From Plicaturopsis crispa FD-325 SS-3 (Eukaryota > Basidiomycota > Agaricomycetes > Amylocorticiales > Amylocorticiaceae), in the NCBI GenBank assembly GCA_000827205.1, contig KN832566.1, forward strand, positions 18,543-82,542: DNA of 64,000 bases, in the 5' to 3' direction. The position numbers and the translations under genes are program-made. The notes beneath the pieces were generated by a model that was not told the origin of the DNA, did no database searches, and saw only the letters and a list, made by a program, of their open reading frames with translations. This document shows, one piece after another, positions 1 through 64,000 of this stretch (positions within the stretch are counted from its first letter, which is position 1; each line of letters begins with the position of its first letter).

Positions 1-360
1 AAATGTATACGATAAGAAAATTTTGAACACGGCGAAGCTGCCCTGATTATACGCAATAATTTTGAAGGGGAGGAGATGGGCATGGGCAAAGACACTGTAT
101 AGAGGCATCGGCGTGCAGCGACCGTCGCCTCTCAATCAGTAAATTGCACGACTTGAGAGTTCCTGTCAGAGTTGTGCATCAGCAAGGATACCGTCAAAAC
201 AGTACAAGGTAACAACCTACCGTCAGATCCTAACACCGTCACGACAAGTGTAATTTTCTTGCATCACTGTCGAGCGCATAAGTTTGACACTCGAGATTGA
301 AGTGTCAAATCAAAACACTTTGCAGCAACTGTAAGTGATGAACATCAGTCCAGATATGTG
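1..360 (+). repeat. Diverged direct repeat, copy 1
   Basis: This stretch resembles 1760-2096 in the same orientation. Shared landmarks come in the same order: an 'acggcgaag' segment, a 'gcgaggata/gcgaggaca' segment, 'taacacc', 'cttgcatc', and near the end 'acactttgca...actgtaa...acatcagt'. Identity looks roughly 70 percent with small indels. The copy may continue left of the window. No coding potential was recognised. The family is unknown; the unit could be a non-autonomous repeat or a local segmental duplication. Confidence 0.6.
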
Positions 361-1759
361 AGAAGTCAGTGAGATAGAATGACGGCGCAGAGTGGACGAG
401 GGACTGTATGCGCACCTACACATACCGATTGGATGGCAAGCAAGGAGAACGAACCTGTAAGCAACCGTGCAGTCAGAAAGCGGTCGCCTACTGTATGTGA
501 TCATGGGCGAGAAGCCGCACTCGAAGTGCACATTGTTGGCATAATCAGCGTCCCTCCCGTTGTTCGGCGAGGATGCACGCTGCGTTGCGGGGCTCCAGGC
601 GGCGGGAAATACGCCGGGAAGGGGCAAGGGAACCTCGCCCTTCGCCTTGCGCCTGCGATCGCGGCTGGGAACCTGACCGCGACAGGGAGCCATCGCGCTT
701 GCCGTGGCTGGACGTGGTTTGTGGGGTCTTGATGTTCGTGATGAGGTTTGTGACGTGGCTCGTAGTACCGGTCATCGGCCTGCCGCGGATGCTCATTCCG
801 TCGACACTGCCTGTTTTGTCGGCCGGGGATGGCGGAGGGTTTGCGCCTGCGTCTGCGGGTACAGCAGAAATGGAGGGCTGGCAGGGCACATAGGGGAACG
901 GCATGGGGGAAAGGGAGGGAGAAGATGGAGGACCGCGCTGTCTGCACCCGCGCGAGACGCCATGGGACGACATGTTGGGCTGTGACAAGCGGAAGGCACG
1001 ACTGATCTCGCGCACAAGCGACCGGGACACATCTAAAAGTGTGTCCAGGGAGTATCTGACTTAGCAGACACGGGGATTGGCAGCGCTAGGTCCGACGCGA
1101 TGCTGCGGCGCAGAGCTTTGGGCATGCCGGTGCTGTCCGCGAGCGGTATACTGGTGAAAATGATGATGACCGTTAATACTCGGTAGAGAGCACAAGAGCC
1201 CGCCGTGTCACAACACCACGCTGCTTCGAGTACACCCGCGGTCCAGGCGTGAACTTGAAACCAGCAGGTTTTTCGATGCCGCGTTGGCTGTTTCTGCGGC
1301 GAGCTCGGTGCGACTCTCCATCCTGACATGCCCATATATTATGCAGATGCAGTACTACTTACCTATCCCAGGATTACATCCAAAATCCCTCCCCATCCAT
1401 ACTACGAGGATTGCGTCGTTGCGAGTCTCGCAATCCGTGTGCACGTTAGCCAATGGATGCCCAGCGGCCCGGGCCTGTGCAACGTCCTGGATGTGCCCAC
1501 TGTCAAATCGATCGCGCGGCACTTCACGCGGATGGTAAGATGATCGCGTTTTGCGTGGTTTGCGTATGCGGAGCACTAAGAGTCTAAGAGATGAGATCTG
1601 AGAGACTTGTGAGAGACCACGGAGGACAACAACACTGAGCGAAGTTCCGATTCCGATGAATGCAGGTTTAAATTTTAAAGTCGGTCGGGCTGATCTTTAT
1701 TTTGTGCATGTTTCTCGCCATCGTAAGCCAACGGAATGCTTCAGTTGAGAAGAAAACGG

Positions 1760-2096
1760 TCCAATGTATATTTCAAGAAATTTGTGAATACGGCGAAGGT
1801 GTTGTGATTATTTGACATAACCTCGAATGCACAGATCGACTCGGAGACCGCCACTGTAAGTTTGTACGACTTTGTGAAGACCTGTCGGAGTCGAGCATTA
1901 GCGAGGACACAATCATAAGGAAACAGCTTGCCGGCTTACTGTCAGATTTTAACACCACGATACGGGGTGTAAATCCCTTGCATCGATGTCAAGTGCGTAA
2001 GTTTTACGCTCGAGGACGAAGCTCCAGATCGTAGTGTCAGTCCGACACACTTTGCACAAACTGTAAATATCGGACATCAGTACAAACCTATGGGTA
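1760..2096 (+). repeat. Diverged direct repeat, copy 2
   Basis: This is the second copy of the unit at 1-360, in direct orientation and about 1.76 kb downstream. It is followed at 2100-2400 by sequence that reuses the same short motifs ('actttgc', 'ctgtaa/ccgtcaaa', 'catcag') at irregular spacing. That suggests the whole block is an eroded repeat array. No gene is evident. Confidence 0.6.
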
Positions 2097-3620
2097 TCGT
2101 CAAGCCCGCGCAGATGGGTGCAGACTGTAAAATATCAACATTTCAAATGTGATAGTCAGTAATGTGCATCATGGATTCGAGCGTCAAAAATACTCACTTC
2201 GCCTTTTGGGTGTCAAAAATGCACGCCTAACGGTCTGATACAGAACTGTTAAAACGACGCATCAGATATTAATCGTGCCAATGCTACACTTTGCGCGCAC
2301 CGTCAAAATTGAACACCTAAAACATGGGTGTCAAATGCGGACATCCAACCTGAAGTGCCAAGATTCTACACTTGAGCCTAAGAACTGTGAAAAGAAAACA
2401 TCAGTGAAGCAGATGATAAGATATACGAGCAAAAGCCGTCGAGCAAGCGCACAAAAACGGCACCAAAAACAAAAGCAAAAGAGCGCCAGAAATGAAGTAA
2501 AGACATGAAAGCAACGACCTACTGCTGAGCAATATAGTCGCCGGGCGTTCGTGATCCTGCGTGGGCGTGAGGAGGGACGATTCCGCGGGGCTTAGGCGTA
2601 GCCAGTCCTCGAGCAAATGAAGTCTTGTCATAGCCGTCGACGATGTTGTTGTCGTTGACGCCGACGGTGTTCTTGCTGTTGTCAAGTTCGCCAGTAAACG
2701 GTGCGACGCCGTTGGTGTTCTTGCTATTGTCGCGTGCATCTTAACTGGTCTGGATGTCAATTCTTAGCGTCTCATAAAATGATATAGAAGAACCAAGGAG
2801 CTTGACACACCTCTGATGCGCACTAGCGTTCGCGATCGCACCCTGCGCAGCGGTAGACTTGTTGCACTAGGCGGTATCAGCCGACACGGGCTTCACGGTT
2901 AGCATTTTTCCCTGATGCTGCGCAGAAAGCGCCTGGAGTCCCATAGCAGCAGCCAAGTTGAACGCGCCGGCAGATACAATGCGGCCTTCATGGAGCGCGA
3001 GGGAGCGCACGATCAGGCCTGCGCGAGTGATTTCAGCAAGTGCGAACATTGTATAAGTATATTGAAAAGGGACGCACCTGTGCCCCGACTCGGAAGCACG
3101 CAAAGGCAGAAGACGCGAGACGAGAGCAGTGCACGCGCGAAGAGAGTCCACAACCGTGCGTGCCTCTGCGAATGTCGTTCTGTGCCAGTGTGTCGCGTGA
3201 TGCCTTTAAGCGACGTGTCGGCCTCCGCATGCATAGGCAAGATGTCCGGGGCTGGGCAAATGCAGATGTGCGAGTTCTGCCTATCGGTATTGTTATAAAC
3301 CTGAACGAATGGTTTACAACTCTATGGAGCATACCTTTGAATTACCCGCGCTGCAGGCCGCCGGCGGCGTCAAAACCAAAAATCAACAAGCGCCGCCGGT
3401 TGGTGCACTCAGGGACCAGTACTACCAAGACCGGGTAGGCACAGTGGGCAAAATACAAGTTGTTGATCGCGATGCATTGCTAGCAAACAGAACATGAAGC
3501 TTGAAGCTTGAAGGTGCTTCGAGTCGTTCTCTCACGCAAGCAGTGTCATCTTATCTTATCAAGTGGACTTGTCCAAGTTCCACCCTCGACGCTCACACTG
3601 GTCCGTTATTTCTACTGGAT
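2097..3620. other. Gene-poor stretch with one doubtful minus-strand remnant
   Basis: No convincing gene was found. A minus-strand frame ending at 2867 (about 60 residues upstream of the stop, roughly 2867-3050) has protein-like composition without low complexity, ending near 'GKMLTVKPVSADTA'. It lacks recognisable upstream exons and I cannot assign a family, so it may be a gene remnant or chance. Two imperfect copies of a phrase around 'ggtgttcttgctgttgtc' lie at about 2655-2685 and 2701-2732. 3300-3620 is probably the 3' flank of the gene ending at 3621. Confidence 0.4.
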
Positions 3621-4886
3621 CTACTGTACTCGTTGTTTTATCGTTACAGGCTCATCCTCGTCTATGTTGCCCTGGTCTTCATCGGCTAGTTCTTGCCTCC
3701 GCTTACGTGCACGCTCCTTCACCATTGCCTGGCCAACGTCGTCGCCGTCGTCGCCGTCGGTCTCGGGAAACATCGCGACACCGTACACCGAACTTTCGCG
3801 AAGCGTTTTCAACGCGGACCGCTTCCCACAGCCTAGGTCCTCCTTAACCAGGTTGAGGGCGACTTCAGGAGCCAGTACGAGGCGGATAAAGTCGGCGGGT
3901 GCGATTGGATGTGTGAGTTCTGGATCCATAGACTCTGGCGGAAATAAGTTGAATAGTGTTTGGTGGATGATTGTTGCACCACGCTCGCCGTAGCTGACAT
4001 GGAATCAGAACGACTGCATTGTCCGCAAAGTTATATCACAGTGAGAAGACTCACTACCCGGGCTGTATGCTCTGAAATGATGAAAACTGACCCAATGCTC
4101 CGGTGACAGCTCGAGTTCCCCGCGCGTCAATTTCCTTCTTGATTTTCCTCCAGAACACGCATCGTTCTCGCGGGCCCTTGTCAACACAATTCAATTTGGA
4201 ACCCTCCTCGTCCGTAGACAAGTCCGCGATATCTGTGTCAGTGTCCGAGTCGTTTTCTGTCTCTCCGTCGACATTTTTATCAGGATGCTTTCCCGGATCC
4301 GCCAACAGTTCTGACAGTGGTGTGCGCATTTCTCGGATCCTCGACTCCAACGTAGTCCAGCTGATGCTTTGCGGCCACCCTTTCTTCACTGCCAAAGGAA
4401 GCACGCGAGTCTCAAACTCGTGCCGGTGACAAACGGCCGAAAATACGATCATTGGCGCCCTTCGACCTAGAGGATTCATTGGACGGACATCAGGGTACGA
4501 CTGCGTCCGCGCGACGTGAATGAGTCGGAGAAGCTCTGATGTAGGTATATCAGGCAGCGGTTTATCACAAAATGGACAGAGTGTCGAGGGATCGACGGAA
4601 GGGCCTGTGCGCGAGAATAAGGTGAGTTTGCGTATCAAGAGATTTGAGTATAATGTCGCATACTGAGCAAGTCCTCGTCCTCCTCTTCCAGATCAACGTC
4701 ATGCTCGCTAGCGAGATCTGCGTCTCCTGCCAATCTTCCAACCTCGGAAACGTCATCGGTAGTGCTGGCGTACGAAGCAGGAGACTCGGATAAAGGTGGA
4801 AGTTGAGGAAATTGTGAGGGTTTCTTTTTCTTTCGATAGTTGTTGCGTCGTGCAGTGTTATACGGGCCATCTTCCCAGCTAGCCAT
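3621..4886 (-). CDS. RTC4-like domain protein
   Basis: This is a three-exon gene (4886-4664, 4604-4058, 3993-3621) that joins in frame to give about 380 residues. Exon 1 encodes an acidic, Ser-rich N-terminus starting MASWEDG. Exon 2 begins the RTC4-like domain: a CPFCDKPLP zinc-ribbon-like motif, then 'HRHEFE', 'GWP' and a 'RCVFWR' segment. Exon 3 continues with 'YGERGATIIHQTLFNLFP' and 'LAPEVALNLVKEDL', both typical of fungal RTC4-like proteins. Budding-yeast RTC4 was named from genetic interaction with cdc13 telomere uncapping; its biochemical role is not established. The C-terminus is acidic and then basic (KERARKRRQE). Both introns are short GT-AG (59 and 63 nt). The frame is open throughout. 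The family call is strong; the cellular role here is inferred from the family only. Confidence 0.8.
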
Positions 4887-5131
4887 TGCAATACTAGCAG
4901 CAGTAGAACGTTACGATGTGCAGATATGAGTGAGTGAGAGTGCTAAGTAAATGGGCAGGTGAACGCCAGTGAATCTCGGATCGATCATATTCGACGGCCC
5001 GGCCGTCGAGCCTCAGTTGAAGCACTTAGCAATGTAGCTCAGCGAGAGCAATAAACAGACTTCTATAGTACATTGTACGGTGCTCTAGTTAATAAGCAAA
5101 TAGTACCCAGCCATTCTCCACTGTGAGCCCA

Positions 5132-6700
5132 TTACCCACGCATCGCAGTCTCCTCGAAAAGTCGCCGCACATCATCGATACTCTTCCTCTCCAACGGGCT
5201 AGACGCACGATGGCTAGCAAGGCGGGCCAAGGCCCACTGAATAGTCGTCTTGAGGCGCGACTCCTCAGGTCGGAACAGCGTCTCCGGTGTCAATCCTGAG
5301 ACCAAAGAGATAGCGGCCTCGACGACTCTCAGGTTCACCGGATTGAACTTGACATCTTTGATTTTCTGGGAATTGAGAAGCGCGGCGGTGCCTGCGTTTG
5401 CAGCAGTAGCCTTCACCATCCACAGCTCCGTAAGAGCTGTAGACTCTGGGCATTTGCACGTCAGGAAGCCGGGGCCTTCGCCGCGTTCCGTCTTTCCGCT
5501 CTTTGGTGCTGAGGTGCCTCGACCCGAGAGGGTGCATGTGAGGCATTTCGCATTGCTAGACTAGATAGAGAGGTGAAGTTCGCTTCGCGTTCCATACTGA
5601 ACAGCTCACGACGTACCCTGTTGTTAAAAACGACCTTTGCCGTTTCGACACCTCCCTCGATAAACCCAGGCCAGGCGGCAGGATTCATGCGGGCCTCTAG
5701 AACCATCGCTCGTGTGACGTTTGTCATTTTGCCAGTCTCGTAGTCGTAGATGGTAGCGATCACGTCTTTTTCTGGACATGCTATACCGTAAGTAGCCGCA
5801 ACTGTACTGTTTGTATGGCCATGGTACGTACTTTTGCGTCCGCTAGTTTCCGGTGCCCCATCGTCTAGCTCTTCCGCTGGTTGCAGGCAGTGCGAGAACC
5901 AACGGTATGTGGCCTCGATGTCTGGCCTTTGCACGGCTGTTGGAGAATTCGGGAGGGGCCAGGATACGCTGCTGAATGGAACTCCCTCCTGACTGTTGCT
6001 GAATTTCCGCGCCGTCGTCTGGATGCGAGTCCACGTCGCGAGGAGTTCGGCGTCATTTGGGCCGGGGTTACCGTACTGGCCACCATTTTTGCTGAAGGCG
6101 GTCAAGAACCTATTGACCTGGGTCAGTCCGAGTCCATCAAGGAATCGCTCGATGTCGTTGCCTATGAAAGACCAATCAGCCGCCTTGTCATCTTCAGTTG
6201 CAATTGAATCTCACGATCGTCTGTCAAGGGGTCTACACCATCATCGTGCTCGGTGTCGATATCCATCTCCTCTGGGTTGCGACTGCCTGTAGAATTTTCG
6301 TGGTGCTTAGCAGAGTAAGATCTTACAACAGAAATGATGCTGCTTACCTGAATTTCCCGATTCTCCGGTGTTTTCGGGAGGGACTATTGTTTGTTGAGTA
6401 TCTGAAAGACAGGTATAAATGTAGTCAGATCCTGAGAATCTACTTCGGATTGTGTTCTACCTTTTTCTGCTTGTAGAGCTTGCAGCATTATCTGGAGACG
6501 TTCAAGATATCCTGAACTCTGCATAAGCAATGGCTTAGACTTCACGTTTGGTGCGATTCCAACGTACCTTCACCACCAAGTGTCTCCTTGCGGTCTTGTC
6601 GTGATTTCTTGTACTGCTGGATGTACTGCTGTACACTCTTGATGTTCGACCGGTCGAGTGGCGGCAGTGGTGCCGTTCCCTTTTTAGGCCTATTAGACAT
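5132..6700 (-). CDS. Hypothetical multi-exon protein
   Basis: The model starts at 6700 (MSNRPKKGTAPLPPLDRS) and ends at 5132 (...RRLFEETAMRG), with about six short introns. Splicing restores one frame through 'MDIDTEHDDDDKAADWSF', 'GNDIERFLDGLGLTQVNRFL', 'WTRIQTTARKFSNSQEG' and 'GFLTCKCPESTALTELW'. I do not recognise the family. Visible features are a basic N-terminus, an acidic stretch, a predicted helical middle ('IERFLDGLGLTQVNRFLTAF', which could be a small SAM-like helical fold, a guess) and a helical C-terminal 100 residues. One intron needs a weak GTGTAG donor near 6214, and another, about 53 nt ending near 5514, begins GTCTAG, so exon borders are tentative. It lies 245 bp upstream of the RTC4-like gene on the same strand. 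No membrane segment or signal peptide is seen. Confidence 0.6.
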
Positions 6701-7648
6701 GTGTCTCAGTGGTAAGCAGTGGGGTTCTGTGAGGCTGTCGCAGGTAAGTATGAGAGGAGGAAGAGGGATGAGGTCAGAACGTACAGCTTGTAGCGGCGAA
6801 CGCCGCTAAATCGGCTGTGGAGTGTCACTCCTGTACAGCCTTGTCATATCAGACAAAAAATCAGGCGATTCTAATGAGTTTGAACGGTCAACTTTGAACA
6901 GCTGGAGAGTGAAAATGCTTACCGTAAACTGTAAAAATTGTGCATCTCGTGCTATCGGCCTTCAGCCTGAAATCGTCATAGATAAGGTTGTTTGGACGAC
7001 ATTAGTAGATCGTATCAGAACGTCTAGAAAGCAGAAATCTACAGCCACAATTATCCGCGGGACTTACGAGTCACAGAGCTCCGCACTGGACTTACAATTT
7101 TCGGACGTTGCGAGTTGAAGGATGGGGAATTGGTGACACGGATAAACTTGCGAAGTAGGAGTGGAGCAAACAATATAACCGGATGGCTGAATAACGGTGG
7201 GCACGCAATGTCATTGAGCATCGCACGTTGCCCTACACAGACCGGCGGATAAGCGAAGGCGTTCAGTATCGCGAAGAAGCGTCATCGTGATCTTATCGGC
7301 CGACGCGCATGGCGAGTCGAACCGGCGCCGCCGATCGGTTGCCATCAGGCCATCAATGGCTGGCGCTGGCTGCTGCGCGCATTTGACGGCTCGTCTCTGT
7401 GAACGTCTTAAATCACGCAGTTCGTTGGCGGACGATCGGCTTAAATCCATAACAATAAGTATACTTAATGATTATTGTCGAAGAGCCGTGGACGAGTCGG
7501 ATTGGACGGACGCCACAAGGTGGCGCGGGCCGAGAATTATTACAAATATTACTTGCGGGACCACGCCATGTGGCACGAAGGAACCTGAGAGTGAGAGCTC
7601 GCGCAATCGACACGACGACTGGTGTGCTCAACGTTCACGGTCACCAGC
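6701..7648. other. Intergenic region between divergent genes
   Basis: This 950-bp stretch separates the hypothetical gene (minus) from the ABC transporter (plus) and must contain both promoters. Open frames in it are short, overlap on both strands and show no family resemblance. No repeat was noticed. Confidence 0.5.
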
Positions 7649-10600
7649 ATGGCGACTTGTAATGACCGCGAGGGCTGGGACGCGGTGTCCCGTATACGCG
7701 CTTTCGATTTGACGTCTTGTTTTGAGGAGGGCATCCTTTTGTCAACGCTCCTCATCGTCTTTTTTGCTTTCGCCAGCTTCAATTCCTGGCTCTTGTCGTC
7801 TCGACATACCTTGCCAGAAACACGGAAAAGCAAATGGGTTTTACGGGGAAAGCTAGTGAGTAGCCCTCTCACGAACGTGTCGTGTTTTGTTCATTGACCG
7901 TAACTGGGATAGATCTTGCTTGCGTTCGCATTTAGCGCCAGCTGTGTCAACGCAGTGCTCATCCTTTCTTCGCGTCAATCTGTCGCTGTGTGGCAGTCCT
8001 ACGTGCTTGAGCCGCTGCTTTTCACATCCCTGCTGCTTCTTACATGGCTCAATAACCGACGCGCACGCACCTCCAATTCGACGATCCTATTGTTCTGGCC
8101 TGCATACACGACGGCCCTCATCATCTGGGGTCGTACTGCCGTCGATCAAGGACTGCCGAATCTGCCTGTGTTCCTCGTCAAATGTGTCGTTCTTGCCTTT
8201 GGCCTGGGTTCTTTTGCCCTCGAATGCTTAGGGGGCGCCTTGGTTCAACAAGATAATGCGGAGAAAGGCTTTGTCGAAAACCCTGTCCTGACGGCCAACA
8301 TATTCAGCTTATGGACGTTTGGTTGGATGACTCCCCTCATGAAAAAGGGAGCATCGGAATATGTTACCGAAGACGATCTCCCCTCACTCCTGCCGAGTGA
8401 TGAATCCGCTAATCTAGGCCACGATTTACAGCAAGCACTGTCGAAACAGTGAGTAGCCACCACAGGACATTGACCCAATTGTCACTGACATGAAAACAGC
8501 TCTTCTCTTTGGGTGGCTCTCTTTACTGCCTTCGGTCGTCCCTACACGTTTGCTGCAGGTCTCAAGATAGTGCAGGATTGCCTCGCATTTATGCAGCCGC
8601 AGCTTCTTCGATGGTTGCTGTCGTATATATCCGAATACCAGAGGTCTCACGTTGGCACCAACGTTGCTGAAACTCCTGGTCCTGCTGCTGTGGAGGGTTT
8701 TGCTATCGCAGCAATCATGTTCGTCGCCGCCGTAACGCAGACAATCCTTCTACATCAGGTCCGTTCACTTCTTGCCGCAATTCGTAGCAAACGTTTGATG
8801 CCGTATGCAGTACTTCCAACGCTGTTTCGAAACCGGGATGCGCGTCCGCGCCGGCCTTGTCACTGCTATCTACAAAAAGGCCTTAATTCTTTCCAGCGAT
8901 GAGCGAGGCCGAGCGTCCGGTGATATAGTAAACTTAATGTCCGTGGACGCAACGAGGCTCCAGGATCTTTGTACCTATGGTCTCATTGCGGTCTCGGGAC
9001 CCCTTCAGGTATGAATTCGAAATCACATTGTCCCTAATCTACCTGATGTATTGCTCTTCAGATCTCTCTTGCGTTTGCGTCGCTGTACAATATGCTTGGA
9101 TGGCCTTCTTTCGTCGGCGTTGCTATCATGATCGTCTCGATTCCGCTTAACACTGTCGTAGCGCGGGTGTTGAAAAAGATGCAGGAAAAACAGATGAAAA
9201 ACAGAGATCAGCGTACGAGGCTGATGAGTGAGCTCCTGGCTAACATCAAAAGGCAGTCATTTCTTCTGTTTGCCCGCTTCGTGCCCATCCTCATGCCTTC
9301 CTGCTCAGCATCAAGCTATATGCTTGGGAATTTGCGTTCATCCGGCGTATCCTGCATGTTAGAAACGACCTCGAACTCCGTATGCTAAGAAGGATAGGTA
9401 TCGTAACTGTACGTCGTCTCCTTTTCAAAAATGGTTCTCGTACTGACTTGACCATCAAGTCCCTGAACGCTACCATGTGGAGCGGCATCCCTCGTAGGTT
9501 CCTGTACAATCGTCACCAACATAATCTCATTCGCACTGCAGTGCTTGTCGCTTTCAGCTCGTTCGCGGTTGCCGCGGTCGTTTCTTCCACACCTTTGACA
9601 TCTGATGTAATCTTCCCGAGTATCTCAGTCTTTATGCTCCTGCAGTTCCCGCTTGCGATGGTATGTGTACTTGCTCCAGCTTCCTGTCGCATACTGACGG
9701 CCCGTGTATAGTTCAGTCAAGTCACGAGTAACCTCATCGAGGCTTGGGTGTCTATCAAACGCATCTCGTCCTTCTTGAATTCCGACGAACTTCAGCCGGA
9801 TGCTCGCCGGCTTATTCAGAAAGAACGACTCGAACTCGGCGACGAGGTACTGTGTTGCGATCGTTTCGCTTCTCATGCGTGATTATAAACCTTGTACAGG
9901 TACTGTCAATCAAGAATGGCGAGTTCTGGTGGTCAAGCGATGCCGCCACGCCCGCCCTTGAGGACATCAATTTGACTGTGCACAAGGGTGAGCTTGTAGG
10001 TATACTAGGGAGAGTTGGCGCTGGCAAGGTTCGTTCGTTTATGAGCAATACCAACCAATCCCCCTAACAATCCTGCACAGACGAGTTTATTATCTGCAAT
10101 TGTTGGCGACATGCGGCGAACCGAAGGTGAAGTCGTAGTCTCCGGTTCGATCGCTTACGCACCGCAAAACCCTTGGTCAGTGTTTTTTGTGACTCGTCTA
10201 CATACACATGCTGATCACAGCGAGTCTTTTCTAGGATTCTTTCTGCCACTGTTCGAGACAATATTGTGTTCTCCCATGAATATGATGAATCGTTCTATAA
10301 CGACGTCATCGATGGTGAGCTCGTCCTATCTACCTTGTGTCACCATCTAACTGGATCTTAGCCTGTGCATTGAAGCAGGATTTGGATCTTCTACCTGAGG
10401 GTGATCTGACCGAGGTTGGGGAAAAAGGTCTGAAGTTCGTTTACGACCGATTGTTATAACGTCTGAGCATTGCTTGCTATCCAGGAATCACCGTAGGCCT
10501 ATTTCTTCCTGCATGCATGATGCAGTGCTTACCTTTGTTTGCAGCTGAGCGGCGGTCAACGAGCTCGCGTCTCCTTAGCGCGCGCGGTGTACGCTCGAGC

Positions 10601-13600
10601 TGACTTGTAAACTCTGTCTGTGCTTGGGTCAGGAACGGTGTTGCTAACCAGTTGTGCAGGATCTTGCTCGACGACGTTCTTTCGGCGGTCGACGCCCATG
10701 TCGCGAGACATATATTCGGTAATGTCATACTACACGTTCGAAGCACCACAGTACTAAAACTTCTACGGTGTAGATCATGTCATCGGTCCGAAAGGATTGC
10801 TTTCCACTAAAGCACGAGTTTTGGTCACGCATAGTATTGCATTCCTCGGACAGTTCGATCGGCTTGCCTTCGTCCGTCGTGGAATCATCATCGAATGCGA
10901 TACTTACCAGTCGCTCTTAGCCAATGCTCAAAGCGAAGTATTTAAACTGATGTGAGTCTTCATGGTCTTGGCAACGTTTTGTAATTAAAAGCCTATCAGA
11001 CGGGGCCACGGTACGAGCAGTGGCTCATCCGGGACATCAACGCCGCACATCAGCGGATATACAACGCCACAGACAGACGAGGAGCCATCCGCCACGTCCG
11101 TCACGTCTTCGGATCCGGAAAGCTCATTCGATGAACAACGACTATTGGAGAAACGGGTCAGACGGCCCAGTTTCACAAAGGCTGCACTTGCGGAGATACC
11201 CCCGACTCGTCTCGCCACTACTGGAGCAAACAAAGAACATAGCGAGCAAGGCAAGGTGAAACCATTGGTGTACTATCAATACCTAGAAGCGGCGTCGAAA
11301 TCAGGATTCGCTCTATTTCTCGTCGCCACGGTCCTCCAGCAAACCATGTCCGTCCTGGCTAGTGTCACGCTGAGGGCTTGGGGTGAACACAACCAGCAGA
11401 CCGGTGATAACACCGGAATGTTCAAGTATCTACTGGGATATGGCCTCTTCTCTTTGTCGTCGGTTCTGCTCGGAGGGGTCGCGGCACTCTTAATCTGGGT
11501 TCTATGCTCACTGAGGAGTGCGCGCAAGCTTCATGACTCGGTAAGTTCAAGCCACGCCCTATACGTATAATATTAATACATTCTGCCTTTAGATGTTGAA
11601 TGCAGTCATGCGCGCACCTTTAAGCTTTTTTGAGTTGACCCCTACGGGGAGGTAAGATCTGTTCCCAGCCCCCTGATGACCATGCTGAATCTTGATCATA
11701 ACTGGCAGAATACTCAACCTTTTTTCTCGGGACACATATGTTGTCGACCAAATTCTCGGTCGGGTATGTGAAGGCAATTTCCCACATCTATTGCGTTCTA
11801 ACAGGACCAACGTACGAAAGGTCATCCAAAACCTGGTTCGAACAGCCGCTGTTACTCTTTCGATCGTGGCAATCATAGGAGGAAGTTTCCCGCCCTTTTT
11901 GATTGCGGTCGTACCGCTCGGATGGTTTTATTCTCGAGTAATGACGTGAGCGCTTTAAGTCTTGACATGATTGCTGTACCTGATGCAGTCGACAGCTATT
12001 ATCTAGCAACATCTCGCGAATTAAAACGCCTCGATGCTGTTTCACGCTCGCCAATATTTGCTTGGTTCTCGGAATCGCTTGCGGGTGTTTCGACAATTCG
12101 TGCTTTCAATCAACAGGACGTCTTTATCACAAAGAACGAACGGCGTATCGACCGCAATCAAATATGTCCGTGAAACGACTTTCTTTGCCAAGCCATACAC
12201 TTATTTGTGTGTCCGTGCAGGCTATCTCCCGTCAATTTCGGTTAATCGGTGGCTTGCCATCCGGCTCGAATTCGTCGGTGCAACCATAATCTTGATCACT
12301 GCAGTGCTTGCTGTGACCGCTTTGGTGACCACCGGCGTAGACGCTGGTCTTGTCGGTCTTGTTCTGTCTTACGCCCTGAACACGACTAGTGCATTGGTAA
12401 ATGATCTACTCAAATCTCCGTGGTGCCGCAGTATTCATCAGCATATCCAGAACTGGGTTGTGAGGTCAGCTTCCGAGGTCGAGCAGAACATCGTTAGGCA
12501 AGCGTCTCAGCATATGGCCACTACGGCAGCACACTTACATTTACACAGCGTCGAGCGGATCCTGCATTATGTTGGTTTACCGTCCGAAGCCCCAAACGAA
12601 ATACCAGTGACTGCTCCTTCAGATCAGTGGCCAACGGCCGGAGAAGTCGTCTTTAGGTATGTCGTGTCACTGCTTTCCTGTGCACAATAATGATAGTGAT
12701 AATAACAGCCAATATTCGACGCAATATCGCCCAGAGTTAGAGCCTGTCTTGAAGAACATATCCATGACCATTGTAACTACACTCTCCTTCCTCATTTCCC
12801 TCATACTGATCCACTTTTCATGTAGAAATCCAGAGAAAAAATTGGTGTTTGTGGGAGGACGGGTGCCGGAAAGTCATCTGTACGTCCAATTTCCGCGCAT
12901 ATTGTTGTTCAAGAATACTCACAACGTTGGTGTTACTGTGGTTAGTTACTTCTCGCTCTTTTCCGCATCATCGAGCCCACGTCCGGCACAATATTTATCG
13001 ACGGTGTCGATATCACCAAAATTGGTCTGCATAATTGTGTGTATTTCAGAGCATTCCATTGCGGCGGCTCGCTCATCATCTGTCTTCATAGTACGTTCCG
13101 CGATATCCATCGTACCGCAATCCCCCGACCTATTTGAGGGCACGCTTCGAGAAAACATTGATCCTGTCGGGGAACACCAAGATGCAGACATATGGACCGC
13201 CTTGAGCCAAGCTCATCTCAAAGGATATGTCGAGAGTTTACCGGAAGGCTTAGATGCACCCGTTCGCGAAGGCGGTTCCTCTTTATCCTCTGGCCAGCGT
13301 CAATTGCTTTGCTTTGCGAGAGCACTGTTAAGGAAGGTAAATCGATTTTTAAGCCATCACTACGTTCCCGCTCTGAATTTCTTGGACAGTCGAAAATTCT
13401 CGTTTTAGATGAAGGCAAGTGCAATAACGTTTTCAGATTTTCCCGTTGCTGATGTTCAATGTGTTCAGCCACGTCTGCGGTCGACCTCGATACCGATAAG
13501 GCCATCCAAGACATCATCCGCGGGCCTCAGTTTGCGGACGTCACGATGTTCACGATAGCGTAAGATGCACCCTCGTCATCTTTCCTCTGTATCACTGACC

Positions 13601-13828
13601 AACGTTATCAATACAGCCACCGATTGAACACAATTATAGAGTCTGACCGAGTCTTAGTTCTCGACGCCGGAAAGGCAAGTCGTTCTTCGGTCCTTGTCGT
13701 ACCACGCCCATACTTACAGAACACGTCTTCAGATCGCTGAGCTGGATACCCCTCAGAAGCTCATCGACGACCCGGCAAGCATGTTCCACTCACTCGCAGC
13801 GGAAGCTGGGCTGTTAAACGGCGCCTAG
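7649..13828 (+). CDS. ABCC-family (MRP/Ycf1-type) ABC transporter
   Basis: This is a full-length ABCC transporter in many exons with about 20 short introns. The start (MATCNDREGWDAVSRIRAFD) matches the N-terminus of Ycf1-type proteins. Order: an N-terminal hydrophobic TMD0, the L0 linker, TMD1 (including 'SIKLYAWEFAF'), NBD1, a Ser/Thr-rich linker, TMD2 ('GRILNLFSRD', 'STIRAFNQQ') and NBD2. NBD1 has Walker A GRVGAGKTS, Q-loop 'PQNPW', signature LSGGQRARVSLARAV and Walker B 'ILLDD', with Asp where the catalytic Glu normally sits, as is usual in ABCC NBD1. NBD2 has Walker A GRTGAGKSS, signature LSSGQRQLLCFARA, 'LVLDEATSAVD' and 'TIAHRLNTI', so it looks catalytically competent. The family exports or sequesters glutathione conjugates, metals and drugs, often into the vacuole; substrate and location here are inference. 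One certain and one probable GC-AG intron are needed. Confidence 0.93.
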
Positions 13829-14229
13829 AAGTGGCAATGCGCCACCCCCAAAAATTCGTAGTCTGAGCCACACGTCTTGAAAGCATTCACGCTGTACTTA
13901 TATCATTAGATTTCAATTTGAGTCCAGTGCCTACAGGATATTGCACTCAGTTCAGATCCAGATGTGTATGTGTGCTGGACGTAGGCCCGTAAGTACGCGT
14001 AAGTAGTAATGCACTTGGCAGCTTGGGACCTGGGTTCAGCGAAACGCGAACGGACTTTGCCGAACAATTGCATTACGAGATTCGACGCGTCGCGACTGTC
14101 CTTGTGCCTCCTTGAGTCTTGCGTTCTTTCTCTCCTCCCCTAAAGTTCAAGGCTCAACCAACTTTCTTTTCCAACGCTGTGCTTTTCCGCGCTGCACCTG
14201 CTCCAAGCTCAATTTACATCGCGTCGATC
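13829..14229. other. Intergenic, ABC transporter 3' to SRA gene 5'
   Basis: About 400 bp without a recognisable gene. It should contain the transporter's 3' end and the promoter of the SRA gene; a CT-rich run lies at about 14130-14160. Nothing else was seen. Confidence 0.5.
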
Positions 14230-15320
14230 ATGGCCATGGAAAGATTGTGCGTATAGCCGGTCCAGCATGCGACTGCTCTAACTCGCAGCTTGCAGCCGTA
14301 CTCAATTCGCAGAGAACCCCGCACTCTACTCAAAGCAGGATCTCGAGCCCTCGAATCCAGGAGGCAGATTTGGAAAGATTCCTGGTGTAGAAGTAGGTGA
14401 TATCTTCAAATCGAGGTGCGCCTTTCCCGTCATTCGGATTGTACAATATTTCATGGTGCCATTACGCGTTGTAACAGACAAGAACTATGCCGGCGGGGCG
14501 TGCATACGCGTACGTTCGCGGGAATTTCTGGGAATCAGAACCTTGGCGCGTACTCTGTCGTTCTGTCTGGGGCATATGAAGACGATGTCGACAAGGGGAA
14601 GAAATTGTGAGCGCCACTGATACACCGCAAGACCATGCACTCACACGTTCCAGCCTCTACACTGGAACAGGTATGAGCGTCACTTCAACTTATGCTCCTA
14701 TGCTTATGATATTTCATACGTTGTAGGTGGCCGGGCGGCAGACGTAGGGTCCTGGGGTGTAAGCCGGTTTCTAGGTGTTCAGGCAGTCGACGCCAATGCT
14801 GACGACAGTCGACAGGGGGCTACTGTGCAGACTCAGGACCAGTCTTTCATGCATCCAGATAACAGAGCTCTGCAGGTGATATATTTCCTCACACGCCCGG
14901 TCGATTCTCCGTTCACTTCTCTCTAGGTGTCCGCTGAAACTAAGCGTCCCGTTCGTGTCATCCGAGGTGCATCTGGCAAGTCAAAGTATGCCCCCAGAGA
15001 ACAGTGCGATCTTGTTCTACTTCTTGTATTCTTACCAGTGACTCAAACTCCTCTGCCCTAGTTACCGGTACGACGGACTGTATATCGTTGAGAAAGTATG
15101 CAGTTGTCCGCAGCAGCATTCTGGCCTCCATTTGCTCATCCAATCTCTCCCGTTCAGGCATATATGGATAAAGGGAAAAGTGGACATGCCGTTTGCAAGT
15201 TTATCTTCCGGGTAAATACCGGTTTGATGTCTTTCCACCACGCACGCTAACAACAATCCTCGACAGCGTGTGGAAGAAGGCCAGCCTCCATTACCGAAGA
15301 CGCAGTGGAGTCCCGCGTAA
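14230..15320 (+). CDS. Stand-alone SRA-YDG domain protein
   Basis: The best start is ATG at 14230 (MAMER), joined by a first intron to 'FRTQFAENPALYSKQDLEP'. Then follows an SRA domain: 'GRFGKIPGVEVGDIFKSR', 'ELCRRGVHTRTFAGISG', 'GAYSVVLSGAYEDDVDKG', 'YTGTGGR', 'DQSFMHPDNRALQ', 'KRPVRVIRG', 'SKYAP', 'YRYDGLYIVEKAYMDKGKSG' and 'VCKFIFRRVEEGQPPLPK'. SRA domains bind methylated (especially hemimethylated) CpG and flip the base. In UHRF1 this guides DNA methylation, but here no RING, PHD or Tudor part is present and the protein is only about 250 residues. Roughly seven short introns. It lies 402 bp upstream of the CtIP-like gene on the same strand. Its partner enzymes cannot be seen in the window. 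Confidence 0.85.
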
Positions 15321-15722
15321 AGTCCTATGCACCACTTCAACTGTCTGTTGCTTTCGCTTTCCTGGAATCTTAACGCTGTCGGGATACATACACTACTGAG
15401 CCTGCTCCAGATTGACCCAGTCATGTCACGTCTTCTATCATCTTTTATGCTGTATTTTTCTCGTTTTCGTAACTGTTTGTCGCACAACTACCCATATACC
15501 TCGATGTTTTCCCGCTGTTAGTACAAATAACTACTAGTACTACATTTCATTTGCCTGAGGAGACAAGGACCGCGGCCACGTGATCACGACGCGCTCTTTG
15601 ATTGACGAAGATATTGTGGCCAAAGATGCGCACGGCGAATCGACTCCTTGCTCCATAACCACCATCAGTATAATGAACATCCACCACTCACTACCTTATA
15701 ATCACTGCTAAAACCTGACGAT
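15321..15722. other. Intergenic between SRA and CtIP-like genes
   Basis: About 400 bp holding the SRA gene's 3' end and the CtIP-like promoter. A short pyrimidine-rich run lies at about 15420-15470. No gene or repeat was recognised. Confidence 0.5.
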
Positions 15723-18261
15723 ATGCCGCTAGCAGCCACCAGCCCGCACTGGGACAAGATCAACGACGACAGATGGCGGAAAGAAATCGAAACGCTCGAT
15801 AAACGAGTGCGCCGCATTATTCTCTCTTCCCCGCAATTTCGCTCATGCATTGCTCGTTGTCGCGCAGAACCAAAATCTTCGCCGTGCCAATGATGATTTG
15901 ATGAAGCAGGTGTTCACCGCTTCACAGCGAGGACACCGACTTGCGCTTGACCTCGGCTTCGACGACCTCGACGACGCTGAATCCGCCATCGCAGCCGACC
16001 CCAGCACGTTCAACCGAGATGCCATCGGGAATCTGAAGGATCTAGTGCGCTCACTACGGGAGGACAACAGGCATCAGCACACCATGATCGCCGAGTCGGA
16101 GGAGGCCCATCGTTTGACAGGAGAGTCATTGCGGCGTGTCGAGGCGGAGAACCAACAATTGAAGACGGAACTCGAGCAGCTAAAGTCAGGTGTTTCTGGT
16201 CCTGCAGATAATGTCTGTTTACTGCTATGATTGGCGTGCTGGGCTGGCTACTTACACTTCCGGGCATGACAGGGCAGACGTCACGCCCCTTCCGGTGGAA
16301 AAGAAAACAGGTATGCATCAGATCCTCACGTTACAAGGTTGGCTGCTAATCACGAGCATTAGCCGACCTCTCCAATCTTTGTCAGCCCAGTCAAACGAAA
16401 CCGCAAATGGAGATCAATCTCGCTCTGCTCGTAAACCATCTAGAGACACGGAAGCCTCACTGAAGCTCGAGCTTTCTCACCTTCAGCGGCGGTACGACGA
16501 ATTATTGAAGGTGAAAGAACGTGCGGCCGATCGGTACAAGAAGGACTACAAGAAATGGGGCGAATTCAAGGCCTGGTTGTTTGCTGAAACGACGAACGAC
16601 AACGACATTCTCCGCGCACTTGACCCGGAACAGAGGAAGCGCTATAAATCCCTGGTGAGGTCGAAGAAGAAAAAAGTTTGGAAAGATATTGGTCCGGGCC
16701 TTGGCGGTGAGGACGATTTGCGCGCGGCTGAAGACCATACGATGGATATAGGTGGGCTCCAACGACACACCGCACTACTTTTTTGTGTAAAATCTAATCA
16801 TGTGTAGCTATAGGCGGACCCTCTGGTGCTTTCCGCGTCAAGACCGAAGATGACGCTGCTATACTTCCCGACCTTGCTCGTGAACCGCAGACCAATACCG
16901 CCCATCCAGTATCCAGAGTCGCAACTCCACGCAATGAACGAAGCCATATAGTCTCACCATATGTTCGCCATGTCCCTCCTGTCTCGACACCTATAGAATC
17001 GCCAACTCGCTCTGGAATACTTGTTCCTACGTCAAGGTAATATTTTCCCTGTTTACTCTGTAAAGGTTGTACACTGACGGCGAGATAGTCCGTTGTTGGA
17101 AAATCAAGACCTCAGTGAGCTTTGGGGTGACACTTCCTCCAGTAACAAGAGGAAATTTGTCGAGATAGACCATCCGGTTCTCTCCTCTTCTTCCGAAACA
17201 GATGATTCTCAAGGTAAGTTGCGTTCTTGTATCACAGGGTCGAGGCTAACCCTTAAGCGTTGTCAAGCCCCAAATTTTGTGCCAGTCGACGGACCATCCA
17301 CATTGCACCATGCCAGCAAAGTTCGAAGAACGGCGAGCACGGATGGGATGAGTAGCGGTACTAAACTCGCAGCCGAACCAGAGACCCCCAAACTATCGGC
17401 CACTCTTGTGCCCAAGGCGATGGTAAGTCCGTCTCATCGTTCGCTGCGCTTGGACTAACTATATTCTGCATGTAGTCAGCGCCGAGCAAGCGCACGGGGA
17501 AGGAAGTTGCCCGAGGACAGCTAGATGATTACATGAAATATAAATCACGCGGAAGATACGCGAAAGCGGGACAAAAGTATACTCTTCCACTACCTTTGGG
17601 AATGTCCTGCTCATCAGATGACATTTTCAGTGACGGCGATACTACAATAAATGCTCTATACGAGATCGACAAATCGCGCAACGACGGGATGGACTTTGAA
17701 TACGATGCGGTAGTGCGAAATAGGGACGAACGCCGACGCCTCGAGGCCGGCGACTGCGAATGCTGTCGTGACGTCAGTTTTGGTGCTCTCGTCTGTTGCT
17801 CTCACTCGCTGACTCTATAGCTGCTGCGACAGTACTACGAGGCTGTAGGACCCCTCCCCCAGCGTCTGCAACAGCCTCAGTGGCGTTCTCCCCCGTCCAG
17901 CCCTGCTGCCGATGCTCCAAGACAATGCCAGCACAAACGACACGGCAAATCGATTCCTGAGGCGTCCTCGGGGCCGTCGCGGGCCCGCGGGGCAGCGGAC
18001 ATCGTTCAACACAGACAAGAAATTTCACGCCATCGCCACAATTGGGAGCGACCGACTACGCCTCCCGGATACTGGAATATTGGATTTCCGGATACCCAAG
18101 AAGCAGCTGGTATAAACGAGCAGGCCAAGGAAATCCATCGACGCAAGAAGGAAAGGGTAGAAGCCGAAGCTAGGTGAGTAGCCGCTGGGTAGCAACCGGC
18201 CAAGATCGAGTCGCTCATGCTACTGTACAGAAAACAAGATGGTCGATATCGGAAACGATGA
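15723..18261 (+). CDS. CtIP/Sae2/Ctp1 DNA-end resection factor
   Basis: The start is MPLAATSPHWDKINDDRW. Exon 1 ends '...ETLDKR', and a 61-nt intron leads to 'NQNLRRANDDLMKQV'. The N-terminal half is coiled coil, as expected for the CtIP tetramerisation region. The middle is Ser/Pro-rich, with 'PLLENQDLSELWGD' and 'KRKFVEIDHP'. The C-terminus carries the Sae2/CtIP signature: 'CECCRDYYEA', then 'ISRHRHNWERPTTPPGYW' and 'GFPDTQEA', with the CxxC and RHR elements intact. The family activates the Mre11-Rad50-Nbs1 nuclease to start resection of double-strand breaks. It ends in a basic tail (RKQDGRYRKR). About ten introns; several join points, such as the one after 'SGPADN', depend on weak donors. 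The C-terminal domain makes the call strong. Confidence 0.88.
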
Positions 18262-18530
18262 CAGGTTAGTAGTAGTACACTTATTGTATTTTTATGAATG
18301 GCTACAGGTGCATATGGTTTTGTTCAATCCTGGTTCAATCTACTCGTGTATAACTTAGCGCGAGTTGGAACGAGGCTCGGAGCGATCGAGCGTCCAAGAG
18401 TCTTACGTAATTGCTGTCAATGTGCTCCGCACTGCGCACGGTGACGATCGGGGATACAGGAACTTGGCTTGAGTCTGTGCTGATGCTTTTCAGATAATTT
18501 ATGCCCCCCGTTTCTTGCCACTGAACCACC

Positions 18531-21197
18531 ATGACAGGCTCGTCGTCCCCGTCCAAGGACTCCAAGGAGGAGAAGGAGGACATTGTGCTCCCGACGCTCT
18601 ACGACACGAAAACTCACGACTTCGCTCCTCGCTCACGCGATGGTCTACCAGCCAAGGCCGAAACTATAGAGCAGAATGACGATTCAGAGTCGGACACCGC
18701 CACCAACTCGTCCGACGAGTTCGACTGGGATGAGGATGAAGAGGTCACCCGGGCGAAGGCTCAGGAGAAGGGCAAGGCGCACAGAGGCAGACGGCTGTGG
18801 TTGCTTTTCATGAAATTGGCCCGGCCAGTCAGGACTTTGCTCGTCGGCATCCTCGGTGCTGGCGTCCTCATCGCACCTCTCCTTGTGGTCGAGTTCAAGT
18901 TCAGGGACAGCCCCGCACGCCCCCAGGTCCATGTATGGTCCCTGTGGCTTTCGATCATCTGGGCAGCCAGCTGCATAACGTATCTGGTAGTGGACTCTAT
19001 CCCCCGTTTTGTCATTGCTATCATGGTCTTGTTCGGCGGTCATGTCGAGAATCTGAAGACGCAACTTGAGGTGTGTAATTCATTGGATAGCCATGTCATA
19101 TGTACTGATTTATTCTTTGCATTGAAGTTAACGCTTGCTGTCTCGGGCTGGCTCAAACTGCTGCTTGATGTTGTATGGGCTTGGATAGCCCTCTCTGTTC
19201 TCCGCGCATTTTATAAACCGGCTGGATCTTACTGGGTCATTGTTAACCGCGTTGTGCAGGTGAGTCCATATGTATCGTATCAGCAAATGCGCACATTGAC
19301 CAACATGCATTTCCAGGCCCTATTTTCTGCATCCCTCATACTCCTCGCCGAGAAATTATTCCTACGCTATGTGGCGATTAATTTCCATCAAAAGGCCCTA
19401 GCCGAGCGTTTAGCTGAAAATCGCTTGGGCCTCAAAGCCCTCGACCGTCTTTCCAACGCTCAGCCAAGCGGTCAGCGTAAATCGCCGTACGGAAAGAAGG
19501 GGCACCGGCACAATCCCACACAGTCTTTCGGTACCGCTCTCGACGTATCTGGCCGCCCTCAACAACCCCAAGATAGTCGTGCTACGGTCGAATCACCTCT
19601 CAAGGAGAACAACGAACACAGCGAAACGGATCTCAAACGTGCAAAGTCGTCCCATGCTGACCGGAAGCGGAAGAGACGCAAGGCGATGGCGTCTATTATC
19701 GTCGATCAACTGGGCGGTGCCATCGGCGAGGTTGCACTGAAAAACTCCAAGTTTAACAAAAACAGCGAGGGTAGCAGTCTATATTCGGCTAGGAAGCTGG
19801 CTCGCAAACTATTTGGCGCTCTCAATGACGGCCATGGGTCGCGATCTCATCTTGTAGTTGAAGATTTCTATCCCTACTTCCGCTCTACGGCGGACGCGGT
19901 AAGTCCCTGTCTGCATCTATTGTATGTCCTGCTCATCCTCGTTATGCAGCATGCCGCATTCGCGCTTTTTGACAAAGATGGTAACGGTGATATCAGCAAA
20001 AAGGAGATGCGGGAGGCTGTTCAGAGGATTTATAGGGAGCGCAAGTCCCTGACTGCTAGTTTGAAGGTACGGACTTCCACTACCCAAATCATTCCGTGAC
20101 CTTATGTACCCTCAGGATGTGAGCTCGGCTGTAGCGAAACTTGACGCAGTACTTGTGTCTTGCGCCCTTGTTGGTGTTTTGTTTGTCTGTCTGCTCATTT
20201 TCAACCGGACGAACACCCTCGCATCCCTCGTGCCCCTCGCGACCATCATCCTCGGATTTTCGTTCATATTTGGCCACTCTGCCCAGCTGCTTTTCGAATC
20301 GGTCCGTCGTTTCAGTCTCTACACAAACCGTAAACTGATATCTCCGACTAGCTAATCTTTATCTTTTCCACTCACGTCTTCGACGTCGGTGATCTTGTCA
20401 TGATTGATGATCAGGTGCATTTCTTCAATTCTTCATCCGCTATGTGTCAGATTGCCTAACCGTTTATCCTGCATTGCTAGCCCCTCGTGGTACGCGAATT
20501 TGGCCTATTCTCTACGACATTCCGTCGTGTCGATGGCCAAGAGATTATCGCTCCCAACGCTCTACTCTCAAGCACGAAACTTGTCCACAATCTCAGACGC
20601 AGTAATTCTATGTACGTGCTCTCCGCCGTCTAGTGCTCTCTGCAGCCACTAACGTCTTTCTCGTTTAGGACGGAAACGACAGAACTGATCATTGCCTATA
20701 ATACGCCACTGGAAATTATCGACCAACTACGAACACGAATTGACGCATATGTTCAAGCCAATAACCGAGAATGGTCAAGTTCAGCCCTAAACATCGACAG
20801 CATGGAGTTCCAAAACGACATACATCTTATCATCGCTATGGAACGTACGTATAAGTCCGGGTCATAATATCTTGCACTCACTTACCGTGCTGCTTATTTA
20901 GATCGTCCGAACTGGCAAGACTGGGGAGCACGATGGAATCGTCGCACCGCATTCATGAAGAACTTGAAAGCCGTACTCGAAGAACTCGACGTGAAGTACA
21001 CGATGCCTGTTCAGCCCGTTATTTTACCCAAACCGGCGCCTGGATCGGTTCACCAGCCAACTCATCTCCAGCCACCACCTCGTGTACGCCCTACGGGGAG
21101 CCGGGAGACATTGGGCAATGCTGGGTCGTTCGGGTCTTCCGACAACATGCGGCGGGCACCGTCGAGGTCTCTCCGCCATGGTGGCGACATGTTTTAA
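18531..21197 (+). CDS. MscS-type mechanosensitive channel with EF hand
   Basis: The N-terminus (MTGSSSPSKDSKEE) is long, acidic and cytosolic. Several membrane segments follow: 'TLLVGILGAGVLIAPLLVV', 'SLWLSIIWAASCITYLVV' and others through about residue 260. Then comes a basic loop ('DRKRKRRKAM') and a canonical EF hand, DKDGNGDISKKE. The pore-lining and beta-domain part of MscS follows: 'LDAVLVSCALVGVLFVCLLI', 'THVFDVGDLVMIDDQ', 'FRRVDGQEIIAPNALL'. The C-terminus is Pro/Ser-rich and ends GGDMF at 21197. The closest described relatives are fission-yeast Msy1/Msy2, which sit in ER membranes and regulate calcium release under hypo-osmotic shock. All calcium-ligand positions of the EF hand are present. 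About eight short introns. Location and gating are inferred from the family. Confidence 0.9.
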
Positions 21198-21345
21198 CTG
21201 TTGCAGTGCGCCCCGGTTAAATACATGTACATTCGTAGTACGAATAATTCTATGTAGATCATTTGGGATCAATGCTCAGCGCTCAGCTAAGAGGTCGCAT
21301 GTTGGAGCTCGAAAAAAATTAACACAAAGGGTAGCGTTCGCGGAT

Positions 21346-22135
21346 TCTCCACGGCAGGATTTCTGCGTTTGCGTTTTGAATTTCGCGTGACTACTATATA
21401 TAGAATGAGCCCCTGTCTCCCGTGCATTTGGCTGCATCCAGGCTGCATCGCTGTTCCCGGTCCCAACTCCCTTTGTGCTCGTCGTCGACGACGACGAGCT
21501 CGACTATTGAATCATTTCTTCATCGTCTGCTCAGGTTTTTTTAGCCTACCTTAATACATGTATTGGCACATTTTCCATGTATTCATTTCGCTTTCAAAAG
21601 CCTTAATTAATGCACTGTGTACGTCGTGATGTTTGTCTAGTAAGAAATGCGAAGGGTATAACCTGATACCCGCCTCAACACCTTGAGTCCACTCTTGTTT
21701 GGGGACTATTGATCAATTTTTTGAGGTTATAAGAGGTCCCGTAGCTTTCTGACCGCATGAAATGTTGAAAATGCGCCCAAATGCGGAGATTGAGGGAGAC
21801 ATTTACCAGGGCAATGCATGCCCTGCACAGTCTGCAAATCATCTACAATCGTCCCTATAGACCTCCTGGAGGTGTATAGTGCGAAACATTAAGTACCTGG
21901 CAGGTGCAGAGGGTCAAGACATCGAAAATGCGGAGGGGAGCAAAGGCAGGTACCAGAGCATTGATCTTAAGCCTTCTCCAGGTTCTGAAACGTTGAAGCA
22001 ACGTGCTGTAACGGGTAAGAAGCCTATATGTTGAATATAACGTGTCCTGGAGGTGTATAAGACATGTGGGAGGTCAGAAAGGCGGACATGTCCTGATCAA
22101 GATGTGACTTACCAGTGGGCCTAGCCTGTCCATAA
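21346..22135 (+). repeat. Long imperfect inverted repeat, left arm
   Basis: This arm is matched in reverse complement by 22985-23890. The outermost shared block is CTCCACGGCAGGATTT (21346-21361). Inside it lies a near-palindrome of GTC/GAC triplets at about 21475-21505. Similarity then continues for about 600 bp through 'atacatgtattgg', 'cctcaacaccttga', 'ggtgcagagg', 'ttctccagg' and 'gacatgtgg'. Identity looks like 70-80 percent with indels. The innermost shared block, GATGTGACTTACCAGTGG (22101-22118), contains a splice-donor-like GGTAAGT on the opposite strand. No long open frame is present. The arm could be one of two head-to-head copies of an unknown repeat or of a decayed gene. Confidence 0.7.
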
Positions 22136-22984
22136 TCTTCTTAGCGACGCACTGGCAGGTATTGCAGTAGCACCCTATATATTCTAAACGATCGCTTCGG
22201 ACAAAGCTTGTGAATCTGTGGGAGCAAGGGAGCTTGAACAGGGATGGAAAACATGAAATGCAAAGATATAACTGACCAGTGCTATCCTGTGCTCGCAAGA
22301 TCGTGTAAGTATGTTCTTCATCACCTTAGTGCATGCTCCGATGCACCAAGTGAGTCTGTGATGTAGTAGATAGTGGTGAATTGGAAGGTGCGTGGACAGA
22401 CATTGATTGTGTCAAGCAACGAGGACATGTCATCGAAGGGAGCGGTCAAAATTGCCATGGAAAGCGAGGCTATATATTTTGAGCAGAGAGCTAGCTGTGA
22501 CAAAATATTTGACGGGAGTCAGTAGAGTGCAGCCAGAGCCCAGCGAGTCCGAGAGCTGAGGCGACGAGGAAAGCCGGAGGAAGTGGCCGCAAGTCGACGC
22601 GCTGCGACGCGTCGCGCGAAGATTTGGCTCAAGTCGCGTCCGCAATTTGCCTATGATCTCAACCTCGACAGCACTGTTTGTCGACGATCTCTGTCCCTCC
22701 TCGACCGATCTCTCTCATTTTATTTTCATCTTGCTTGCTTTGTTGCATTTTCTCATTCCCGCAGCATCCACCTAGCTCTTGTCTCCACTGCCATTCGTAG
22801 CTGCCGCCGAGTGCCACTGCACCGCTGTACCATATCGTTGCCCACATTGTGTCGGCGCGTCCAGCATTCTTGGGAATTGGTTATCCTTATTATTAGATCC
22901 ATTATACTCAGGGTGAGTTTGTTTCGTTGCTTGGAAGAGCAGCTTCTCTTGTAACACCCCATGATCGATGTGTGGCCTAGTATA
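22136..22984. other. Spacer of the long inverted repeat
   Basis: About 850 bp between the two arms without clear self-similarity. It contains a GCGACGCG-rich patch near 22595-22620 and a pyrimidine-rich tract at about 22690-22750. Short open frames exist on both strands but none resembles a known protein. Confidence 0.5.
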
Positions 22985-23890
22985 CCACCGGTAAGTCACA
23001 TCTTCGCATGTTAAGTACGTCTCCCCCCTCCCGCTGAAGTTTTCTCGTTTTTACATACTTACAGATCTTACTCAGGCAATTGTCCAGAGTCCATATGCCT
23101 CTCATAACATGTCCCTATTTGTTTTAAGCTCAGGGATAGACTAGGTGGGTCCCGAGATATAAATTTCGGGATATGTGCTGCATTCCTGACTTTCCACATG
23201 TCTCTACCCCTCCAGGACGCATTTTATTCGACATATGTGCCTCTTCCACGTCGGTTCCACATTCTCGGACCTGGAGAAGCTCTTGGGTAAGTTATCCGGA
23301 CTGCATTGTCCACCCCCTCACCATTTTTCCTCTGCACCTGCCAAATACTTGATAACTCATATTTTGCGCCTTCAGGAGGCCTACAGGGACGACTATAGAT
23401 GCTCTGGTGCGCATGCACCGCCCTGGTTAGTGCCTCTTCACTCACCCTCCACAGTTTTGGCGCATTTTTGACATTTTAAGCGGTCAGCTAGTCATGAGAT
23501 CTTTTATAACCTCAATGTATTGACCCGTAGGCCCAAAACGAGAGGGCTTTCAAGGTGTTGAGGTAGGTATTAGGGTATACACCTCGCGTTTTTTACCAGA
23601 CATACATTATGTATAGTGCATTAATCAAGCCTTGTGAAAGCAAAATGAATACATAGAAAGCATACCAATACATGTATCAAGGTAGCCTACAAAAGAAACC
23701 TAAGAAAAGGATGAATAATGAATTAATTAGTCGAGCTCGTCGTTGTCGACGACGAGCACGACGTCTCGGAACGTTGAGGACGCGCGTGGAACGTGGCTGA
23801 GTACACACGGCATACGCCGGGCAGCCCGGATGCCGGGTCCGGAAGCCGTTTGCACTGAGGTCAAAAGTCAAATCCTGCCGTGGAGTTCCC
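22985..23890 (-). repeat. Long imperfect inverted repeat, right arm
   Basis: This is the reverse-complement partner of 21346-22135, ending outside with the same 16-base block (23875-23890). It is about 110 bp longer than the left arm, with extra sequence at about 23010-23130. In the minus-strand direction of the left arm, equivalent to the plus strand here, short exon-like pieces are bounded by splice-like sites, for example after 'cctccag' near 23216 ('DAFYSTYVPL') and after 'cttcag' near 23376 ('EAYRDDYRCSG'). This hints that the unit may derive from a spliced gene. The outer end lies about 170 bp before the DNA ligase start, so this arm overlaps that gene's promoter region. Confidence 0.7.
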
Positions 23891-24059
23891 GCCAACCTTA
23901 AAAGGGTGACCAGCACCATGCATGTCACCAACGCGTTTCTAGCCCGGGCCGGAATGTTGAAGTCGCGACGCGTCTCTTTCTTCAATGCGCGCTGCTTGGA
24001 CTCTTTGACCTTGGTCCCTTTCAACCACCTCTTTCAATTCCCTTTGCCTGAGTATTTCG

Positions 24060-27000
24060 ATGCAATCAGCTGCTCTGTATGGACGCTGAGCATCTGCCTG
24101 CCGCATCCGTGCCTTTCTCTTTGCAAGTGTTGCTCAATTATATGTGTTTTGAGTGCGACAACTGATTTGCGCCACATTGCATCAGCTTTGCCTCGCTGCT
24201 GCACGAGATTTCGACCATCAAGCCCAAGAAATCTGCGCTGAACAAAGGCCAGCCGAGCTCCTCTCTTGCCCTGCAAACCCTGCGGAGATGGATATCCGAA
24301 CTACACGAGCGATTTTCCCCTGTTCCCCCCAGCACAGCGATCTCCATATTCCGCCTATTGTTCCCGGAAGAAGACGCCCGCCGCAAATATGATCTCCAGG
24401 AAACTAGACTAGCAGGAACCCTTGCACGCGTTTTTGGCGTCTCTGGCTCGACCAGTCGCGGACGGACCCTTGCACAGTGGAATGGCGAGCAAGCCTCTGG
24501 TTGTCTGGGACACGAGGTCAGAGCGATGATGGAGCAGGCGAACTCTGTGTGTGCCCTGTTATATACGTGTAACATGCAGCGCTCTTACCGTCAATTATAC
24601 AGGACGACTGCGATAGAATCAGCGAGCTGAGTATCGCCGACGTCGATTCCCTGTTAGACGAACTGGCGTCGAAATCCTCTTTTTCCGATCATTCTATCCG
24701 TCGGCAGTGTCCCCCCACAAACCGCCCGACGAGGTCAAGGATAAAAGTTCTTCAAGAGCTCTACCACGGTTTGTCGCCCTTGGAAGCTTCGTTCGTCACG
24801 CAGATCATTTTGAAGGACCTCCGCCCCCTCTTGTATCCTATCTCCGAGACCCACTACACCATTGCGCTAAACGCGTACAATACCCGCTCCATCACAGCCT
24901 TAACCAAGGAAGATGCGATGCGGGCTTGGGATAGTACAGGGAATCTACAGAAAATCTACCGAGTGCGATCAAGACTCGACGAGGCGGTCAAAGAATTCGA
25001 AACAGGCGAAAACTCTGTGCCTACTCCAGTGCTTGGCACCCCTATCGAGGTATAGCTTCCTGTGTCGCGTTATTCCTCGCAAGACCTCACAAACCCTTTA
25101 ACGACAGATACCCAAGTCCGTGAAGGGCCGCGGGTGCTCGGATGCGCTGCGGCATCTCGGTAAATCAGGGCTAGTATGGGCCGAGACCAAGTACGACGGA
25201 GAACGCGCGCAAATTCATCTTCAGGTTGCAGTCGACGGCAGCTCGTATATCACCATCTTCAGCAAGAAAAAGAATGAATCAACAATGGATCGCTATGCTG
25301 TCCATCAGTACGTGCGCCCTCGTTATGCGTAGCAGGTAGCTCACGTCGCTCTCTTACTCTCTTGTAGCATCATTCGGGATGCGTTGTGTCTGCCTCATGG
25401 CGCTGGAATTTCCAGTAGCAAAGTCAAGAAAAACATCATACTTGACGCAGAAATGGTTGCCTTCTCTGACGCCACTCAGAGAGTTGACGGTCGGTCCCCA
25501 CGCTGTCTCGTCACAGAGCGTCTGTTGATAATCTGTGTTTCGCCGTTATAGAATTTTGGAGGATCCGAAGTTTAGTCGAAAGTACTGGACGGGGACCTAG
25601 AGCCTCCCGCTTCAAGAGGGCTCCTCCCCAGGCACCTGATGCGTTAGTTCCATTCGATCTCACGGCCGGCCAGCTACCTAACAAACTCGCTGCCTTTCCA
25701 GTGAATCCCAATTTTCCCTTGCGTCTAACGCTTCCGATTGCGGGACCCGCCATCTTGCGCTGATATTCTTCGACGTCCTTGTCCTTGACGACGCATCTCT
25801 CCTCGACGAAGCGTACTCTACGCGAAGGTCGATCCTCGAGTCTGTCATACAGCCTATTCCAGGCTACTCCATGCTCGCGGAGCGTGTTCCGATTACGATA
25901 AAGCGCGACAGCGGAGACGATGGCAGTGACGAACTGCGGAGGGTGTTCGCACAGCTCATCGCGGATCACCAGGAAGGCGCCGTCCTCAAAGCAAACGAAA
26001 GTGCATACAACTGCTGGCGCCTTCCATGGGTCAAGGTCAGTCGCTTCTCGTCGTCAAGTGTATCGGATGTTGAAACGGCGCAGCTGAAGAAAGACTACAT
26101 CCCTGGGTATGGCGATACCGTCGACCTTGTGATAGTAGGCGCAGTATGGGATAAGGAGCGGGCACGGGAGCTCCGTGGTGAGTACCCTTATTCTGTCACA
26201 GCCCTTTCTACGCTTATCATCTTACAGTGGCACCGACCGCTTTTACGACTTTTTATGTGGGTGTTCTGAGCAACAGCGATGCTCTCAAGACAAATGTATG
26301 TACCTGTTGCATCATTTTACTGTGCCCCTCGCTCAACATCGCGAGTAGCCCAATTTACGACCCCACTTCGAGGTATATTTCACCGTCGCCTACGGACAAG
26401 ATCGGGAACAGCTGGAAGAGCTCAACTTTCTCGTGAAGAACTCGAATCCCGTTGATTACTCTTCTTCTCCTTCTGTGCGTACTCTTTCTGCCGAATCGCA
26501 TCGCTACTAACAGAAGCACATGTTCCAGTCTCCCAATTTGTGCTACACATTCAACATGCTCCCAAGCCTCCGCCGGCCTACGACCATGTTCAGCACACCG
26601 CTGGTGGTCGAACTCTGCGGTGCGGGTTTTACCAAGGCTGCGGCGAGCAAGGTACGCCATCATCCCACCCACTTGAACCTACACTCACATGCCATCCCCA
26701 GTACTACGAGCTGCGTTTCCCGCGCATCGTGAAATACTTTCGCGCCTCCGAGCGCAGCTGGGCGGACACCGTCCCCCTGCACGACCTGCACTCCATCGCG
26801 CGCGAGTCCGTCGGCCGCGACCGCTCGCACAAGGACGTCACAGACTGGTGCAACGACCTGTGGGGCGTGCCGTCCTCGCCGGGTGTGAAGAGCGCGCTCA
26901 AGCGTGCGGCAGCGGCGGACGACTGGGAGGCAAAGCTGGCGCGGTTAGACAAGAAGCCGCGGCGCGAGAGGGGCTTCGCACCCGACAAACAACAAGGTAC

Positions 27001-27724
27001 TGCAGCAAGGACCGTCGCGGGGACGACACTCAAGGAACACCCGGCGCCATTGGGACCGCGCCCGGCACTATGTCCAAAGCCGCTGGGCTCGGTTGCCAAT
27101 GCCGGGGCTGTGATGAAAGTGCACAGCGAAACGCGACCGCGCTCTCAGCTGGTTGATTCTGGCAAGGAAGACAATCGGGCGCGTCCGAAAGCGCTAAAAG
27201 GCACTGCTCCGGCTCAGAGTGCTGCAGTCCCAGTCTCACGCATCGACGGACGCTCTCCACCAACCCCGCCGACGGCGACAAAATCCCGAGCTCCCAGTAC
27301 GAATGCCCCTTCGGCTACCCCAGCCACCGTGCACGACTTGCTGCGCACCTCCCTCGTGTGGTTCGCGCGGCCACATGGCTCCAGGTGCACACCGCGGCGG
27401 AGCATGGTGCCGCCCGGCAGCCGCATCCACTCCCTGGAATCCTTCCTCGCCGGCTGCGGATGGGACTCTGTGTGTGAGGGGCGCAACGCAGCACCCGCTG
27501 CTTGTCAAATAGTCACATGGGCAGAACGCGGGGTGATCTTCGTCGACACCACCGATGCGACAGGCGATGCATGGAGGGAGCAGACGCTGCAGCTCCTGGA
27601 CCGGCGGCGGCTTTCCGCGAGGTTGACGCCGCGCAAAGCGATCTGGGTGTGCGATTCGCAGATGCTAGTGCACCAGGAGGAGGCAGGCTGTGTGGGGCGG
27701 TATGCCCTGCTTAAGTTGGACTGA
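24060..27724 (+). CDS. ATP-dependent DNA ligase, ligase IV-like, unusual C-terminus
   Basis: ATG at 24060 with a 109-nt first intron gives 'MQSAALFASLLHEISTIKP', and the frame then runs 'FRLLFPEEDARRKYDLQETRLAGTL' and 'SPLEASFVTQIILKDLRPLLYP', typical of the ligase IV N-terminal domain. The nucleotidyltransferase motifs follow: ETKYDGER (motif I, adenylated Lys), 'ILDAEMVAF' (III), 'LALIFFDVLVLDD' (IIIa), 'EGAVLKANES' (IV) and 'WVKLKKDYIPGYGDTVD' (V). After the OB-fold region ('YYELRFPRIVKYFR') the protein has a basic, Ala/Pro-rich linker and a last block of about 130 residues ('SLVWFARPHGSR', 'AIWVCDSQML'). I cannot match this block to the tandem BRCT repeats that bind XRCC4/Lif1; it might be one highly diverged BRCT. 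Ligase catalysis is well supported; a role in non-homologous end joining is inference. The start is less certain than the body. Confidence 0.85.
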
Positions 27725-27965
27725 TATTTATCAAGTATTTATCACGAATGTAATGTGCGCGACTATGATAGCACTTCTGCTGCAGCTGCTTGAACTGGAA
27801 GCTTCTCGGAATCGTCGTGAACTTGCTTGTCAATGAGCAATATGGAACATTATGATTACGTAATCGATAACGGGGCCAATGTTTTGTCAGGGTGCTCTCT
27901 AGCTCTCTCTGCTCCTTAACTTTCCATTTCTCTCTCGAGTTGCGCTTGCGCTGTCGACGACGACG

Positions 27966-29248
27966 ATGAGCGGTCTCATTTCGCCCAAACCGACGTCGTA
28001 TTTGCAGCAGCAGCAGCAACAGCAGAGCAACATGGCCTTCCAACGCTCGCTGTACACCGACACCCCGCCCCTCGCCCAGCCCGTGCCGCACCAGCCCACC
28101 GCGCAATTCCTCGCCCCGCAGTCGCACCTCACCGTGAACGAGGACGGCAAGATCTACGCGCTCGTGATCGACCTCATGGATCCGGCCACGCGCGAGGGCG
28201 CGCTGCTCGAGCTCTCGAAAAAGCGCGAGCAGTACGACGACCTCGCGCTCGTGCTCTGGCACGCCTTCGGCATCATGCCTGCGCTCCTGCAGGAGATCGT
28301 GTCCGTGTACCCGCTGCTCTCCCCGCCGAACCTTACCGCGCACGTCTCGAACCGCGTGTGCAACGCCCTCGCGCTGCTGCAGTGCGTCGCCTCGCACCCG
28401 GAGACGCGCCAGCTCTTCCTTAACGGTAAGTCCGTCCACTCCCGGCGCACGCGCACCCCTCCTCCCCACTGACGCACGCACAGCGCACATTCCACTCTTC
28501 CTGTACCCGTTCCTCAACACCACGAGCAAGACGCGGCCGTTCGAGTACCTGCGCCTGACGAGCCTCGGCGTCATCGGCGCGCTCGTGAAGCAGAACGACA
28601 ACAACACCGTCATACACTTCCTGCTCTCCACGGAGATCATCCCGCTGTGCCTGCGCATCATGGAGACCGGCTCGGAACTGTCCAAAACCGTCGCGATATT
28701 CATCGTGCAGAAGGTGCGTACCTGCTGCATTTCGTTTTCGTCGAGCGTGCAGCTGACACCGTCCCGCGCAGATCCTGCTCGACGAGACGGGGCTCACGTA
28801 CATCTGTCACACGTACGAGCGCTTCTACGCCGTTGGCACCGTGCTCTCGAACATGGTCGCGCAGCTTGTGGAGACGCAGGCCGTGCGCCTGCTCAAGCAC
28901 GTAGTGCGCTGCTACTTGCGGCTGAGCGACAATCTCAGGTGAGTAGCGGCTTCCTTGTATGATCAGATGCCGTCTCCGTGCCGTGCCACCCTCTCCGCGT
29001 CTCCTGCACCGCTGCACCTACTGACGCCATCCTCACCCGTATCACAGAGCACGCGAGGCGCTCCGCGCATGCCTCCCCGAGCCGTTGCGAGACCAGACGT
29101 TCAGCGTTCTGCTCAAGGTGCGTTCTGGTTCCACCCCTTCCCTCCGTTTATCCCTTCTCGCTACATCACGCTGACGCATCTCACGCAGGGCGACATGGTG
29201 ACGAAGCGCTGTCTGACGACGCTGCTCAACAACCTGAACGACCAGTAA
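27966..29248 (+). CDS. CNOT9: CNOT9/Rcd1/Caf40, CCR4-NOT complex subunit
   Basis: Five exons encode a Gln-rich N-terminus (seven Gln at about residues 14-20) and then the Rcd1/CNOT9 armadillo-repeat core: '[30 protein letters not shown]', '[20 protein letters not shown]', '[20 protein letters not shown]', '[20 protein letters not shown]', '[18 protein letters not shown]' and '[13 protein letters not shown]'. The sequence follows this slowly evolving family throughout. CNOT9 scaffolds the CCR4-NOT deadenylase and binds tryptophans of silencing factors. The upstream intergenic gap from the ligase is only 241 bp. The gene is intact; a shortened second copy lies 3.4 kb downstream on the same strand (32621-33401). 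Confidence 0.95.
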
Positions 29249-29616
29249 AGCCTTGGCCGCGGCCACTGACGGTTCTGACGCTTAGGCCACAGCCCCATAA
29301 TACGACCGCCCAAAAAGACATCAACGACGGACTAGCGTTATCTACATATATCCTTACTGCGCCCATATCAGCCTGTGTACTCGTATTCTCCCGCACACCC
29401 ACTCCCGTCCTCACTCACGCCTTCTCGTCCTCACTTACTTGTCAATAAGGCTTTCTGCATCCACGGACACTACTTACCCTACTGCCACCTAGTACCTATT
29501 ACCTCGCGCGCGTCCCTCCCTTCCTTTCGGGTTTTCCTGTACTGGCTGTAAATGCACTGTTTTAATACGCGGTATCGTGCACGGATAGTCCCAAGCCTCG
29601 AGTACTTCAAGTGCTA
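29249..29616 (+). repeat. CNOT9 3' flank, duplicated at 33402-33730
   Basis: The 3' untranslated and flanking sequence of CNOT9 is nearly identical to 33402-33730, including 'aaaaagacatcaacgacgga', 'tctacatatatccttactg' and 'ttaatacgcggtatcg'. Strong identity stops at about 29577. Beyond it only weak similarity continues. This shows that the second CNOT9 copy arose by a DNA-level segmental duplication, not by retroposition; the copied introns agree. Confidence 0.8.
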
Positions 29617-30880
29617 AGTATGAGCCAGGCTCCTACCCATCCGTCGCTTCGAGGGTCAATAAAATCAGTGTTAGGACGATGAGTTGAATGTTCAGTGATA
29701 TTGCGGCGTACGGACATCTCCGTATATTTGAGCTCCGACACAACTAACTTTCAAACTCAGTACTCTTATTTTCTTGACCCTCTCAGACTTAGGTTCGGTT
29801 CAAGCCCCGCCTCCTTGTTGGGATTAAAGTTGGTGCTCCGCAAGCTCCGCACTCCCATCGGAGGAGGGGCTTGTTCCAAGGTCCGTCAAAATCGTAGGTT
29901 TTTGTACGACACCTAGTGGATTTTGTGTTGCTCGAAACCACCTTTACTTGGTGCACCAAATGCTCAGAACGGTTTTTCCAATCGTTCTGTCTCCTCAGAA
30001 TTTTTATTGAGTGCTATTGCTTTGTTCCTCCGAGGTCAAAAGGCCAGCTTCGTGACATGGAAATATGCTGCGGCAAGTTCTGCCTCAGACAGTCGTATAA
30101 GATCCCAAAATAAAAATTCGAGATGACAAGATTGTTCTATAATATAAATACAGTAAGTCTGTCACTATCATCGTGTTATTTGGGCATGAATTGAGCGCAG
30201 GAGATGCTCCGCCGCAAGGCGTCCTAAACGTCGAAATCGACGCGACGACTTCAAATCGTGCAAATAAGGGCACGTGACTTACTCCGTTTTACCCTACTTT
30301 CGTCGCTCACTGGCGACCACATATCGGAAAGTCCCCCCAAAAAATTGGGACGCCCATCTAATAGGCATAGAACGCCGGACAGCTCGAAAGTTTGAGGAAA
30401 ATGGAGCAATTTCAGGAATGTTGGCTCAAATACGGTATTTCAGGCCTGGTGCCACATTTGTGAAGATGGCCAAATGGTGTATTCTACACAACATATTACA
30501 GCAAAATAAGTACCAAGTATCTTAGCTATACATATAAGCAGCAACATTGCCCCTCAGAGGTAGGTGATTGGACCTGTTTTTGTGCGAGCAAGGGCCGACG
30601 AAAAACCTCGCTCGAGCGAGGTTTTTGGAGCAAGCCCCTTCTGCGAAGGTTCGCCGGCTTGCCGGCGCGGAGCAAGAGGGCTTGTTCCGAACCTATCTCA
30701 GACTCCTCTCAGCGACGGGTCAAGAAAATAAGAGTACTGAGTTTGAAATTTAGTTGTGTCGGAGCTCAAATATACGGAGATGTCCGTACGCCGCAATATC
30801 ACTGAACATTCAACTCATCGTCCTAACACTGATTTTATTGACCCTCGAAGCGACGGATGGGTAGGAGCCTGAGTATGAGC
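29617..30880. mobile_element. Non-autonomous Mutator-like (MULE) transposon, 9-bp target duplication
   Basis: The element body is 29626-30871 (1,246 bp). It is bounded by identical 9-bp target-site copies AGTATGAGC at 29617-29625 and 30872-30880. Terminal inverted repeats begin CAGGCTCCTACCCATCC and are almost perfect for about 155 bp (one mismatch seen), with weaker similarity to about 200 bp. No open frame resembles a transposase, so movement would need enzyme from elsewhere. Long terminal repeats plus a 9-bp duplication are the pattern of Mutator-like elements such as fungal Hop. The nearly identical ends suggest a recent insertion. An exact 26-bp palindrome lies inside at 30601-30626, and short GC-rich inverted segments flank it. 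Confidence 0.88.
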
Positions 30881-31164
30881 GTGATATCTGGCGAACGATG
30901 GAATGCCGGTATTTTAGCTGAGGCTCTCAGAGACTCATGTCGAGTGTCTCTCATCCGAAGGAAAGTACGGACAGCTGAAAAGTGAAGTGCGTGTCCCACT
31001 CGGTAAATACAGATAAAATGCACGAATACTCGTCGCCGTACGCAGCATATTGGGTGGCTCTTCGTCGTCCACGGCGTGTCTCCGTCTAGTGAGATACCGC
31101 ACCGGGTCCAGCGAACTCGATCTCCTGCAACAACCGCTGCGCGACGACGACCACGTCTCTCGAT
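30881..31164. other. HNH gene promoter region, with a diverged copy downstream
   Basis: The stretch at about 31005-31090 ('aaatacagataaaatgcacgaatactcg' region to 'tgtctccgtct') matches about 33860-33945 with clear but reduced identity and in the same order. The duplication that made the second CNOT9 copy therefore once extended to here. No separate gene was seen. Confidence 0.55.
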
Positions 31165-32477
31165 ATGCCTTCTTTACCTTTACCTCGCGAGGATGATCCT
31201 GTCCTTGAAAAGCTCGGAGATACCCCCAAAAGCGCTTACATCACCTACATCCTGCCCGCCGAGGACGACGCCAGCGCAGCCACCGACGCTCGCAGGCTCA
31301 CCAATATTCGCATTCTCGGCGGCCTCCTCATCTACGCACCCACGTCAAAAGCTTGCGAATGCGTAGCCAGGGAGATCTTGTCTGCAATAAGTATCGATAC
31401 CGATCGTCGCGATGCACTCGATAGACTCAATCGACTCGGCCAGCTGTATTTCGACCATTTCATCCGTGTTTGTGAGCATTGTCCCTTTCCTTCTCGGGAT
31501 GTTATCCATTTAAGTGCCACGCACAGTCAAGAAGTACAAAAGTCGTACGCCTATTCCGTCCGATCACCCTTCCAGACCGTCGTACAACGAGCAACGAGCT
31601 TTGATCCAAACACCTCAAAACCATTCTAGTGCGAAACAGAACGTATGTACGTCGTGCATGTGTACAACACGTCGTTGCTGAACGGACATTGGCAGGCCCT
31701 CATCCGGGATGGCTTTCGATGCATGTTGACCGGGAAGATCGACCAGAGCGTTTTTGTGAGCAATAGTAGTGTCTTCCCCGACCCACACGAAATGTTCACG
31801 ACGACAAACTGTTGTCACATCATGCCCGAAGCAACGAACACTTTCAACGATGTCAAAGATCCGGATCTGGAGGCGAGTTCTGTTCCCCAGATTATAAGCC
31901 TCTCAATCTCGCTGATGCCAGCTCGCACAGATCGAATGGGCGAGCAGAGTATGGACGATTTTGGAACGCTTCGGGTACGGTGACATCCGGAAGGAGCTCG
32001 AGGGAACCGCCGCCCACTGGTTAGGCAACATCTTAACGCTTGATGCCAGCGTCCACGACTTGCTGGATAATCTGAACCTTTGGCTGGAGAAGGTCTCTGG
32101 CCAGGTACGCTCATCGTCAGCATTTCAGTGTCAGCACGCAGGCTGACATTTGCATGCAGGACCATACCTACTATGTGCGGACTTATCCGCCCAGACTTCG
32201 AACAGGATACAGCATCCCCGAAACCGTGCATTTCACTGTCCATGACACGGATGTTCCTGGCTTTCCACGGCCGTATGTGGAGCATTTGCCCTTGCCCAGC
32301 CCTCGATACCTCGAACTCCATGCTGCGTGCTGCAAAGTGGCCCACATGTCAGGCGCCGCTGAGTATCTCGACGAGGTCATGCGCGACATAGAGTCGATCG
32401 GGGTTCTCGCAGAAGACGGAGGATCCGCGGACGTTCTTGTTCAGGCCATGATATCCCGTTTCGTAGCGCCAGTTTGA
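31165..32477 (+). CDS. HNH_2-type nuclease domain protein
   Basis: The start is MPSLPLPREDDPVLEKLG, and five exons join in frame ('VFKKYKSRTPIPSDH', 'SSAKQNALIRDGFRCMLTG'). The central part shows the fungal HNH_2 pattern: 'RDGFRCMLTG', about 40 residues, then 'TNCCHIMPEATN', where the His-Ile-Met-Pro element corresponds to the usual 'AHIIP'. A helical C-terminal region follows, ending 'AMISRFVAPV'. Such proteins are numerous and variable in Agaricomycetes, and their function is unknown. The metal-binding Cys and His are present, but nuclease activity is not certain. It lies between the intact and broken CNOT9 copies and does not overlap either. Confidence 0.75.
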
Positions 32478-32620
32478 TACCCGTTCCGCTCCAACTTTTG
32501 GGCGTCTCGATTCTATGTACCGTAGAACTTGTACTTGTCTGTCCCGGGCGAAGTGCAAACTAGTGCAAACGGTTCACGCCTATTGAATATGCTCGCTTCG
32601 CTCGCAATTATGCACCCCGG

Positions 32621-33401
32621 CCGCCCCTCGCCCAGCCCGTGCCGCATCAGCCCACCGCGCAGTTCCTCGCCCCGCAGTCGCACCTCACCGTGAACGAGGA
32701 CGGCAAGACCTGCGCGCTTGTGATCGACCTCATGGACCCGGCCACGCGCGAGGGCGCGCTGCTCGAGCTCTCGAAAAAGCGCGAGCAGTACGACGACCTC
32801 GCGCTCGTGCTCTGGCACGCCTTCGGCATCATGCCCGCGCTCCTGCAGGAGATCGTGTCCGTGTACCCGCTGCTCTCCCCGCCGAATCTCACTGCGCACG
32901 TCTCGAACCGCTGCTGCCTCATGTCCTCGCCGAGGGCGTAACTGATAGGGCCACGCAGATTTTGCTTGATGAGACGGGTCTCACGTACATCTGCCACACG
33001 TATGAGCGTTTCTACGCCGTCGGTACCGTGCTCTCGAACATGGTCGCGCAGCTCGTCGAGACGCAGGCCGTGCGCCTCCTCAAGCACGTCGTGCGCTGCT
33101 ACCTACGGTTGAGCGACAACCTTAGGTGAGCCGCCGTCTCCACGTCTCCTGCACCGCTGCACCGTACTGACGACATCCTCTTTTCTATTGCAGAGTGGCA
33201 CGCGAGGCCCTCCGCGCATGCCTCCCCGAACCCCTGCGGGACCAGACGTTCAGCGTTCTGCTCAAGGTGCGTTCTGTCTCCTCCCCTCCCTCTCTCCCCC
33301 CCTGCCCGTTTTCGCTGCATCATGCTGACGTACACCCGCAGGGCGACATGGTGACGAAGCGCTGTCTGACGACGCTGCTCAACAACCTGAACGACCAGTA
33401 A
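32621..33401 (+). pseudogene. Truncated second copy of CNOT9
   Basis: The similarity to CNOT9 begins abruptly at 32621, at about codon 35 ('[17 protein letters not shown]'), so the start codon and Gln-rich N-terminus are missing. The first part runs to 'TAHVSNR' (about 32912). About 45 bp of unrelated filler follows (about 32913-32957, 'ctgctgcctcatgtcctcg...'). Sequence then resumes at '[18 protein letters not shown]' (the fourth block), deleting the middle armadillo repeats and two introns. The remaining introns (after 'DNLR' and 'SVLLK') and the final 'NNLNDQ' with stop are retained. Nucleotide identity to the parent is very high, so the copy is young or has been homogenised by gene conversion. 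It cannot make a normal CNOT9. Confidence 0.88.
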
Positions 33402-33730
33402 TCCCTCGGCCACGGCTCTGACGGCGTTCAGGCCCCAGCCGCCGCCAGAACACGACCGCCCAAAAAGACATCAACGACGGACCAGCGTTATCTACATATA
33501 TCCTTACTGTGCCCATATCCGCCCGTGTACTCGTATCCCCGCGCACCCACTCCCGTCCTCACTCACGCCTTCTCGTCCTCACTTACTTGTCAATAAGGCT
33601 TTCTGCATCCACGGACACTACTTACCCTACTGCCACCTAGTACCTATTACCTCGCGTCCCTCCCTACCTTTCGGGTTTTCCTGTACTAGCTGTAAATGCA
33701 CTGTTTTAATACGCGGTATCGCACGGAGAG
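33402..33730 (+). repeat. Copied CNOT9 3' flank
   Basis: This is nearly identical to 29249-29577 with small indels. At about 33740-33770 the weakly similar 'agtgcttgagtgggacgtgg' aligns with the target region of the transposon in the parent copy (about 29610-29625 joined to 30881 onward) but has no insertion. It serves as a paralogous empty site. Confidence 0.75.
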
Positions 33731-34499
33731 TCGATGAGTTTATAAGCTTTGAGTGCTTGAGTGGGACGTGGTTTGAATGTGGACGATAAATTCACCGGGC
33801 GCTTATATGTCGAGTCTTACGATGAGCTAGAAAGCTCGTCTACATTCTCCTACGATGCAAATACAGGTAAGATACAGGAATACTCGCCACTGTGCGTAGC
33901 GTGTGGGATGGCTCTCCAGGACATGTCTCCGTCTGACAGGATGGACAACACCGGGTACTTGCACCATCCCATCTATGTTTCAGAAACGACGCAAGACAGA
34001 GCATCGAACGTGCATGGCGTCGAGGGCGAGCGTGCATTTGTGTGGGACAGTGCGGCTACGGTTCGGATGAGCGGTGCGCGTATGTCGGGAGGAAGGGAGG
34101 AAGGGAAGGAAGGAGAGGAGGGGGAGATACGGCGAGGAGGTGGATGAGATGTGGCGGGCGAGGAGGCAGTGGAGGGGAAGGCTGGAGGGCGCAGAGAACA
34201 GAGACAAAGTCCGCAAACGAGGCGGGGGAGGGACACTCCGCGGATGGCGAACAGAGCGTCACCCCCTTGGTGCACGCAGCAGGAACACTACCCGCATGTA
34301 CGCATGAATGCGGCTGCAGCTGCTAACCACTCGGGGGCAGGACTTCAGGTGGCGCATACTCTCCTCTGACCACCGAGCCACTCGCCAAACGTAGCTGCCG
34401 TGCCACCGACCGAGCTGCCCGCGGCGCATGCTGTGCTAGCTGACCGCCGCGCCGTGCCCGCCCACCTCGCCGAGAGGGCACAGCGAGAGTCGAGACGGC
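33731..34499. other. Intergenic, no gene recognised
   Basis: A purine-rich tract (GGA/GGAGG runs) lies at about 34080-34200. Open frames here are products of low-complexity composition. About 33860-33945 is the diverged copy of 31005-31090. Confidence 0.5.
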
Positions 34500-34610
34500 T
34501 CCTCTCCCCGCAGCAGCGTGGGTGCCTCCCCCTCCCAGCAGCGTGGGTGCCTCCTCTCCCAGCAGCGTGGGTGCCTCCCCTCCCAGCAGCGGGCGGTGGC
34601 AAACGGAAGG
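34500..34610. repeat. Minisatellite A, about 25-bp unit
   Basis: Three to four tandem copies of a unit containing 'cccagcagcgtgggtgcctc', with slightly variable length. GC-rich. No gene overlaps it. Confidence 0.8.
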
Positions 34611-34617
34611 TATGATG

Positions 34618-34712
34618 GGTCATGACAAGCTGCGATGTTTCTCGTGCCAAGAGGCGATGTTTCTCGTGACAAGTCGCGATGTTTCTGGCGACAAGTCGCG
34701 ATGTTTCCTGTG
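34618..34712. repeat. Minisatellite B, about 21-24-bp unit
   Basis: About four tandem copies built on 'gacaagtcgcgatgtttct', beginning right after minisatellite A. The first two units are more diverged and the last two nearly identical. Confidence 0.8.
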
Positions 34713-34989
34713 TCCGCGTCCTCGACGCGTCGGCCCGGTCAATCGCGGGTTGTGTCGGTGCCCAATTGCGTGCCATACATAGCCAATTGACGTCTCGGTG
34801 CCAAATCGCACGTCGGCGCACCGTATGTATGTCGTCTCGGCACGGGGGTCGCATCTGCCACAGGCGGTGGAAGTAAGGTGCATATGTTGCCGTCGTGTGG
34901 GTGACGGGTGACGGGGCGCTAGTCTTGCATACGAGCGCTCATCGTCCATACTAGTGAGGGCCCGCGCGGGCGAGTGGTGCTCTCGCGTA

Positions 34990-35215
34990 GGGGATAACTT
35001 CTGGGCAGGCGATAGTATCTGGGTTAGCCGATCATCTCTGGGGTAGGCGATAATCTCTGGGTAGGCGATAATCTCGCGCGGGCAATAGTCTGTGCTCTAG
35101 CGATGATATCTGGATTGGCGATCATCTTTGGGTTGGCGAGAATGCCTAGGTTGGCGAGAATGCCTGGGTTGACGATAATTTCGAGGTTGGCGATAATCTT
35201 TGGTTCGCTGACGAC
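34990..35215. repeat. Minisatellite C, about 20-bp unit
   Basis: Roughly ten degenerate copies of a unit like 'ggtaggcgataatctctg' are arrayed head to tail, drifting gradually from 'gcgataatctctggg' on the left to 'ggttggcgagaatgcct' on the right. The gradient suggests old expansion by slippage or unequal exchange. Confidence 0.75.
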
Positions 35216-35739
35216 GTTCAGGGGACTTGTCATTTCCTGCGCGGAGGCCAGGTCCCGCTCGTATCCTCTAGACGCACCCCGCCCGTGTGCTCTAGATCCA
35301 TTCCGGCCGTATGCGCGAGCTCCGTTCCTGCGGTATGTCCCAGATGGACCCTGACCGGGTAGCGCTGTCGAAGACGCGTCTGCGTCTGCGCCGGCGAAGA
35401 AACGTCCGCGCTAACGCCTGCTCGCCGTCATGAGAGCGAGGATACGAATTTCGTCCGCGAGTACACATGGTTGTATGCAACGACACGGCTCGCACGAATG
35501 TGACGTGAATCTTGTTCTTGAAGGGTGATTTTGGACGCAGCAGAATGCACGCCTCTCGACCAGCAAGCCGGTCAGTCAGAACGAACGCGTAAGCAGAGAG
35601 CGACTCGTCTGTGGCGCACGAAGCGATCCTTGTCACGCGTCCCGACGGCGGCTCACGTGATGCGGGTGCGAAATGACCCGCGTCCCGTCTCACTTTCTCA
35701 ATCGTCGTACCACCTCCACCTTCTCCTTCTCCTGCAACG

Positions 35740-36886
35740 ATGACGAACGACACGCACTGGCCACCGCCGCCGTTCTACTACTCGCCCGCGCCCTCCGTCA
35801 TCCCCTCCATCCCCGACTCCACCCTCGCCCTCGCAGCCCCTGTCATCGCCTACTGGTCCCTCTCCCTCTTCTTCCACGCCCTCGACTCCTCCCACCACCC
35901 CTGGCTCGACCGCCACCGCATCCACCCGAGCGCCGAGGTCCAGCGCAGGAACCGCGCAACCCGCTCCCAGGTGCTCGCAGCCGTCTTGTTCCAGCAGGTC
36001 GTCCAGACCGCCCTCGGGTACTACTGGGTCTCCGACTCTGCTTCCACCACAGACTGGCGCGCCGACCTCTCGCGGCTGCACGCCTCCCTCCCTTCATACG
36101 TCGGCGCAAAGACAACATGGTGGGTGTACTGGTGGTTAATCCCCTTGGCGCAACTCGGTGCAGCAGCGGTATTCATCGACTCCTGGCAATACTTCCTCCA
36201 CCGCGCCATGCACCTCTCCCCCTTCCTCTACCGGCACCTCCACAGCGTGCACCACCGGCTCTCCGTGCCCTACGCCTTCGGGTCGCTCTACAACCACCCG
36301 CTCGAGGGGTTCCTGCTCGACTCGCTGGGCGCGGCGCTGGCGGAGAGCGTGACGGGGATGACAGTGAGGCAGGCGTGTGTGCTGTTTGCGGGGAGCACGC
36401 TGAAGACGGTGGATGATCATTGTGGGTATCGCTTGCCGTGGGATCCGTTGCAGTGGTTTACGGAGAATTGTGCGGATTATCATGATATTCATCATCAGGT
36501 CAGTGTCTACGCTTTTTTTTTCGTTCGTGCTTTTTTTCTTCCTCGTCCTCCCTTTCTTTCTATGTACATCTACTCCCCTACTCCCTTTTGTATGAAACCC
36601 AAACTAACGCCCCACACAGCAAATCGGCATAAAATCCAACTTCTCCCAGCCCTTCTTCGTGCACTGGGACGTCCTCCTCGGCACACGCATGACCCGCGCA
36701 GACGTCGAGGCCAGGAGGGCCGCGCGGCGTGGCAAGTCCGCTGCTCCAAATGGCACACCCGTAGTGCAAAATGGCTTGGTAGAGAAGGGAGAGGAGGAGG
36801 AGGAGATAGAGAGGGAGGAGCAGGAGCGGGCGGAGCGGATAGAAAGGGAGGAGGAGCGGGCGAGGGGGAAGGAGAAGGTCGCGTAA
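35740..36886 (+). CDS. SUR2: Sphinganine C4-hydroxylase
   Basis: Two exons (35740-36498 and 36619-36886) encode about 340 residues with several membrane segments. The di-iron histidine boxes of the fatty-acid hydroxylase superfamily are intact: HRAMH, 'HSVHHRL' and 'YHDIHHQ'. Also present are 'VPYAFGSLYNHPLEGFLLDSLG', 'STLKTVDDHCGY' and 'IKSNFSQPFFVHWDVLLGT', all hallmarks of SUR2. The enzyme hydroxylates C4 of sphinganine or ceramide in the ER to give phytosphingolipids. The last 70 residues are unusual: after the catalytic domain there is a Glu/Arg-rich tail (EKGEEEEEIEREEQ onward), probably coiled coil. The 120-nt intron starts directly after the codons of the third histidine box. Confidence 0.92.
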
Positions 36887-38099
36887 CCACCGCCGCCGTT
36901 ACACACGAACACGACGATAATGAGAAGACGACGAAAGACTCGAGGTGTTATTTATCCCCTCATTGCCACACACGCTTCTTGCAATCGCTTCCCAGTTCCC
37001 GTTTCCTCCACTACTTCCCGCTACATTGCATATTATCCATCCATCCATCTATCTACGCCTACACTTTCCCTGCATATCCTACTTCCCCACACCCTGTAAT
37101 CCGTGCCCATGTCCCATGTTGTCCGCCCTTGTCCATTGTCCACTGCCACTAGACTCCCGCTACACCTACCGTACATAATAGGATCGATATCGTTCTGCTC
37201 TGAGCTCATTATCTGCATGCAGTACTCCCGCTGTTGGATTTTTGGGTGACGGACCCGGTAGTTCGAATGTTGCCTGTTGCCTGAGTATGGCACATATACT
37301 GTAAAAAAATTAATGTCCAATGATTGGCCAATTTACACAAGTCGTGGCGAAAATGACGAGCCATTTTCCGACAAGTTCAACTGCCGGTGAGTTTGCATTG
37401 CAACAAGTCGAGAATCCTGGGTAGCCATTTTCACAAGTAGTTATTTAGAATCATCACAAGTGCTCTCGACCTCCATAGGACGTGCACAAGTTGTCATAGT
37501 CCGCGCGGTAGCCTGTAATACCTGGGCGGAGCCATCCTGATCCCGCCGTCTGAGCCACGGTGCTCAGCCGACGAGGGGGCTCCTCCACGGCGTGTACAGT
37601 GGCCATGGCGCATCCACGCCGGACTATCCGACGCACCCGGGCCGCACGGTGCTCAGGACTCCAAGTCAAGGGGCTGCTGAGCCGCACGCCCGTGGCTTAG
37701 GGCTGCTCGCCGTCGCGGTCATCCACAGGGCAGGGGCCCATATCATCAAGCTGGATACTGGGGCGGCGGTGGTGGCGGAGTGATCGCGCCGTGCGCCGTT
37801 GCCGCCCACCTGGCTTGATGCAGCTCACCGCCACTGTCATTCAATGGTGCCGGGCGTCTCATGAGTGATGTCGGCGGCGATCGCTAGTGGGGTATGCACG
37901 GCGGCGACCCCCCACAGCGCGCCTAGGGTGCCGCCGCCACCGCCCACTGACTACGTCGATCCGGCAAGTAGCATCTCCAGCCCCCTGTGTAATCACGTCA
38001 GTGCACTGCTGCGGCTTGCGTTAAAACAGCATCCTTACCAAACACATGTGTTTTGCGAGCTGTCGGATATGTAGGGCATGGAAAACTGAGAAACAAACT
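36887..38099. other. Intergenic, no gene recognised
   Basis: About 1.2 kb. 36890-37170 is the likely SUR2 3' flank, with C-rich sequence. 37330-37480 repeats the short phrase 'acaagt' many times. 37500-37960 is GC-rich with short open frames on both strands. None resembles a known protein. Confidence 0.45.
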
Positions 38100-38360
38100 T
38101 GTTGAAGGTTGCAAGCAGGTACTAAGGACGAGGACGAGAAGGTGTTAGGGGAGGAGATGGAAAAGGAGGGGCAGGAGGGGCAGGGGCGGGGAAGAAGCGG
38201 GGAGACAGAAGGGGAGGAGGAGGGGTGGTGCTTTGGCTCATATAAATATTGGCTGCTGCACGCAGGGTGGCGAGCGGCGGTCAAGTTTCTTTTTCGTGTC
38301 GATGAGCTTTGGGCTGCTGTACACACGTTACTATTGGCGTATTAGGTGTAATCGAAGGAG
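38100..38360 (-). pseudogene. MAK16 fragment A
   Basis: The stretch around 38270-38345 matches the MAK16 exon/intron border region at about 45110-45185 ('gtcgagtttctttttt' and 'cgagctttgg'). It is flanked by 'gaggaggaggggtgg' and 'ttggctgctgcacgc', which also occur in fragments B and C. It is too short and decayed to code. Confidence 0.55.
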
Positions 38361-38529
38361 GCATACCTTCACCATCGTTTGAGGCGTAAAAGCGCATACC
38401 CGCTCAGAAGTGGTCCCGTTTCCCGAGTAAATTTTTGGTGTGGATTTGGCGTCTGCATCCCCGTCCTCACCGTCCAGCCCACGCAGGAAGACCCACCCGA
38501 GGAGCCGAATCCGCTGATATGAACGCGGA

Positions 38530-38944
38530 GGCATGTCCACGCGGAGGTGCGGTGCTGGACTGGTCCAGGGACGGGGAGGGCCAGGTCGAAGGGGAGGGGC
38601 AGGTCGAAGGGGACGAGGAGACGCGGACTCTGACTCCGGCTCGCTCGAGCTACGCGGCGGACGGACGGAGGACGAGGAGCCGCTGCGGAAGGGGATGGAA
38701 GGGAACGAGGACGAGGCGGCGCCGGCGTCAGGAGAGGATACGGGAGGGATGGTAAAGGAGGAGGAGGAGGGGTGGTTTAGATCCGATTAATATTGGCTGC
38801 TGCACGCGACAGGCGACGCGTCGACGAGTCGCTCGAGCTGCGCGTCGAGTTTTTTTGGTGCTGATGCGCTTTGGGCTGTTGTACGCACGGTAGTATGAGT
38901 ATTGTGATCAAAGGAGGGAGGAGAGGAGAAGGGGGAGCACACTC
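38530..38944 (-). pseudogene. MAK16 fragment B
   Basis: This is a second decayed copy of the same unit. It includes the shared 'gaggaggaggggtggttt', 'attggctgctgcacgc', 'tgatgcgctttgggctgtt' and 'agtattgtgat' segments. Runs of 'gaggggcaggtcgaagggg' are duplicated inside it. It is placed directly before fragment C in the same orientation. Confidence 0.55.
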
Positions 38945-40290
38945 ACCATTGGCCGGGCTCGAAGGGACCTGCCAGTTAGCAAAACAGACGACTTTCGGAA
39001 TAATACGCACGAGTTCGGACAAGACATAGTAGTCTTGCTTAAGGTCCTAGAGCCAGCGAACAACATGCATCCATCCATTCCCAACGTACTGTCTGATAGG
39101 ACGAAAAACAACCAAACCAATAAGTAGATAGTGTCACCCTGCTCGCGCCTACCATACAAATGTAGCAGGTCACCAACTCGCCACCGCACCCCGCCCAAGC
39201 GACACACTCTCCACCTCCTGCTCATATTCGACCTCCACACGCGCGCCGCCCCCTGTACGCATACCCAATACGCAGTTAGCGGTTGTAGATGGCATTTGAG
39301 GAACGCCTGGGGACATCGAGGGAGCGCCTCGGGACGTTGAGAGAGCGACAAGAACAAGGACGCACTCTTGGGTTTCTTGTCCGGGCGCTTGCGCGGTGCG
39401 GGTTTCGTGGGCGCTGCTTTCCGCTTCCGAGGGCTGTTTTGGTTTTGGATTGCGTTTCGGCGTCGGGGTGGGAGTCGGGTGGGGCGTCTGCATCGTCCTT
39501 TTCGTCACCGTCATCGTCCTCGTCCCCATCCTCATCGGAGTCTTCGCCCGTCGCGAATCCCTGCGCACAAAATAGTCGATCAGAGTTAAACCGGAGGTTG
39601 GACGAGAACCAAGTACCTCCTCTGCATCCTCCAAATCACTCAACCCATCGTCCTCGTCCCCGCTCACGTCGCTCACGAACTCTCTCTCCCCACCCCTCCT
39701 CCTCCATCTCGGCTTCCAGTGCCTCCTCGTCCTCTTCCTTCTCCATCTCCACCCCGTCTGCCTCCGTGTCACCGCCCTCTAAACAGCTCTAAACCCACCC
39801 CATTTTTATCGCGGCCCTTCTCGCAGTCAAGGACAGCCTGCCTGCCACACCTCCTCGTTGACATTCAACGGCGCGTCGCCGTACGCCGCGCTCGATGAGC
39901 TCCTTCTGGATGGCCCGCTCGATGAGCTCCTTTTGGGTGGCCCACTCGATGAGCTCTCTGGATCGCCCGCTCGAGCTGCGCGGCGGCGAGGGCTTTGCGG
40001 TCGCGAGTGGCCTCGACGGCCTTGCGCTCGAGCTGGGCTTCGAGGGTCTTGCGCTCGCGTGTGGCTCACGCGTCGAACAGGGACGGAGGGGGAGGCGCTG
40101 GGAGAGGAGGAGGGGCAGGACTCAGGAGGCGGAGGAGGGGTGGTTTGGATCTGATTAGCGTTGGCTGCTGCACGCAACGGGCGGCGAGCGCGGCGCGTCG
40201 CGTTGGGGGAGTTTCTTTTTTGCTGATGAGCTTTGGGCTGTTGCACGCAAAATAGTAGTACTGGGGTTAGTGTTAGGTGCATTGGAAGGT
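38945..40290 (-). pseudogene. MAK16 3'-half copy (fragment C)
   Basis: This copy of about 1.3 kb corresponds to 44185-45185 in the same orientation. It includes MAK16 3' flank (38955-39130), the last exon ('[11 protein letters not shown]' at about 39245-39170), the acidic exon ('[25 protein letters not shown]') and the '[15 protein letters not shown]' exon (about 39895-39840). The frame is lost in several places, and the exons for the conserved N-terminal half are absent. At 39891-39960 a segment of about 30 bp encoding 'ELIER' plus linker has been repeated three times in tandem. Copy C is clearly more decayed than the CNOT9 copy. Confidence 0.8.
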
Positions 40291-40670
40291 GGGGGAAGGA
40301 AGGTGGGGGGCATGTTCCGCCGAGTCGCCGACGGAGATATCACGCTTGTCGACGTCCATCTCGCGGTTGAGCATTGGGCTATGGAAGTGGGTGTCTATGA
40401 CCACTGGAATATCGGCCGTATCGAGCTCGAAATCTCGATTGAAGACACGGTAGAAAGAATGGACGACCCGCACTCACATCGTGCTGCGCGGAGTTTCAAG
40501 ATTGTTGCCATATCGAGCCTCGAGGTTCTCGTTCAACAACTCTTCATCTTGCCACCACCTAGTACAGTGTGTTTCTCTTTGTCTCTATCTCCTTCTATTT
40601 GCTGACCACACGAGCGAATAGCTACTAAAATATACTGCCCTCATTGTTCGTTACATAACTCACTTGTGGC
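40291..40670. other. Intergenic upstream of FunK1 gene
   Basis: About 380 bp containing the FunK1 promoter. A minus-strand frame at 40273-40473 ('VIDTHFHSPMLNREMDVDKRDISV') looks protein-like, but no family is recognised and there is no support from adjoining exons. Confidence 0.4.
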
Positions 40671-43345
40671 ATGATGCCTTCTCCGAACTTTGGCAGTGGC
40701 ACAATGCCCTCTCGCTTTGGCGGAGGACACAGCACTACAAAAGCGCAATCGCTCCCGATTCCTGAGGTGCGTCTTTTCTTTCTCTACTTCATAATGGCGC
40801 CACTGAGAAGTCTCTCACCACCTCATCCTCTTTATGTCCAATCTTCTCCTGCAAAGGTGCGATACTCTTCGGGCAGTCGCCTACCAGATGTCAAACCCAA
40901 GATCTCCGACCTCGATGCCGTTCTTCGCGAGGACCTCACTGGATCAGTCCACAACATCCCCAACGCCCTGTTCTTCCCGCACATCCTTGGTGTCGAGCTC
41001 GACGAACTCATCAAGTGGGAGGAATACTTCCATTCCCAGATGGACGATGAAGAGCTAGTGAAGTGGATGAAGAAGCTCTGTGAAGGTTCCTCCTCCGACG
41101 AGACCTTTCTATATGCAACCTTTTCGTACGCCGCCAACCGTATCACCGAACTCTCTTACGCTCCCGGCGCGCCTGTTGTCAAGACCAAGAATCCCGGTCG
41201 CTGTTTTGGCCCCAACGAGTTTGTGTGGCTCCGTAATGACCCTGTTATTTTAAAGGGATCGGACGCAGACCGAAAGCCAGACTGCATAGGGACAAGCAAA
41301 GCTCGCCGCGAACTCCGTATAAGAGAACTCAAGGAGGCTGCCCGGGCACTTGTCAGCCATATTCGCTCGCCCAAGACGACAAAATGGAATGATCCAACGA
41401 TTTCCGTCGAGTTCAAACGGCGGCTTTACCGATTGATCTGGGCCCTGTATCAGGCCACCGCGCGCGCTCCATTCTCTCGCAAAAGTCCCGCTCCATCCCA
41501 GTCTTTGACTGTCGTCGACGATGCTGTCGTCTTCCCCATGCCTGATACCCAGGTGAACAAGCAGGATCTCGAAAATCTCGACGAGATATCCGTCGAGCCG
41601 ACAAACACTCGACCAGGACAGTCCCCCTCGAAAATCGCTGCACCCGCGCCGCTGGTGTCGAAACCGTTGGACGAGCTGGTAGTCATGTCCGAGCAACCAA
41701 ACGCGAACAAAAAACGCGCTCTCAAGGGAACCAACGTCGGCAGTAGCTCGAAGAAACAAAAAATCGATTCCAAGAAAGGAGAAGCTGAGGAGCCGGATCG
41801 TACGGAGCCAACCTGCTCACTGATCGAGCAAAGTGGTGCGTACCACGTCCTACTACTGTTGTGAACTCTCTTCTAACCTACAACTCTGTAGCACGTTATG
41901 CTGCCGAAATGCTCACCGCGACTGGTGGAACCCGCGTGCATGCGTGGTGCATGGAGATCGATGGATACAACATGTGGCTGTCGGTCTACGACGCGTCCGG
42001 ATGCATGCGCAGCTACCCAGTCAACATCCTTACTGAATTCCCCAAGTTCGCTGCCATCATTGCCGCCATTGCGCGTTTCGACAGGGAGCGATGGGGCGTC
42101 CAGACTGCAGTCACCTACCCTCAAAACGCGGACGTCATCCCCGAGAGTCTCAGCGGCGCCACCATCGACTTCCAGTACGAGAAGCACCAACACACCGCCA
42201 CTATACAGTCGACCGCATTTGTGAGGAGAGGCTTATTCGGTCGGAATACAAACGTCCACATGGCTTCGTGTGAGACCCTTGGCGCAGGTCCGTTGGCTAT
42301 CAAGTTCGCCCAACCGCTACGATCTCGGCTGGTCGAGTTCACCGAGATGAAAATCATTCGGGAGGCTTCTGCCCAGGGTGTGCCCAACATCCCCGAGGTC
42401 TACGACTTCTTGATGCTTCCATCTATGAGCAAGGGCATGCGCGGAGACGTCTACAAGGGGCAAGTCACCTTATCGAACAGGAAGTTCAAGTTCGAAGTGG
42501 CGTCCGAGGAACCTAAAGAGACGACGGAGGCTCCTGCAGATCTGGTCTACGACGATCGGCAGATGACGGTGCTCATCGGAAAGTTGTATGAGCCGATTAC
42601 GAGGCTGGAGTCCGCCAAGGACCTCGCAAAGGTCTTTATGGACATATTGCTTGGTAAGTGCATCCCAACTACTCTCCTTTGCCTCAGTTCTGATACTCGC
42701 GAGTCGTTAGGTCACCACAAACTATACAAGGACGCGCATATCCTCCACCGTGATATCAGCGTGGATAACCTTATGTTCTGGCGAGACAGCAACGGCACTC
42801 CCCACGGCATCTTAAACGACTACGACAATGCAATTTTCCTCGACGAACGGTACATTCCAAAGCACACGATGGGTCCTCATCGCACGGGAACCCTACCATT
42901 TATGTCCTTGGACTTCTTGATGAAGACACCTCGCAATGCGCCTCACTATTATCGGCATGACCTAGAATCGCTTCTATACGCTCTAGTGTGGATCTGCGCA
43001 CGTTTCCCCACAAGAAGTCGAAAGGAGATCGCGGTCGACATCACGAACCATTGGTGCAAGGGGTCTACGAAGGCGGTTTTCTGTCGAAAAAGTGTGCTCC
43101 ACCATGACTTGGACCCGGATTTCGACGGGGAAATGGTGTATTCCGATCATTTCTCGTCTTTTCACGGCCTCACATACGAGCTGGCCGTTGCCCTCAACGA
43201 TGGCCACTCATTCGCGCGCAAGGAGAGGAAAAGGGGGAAAGAGCATACCGATGACATGGGCGGATTCACGTTTGATTATTTCTATGGTCTCATCTGCGAT
43301 CTGTTTTACACATTGGACGGCGACTCTGACTCGGGCTCTGACTAG
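40671..43345 (+). CDS. FunK1-type fungal protein kinase
   Basis: A large first part (from about 40671; the exact ATG and an intron near 40768-40856 are uncertain) carries 'SVHNIPNALFFPHILGVELDELIKW' and a Pro/Ser-rich region. The second part has the FunK1 pattern: 'MLTATGGTRVHAWCMEIDGYNMWLSVYDASG', 'AAIIAAIARFDRERWGV', a long insert, then the kinase catalytic loop HRDISVDN, 'LNDYDNAI' in place of the usual DFG region, 'GTLPFMSLDFL' and 'YYRHDLESLLYALVWI'. The family is expanded in Agaricomycetes and its roles are mostly unknown. Further introns lie near 41834-41890 and 42652-42711. It sits between the MAK16 copies. The catalytic Asp and Asn are present, so activity is plausible. Confidence 0.85.
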
Positions 43346-44184
43346 ATGTGCATGCAGCTTATACATGTGTACGCATTACCGGTGTATATGACTTTCTCTC
43401 CACCTATGTTACTGTACTACTTGTGATCTATGTGCAATTATGGTTGAAACGTATTGGTGCTGCCCCAGACACGTTAAAGAACTGTTCATAACATCCATTT
43501 GCACATGTACAAGCAACGCTGCGCACGACAAAAAAGAGCACGCAGGAAGTAGCAGATGCACCGGTCCGCCCACGGAATAGAGTCCATCTACGCGTTAGTC
43601 TGTGAAGCAAGAAAACGAACGACAACACACAGCGAACGAAAAAGCAGAATAAATCGGATACTAAGATATTGGCTTGGGACATGGCGCGCCATGCCCATAT
43701 GGTGGCAGCAAACCCACACCGCGGATTGTACTCCACCCGCAGCCGTTCGCCTCAATGGCTAGCATCCGCGTCCGTGCCACTGTCTGTACAGTACAAGCAG
43801 CGAGGAAGGGTGCCCATCATGCTGGCAGACGCCCAGGGTGATGGTCGCTACCGATCATGCCCTAGCGCGACGGTGCTCGATGGTGGGGAATTGATTGACG
43901 GTGGCAGCGAAGGATACGATTCTGTCGGGGAGGTTGCACTCCGACGCCCGAAATCCTTGGATGCAGTCGGTAGTGTTATATGGATCTGCAAGGGTGGCAG
44001 ATGGGCGTGGGTCGAGGGATGGTGCGGTGGGGGGTGCGATACCGCGACCGATGCCGCCCGTGGCCGTCCATGCACTACTAGGCTCTCCGTGGCGGTCGTC
44101 TCGCCTTCAACAGGTGTTCGCAGTTCATCGTCCGTCCCAAGTTCCTCTCGTGTGCTAGGCGCACGTTCACGATTTGCTGAGTCC
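43346..44184. other. Intergenic between FunK1 and the MAK16 3' flank
   Basis: About 840 bp holding the FunK1 3' end and otherwise no recognised gene. A plus-strand frame at 43669-44298 is open for about 200 codons, but its composition is GC-driven, it overlaps an equally long minus frame, and it runs into the MAK16 duplicated flank. Confidence 0.45.
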
Positions 44185-44384
44185 ATACCCGCTCGAAGGG
44201 ACCTGCCAGTTAGCGAAACAGACGACGTTCGGAATATTAACAAGACTGCGCACGAGTTCGGACACGAGCGAGCCTTGCGCATGATCCATATCCTATAGGC
44301 AGTGAACAACAAGCATCCATTCCCAGTGCCATCTCTGGTAGGACGAGAAACAAGCAATAAGTAGATAGTGCCCATTATAGGGTA

Positions 44385-45891
44385 TCACCAATTTGCGACC
44401 GCAGCCCGGCTGAGCGGCACACTCTCCACCTCCTGCTCGTACTCGACCTCCACACGCGCGCCGCCCCCTGTACACGTAGCAGTAAGCAGGTGTTGTTTGA
44501 AAGAACGCCAACGACAACAGCGTACGTTTTGGTTTCTTGTCCGGCCGCTTGCGCGGTGCGGGTTTGGTGGGCGCTGCTTTCCGCTTTCCGAGCGCCGTTT
44601 TTGTTGTTGTTTTTGCGTCGGGTGGGGCGTCTGCGTCTGCGTCTTCCTCATCCCCATCCTCCTCCCCGTCGTCATCCTCGCCCTCATCGTCCTCGGAGTC
44701 AGAGCCGCCAGTCGCGAAGCCCTGCGTTTGAATACCGATCAGCATCAACGCGGGTATTCGATGACAGCCACTTACCTCCTCCGCATCCTCCAAATCACTC
44801 AACCCATCCTCGTCCCCACTCACATCACTCACAAACTCTCTCTCCCCCCACCCCTCCTCCTCCATCTCCGCCTCTAGCGCCTCCTCGTCCTCCTCGTCCG
44901 TCTCCTCGTCCTCCATCTCCAGCCCCTCCTCGTCCATATCCACATTGGTTTTACCCCCGTTCTTCTCGCGATCCAACACAGCCTGCCACACCTCCTCGTT
45001 AACATTCAGCGGTGCGTCTCCATACGCCTTGCTCTGCAGGCGCTCGATGAGCTCCTTCTGGATGGACCGCTCGAGCTGCGCAGCCGCGAGGGCTTTGCGC
45101 TCGCGCGTGGCTTCGCGCCGGTCGAGTTTCTTTTTTACGCCCACGAGCTTTGGTCTGGGGGTGGGCGCACGTTAGTATTGTGATGTGATGTGATGAAAGG
45201 AGACATGAGAGCGTACTGTTGCCGGAGCTTGAGGCGGCGCATCTTGATGAGGTACTGCGTGATTTTGGTGATGCGCTGCTTGCACTTGTGGATCGTGAAG
45301 TTTGGCCAGTGGATCAGCTCTTGGTCGATCTGCGTGTATGGCGTCATTGTCAGCTCAACCGTCCATGTCAATACGGCTTAGTGTAGACTGAGGGTAAACG
45401 GGGGAAGGATGACGGAAAAGGCAGGGAGGAGGGGATGGGAAGGACAGGACGGGAGACGCACCTGTTCAAGCGCTTTAGAGTAATTATTCGAGAGCTTCAC
45501 GCGCTCCCACATGTGCGCGGGCGTGTGCGCGCGCTCGATCGTCTTCATGTACAAGTACAGCACGCCTTTTGCACCAAATCATCTCATGAGTATGGTATGA
45601 CTTTAATTTGAATACGACCGGCGCACCTTCTTTTTCACGGACCGTAGCGTAGCGCGAGTTCGCGAGGGGGCAGGACTGGCGGTTGCACAGCCCGGTGACA
45701 TTGTACTCGTTCCTGCAGAAATTTTGCGTCGTCGTCCTGTTTCCAGTTCAGAGTTCCGCCGCGAAAGAGTTGGATAAATAACGTTCGATCAGCAGCCTGC
45801 GCGCGAGGGAGGGGAGGGGAAAGACTTGCTTTACTTTGTACGAGCAGAACTGGTGGTTTATCACCGACCATATCACGTCGTCGCTCTGCAT
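44385..45891 (-). CDS. MAK16: MAK16, 60S ribosome biogenesis factor
   Basis: The start at 45891 gives [21 protein letters not shown], then [17 protein letters not shown] and '[20 protein letters not shown]', the conserved MAK16 N-terminus. Next come '[33 protein letters not shown]', '[32 protein letters not shown]', the Lys-rich middle, '[18 protein letters not shown]', a very acidic region and '[23 protein letters not shown]'. The protein joins early nucleolar pre-60S particles. The first intron (45829-45737) has a GC donor: only GCAAGT at 45829 keeps the invariant KVKTTTQNF frame. About six introns. The 3' half and flank are copied at 38100-40290. The start lies 126 bp from the left end of a transposon candidate. 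Confidence 0.92.
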
Positions 45892-46017
45892 CCTGGCCTA
45901 TACCGAAGAGTGGAAGTACAAGTATACAGACTCGATAACTGGAAAATGCAGCGCAGGACGTCGATGCAGACATCGAAGAAAATCTTGGACTAGAAAAGGA
46001 AGGTAGCCCCTGAGATC
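45892..46017. promoter_or_regulatory. MAK16 side of a split divergent promoter
   Basis: 126 bp separate the MAK16 start codon from the left end of the element at 46018. Together with 47992-48056 it would form an ancestral MAK16/CCDC90-like intergenic region of about 185 bp after removing one target copy. No specific factor site was recognised. Confidence 0.45.
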
Positions 46018-47991
46018 GGGGCAGGTGGAAAATGCCGCGCCACTGCCGCGACTGCCGCGCATTACCGCGCTGGTCGACTGACTGCCGCGCATCTTGTCTG
46101 CGTCCATCATCCTCTTACCCCAACCTCTCCCAGCTCCTGCAGAATCCTCTCCTGCATTTACCACGGCGCTGAGTCCGTAAGGACATTCTCCTCCGCACAT
46201 AACATCGACAACGGCTTGGACACCGTATCCGGTGCACCGTTGGGTAGTATCGCTTGACTGGCGGGACCTCTTTCATTCCCGTATCTTCTCGCTGCAGAGA
46301 CCTTGCTATCCTCATCATCATCTACACTCGCAATGCCTCTCGCGTTCTCGGATTCAACTTCTATGTGCTATCAGCTTCCGCGATTGAACGTCAACCGGAT
46401 TCCGGCCCCAACACCATGCTCGCCTACGCAGGCCTTGTGATGTGCTCCCAGGGGCCAGAGGAGGGTGCGCTGTGCGGGACATGCGGACTAGGGACAGCTG
46501 GACGGATTGAATAGATGGTGAGCTTCAGACTCTTTTCACTTCACCCAAACCTACAACGTGTCGTCGATTGCAGACTATGTATATATATGTACATCAATAC
46601 CACTGTGTTTGCTTCAGCACCCCCGTGTCCTCCAAGATACTCAAGGAAGTGCTCGCCGCTCGGAGGCTTACAGTAGATGCCTGCTGTCCGCGCGCAATGC
46701 TCTTGATAGAGCACCGTCACACGCCCACGTCGTTCCGTAGGATAGACTCAATGCCACGGTGGTGCACGGAGTTGTCACAGTCTCGCAGATGGCCGGCTCA
46801 CGGCGCTGCTGCCTGCAGCCTGCTGGATGTGTGTACATATATCATACTGTGCTTATTTACCTCTGAGCAAATCACATATCGCTTACCTGACATTATCGAA
46901 CTGGGCAAGTGCACCTCCGTAGCCACAGAGCACAGTGTCATAACATGTATAGCGGCATATTTTCTAGCCTAGTGGTACGTAGGCAGCGGGTCAACTGCAC
47001 GGAGGCAAGCATGTGCTGTCAGGACATAGAAAAACATGTATTCAGTACAGAGTATGGTACAACGTACAGAGTACATATGGTGGCAACGGACACAAGAAGT
47101 TTGTAGGTATTATATGTGTGGGTTTAGGTGTTTACGCACGACACATGAGAAACTCATGGACCACATTGGAGACATCTATATGGAAGGACCTACAATTTCT
47201 TCGACCCAAAACTCACGATGATGAAGGTTCTGTGCATGTCAGGGTGAGTGGGTAGGGTCCGTGGTGGCATTGGTTTGCTAGTGCGTCGTTACGAGAGTCT
47301 GCTACTTAAGCATGAGAATATGAGTGACACATTTGCTAGCATGGCAAATGCACTCACACATAACAGTCCTGAGGGTGCCCTGCATCATGAATGCGAGGAT
47401 GTCCTGAGTGCCTGTGATGCCGCCTCCGAGTACACAGCTCACAGCGGATCATCTGCACTTGAGCCGCGCGTGTCGTCTATGCTCCGCCGCGACGATATAC
47501 TACGGCGTCGACCTATCTTTTGACGAGTTCGTGGGCCAATGAATGCATGGACGGTCCATGCAGTGTTGGGCAGGTGCCGCGCAGTGCCGCGCAAGTGACG
47601 CGCCATTACCGCGCAAGTGCCGCGCCATTACCGCGCAAGTGCCGCGCCATTACCGCGCAGTGCCGCGCCAGTGACGAGCAAGTGCCGCGCATACCATTCT
47701 GTGTGGCAAGGTAGAACATCTTGAGAGGGTCCGGTCGACGAAGGTAGTGTCCAGGACAGGCTCAAGGTAAGTGGTGAAGGCACAGGAGGATATGGACAGC
47801 GAGGATATGGGCAACGATTGACGGTGTCGAGCGCGTTTCGGGTAAAATACGACAGAAATCAGGAGAAATCTTTCAAGATTGTAGGATAAAATGCAGTCAT
47901 CCGGTAAAATGTTCTTAGATTGGTGCAAAAGTGCATTTTGGTCCGGTGCGCGGCACTGCGCGGCAGTCCCGCGGTAAAATCTCTCTGCCCC
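46018..47991. mobile_element. Candidate non-autonomous DNA transposon (7-8 bp target duplication)
   Basis: The left end starts GGGGCAGGTGGAAAATGCCG and the right end, read inward, starts GGGGCAGAGAGATTTTACCG; 24 of the first 33 bases agree. Directly outside both ends lies TGAGATC (46011-46017 and 47992-47998), within a longer shared 13-mer (46006-46018 and 47987-47999), so the duplication is 7 or 8 bp depending on where the end is drawn. Subterminal 'TGCCGCGC/TACCGCGC' repeats occur at both ends (46032-46090 and, inverted, 47942-47975). No transposase-like frame is present. The 7-8 bp duplication would suit hAT or KDZ/Zisupton-type elements, but the superfamily is unproved. Confidence 0.65.
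47572..47691. repeat. 22-bp CG-rich tandem repeat inside the element
   Basis: Tandem units such as 'aagtgccgcgccattaccgc' (22-bp period, about three full copies with partial ones each side) share the 'TGCCGCGC' and 'TACCGCGC' words with the ends of the surrounding element. Multiple copies of subterminal words are usual at transposase-binding regions. Confidence 0.75.
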
Positions 47992-48056
47992 TGAGATCGC
48001 CATGTGCCCCGAGTGCCCGAGTGCCCGAAAACGTGCACGCGCGCATCTGCCCTCTG

Positions 48057-48930
48057 ATGTCTACCACCATGACGTCCCCCGTACTTTCTAACCTGTTCTC
48101 CTCTGCAAGTCGCTCCAAACCATACAATTGCTTAAGAATCCCTGCGCGGGCGTCCACACGGACGTTCCGAACGACCGCACCACGGACGTTCAGCACCACC
48201 GCGCGCCGCGCCGACTTCCACTTCGACACGCACCACTTCGTGCAGCGGCTAGAGCGCGAGGGGCTGAACCGCGCGCAGGCGGAGGGCATCATGTCCGCGA
48301 TGGCGGAGGTCATCGACGAGAGCATCCGCAACATGACTAGCAACATGGTCACCAAGGCCGAGCAGGAGAAGGTGCGTTGCGTCTACTGCTCTTAGCTCTA
48401 CCCCCTCACAGGCTCGCTGACGCTCGCTCGCCCGCCCTTAGCACCACTACACCCAACAAGTCGACTTTGCGCAGATCAAATCCGAGCTGCAGCTAATGGA
48501 GAAAAACGACCTCGCGATGATCAAAGCGGAGAACGACCGGCTGAGCAGCGACCTGGAGCGGCTGAAGCAGCGGCTGCGGGAGGAGGTGACGCGCACGCAG
48601 GCGGGCGTGCGGCTCGACCTGAACCTCGAGAAGGGCCGCGTGCGCGAGGAGAGCAGCCACCAGACGCTCAAGATTAAGGAGGTCGACACGCGCATCGAGC
48701 AGGAGATCGCGGGCTTGCGTACGGCGATACAGGCGTCTAAGGTGCGTGTGCGCCCTGTGACCAAGGGAGACGGAGCTAACGCACGGCTGTATTCTAGGCG
48801 ACAACGCTGCAGTATCTCGTTGGTTTCGGTATGTCGTGTCCATTCGTTGCACTTCGTGTACGCTGACCGGCGCCTTGCAGTAACCGGATGCTCGGCACTT
48901 CTGATGGCCTACCTGCGTTTCCGCGTATGA
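48057..48930 (+). CDS. CCDC90/MCUR1-family mitochondrial coiled-coil protein
   Basis: The start MSTTMTSPVLSNLFSS leads into an Arg/Ser/Thr-rich, acid-free N-terminus ('IPARASTRTFRTTAPRTFSTTARRADF') typical of a mitochondrial targeting sequence. The conserved family block follows: 'FDTHHFVQRLEREGLNRAQAEGIMSAMAEVIDES'. Then comes a long coiled coil ('MEKNDLAMIKAENDRLSSDLERLKQRLREEV'), a further helix ('RIEQEIAGLRTAIQASK') and a C-terminal membrane segment ('GCSALLMAYLRFRV'). The family (DUF1640) includes yeast Fmp32 and vertebrate MCUR1/CCDC90B, which are inner-membrane proteins linked to complex IV or calcium-uniporter assembly. Four introns or so. The start codon is only 65 bp from the right end of the transposon candidate. 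Confidence 0.88.
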
Positions 48931-49078
48931 GGCCCTACCGGCCTCATCACACGCGTTCCACGGTACATGGCGAGACAAGTATACCCTTTTGTATTTATAA
49001 CACCACAGCCGATAGTCTCATCGACTGCGTCTACTCTAGTCCCTATACACGCTATTCACCGCCCCCCGCTCGCCATCG

Positions 49079-49828
49079 TCAATCATCCAGGGGCGGCAGC
49101 TCGTCCCCGGCCATCTTCTCGCCCAGCGCCACCCGCTTGAACAGCTCGTACGCCCTGTCGAGGTCGTCGTTGACGATGACGACATCGTGCACGCCGGGCT
49201 CCTGCGCGTACGCGATCTCCTTCAGCGCCGTCGCCAGGCGCTTCTGCACCGCGGCCTCCGTGTCCGTGCCTCGTCCGGCGAGGCGCTCGCGCAGCGCGCC
49301 GAGGGAGGGCGGCGAGATGAACAGGTAGACGGGGTTTAAGGTAGTGGCTTTTATCTGGCGGACACCCTAGGGTACATTATAATACATGTTGGGCCCCCGG
49401 CGGGGATAATCTCAAAAGCGTCATGTCAGCTGCGGACACACCTGCGCCTCGATGTCTAGTATGCAGCGCCGGCCCTGCGCGGCGACGGCGCGCACGGTCT
49501 GGAAGCTCGTGCCGTAGAAGTTTCCGGAGAACTGTGCGTGCTCGATGAACGCGCCGTCCTTGATGAGCTGTGTGAAGGTCTGGACGGGCACGAAGTGGTA
49601 GTCTTTGCCATCGACCTCGCCCGGTCTTGGCGCACGCGTTGTGTCTGAAATGCCGCCCCATCATCGGTCAGCGGGGGGTCACTTTTTCGGACGGCGGGAC
49701 GTACGGGAGACGCTGAAGCCAAACTTGTCGGGGAACTCTGCAAAGAGGCGTTTGAGGAGGGTGCTTTTGCCGACGCCGGAGGGGCCTGAGAGGACGAGGG
49801 GGCGCAGGAAGTCTGGTACCGGGGCCAT
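49079..49828 (-). CDS. GUK1: Guanylate kinase
   Basis: Three exons encode about 200 residues. The P-loop is '[17 protein letters not shown]'. Splicing at GTACGT near 49704 joins 'FGFSVS' to '[19 protein letters not shown]', restoring the GMP-binding segment. Then come '[19 protein letters not shown]', '[17 protein letters not shown]', '[23 protein letters not shown]' and '[14 protein letters not shown]', ending 'LPPLDD'. It converts GMP and ATP to GDP and ADP in the cytosol. It converges on the CCDC90-like gene with 148 bp between stops, and diverges from the STK32-like gene. Confidence 0.95.
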
Positions 49829-50072
49829 CGTTGGTGGCGAAAGAGAAAGTGTATCTCGGTAGCGAGAATGAAACGATGTATAGAACAAGAGCACGTGGAT
49901 TGATCGAGCGACAAAACAAGCGCTGCTTTTGGGAGGAGCACGACCGTCGACGTCGCTGTCCGGCGTTATATTTCTATTCCTCTTCTTCCCCCACACACAC
50001 TTACATACCCCCCTTGTTTTCTCCCTTTCCTTTTCTCTCCTTGTCCCGCACACCTTTTACTCACCGCCAGCC
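49829..50072. promoter_or_regulatory. Divergent promoter of GUK1 and STK32-like gene
   Basis: Only 244 bp lie between the two start codons. A strongly pyrimidine-rich plus-strand tract (about 49975-50045, 'ttttctctccttgtcccgc') ends just before the kinase start, as is common for fungal core promoters. No TATA element close to either start was confidently seen. Confidence 0.5.
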
Positions 50073-51846
<1,774 letters not shown>

Positions 51847-52495
51847 CGCTCTTCGCACACTATTCACACCTCTGCGTCTCTGCATCTGCACCCATAGTGT
51901 GCATACCGGGCACCGACCCGCCCACAGTCCCGCGCCCCCTCATCACCGTGCGCGCGCGAGCCCCACCCTCCTTCTGTCCCTGTGTCTGCCGCATCACGAT
52001 CCGTCCACGATTATCGCTTATCTCTCAATGTCACGCTCATCTACTTAACACTTACCAACCGTAATCTAGGGCTATACGTATTATACAAATACGCATTTGT
52101 GTGGACATGGAGGCGCTCTCTTTTATATATACCCCACGGGCCGTTGCACCTCTCGGTTTTGCTGTCGATGTGTTGCAGTATGTATGGAGTTGGTATGACT
52201 AGAACGCGGGAAAGGATGGAGTGCGCATGGGAGTTGGTGAATTTACTTGACGTTGGTTTGTCCTATATGCACCAGTCATCTCTCTACTCTATACAGTTTC
52301 TGTACAATGCACGCGGTTATCTATATATTTTCGAATTTTGAGCAGAGGCCTTCGCGTGACGACCCCCGCGAATTGTGGCACGTGCCTACGCGACACCCGC
52401 GTTGTTGACTGCCTCGAGCTGCTTTACTTTACACAATTACATACTTCCACAAAACCCATCTCCCTTCCTCTTCCCCAACCCGATCCCGCTTCATT
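51847..52495. other. Intergenic, STK32-like 3' to MMS22-like 5'
   Basis: About 650 bp. The first part is C-rich, a typical 3' flank; around 52080-52130 and 52260-52340 it is AT-rich with TATATAT runs; the last 60 bp before the start are CT-rich. No gene was recognised. Confidence 0.5.
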
Positions 52496-55400
52496 ATGGA
52501 CGACCCCAGCTTCACGATGGACGACCCCGACATCGTCGAGACATCCGACAACGACGAGCGCGAGGCCGAGAACGCAGCGAGGAACAGCACCCAGTACTGG
52601 ACACGCGCCACCTCCGACCTCGCACCTCGCCCCACCACCCCTGCTAAACGATGGCAGCCGCGCACGTACCCGCCGTCCCCCAGCGGCGTGCGCTATGTCT
52701 CCGCGACGCCGAGTCCAGCGCAGACACCGCGCAAGCGCATGAAGGTGCGTACTATGATGCCGTTTTTCCTCGGGCGCGTGTAAAGAGACTTACGCAGTCT
52801 GCGAGATAGATCCGACACGATAGCTCACCGTCTCCGTCAGGCCTTCGCACGCCTGTCGCGTTTGCGCGCACGTCGAGCTTTCCCTCTGAGCCTGGACAAC
52901 GCTCGTCGAGCCCCGCGGGGCCGCCGGCGACGAGCAGCTCGAGGCGGTCGCGCTCTTCCTCTTCAGTGCGGGTAGATGATGGCGAGGTGCAAGGTGTAGC
53001 AGGAGGGCAAATAGCGGAGAGCCCGCGCAAACGAACGAAGGTGCGTATGCTTGTTTTTTTTTCTAGAGCGCGTAATACTGACTATACGACAGATTCGGCA
53101 CGATAGCTCTCCCTCCCCTCCAGATCCTCGCACACCTACCGCACCCATACGTCCCTCCGCCTTCCCATCCAATTCCGGACGACACTTGACAAGTCCCACG
53201 GAAGCGAGCAGTTCGAGACGGTCGCGTTCCATCTCGCTGACACGCGACGAGCCGGAAAGTATGGAAGTAGAGCAACTAGCAGACAACTCCCAGGATCCAC
53301 TCTTACTCTACTCAAACTCACCACCGCCTGTTCGATCCAATCATTCCCTCACGCCTGAGCCCCACTCACGCACCCCACAGCACTCCCAAGACCCCCTGCA
53401 CCTATTCAGCTCTCCGATCCGCACCAAAGCCGCTAGCGAGCCTGCACTTGCGACCATGGCTCTGTCGTCGCCCCAGGCCATAGCCCCGTCATCGCAGGAC
53501 GACGGCCTCTTCACCCCCCGCAAAGGCGGCTCCTCCCCGTTCTCCTCTCCTCTATCCTTCCCGCCGTCATCTCAGCCGCGTCCGCGTGTATCACCCGTCC
53601 ACGCCTCCTCCTCCTCCCCTCCCTCACAATCCCGCGCACCAGGCTCCTCACGTGCACCGAATTCCTCCCGTCCCCACATCTCACCTGTCCGTGCCTCCTC
53701 CTCGCGCGCACCAAATTCCTCCGCCCCCCAACCCTCCCCCGCTCTTCTGGCCGCCCACCCCTCCCCCGCCTCACTGGCCCACCTCGCCCTTCAACACGAA
53801 ACCCACCTCGAAACGCGCTACACCCTCCGCGCGCGCCAGGCAAAACAGCTCAACCCGTACGCGTACGACAAGCTCGCGTACAAGCGGGCGCTGCGCGCGC
53901 ACCCGGATGCGATCGTGCGGTTTGTTAGTCCTGGTCGGCGCCGCGAGGACGGGACGGGTCGGCGCAGTCGATCGGCAGCCCGTGATGATGGCACGCAGTG
54001 GGAGGGGACGCAAGATCAAGAGTGGCTACATGCAGATGCGGACGCACCGGAGGACGAGAGCTGGGAAGCTGCGGAGGAACGGCGTCAACGCAGGCGGATG
54101 CGTCGTCAGGAAGCACATCCACATCCACACCCACACCCACACCCACACACACACGCACAGACCCATGCACAAGCACAGGTAGAGCCGCGGCACTACCCCG
54201 AACTCCTCCAACACGGGCTCTCCAGCGACTCCGAGTCGGAGGACGCGGGGCTGCGGGAGCTGCGCCGGGAGGCGCGGCGGGCGCGGAAGGTAAGGGAGAG
54301 GAGGGAGGCGGAGGAGAGGAGGCGGAGGGTGGAGGAGGATAAGCAGGCGAGGGTGAGGGAGAGGGAAAAGCAGGCGAGGGCGAGGGAGGAGGGGGAGAGG
54401 GAGAGGAGGAAGCGCGGGAAGGCGTTCCCAATGCCCAGGCGCGCACGAACTCGAAGTCGAGAGTCCGGTTCGGACTCGGATTTACCAGACGCTGTACGTT
54501 CGTGCATTTCGGTGGAGCGCAGGCTAGCTAACCTATATGTTTGGTAGGTATCCCGCAAACACGTGCGGACCCCTTCGCGACACTCTGATCCACCTAACGC
54601 TGTGAGTCGCGTCACCCTCAAGGCGCCTTTCGTTTTAGCTTACACTCCCCGCAGGAACCCCGCGCGAGTCCTTCAGACCGACAACCCAGCGAAGGTCCCC
54701 GAGCACCGTCTTTCGATGCATACGACCACGAAGGCGACCAGTGGATGGGTAACTTCAACGGAGGGGACGACTACGACATGCCAGGCAGCCCTACCCATTC
54801 ACAATCGCCTGCCCGTTCACCCGCCCGTTCGCCTATCGTCATACTTTCCGACGCCGATCCACACCAGGACGACTCAAGCACCACCAGCTCCTCAAGCTCC
54901 TCATCACGCAAACTCACCGCGAAAGAGCGCAAGAAGCTCAAGGCGGCGCGGCGCATGATGCCCGGCGTCATGCTCAACCGTCTCGCCGAGCACAACAACA
55001 ACTCCACTAGACGGCGGCGCTCCGCCACGCGAGACGTACGCTCCTCTACACGCACACGCGACGTAGACGTAGACGTAGACGGGGACGGGGACGTGGACGC
55101 GGACGTGGAGGAGGAAGGCCCGCTGCTCCCGGGGCAGACGCGCGTGCGCATGCGCATGGGGCGCACACACACGTACAGCGGGAACGTCGATATCCGAGGG
55201 GACTCGGAGAGCTCGGATCTAGACGTGCCCGATGCTCCGTATGACGCGCAACACTCTGATTCTGATGCACCACGACGAAAAGTGCCTAACCGCCCGGCAG
55301 AGGTCATCGAGATCGAGGACAGCTCGTCGTCGTCGGAGGGGGAGGAGAACAGCAGCGACAACGAGGTGGACGACGCGGAGATCAACGCGTGGCTTGCGAA

Positions 55401-58400
55401 CCGGGACCGGCCGCGGGAGGAGGCGAGCCTTGTGGACTATATGTTGGCAGCGACGAGGACTGTTGGGGGTGGGCATGGACGGGGCACGGGCAAGGGGAAG
55501 GGGAAGGGCGCGAGGCGAAGAAGTGGTGTACAGAGAGGACCGCGGAGGCATGATGTGGTGACGGGCGGTGCGAGGAGATATGGCGTTGAGCGGCAGACGC
55601 GGCTGCCTTTCGGTCCTGCACAGAATACGAAGCCGGCGTCGTCGTCTCGCAAGCAACAAGCTGGCGGTCTGCACAAGTTGGCCAAGGGTAGCACCGTTCG
55701 TCGGCACGCACGATCTCGTCAGGACGACGCGGATTCAAGCGATCCGGAAGATGGTGCCAATGTTGCCGAGGTTCAGTATGTGAAGGAGCATGGCGTATTC
55801 ACGACTGTCACGCGGAACAAGAGGTGGAAGCGTCCTCGCCCTCGGCAGCTGCCTGGGGTATACACCTTCCGTCCCAACGGCGCTGCTCACACTGGCTCAG
55901 GTCGGCGCAGAAACGGCGCAATCCACGTCGGTGCCGATGATGAGGGGTTTCACGACGCACTCAACCCCCGACCCAAAGGTGACGCGCCCGCTCCCCGCCA
56001 AAAGCACCGCAAGCCCAGATCCACAACGCAGTCAGCATGGACCCGAATGCTCGTCGGCGGACACGACGTCGACCCCCCATCTCCAGTCCGGCACGCAGAC
56101 ACATTCCCTCAACACGCCGACAGCCGGCACAACGTCAAGCTCGATTTCGACATCTCCTTCCTCCCGTCCGGCATCACCTTTGGCGCGCACACCTATCTCG
56201 GAAAAGGGTGGCTGCACGAGCTGGCGAGCTTGGTATCGGGGGACCGGAATATCCCGATGCCCCTCGCGTATTCCGCGTTCGAATTCGAGCTGAGCTCGGC
56301 GATGGAGGTGGCGGAGTTCTCCACCGCGGTCGTGCACATCTGCGGCCGCCTCTTCGAGTTCGTCGCCTCGGATGACCGTGAACCTGGACTCGTCGACCAG
56401 TGGACGAGTCTGATGCGCACGGTCTGCCAGCTCGTGTCCTGGTACTCTACCAACACTGCCGAGGATGACTACAACGCTCTACGCGGCGTCGTGCAGGACC
56501 AGGCCTCGCACCTCGTAAGCCGCATCGAAGACTGGCTACACACGGCAGACGCAGACGGTGCGTCGATGGACACTCTGGGGTTCTCCGTCTACTGGTTCGC
56601 TATCGAGCTGTCCGCGCGGGTACAGTGCTCGTTCTCCAACGACTTCCCACCCACGCCTTCCGTGCGCACGGACACGCTAGTCAAACTCGTCCTGGTGCTC
56701 ATGCGCCGGCTGCGCGAATACGGCCTCGAGCGCACGATCGACGCGGTGCAGCACAGCGACGGCGCGCTGGACGCGGCCTCCCCTCCGCAGCGCACGGCAG
56801 AACTCTGGATATGCTTGTTCCACCTGGTGAATAGCTGCGACGTCCAGGTGGCCGCCAGCAAGCCCGAACGCCGCGTTCACCCATTCTGGCAGATGGTGCA
56901 GCAGGAACTGGAGTCGGAGGGCGGCGTAATGCACGGCGGGCTGGACGCGAGCGAGGAAGTCTGGAGGCTTTTATTCTCCCTCTCCGCCCTCTCGCAGTTC
57001 TCCGTCCACGGGATGTCGACATCTGCGTGCCGACTGTCCGCGTCGTGGGAGCTCGTAGCGCTCGCGCTGAAGAAAATCCGCCTGGTTGCGGATCCGGAGA
57101 TGGACGCGAAGCTCTCGGACCGCACCCTCGAAAAGCGCGATGACTATATCTGGCTGGTCGCTTCGCGGTGCTTCCTCTTGTGGGACCGATGGCACTGGCC
57201 TCTGGACGACGCGTCGGTCATGTTCAACCAGCTCGTGGAAATATTCAAGAGTCGCAAATTCGCGAATCTGCGCCGGGAGCCGTCTGATTTTCCTGGGTTC
57301 ATGCTGGAGAACGACATGCGCTTGTTGTCGCAGTACAGACACAATGACACTGCGTTCGAGATATTCCTCAAGCTCGTCGTACAGGCGGCGAAAGCTGGTC
57401 AGCCCGATGGTGTCGACCAGGTCAACTTTCCGCCGAAGCTCAAGAAGTTGCTCTCATTGAGCATTCCCGTGGGGTCCGTCCCGTTTACCAAAACCACACC
57501 GCCCACAGTCCAGGAGCTCTCCCAGCTGTACAACCGTCTCAGCGCCGTCGCCATCACCATATACCTCGACACCAGCCCCGCGAACGTCAAGTACCGCATG
57601 GCCCACGCGCGGCGATACGTGAACTTCAAAGAGGCGGATGACACCACGCGCATGGCCTGCATCCGCGGGATGATGCACTTTGCCACGCTCATGCAGCACC
57701 GCCACGTCCCTCTGAACGACGTCTACGCCTGGCTGACCGACATGACGGTCATATTGGTCAATGAGTATAAGGAGGCGGAGTTGGCGCTCAAGGGTGCTGC
57801 TCATGGGTCCAGCATTGCGAGAGATAGAGTTGTGTTTGCTATTCAGGTTTTACTTGGTTCCGTACGCCGCATTATCGAAACGCCGCAGATGGACCCTACG
57901 CAGCCGCGTGTCACGTATCCGGACCCCGCGCTACTGCAAGGACGTGAGTGTCTGTTATCTCTCTGTGTCGCAGCTTCTAATTGAATCATTCAGCCTGGGT
58001 GACGGAGATCTTTGCAAAGGAGACCAACTTATCCACGGTCGCGAAGACCGGTCTGGAGATCCGGCGTTTAGTTCAAGCCTTTCTCGACGCCAGGGCAGTG
58101 ATCATGCCAGCACCACCCCGGCCTCGCCGGCATGCTGCCCCTGATCCTAACCAGGACAGCCAAGACGAGTACGGGATGATCGAGTCGTTTGATTACGACG
58201 ATCCCGAATTGCGGATCGCACTGGGCGAAGTAGATGCTCCGCAAGCTATAGAAAATAAGACCAAGGATGAACAAGTCTCGCAGGTAAGGGTCTAGTGGTC
58301 CTCTCATGCTTACCGGCGCGACGACTGACTCCGTATCTAGGTCATCGACAAACACATCTCCCCTGCAATTTATCGTCTTATTTGCAAGCACTTCAATGAT

Positions 58401-59341
58401 CCATCGGAAACCAATTCTATTGAAGAATATTGCCATGACGCCGACAAATGGATCGATTGCTGGGTAGGCTGCGCCAATGTCGTAGTTCAGAACACGAAGA
58501 GGGTATGTAGTAGCTCCATATGATAGTTTGTGTTTCTTAACCGTTTGTTTGGTAGGATTGGTCTCGCTATCTTACCATGGGCCCCCAGTCATGGGAAAGA
58601 ATCATCGATCCTTCCTGGCGTCGGCGTGTAGGGCTGCGCTTCATGTTCATGATGCTACGACTTGACCCGCCTGCCTACCTGGTACGCTCATCCCTTTGCA
58701 TCATACCCCATGACGGATAGCTAATAGAGGTCCATCAGACGCACACAGACCGTTTTTTGGATGTGCTGCTGGAGTCGATGGTGTCTCCCAAGATCACGCT
58801 TGAGAACGAGTACATGTCGCTCTTATTCTCTATTGACGGCCTGGCACATCCCCTCCTTCGTGGCGTTCCGTGCCAATTGGAACCAGGCGTCGACCTCGAG
58901 ATGTCCAGGGGAGAGTTCTTGAACTGCAGACAAGCGATCTTGAAGGGTCAGTCTATGCTATAACTCTTTCGATATCACATTTATCTGACGCAGGACCATT
59001 GCAGCGATGTTTAGTAACCTAAATGAGAGCCTGGACATGGAGGCTGCGGGTGACAAGAGCCTCACTGGGCACAACCAGACATGCGTCGGTTTCCTCATCA
59101 CTATGTTCTCGACGATGCAGGATGTTTATCAGGTACGCTCATGGCACATTCTCTCGGCATGCCACTGACGCCTTCGCGACTGTAGAAATATGAGGTCGGG
59201 TCCCTGGAGAACCTCGCGTACGCGGAGTTTTGCCGCCAAATCGTCGAGGCGGTGAACGAGTACCCGACGCTCAAGGCGCAGGCTCGTTTAGTACGATGGG
59301 TAGAGTGGGGCTTGACTTTGTTAAAGGATAAAGCCGAGTAA
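52496..59341 (+). CDS. Mus7/MMS22-family DNA repair protein
   Basis: This is the largest gene, starting MDDPSFTMDDPDIVETSDNDE and ending LLKDKAE. The N-terminal half is disordered: repeated Ser/Pro segments, a His-Pro/His-Thr run (54112-54170), charged Arg/Glu coiled coil, and an Asp-Val/Asp-Gly run (about 55064-55110). The C-terminal half is a helical solenoid, starting 'KLDFDISFLPSGITFGAHTYLGKGWLHELASLVSG' and continuing to 'WIDCWVGCANVVVQNTKRDWSRY', 'PSWRRRVGLRFMFMMLRLDP' and 'SLENLAYAEFCRQIVEAV'. These fit the Mus7/MMS22 family, which works with Rtt101/Cul4 ligases at damaged or stalled replication forks. The domain match is by memory of the family pattern, so confidence is moderate to high. 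Most introns lie at the two ends; 54745-57950 is a single long exon. Confidence 0.78.
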
Positions 59342-59680
59342 TTTATGGTCGATTCTGTCTCTGGATGATTTTTGTCTGTATTTCTATGCTCATTTCTGTC
59401 TGTCGCATTTGTACTTACTGCATATCTGCATATCTGCATACCCTCATGATCCTCATCCCTCTCGTTTTTTATTTCCGGGTACAGCTGAGTAACGGAACCA
59501 AAATGTAGGAATAAAGTTCTGAGTCCGCGAGCAATCAGTGTCACGATCTTCGCCGCCCGCGATCGTGATGCGTGTTCCCAACGTCGACAAGGATGCGCGG
59601 TTCAAAAGGCGGCGATCGTTGCTCTCCTCGCCTTTGCCCAACACCCATTCCCCTTTTTCCATCTGCGCATCCTCGTCAAG
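59342..59680. other. Short intergenic region
   Basis: About 340 bp between the MMS22-like stop and the DUF1295 start. It holds repeated 'tgcatatc' near 59420-59440. Nothing else was seen. Confidence 0.5.
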
Positions 59681-61154
59681 ATGAGCCCTGTCCATGCTCT
59701 TGACAGCCATTACCTGGCAATAACTCTTCTCGTCACGGTCGGGTACCAACTGCTAGGCTTTGCCATCGCCTGGGCCTTTCAGTTTGACAAAATCACAGAT
59801 TTCACAGGCGGTGAGAAACTCTCACAAATTGCTCGAATCCTGGATGTCTGACGGTGCTGCGTGTAGGCTCCAACTTTTTCATCCTAGGTATGCTTCACAA
59901 GCGGACTTCACTGGGCAGCGGGCAGTCTTGAACGACATGGGTTCGATAGCACTGCTCACGCTCATCATGGGAAACACTTTCTACACGCGCAATATCGTAG
60001 CCAGCGTTTTTGTTATGGTTTGGGCGGCACGCTTAGCAGGTACGAAACCTCGAATGGTTGGCTAGTAACGAATGCTCAGGCAAAATCAGGTTTCCTCCTG
60101 TATCGCGTCCTCAAAACGGGAAGTGACACCCGTTTCGATGACATACGTTCCCATTTCTTCAAGTTCCTTGGCTTTTGGATCGGTGAGATTTTTCACAATG
60201 CTGCTCTATTTCCAGGTACTGAATCTATGAGCTAGGCCAGATAGTCTGGGTAAGAACATCATATCTTGTTGCATGAGGCATCGTACTTGACGCTGAACGC
60301 GGCTGGTCTTGTATAGGTGTGGACAGTGTCACTGCCGCTTACCATCCTCAATTCACCGTCGGTATCTGAACTACGCAGTGGCGGTTCAAACCCTGCGTTC
60401 GGGACGTCCAGGGACATCGCTGGCATCGTTCTCTGGGTCGTCGGCTGGATTATAGAGTCGACGGCCGACATCGAGAAGTTTCGCTACAAGTCCTCGAATC
60501 CACCGAAAGACCGTCCTATGACAGTAAATATAGAGCTTTCGGAATGGTAGCTTGCAATACTGATTCTCTGTGGTTTTGTAGAAGGGCGTTTGGGGCTGGT
60601 CAAGGCACCCGCCGTATTTTGGAGAGTGCGTTTACCGAGCTTCTTGTTTGTGGCTTGGAAAAATGCTAACTCGGGCTCTTCAGAATGATGTGTTGGTGGG
60701 GAATATGGATTCTGTGCCTATCTCCTAGCACGAACGGCACCGTATCGTCATCCGCCAAAGCCGCTCAGTACGGTTCGATTGTATCGCCCATTTTCACGGT
60801 CCTGTAAGTGCATCCTCCTGTCCTCAGCACCACAGTATCCCTGACAGCTTGTACCGTAGGCTCCTTATGTTTGCCTCCGGAGTTCCAACGGCGGAAAAAC
60901 CACAGGCCAAGAAATTCTACCTGCTTAGCCATGGACCGAACGCTGGACAGCAATATGCTAATGCATGGAGGGCATACAAAAGCTACCTCCACCGGACGTC
61001 GATATTGATCCCCCTACCGCCAGCACTATACCGACACATTCCTACCGTGCTGAAGAAGACGCTGCTCCTGGACTTTCCGATGTACAGGTTTGACGATGAG
61101 AAAGACGGAGCGGCAGCGCTCGAGGAGGAGAGGCGAAAGGTTGGGGGTGATTGA
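59681..61154 (+). CDS. DUF1295 family multi-pass membrane protein
   Basis: The start MSPVHALDSHYLAITLLVTVGYQLLGFAIAW is followed by about six short introns. Family marks are 'NDMGSIALLTLIMGNTF', 'SVFVMVWAARLAGFLLYRV', 'DIAGIVLWVVGWIIESTAD', the signature 'KGVWGWSRHPPYFGE' (WSRHPNYFGE in relatives) and 'WWGIWILCL'. The C-terminus is charged. DUF1295 proteins share a fold with steroid 5-alpha reductases and isoprenylcysteine methyltransferases and sit in internal membranes, but their fungal substrates are unknown. The signature His and Tyr are kept. A cytosolic 'KDGAAALEEERRK' tail ends the protein. Confidence 0.85.
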
Positions 61155-61443
61155 CAAAATGCGCCATAGTCTGCATGCAATTGGGTCTTAGGGTATCATT
61201 GTAACAGTATTTCAATGTTTCATTTCTTGTTTTCTCTTTACGCGCGTGGGTGGCGCGACCGAACATAGCAAACATGTGATCAACATCGCAACCCGCGCGG
61301 TCACCGCCCACCGGCACCTTTCTTCCCACTCTGCCCCAGTATTCCCAATATCGACCATGTTTCTTGAGCTTTGCGGACGGACGTGCCAGTGATTCTGCTT
61401 TTCTTGATAGGCAAAGCTCTTTCATACTACGCTCGTGCCCCCC
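61155..61443. other. Short intergenic region
   Basis: Just under 300 bp containing the DUF1295 3' end and the next gene's promoter. No repeat or gene is seen. Confidence 0.4.
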
Positions 61444-63594
61444 ATGGCTGTCTCCGTCGACTTGTCCGATCAGAACATACTGGTCGCGTACCACGCTATC
61501 TTGCAGAACGAAGACTCGTTGAACTGGTAAGTGCTCGCCTTCCGTACTACGGCAATGGCGCTTATCTTATGGGCGGTCTCAGGCTCGTGTTGAGATACAA
61601 TGATGTACGCTGCGTTGTGTATACCCCAAGTTCGCATATCATTCTCACACACTTACGTTGTCTAGGAGGCCGACGCTCTCAGGCTGTTCGCGAGCGGGAG
61701 CGGGGGATTCGCCGAGATGCGCGATAAGATTGAACAATCGGACGATATCGCCTTTGGCTTTTGTCGTGAGGAGTTGGAGGGGAATGCGCGCTATATCCTG
61801 ATCACCTATGCACCCGAGCGCATATCAAGTGTCCGACGCGGTAAGTGCTACCTTCAACCGCACTCGCGCCATCCTCACGCGCATTGTGCACAGCGCGTAT
61901 CACAGTGCACTCTCGCCAACTCGCGGGTCTTCTGGAGGTTCGTTGGTTGCCATTTTATCGGGCGTGGCGAGCTAATCTTGATGTGCACAGGCACAAGAGG
62001 CCTCGCTCGCCGTGAGCCGTATCGAGAATCTGACCCAAAGCCTCATCCGCCAAGCCCTCTTGTCGCCCTCACGACTCGCCCTCACCGACCCGCCCGGCCA
62101 CATCGACCGCTCCCAGTCGCAAGCCCAGCCCCGCACCCACAAGCCCGAGAAAGCGCTCCCCAGCAACCCTCCAAGTAGCAGTACCCACAGCACCCCGATC
62201 CGCCGCGCCGCATCCGAGCAGCAACAGCCCCGTACCGAGTCCCCCGCGACGCCCTCCAAGACGGGCATGTTCTCTAACTTCCTGCGGCGCAAGAAGACTC
62301 TGCCCGACACCCCTCCTCCCATAAGCACCGCTCCCCCTCCCGCTTCCGCGCCTGCTCGTGTCGAAGCGCCGCCGCCGACCCCGCCGAAGGACAAGACCAG
62401 CTTTACCCGCGCGCGCGGTGCCTCTACGGCAGAGGCACCTGTGTACGCACCGCCGCAACACGACAACAATAGGTACCGTGCCCAAAGCCTCGCGGAGTTT
62501 GGCGGTCGCCCGTCGGACGGGGAGGACTTTGTGGTCATCGCGCCCATGACCCTCCCCTCACAGCATGCGTCGTCGCACATCCGGTCGAAATGGGGGTCGG
62601 AGAGTCCGGCACCGCTGGATCCACAGGAGAAGGCACGGCGGCGGCTAGAAGCGCAGCGACGCAGAGAGGAGGAGGAACGCGAGGCGGTGAGGGAAGAAGA
62701 GGCTCGTCAGGCGAGGATCAAGAGGGAGAAGGCTGAGGTACTGCGACTGGAGCAGGAGGAGGAGAGGAAGCGGAGGGAGATATTGGAGGAGGAGCTGAGG
62801 CACGCTGCTGCGGAGCGCAGGAGGAAGGAACGCGAGATCAAGGAGGCGGAGGAGAAGCGGATGCGGGAACTGCAGGAGAAGCGCCGGATCGACAAGGAGC
62901 GCCGATTAGAGGAGGGGCGGCGCATGGAGCAGTGGCGGAGAGATCAGCAGCGCGTGGCAGAGGAGGCCGAGCGAAGGAAGGAGGCCCTTAGGAAGCAGGT
63001 GGAGGAGGATCGGAAGGCGCGTATAAAGGAGGTCGAAGCGAAGGTGAAGAAGACAAGGTGGGGTTCTGGCCCGGGTGTGGAGATGGCTGGGTGGGCCAGC
63101 GTGCAGACGGACGAGTCGTTGACATGGAGGAGACGCTACTTCAAGTTCAGCGGCTCGCAGTGCTTTTTCTACCGCAGCCCCCAGGTATGTGTGTCCATAC
63201 GGCTCCGCGTCACTGCCCTTCTGTGTTCGCGTTCGCTTCTGACTACCGTTTCACACCGCAGGATACTGCACAAGCCCTCGACACTCTTGAGCTCAAGCGC
63301 CGGGTGCGCGGCTTAAAGGAGTGGAACGAAGGGTACGAATACCTCGAGTCGATACCACATTCGTTTGCGATAGAATTCACGGACGGCCGCGGTCCGTGGG
63401 CAATGTTCTGCGATTCGGAGCAGGAGAAGGTACGTACTATCAATTCCGTTCCTGTTTGGGGCGCTTTGGATACCTTCTCTATGCGCTCGAGCATTGTCCA
63501 GAGTGTCGGCTCGTCCTTTTGTTCTCGGTGCTGACCCCTACTACCTCTTCAGATCGAGTTACTGGGGTATCTGCATCAAGCTGCCGGCTTATAG
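61444..63594 (+). CDS. ADF-H, coiled-coil and PH domain protein
   Basis: The start MAVSVDLSDQNILVAYHAIL, spliced to 'NWLVLRYNDEADALRLFASG' and 'CREELEGNARYILITYAPE', is an actin-depolymerising-factor homology domain of the Abp1/coactosin/drebrin kind. A Pro/Ser-rich region follows ('LPDTPPPISTAPPPASAPA', proline-rich and possibly SH3-binding). A long single-helix or coiled-coil stretch of Arg/Glu comes next (about 62625-63055). The C-terminus is a PH domain ('GWASVQTDESLTWRRRYFKFSG', 'PHSFAIEFTDGRGPWAMFCDSEQEK', 'IELLGYLHQAAGL'). The order suggests a link between actin and phosphoinositide membranes, for example at endocytic sites; this is inference. The last exon ends at 63594. About six short introns. 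Confidence 0.82.
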
Positions 63595-64000
63595 GAGACC
63601 ACTCTGGAGATACTTCGCCTGTGAAGGCTCATCTTGTCTGCTGTATATTTATATGTGTAGCACCGTCTCTACACTGCGTCGACGAGGAATGTTTCTGGCT
63701 TTTTTCATTATACCTACCTTACCTGTTGTGATCTGATTGATACCTTTGCCACCCTCATTACCCATTATCTGTAGTTATTCTTGTATCACATCCTAGCGAG
63801 GGAATTGGAGTCTTGTTCATCTTGGAATTGACGTTCAGCTATCCAATCTATCCTTCATGCATCGTGACTATACTTTCAGGACAACGCGTTTGCAAGAAAG
63901 CCCACGGGGAGGCGAAGCCATGGAGGAGGACTCAGCACTGGATGGAAATCGATCCACATGCGCGCACACAAATTGATGCCTGTCCAATGCTTCGAATCTC
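63595..64000. other. 3' flank at window end
   Basis: About 400 bp after the last stop. AT-rich until about 63790, then no recognised feature. A gene could begin beyond the window. Confidence 0.4.

Follow-up and report, generated by a model that had tools for sequence, protein, structure and literature searches.

What separates the divergent genes MAK16 and CCDC90-like in the window (the whole 64,000-nucleotide stretch of Plicaturopsis crispa DNA analysed here), how did it come to lie there, and what might it mean for the promoters of both genes? The original prediction was that a DNA transposon had split a small promoter shared by the two. Our data indicate that the intervening block is a transposon of a common type, notable for where it lies. 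We put at roughly 78% the probability that a cut-and-paste DNA transposon, non-autonomous and most likely Mutator-like (MULE), inserted between the two genes and duplicated 9 bp of target.

The insertion and its copies

The features of the locus are as follows, with the plus orientation of the element chosen so that GGGCAGGTG stands at its left.

44293-45891, minus strand: MAK16 gene, several exons (PF04874 on an exon; its low-end limit was taken from the last open reading frame and is not a checked gene end)
45892-46009, unstranded: native DNA from the MAK16 start codon to the duplication, 118 bp (127 bp including the duplication)
46010-46018, unstranded: left copy of the 9-bp target duplication, CTGAGATCG, from copy alignment
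46019-47990, plus strand: inserted element, 1972 bp, GGGCAG...CTGCCC, with borders common to five complete copies
46019-46050, plus strand: left terminal inverted repeat, imperfect (46018-46050 in the inverted-repeat listing, trimmed by copy alignment)
46033-46092, plus strand: three exact left subterminal TGCCGCGC words
47570-47691, plus strand: subterminal array of TGCCGCGC-type units, period 11 bp (11.3 copies, 74% matches)
47948-47965, minus strand: two TGCCGCGC words in reverse orientation, adjoining the right end
47959-47990, minus strand: right terminal inverted repeat, imperfect (47959-47991 in the inverted-repeat listing, trimmed by copy alignment)
47991-47999, unstranded: right copy of the 9-bp target duplication, CTGAGATCG, from copy alignment
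48000-48056, unstranded: native DNA from the duplication to the CCDC90-like start codon, 57 bp (66 bp including the duplication)
48057-48930, plus strand: CCDC90-like gene, several exons (PF07798 on exons)

Both start codons, at 45891 (minus) and 48057 (plus), stand in the sequence where they had been predicted, and Pfam matches on exons support both genes (PF04874 at 1.4e-29 for MAK16; PF07798 at 5.7e-16 and 1.7e-27 for the CCDC90-like gene). Elsewhere in the window, at 41861-43345, a 494-aa open frame appears to resemble a fungal FunK1-type protein kinase.

The absence of other copies with these ends had been named as a finding that would count against a transposon, and a DNA search of the 33.2-Mb assembly (49 contigs) with the block found such copies. 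The genes and introns of this assembly suggest a fungal, probably basidiomycete, source. Nine match rows resolve into five complete copies (the window copy, one on C8, a second on C13, one on C6 and one, in two pieces, on C1), two fragments, on C9 and C10, and a ~70-bp piece within the C6 copy (C6:1788663-1788743) that is inverted relative to the window copy. The fragments, and an end at C1:606483 from the end-pattern search, were not counted as copies. Cut at their common ends, the copies measure 1972, 1993, 2007, 1987 and 1694 bp (window, C8, second C13, C6 and C1), and over aligned columns they are 95.8% (C8), 95.6% (second C13), 82.5% (C6) and 71.4% (C1) identical to the window copy. The ends are near-invariant in all five, with 78 of the first 81 bases and 56 of the last 56 the same; interiors are variable, down to 71% aligned identity in the C1 copy, and the ends have not taken part in this drift. 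Among the matches listed, the left-end pattern (up to three mismatches) occurs at ten places, with six exact matches and one that carries a single mismatch, and the right-end pattern at five, all exact; the reversed control patterns gave 0 matches each. A search of viral contigs with the right-end pattern returned no match.

Perfect 9-bp duplications flank each of the five complete copies in this genome (CTGAGATCG, TTCCGATGG, CGTCCGTTC, CGTGAAGCC and TGTCCGCCG). The base at their ninth position varies between copies (C, T, C, C, T) yet agrees with its partner in every one, so the duplication is 9 bp long, neither 7 nor 8. The repeat predicted directly outside both ends is thus present, and the 7 bp given as its length is replaced by the 9 bp that the five-copy borders define. 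With four other complete copies and five of five duplications perfect, the insertion and its 9-bp duplication are more than chance, and this part of the prediction holds.

The inverted ends, predicted to match at 24 of 33 bases, were likewise recovered with one correction. The 33-bp arms (46018-46050 and 47959-47991) are 73% complementary, and no longer inverted pair is listed for the 2.5-kb stretch; their outermost pair belongs to the duplication, as judged from the five-copy borders. The TGCCGCGC words lie near both ends and in opposite orientation at the two termini, as had been noticed, and the array at 47570-47691 can also be read with a period of 22 bp (5.6 copies, 88% matches). Besides these words, several GGTAAAAT-like words occur near the right end (47840-47980), which could represent a second binding motif or be TATA-like. 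A likeness of the flank at 45940-45954 to the left end of the element (6 mismatches in 22) was taken as chance.

Once the element and one duplication are removed, the two start codons are computed to lie 184 bp apart, in agreement with the ~185 bp originally estimated; the insertion widened this gap from 184 to 2165 bp. A second allele of the left flank (45600-46018) was not found, this sequence having a single place in the assembly. Viral contigs gave no match to MAK16, and a search of genome contigs gave one other fungal MAK16, L063 (NYXK01000053.1:218229-228865), in a mislabelled bacterial MAG. The MAG is labelled Deltaproteobacteria; the MAK16 on this contig is of fungal type, at 61% identity and interrupted by intron-like breaks, so eukaryotic DNA seems to be present in the record. 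No match to CCDC90 was found beside this MAK16 within its 10.6-kb stretch, so the MAK16/CCDC90 pairing is at least not universal among fungi. L063 is too remote to serve as an empty site.

The window copy is derived at 34 of 1955 compared sites, and the C8 and second C13 copies have 18 in common. Since divergence among the copies may predate their insertions, it does not date the insertion in the window.

Coding content and superfamily

The element is non-coding, with no sign of coding in its frames, substitutions, gaps or Pfam matches. Its longest stop-free frames are no longer than those of shuffles (121-153 aa versus shuffle means of 128-135), the substitutions that distinguish the window copy from the C6 copy are not clearly biased by codon position, and 8 of 33 gaps have a length divisible by three. 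Neither the window copy, in six frames, nor the C1 copy, in five of its six, matched any Pfam family above the cut-off or any transposase; a sub-threshold match in the window copy frames (E 0.036) was taken as chance. A search for an autonomous partner with both end patterns and with paired TGCCGCGC words found, among the best-scoring candidates, no transposase gene with these ends. The word pair occurs at at least 31 places (26 in the five complete copies, 2 in the C9 and C10 fragments and 3 elsewhere, single), its reversed control pattern at at least 12, and no place of the word pair adjoins a listed hAT, MULE or KDZ transposase match.

Since no transposase gene with these ends was found, we infer the superfamily, and the length of the duplication, 9 bp rather than 7, moved the likely assignment to Mutator-like elements. 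MULEs usually duplicate 9 bp, and their terminal inverted repeats are commonly long (14-500 bp in one survey), though some MULEs have none; hAT elements duplicate 8 bp, or 5-7 bp in variants, and Merlin elements 8-9 bp. The 32-33-bp, 73% complementary arms of the element fall inside this survey range and are not typical of MULEs. Counting against a MULE are these short, imperfect terminal repeats and the lack of a transposase gene in any copy. In favor, all five duplications, at 9 bp, lie within the 8-11 bp that an excerpt of PMC6446971 gives for MULEs, and a non-autonomous MULE family fits the duplications together with the 11-bp subterminal array and the variable interiors. No transposase was found in the element or in a partner with the same ends, so the family is better described as MULE-like and apparently orphan than as a proven member of the MULEs.

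Other superfamilies were weighed against this assignment. A hAT element was the first guess, on account of a 7-bp repeat and the subterminal words, and KDZ was considered because of its 43 transposase matches in the genome; hAT was set aside on the 9-bp duplication found in five of five copies, and KDZ on the same length set against the published 7-8 bp. Merlin duplications may be 9 bp long and the element itself has no gene; a search of the genome for the IS1595-type transposase (PF12762), the fold associated with Merlin, gave no match. KDZ transposases are numerous in this assembly. An origin in some other superfamily with 8-9 bp duplications, whether Merlin, an atypical branch of hAT or KDZ, or something undescribed, appears improbable. 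It would accord with the short terminal repeats, the lack of a transposase with the same ends and the excess of KDZ (43) and hAT dimerisation-domain (13) matches over MULE matches (2) in the genome. Against it, the five duplications are all exactly 9 bp, compared with the 5-8 bp for hAT and 7-8 bp for KDZ in an excerpt of PMC12730594, and no TGCCGCGC cluster occurs in the ~3-kb loci (not whole elements) around the 13 hAT and 12 of the 43 KDZ matches.

The two MULE matches bear on the Mutator-like assignment in different ways. One is a complete element of 3931 bp at L048 (C13:894860-898808; L048 2611-6559) with a MULE-type transposase frame and terminal bases matching at 59 of 60 positions; it is flanked by the 9-bp duplication TCAAGTACA, so MULEs in this genome make 9-bp duplications. 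Its ends (AGTGAACGC...) are unrelated to GGGCAG, which counts against the assignment. The other, at L049 3612-6268 (C5), is a MULE-type gene with MULE and FAR1-type matches just under the Pfam cut-offs; no recognizable ends were found in its 10-kb stretch, a second point against, and it is possibly an old copy or a domesticated gene.

Several known systems resemble the family in part. In excerpts of PMC2774946, non-autonomous elements of maize Mutator (Mu/MuDR) have 9-bp duplications and common ends with differing interiors, as here; unlike Mu, whose ends of ~215 bp are highly similar, this element has short, imperfect ends and no transposase with these ends. The Mu target consensus, as it stands in that source's excerpt, is not matched: by eye, the five duplications fit 11 of 20 fixed positions, which is about chance. 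Mosquito MULEs, as partly described in PMC5225508, carry short subterminal tandem repeats and have non-autonomous copies with only their ends in common. Inward of a short terminal motif, Muta1-type MULEs of Aedes aegypti carry short subterminal tandem repeats, as our element does, and their 8-9 bp duplications and derivatives alike mainly at the ends extend the likeness (PMC5225508, same excerpt). Muta1 differs in sequence, host and repeat unit, with 145-bp repeats, activity and hundreds of derivatives. Among fungal MULEs, Mutyl has 9-10 bp duplications and 22-bp repeats (PMC6446971, in excerpt); Hop and Mutyl, like the element, have a fungal host, and they differ in encoding a transposase, a comparison made by description.

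Position relative to start codons

What is new here is a five-copy family, with no partner gene found, in which all complete copies lie directly upstream of start codons. Counting the duplication, the nearest ATG lies 38-240 bp beyond the outer edge of the element in five of five copies, and within 66 bp of it in four.

C6 copy: 38 bp to the ATG of Rft-1 (Pfam 2.8e-35)
C8 copy: 43 bp to the ATG of COA8 (Pfam 2e-18)
C1 copy: 59 bp to the ATG of a 430-aa open frame with no Pfam match
Window copy: 66 bp to the ATG of the CCDC90-like gene, with MAK16 127 bp beyond the other end
Second C13 copy: 240 bp to an ATG whose own open reading frame has no match, with an Rxt3-like frame downstream (E 4e-4, below the Pfam cut-off)

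The gene downstream of the second C13 copy is probably Rxt3-like, on the strength of that downstream frame.

With 9,000 to 25,000 genes assumed and distance limits chosen post hoc, random placement would put five of five copies within 250 bp of an ATG with a probability of 1.4e-6 to 2.4e-4. Under the same assumptions, at least four of five would come within 66 bp with a probability of 5e-7 to 3e-5. The 5' bias rests on five copies, the gene numbers are assumed, not counted, and the limits were picked after seeing the data.

This placement recalls maize Mu, which prefers the 5' ends of genes, most strongly near transcription starts and 5' of the ATG, and which resembles our family in inserting just before the ATG (PMC2774946, in excerpt). 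Insertion at 5' ends of the maize Mu type is seen in all five copies, a small sample in which it is not diagnostic. A plausible sequence of events is that a transposase supplied from elsewhere would have bound the terminal repeats and the subterminal TGCCGCGC-type repeats and inserted the element with a preference for the DNA immediately 5' of genes, perhaps where promoter chromatin was open.

Alternatively, the position upstream of genes may reflect survival instead of targeting, if copies within genes were lost and a compact genome left mostly promoters as places where copies could persist; we consider this a serious contender at somewhat below even odds. Only five complete copies remain and the window copy has 34 changes of its own over the 1955 compared sites, so selection has had time to act. 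Survival accounts less well for the proximity of four of the five copies to an ATG (within 66 bp), which is tighter than mere exclusion from coding sequence, and for the low probability of so close a placement at random (the 5e-7 to 3e-5 above, with its assumed gene numbers and post hoc limits).

The promoter question

Since only 184 bp would separate the two start codons without the insert, it is plausible that the native gap was a shared bidirectional promoter, as originally proposed. After the insertion, MAK16 and the CCDC90-like gene would have relied on the remaining native upstream DNA (127 and 66 bp) together with the ends of the element, which may now supply core-promoter DNA. The same consideration extends to the other copies: with only 38-66 bp left before four genes, their core promoters probably lie at least partly in the element. 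The exception would be a start of transcription upstream of the element, which would make it part of a leader.

This exception leads to a different account, in which the element occupies the 5' untranslated region, with the old start sites on its far side, and is transcribed or spliced out with no promoter replaced. We consider this fairly unlikely. The short distances to the ATG, 38-66 bp in four copies, are as expected for leader insertion, and insertion into 5' untranslated regions is reported for maize Mu in an excerpt of PMC2774946. In the window, however, only 184 bp separated the two genes, so that an old start site beyond the element would presumably fall in or near the start of the other gene.

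The broadest reading of the element's placement is that the family acts as a portable promoter. Copies would land tens of bases from a start codon, and the near-invariant ends and the subterminal TGCCGCGC array would replace the core promoter. In the window, a single shared bidirectional promoter would have been divided into two separate ones at opposite ends of the element, so that a ribosome-biogenesis gene and a mitochondrial gene were no longer coupled. We offer this as speculation and think it distinctly improbable.

The mimp elements of Fusarium oxysporum resemble our element in being non-coding DNA transposons in promoters, and in the excerpt of PMC3599309 promoter deletion at two loci showed no direct role in expression. 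They differ from it in their size (~200 bp), Tc1/mariner relationship, duplication and target set. At rice OsPsbS1, a MULE-like sequence 0.4 kb upstream was studied for its effect on expression, according to part of PMC4178011; a MULE upstream of a gene is common to both cases, and the rice example differs in concerning a plant and a single gene.

If the promoter reading is false, the locus is a neat case of a MULE-like fungal family inserting at 5' ends, with no autonomous partner found in the assembly. If it is true, these copies would be natural before-and-after cases: intact core genes in which the DNA directly upstream was exchanged, including one site where two divergent genes were driven apart. 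They would then make it possible to test directly the amount of native promoter that compact fungal genes of this kind require.
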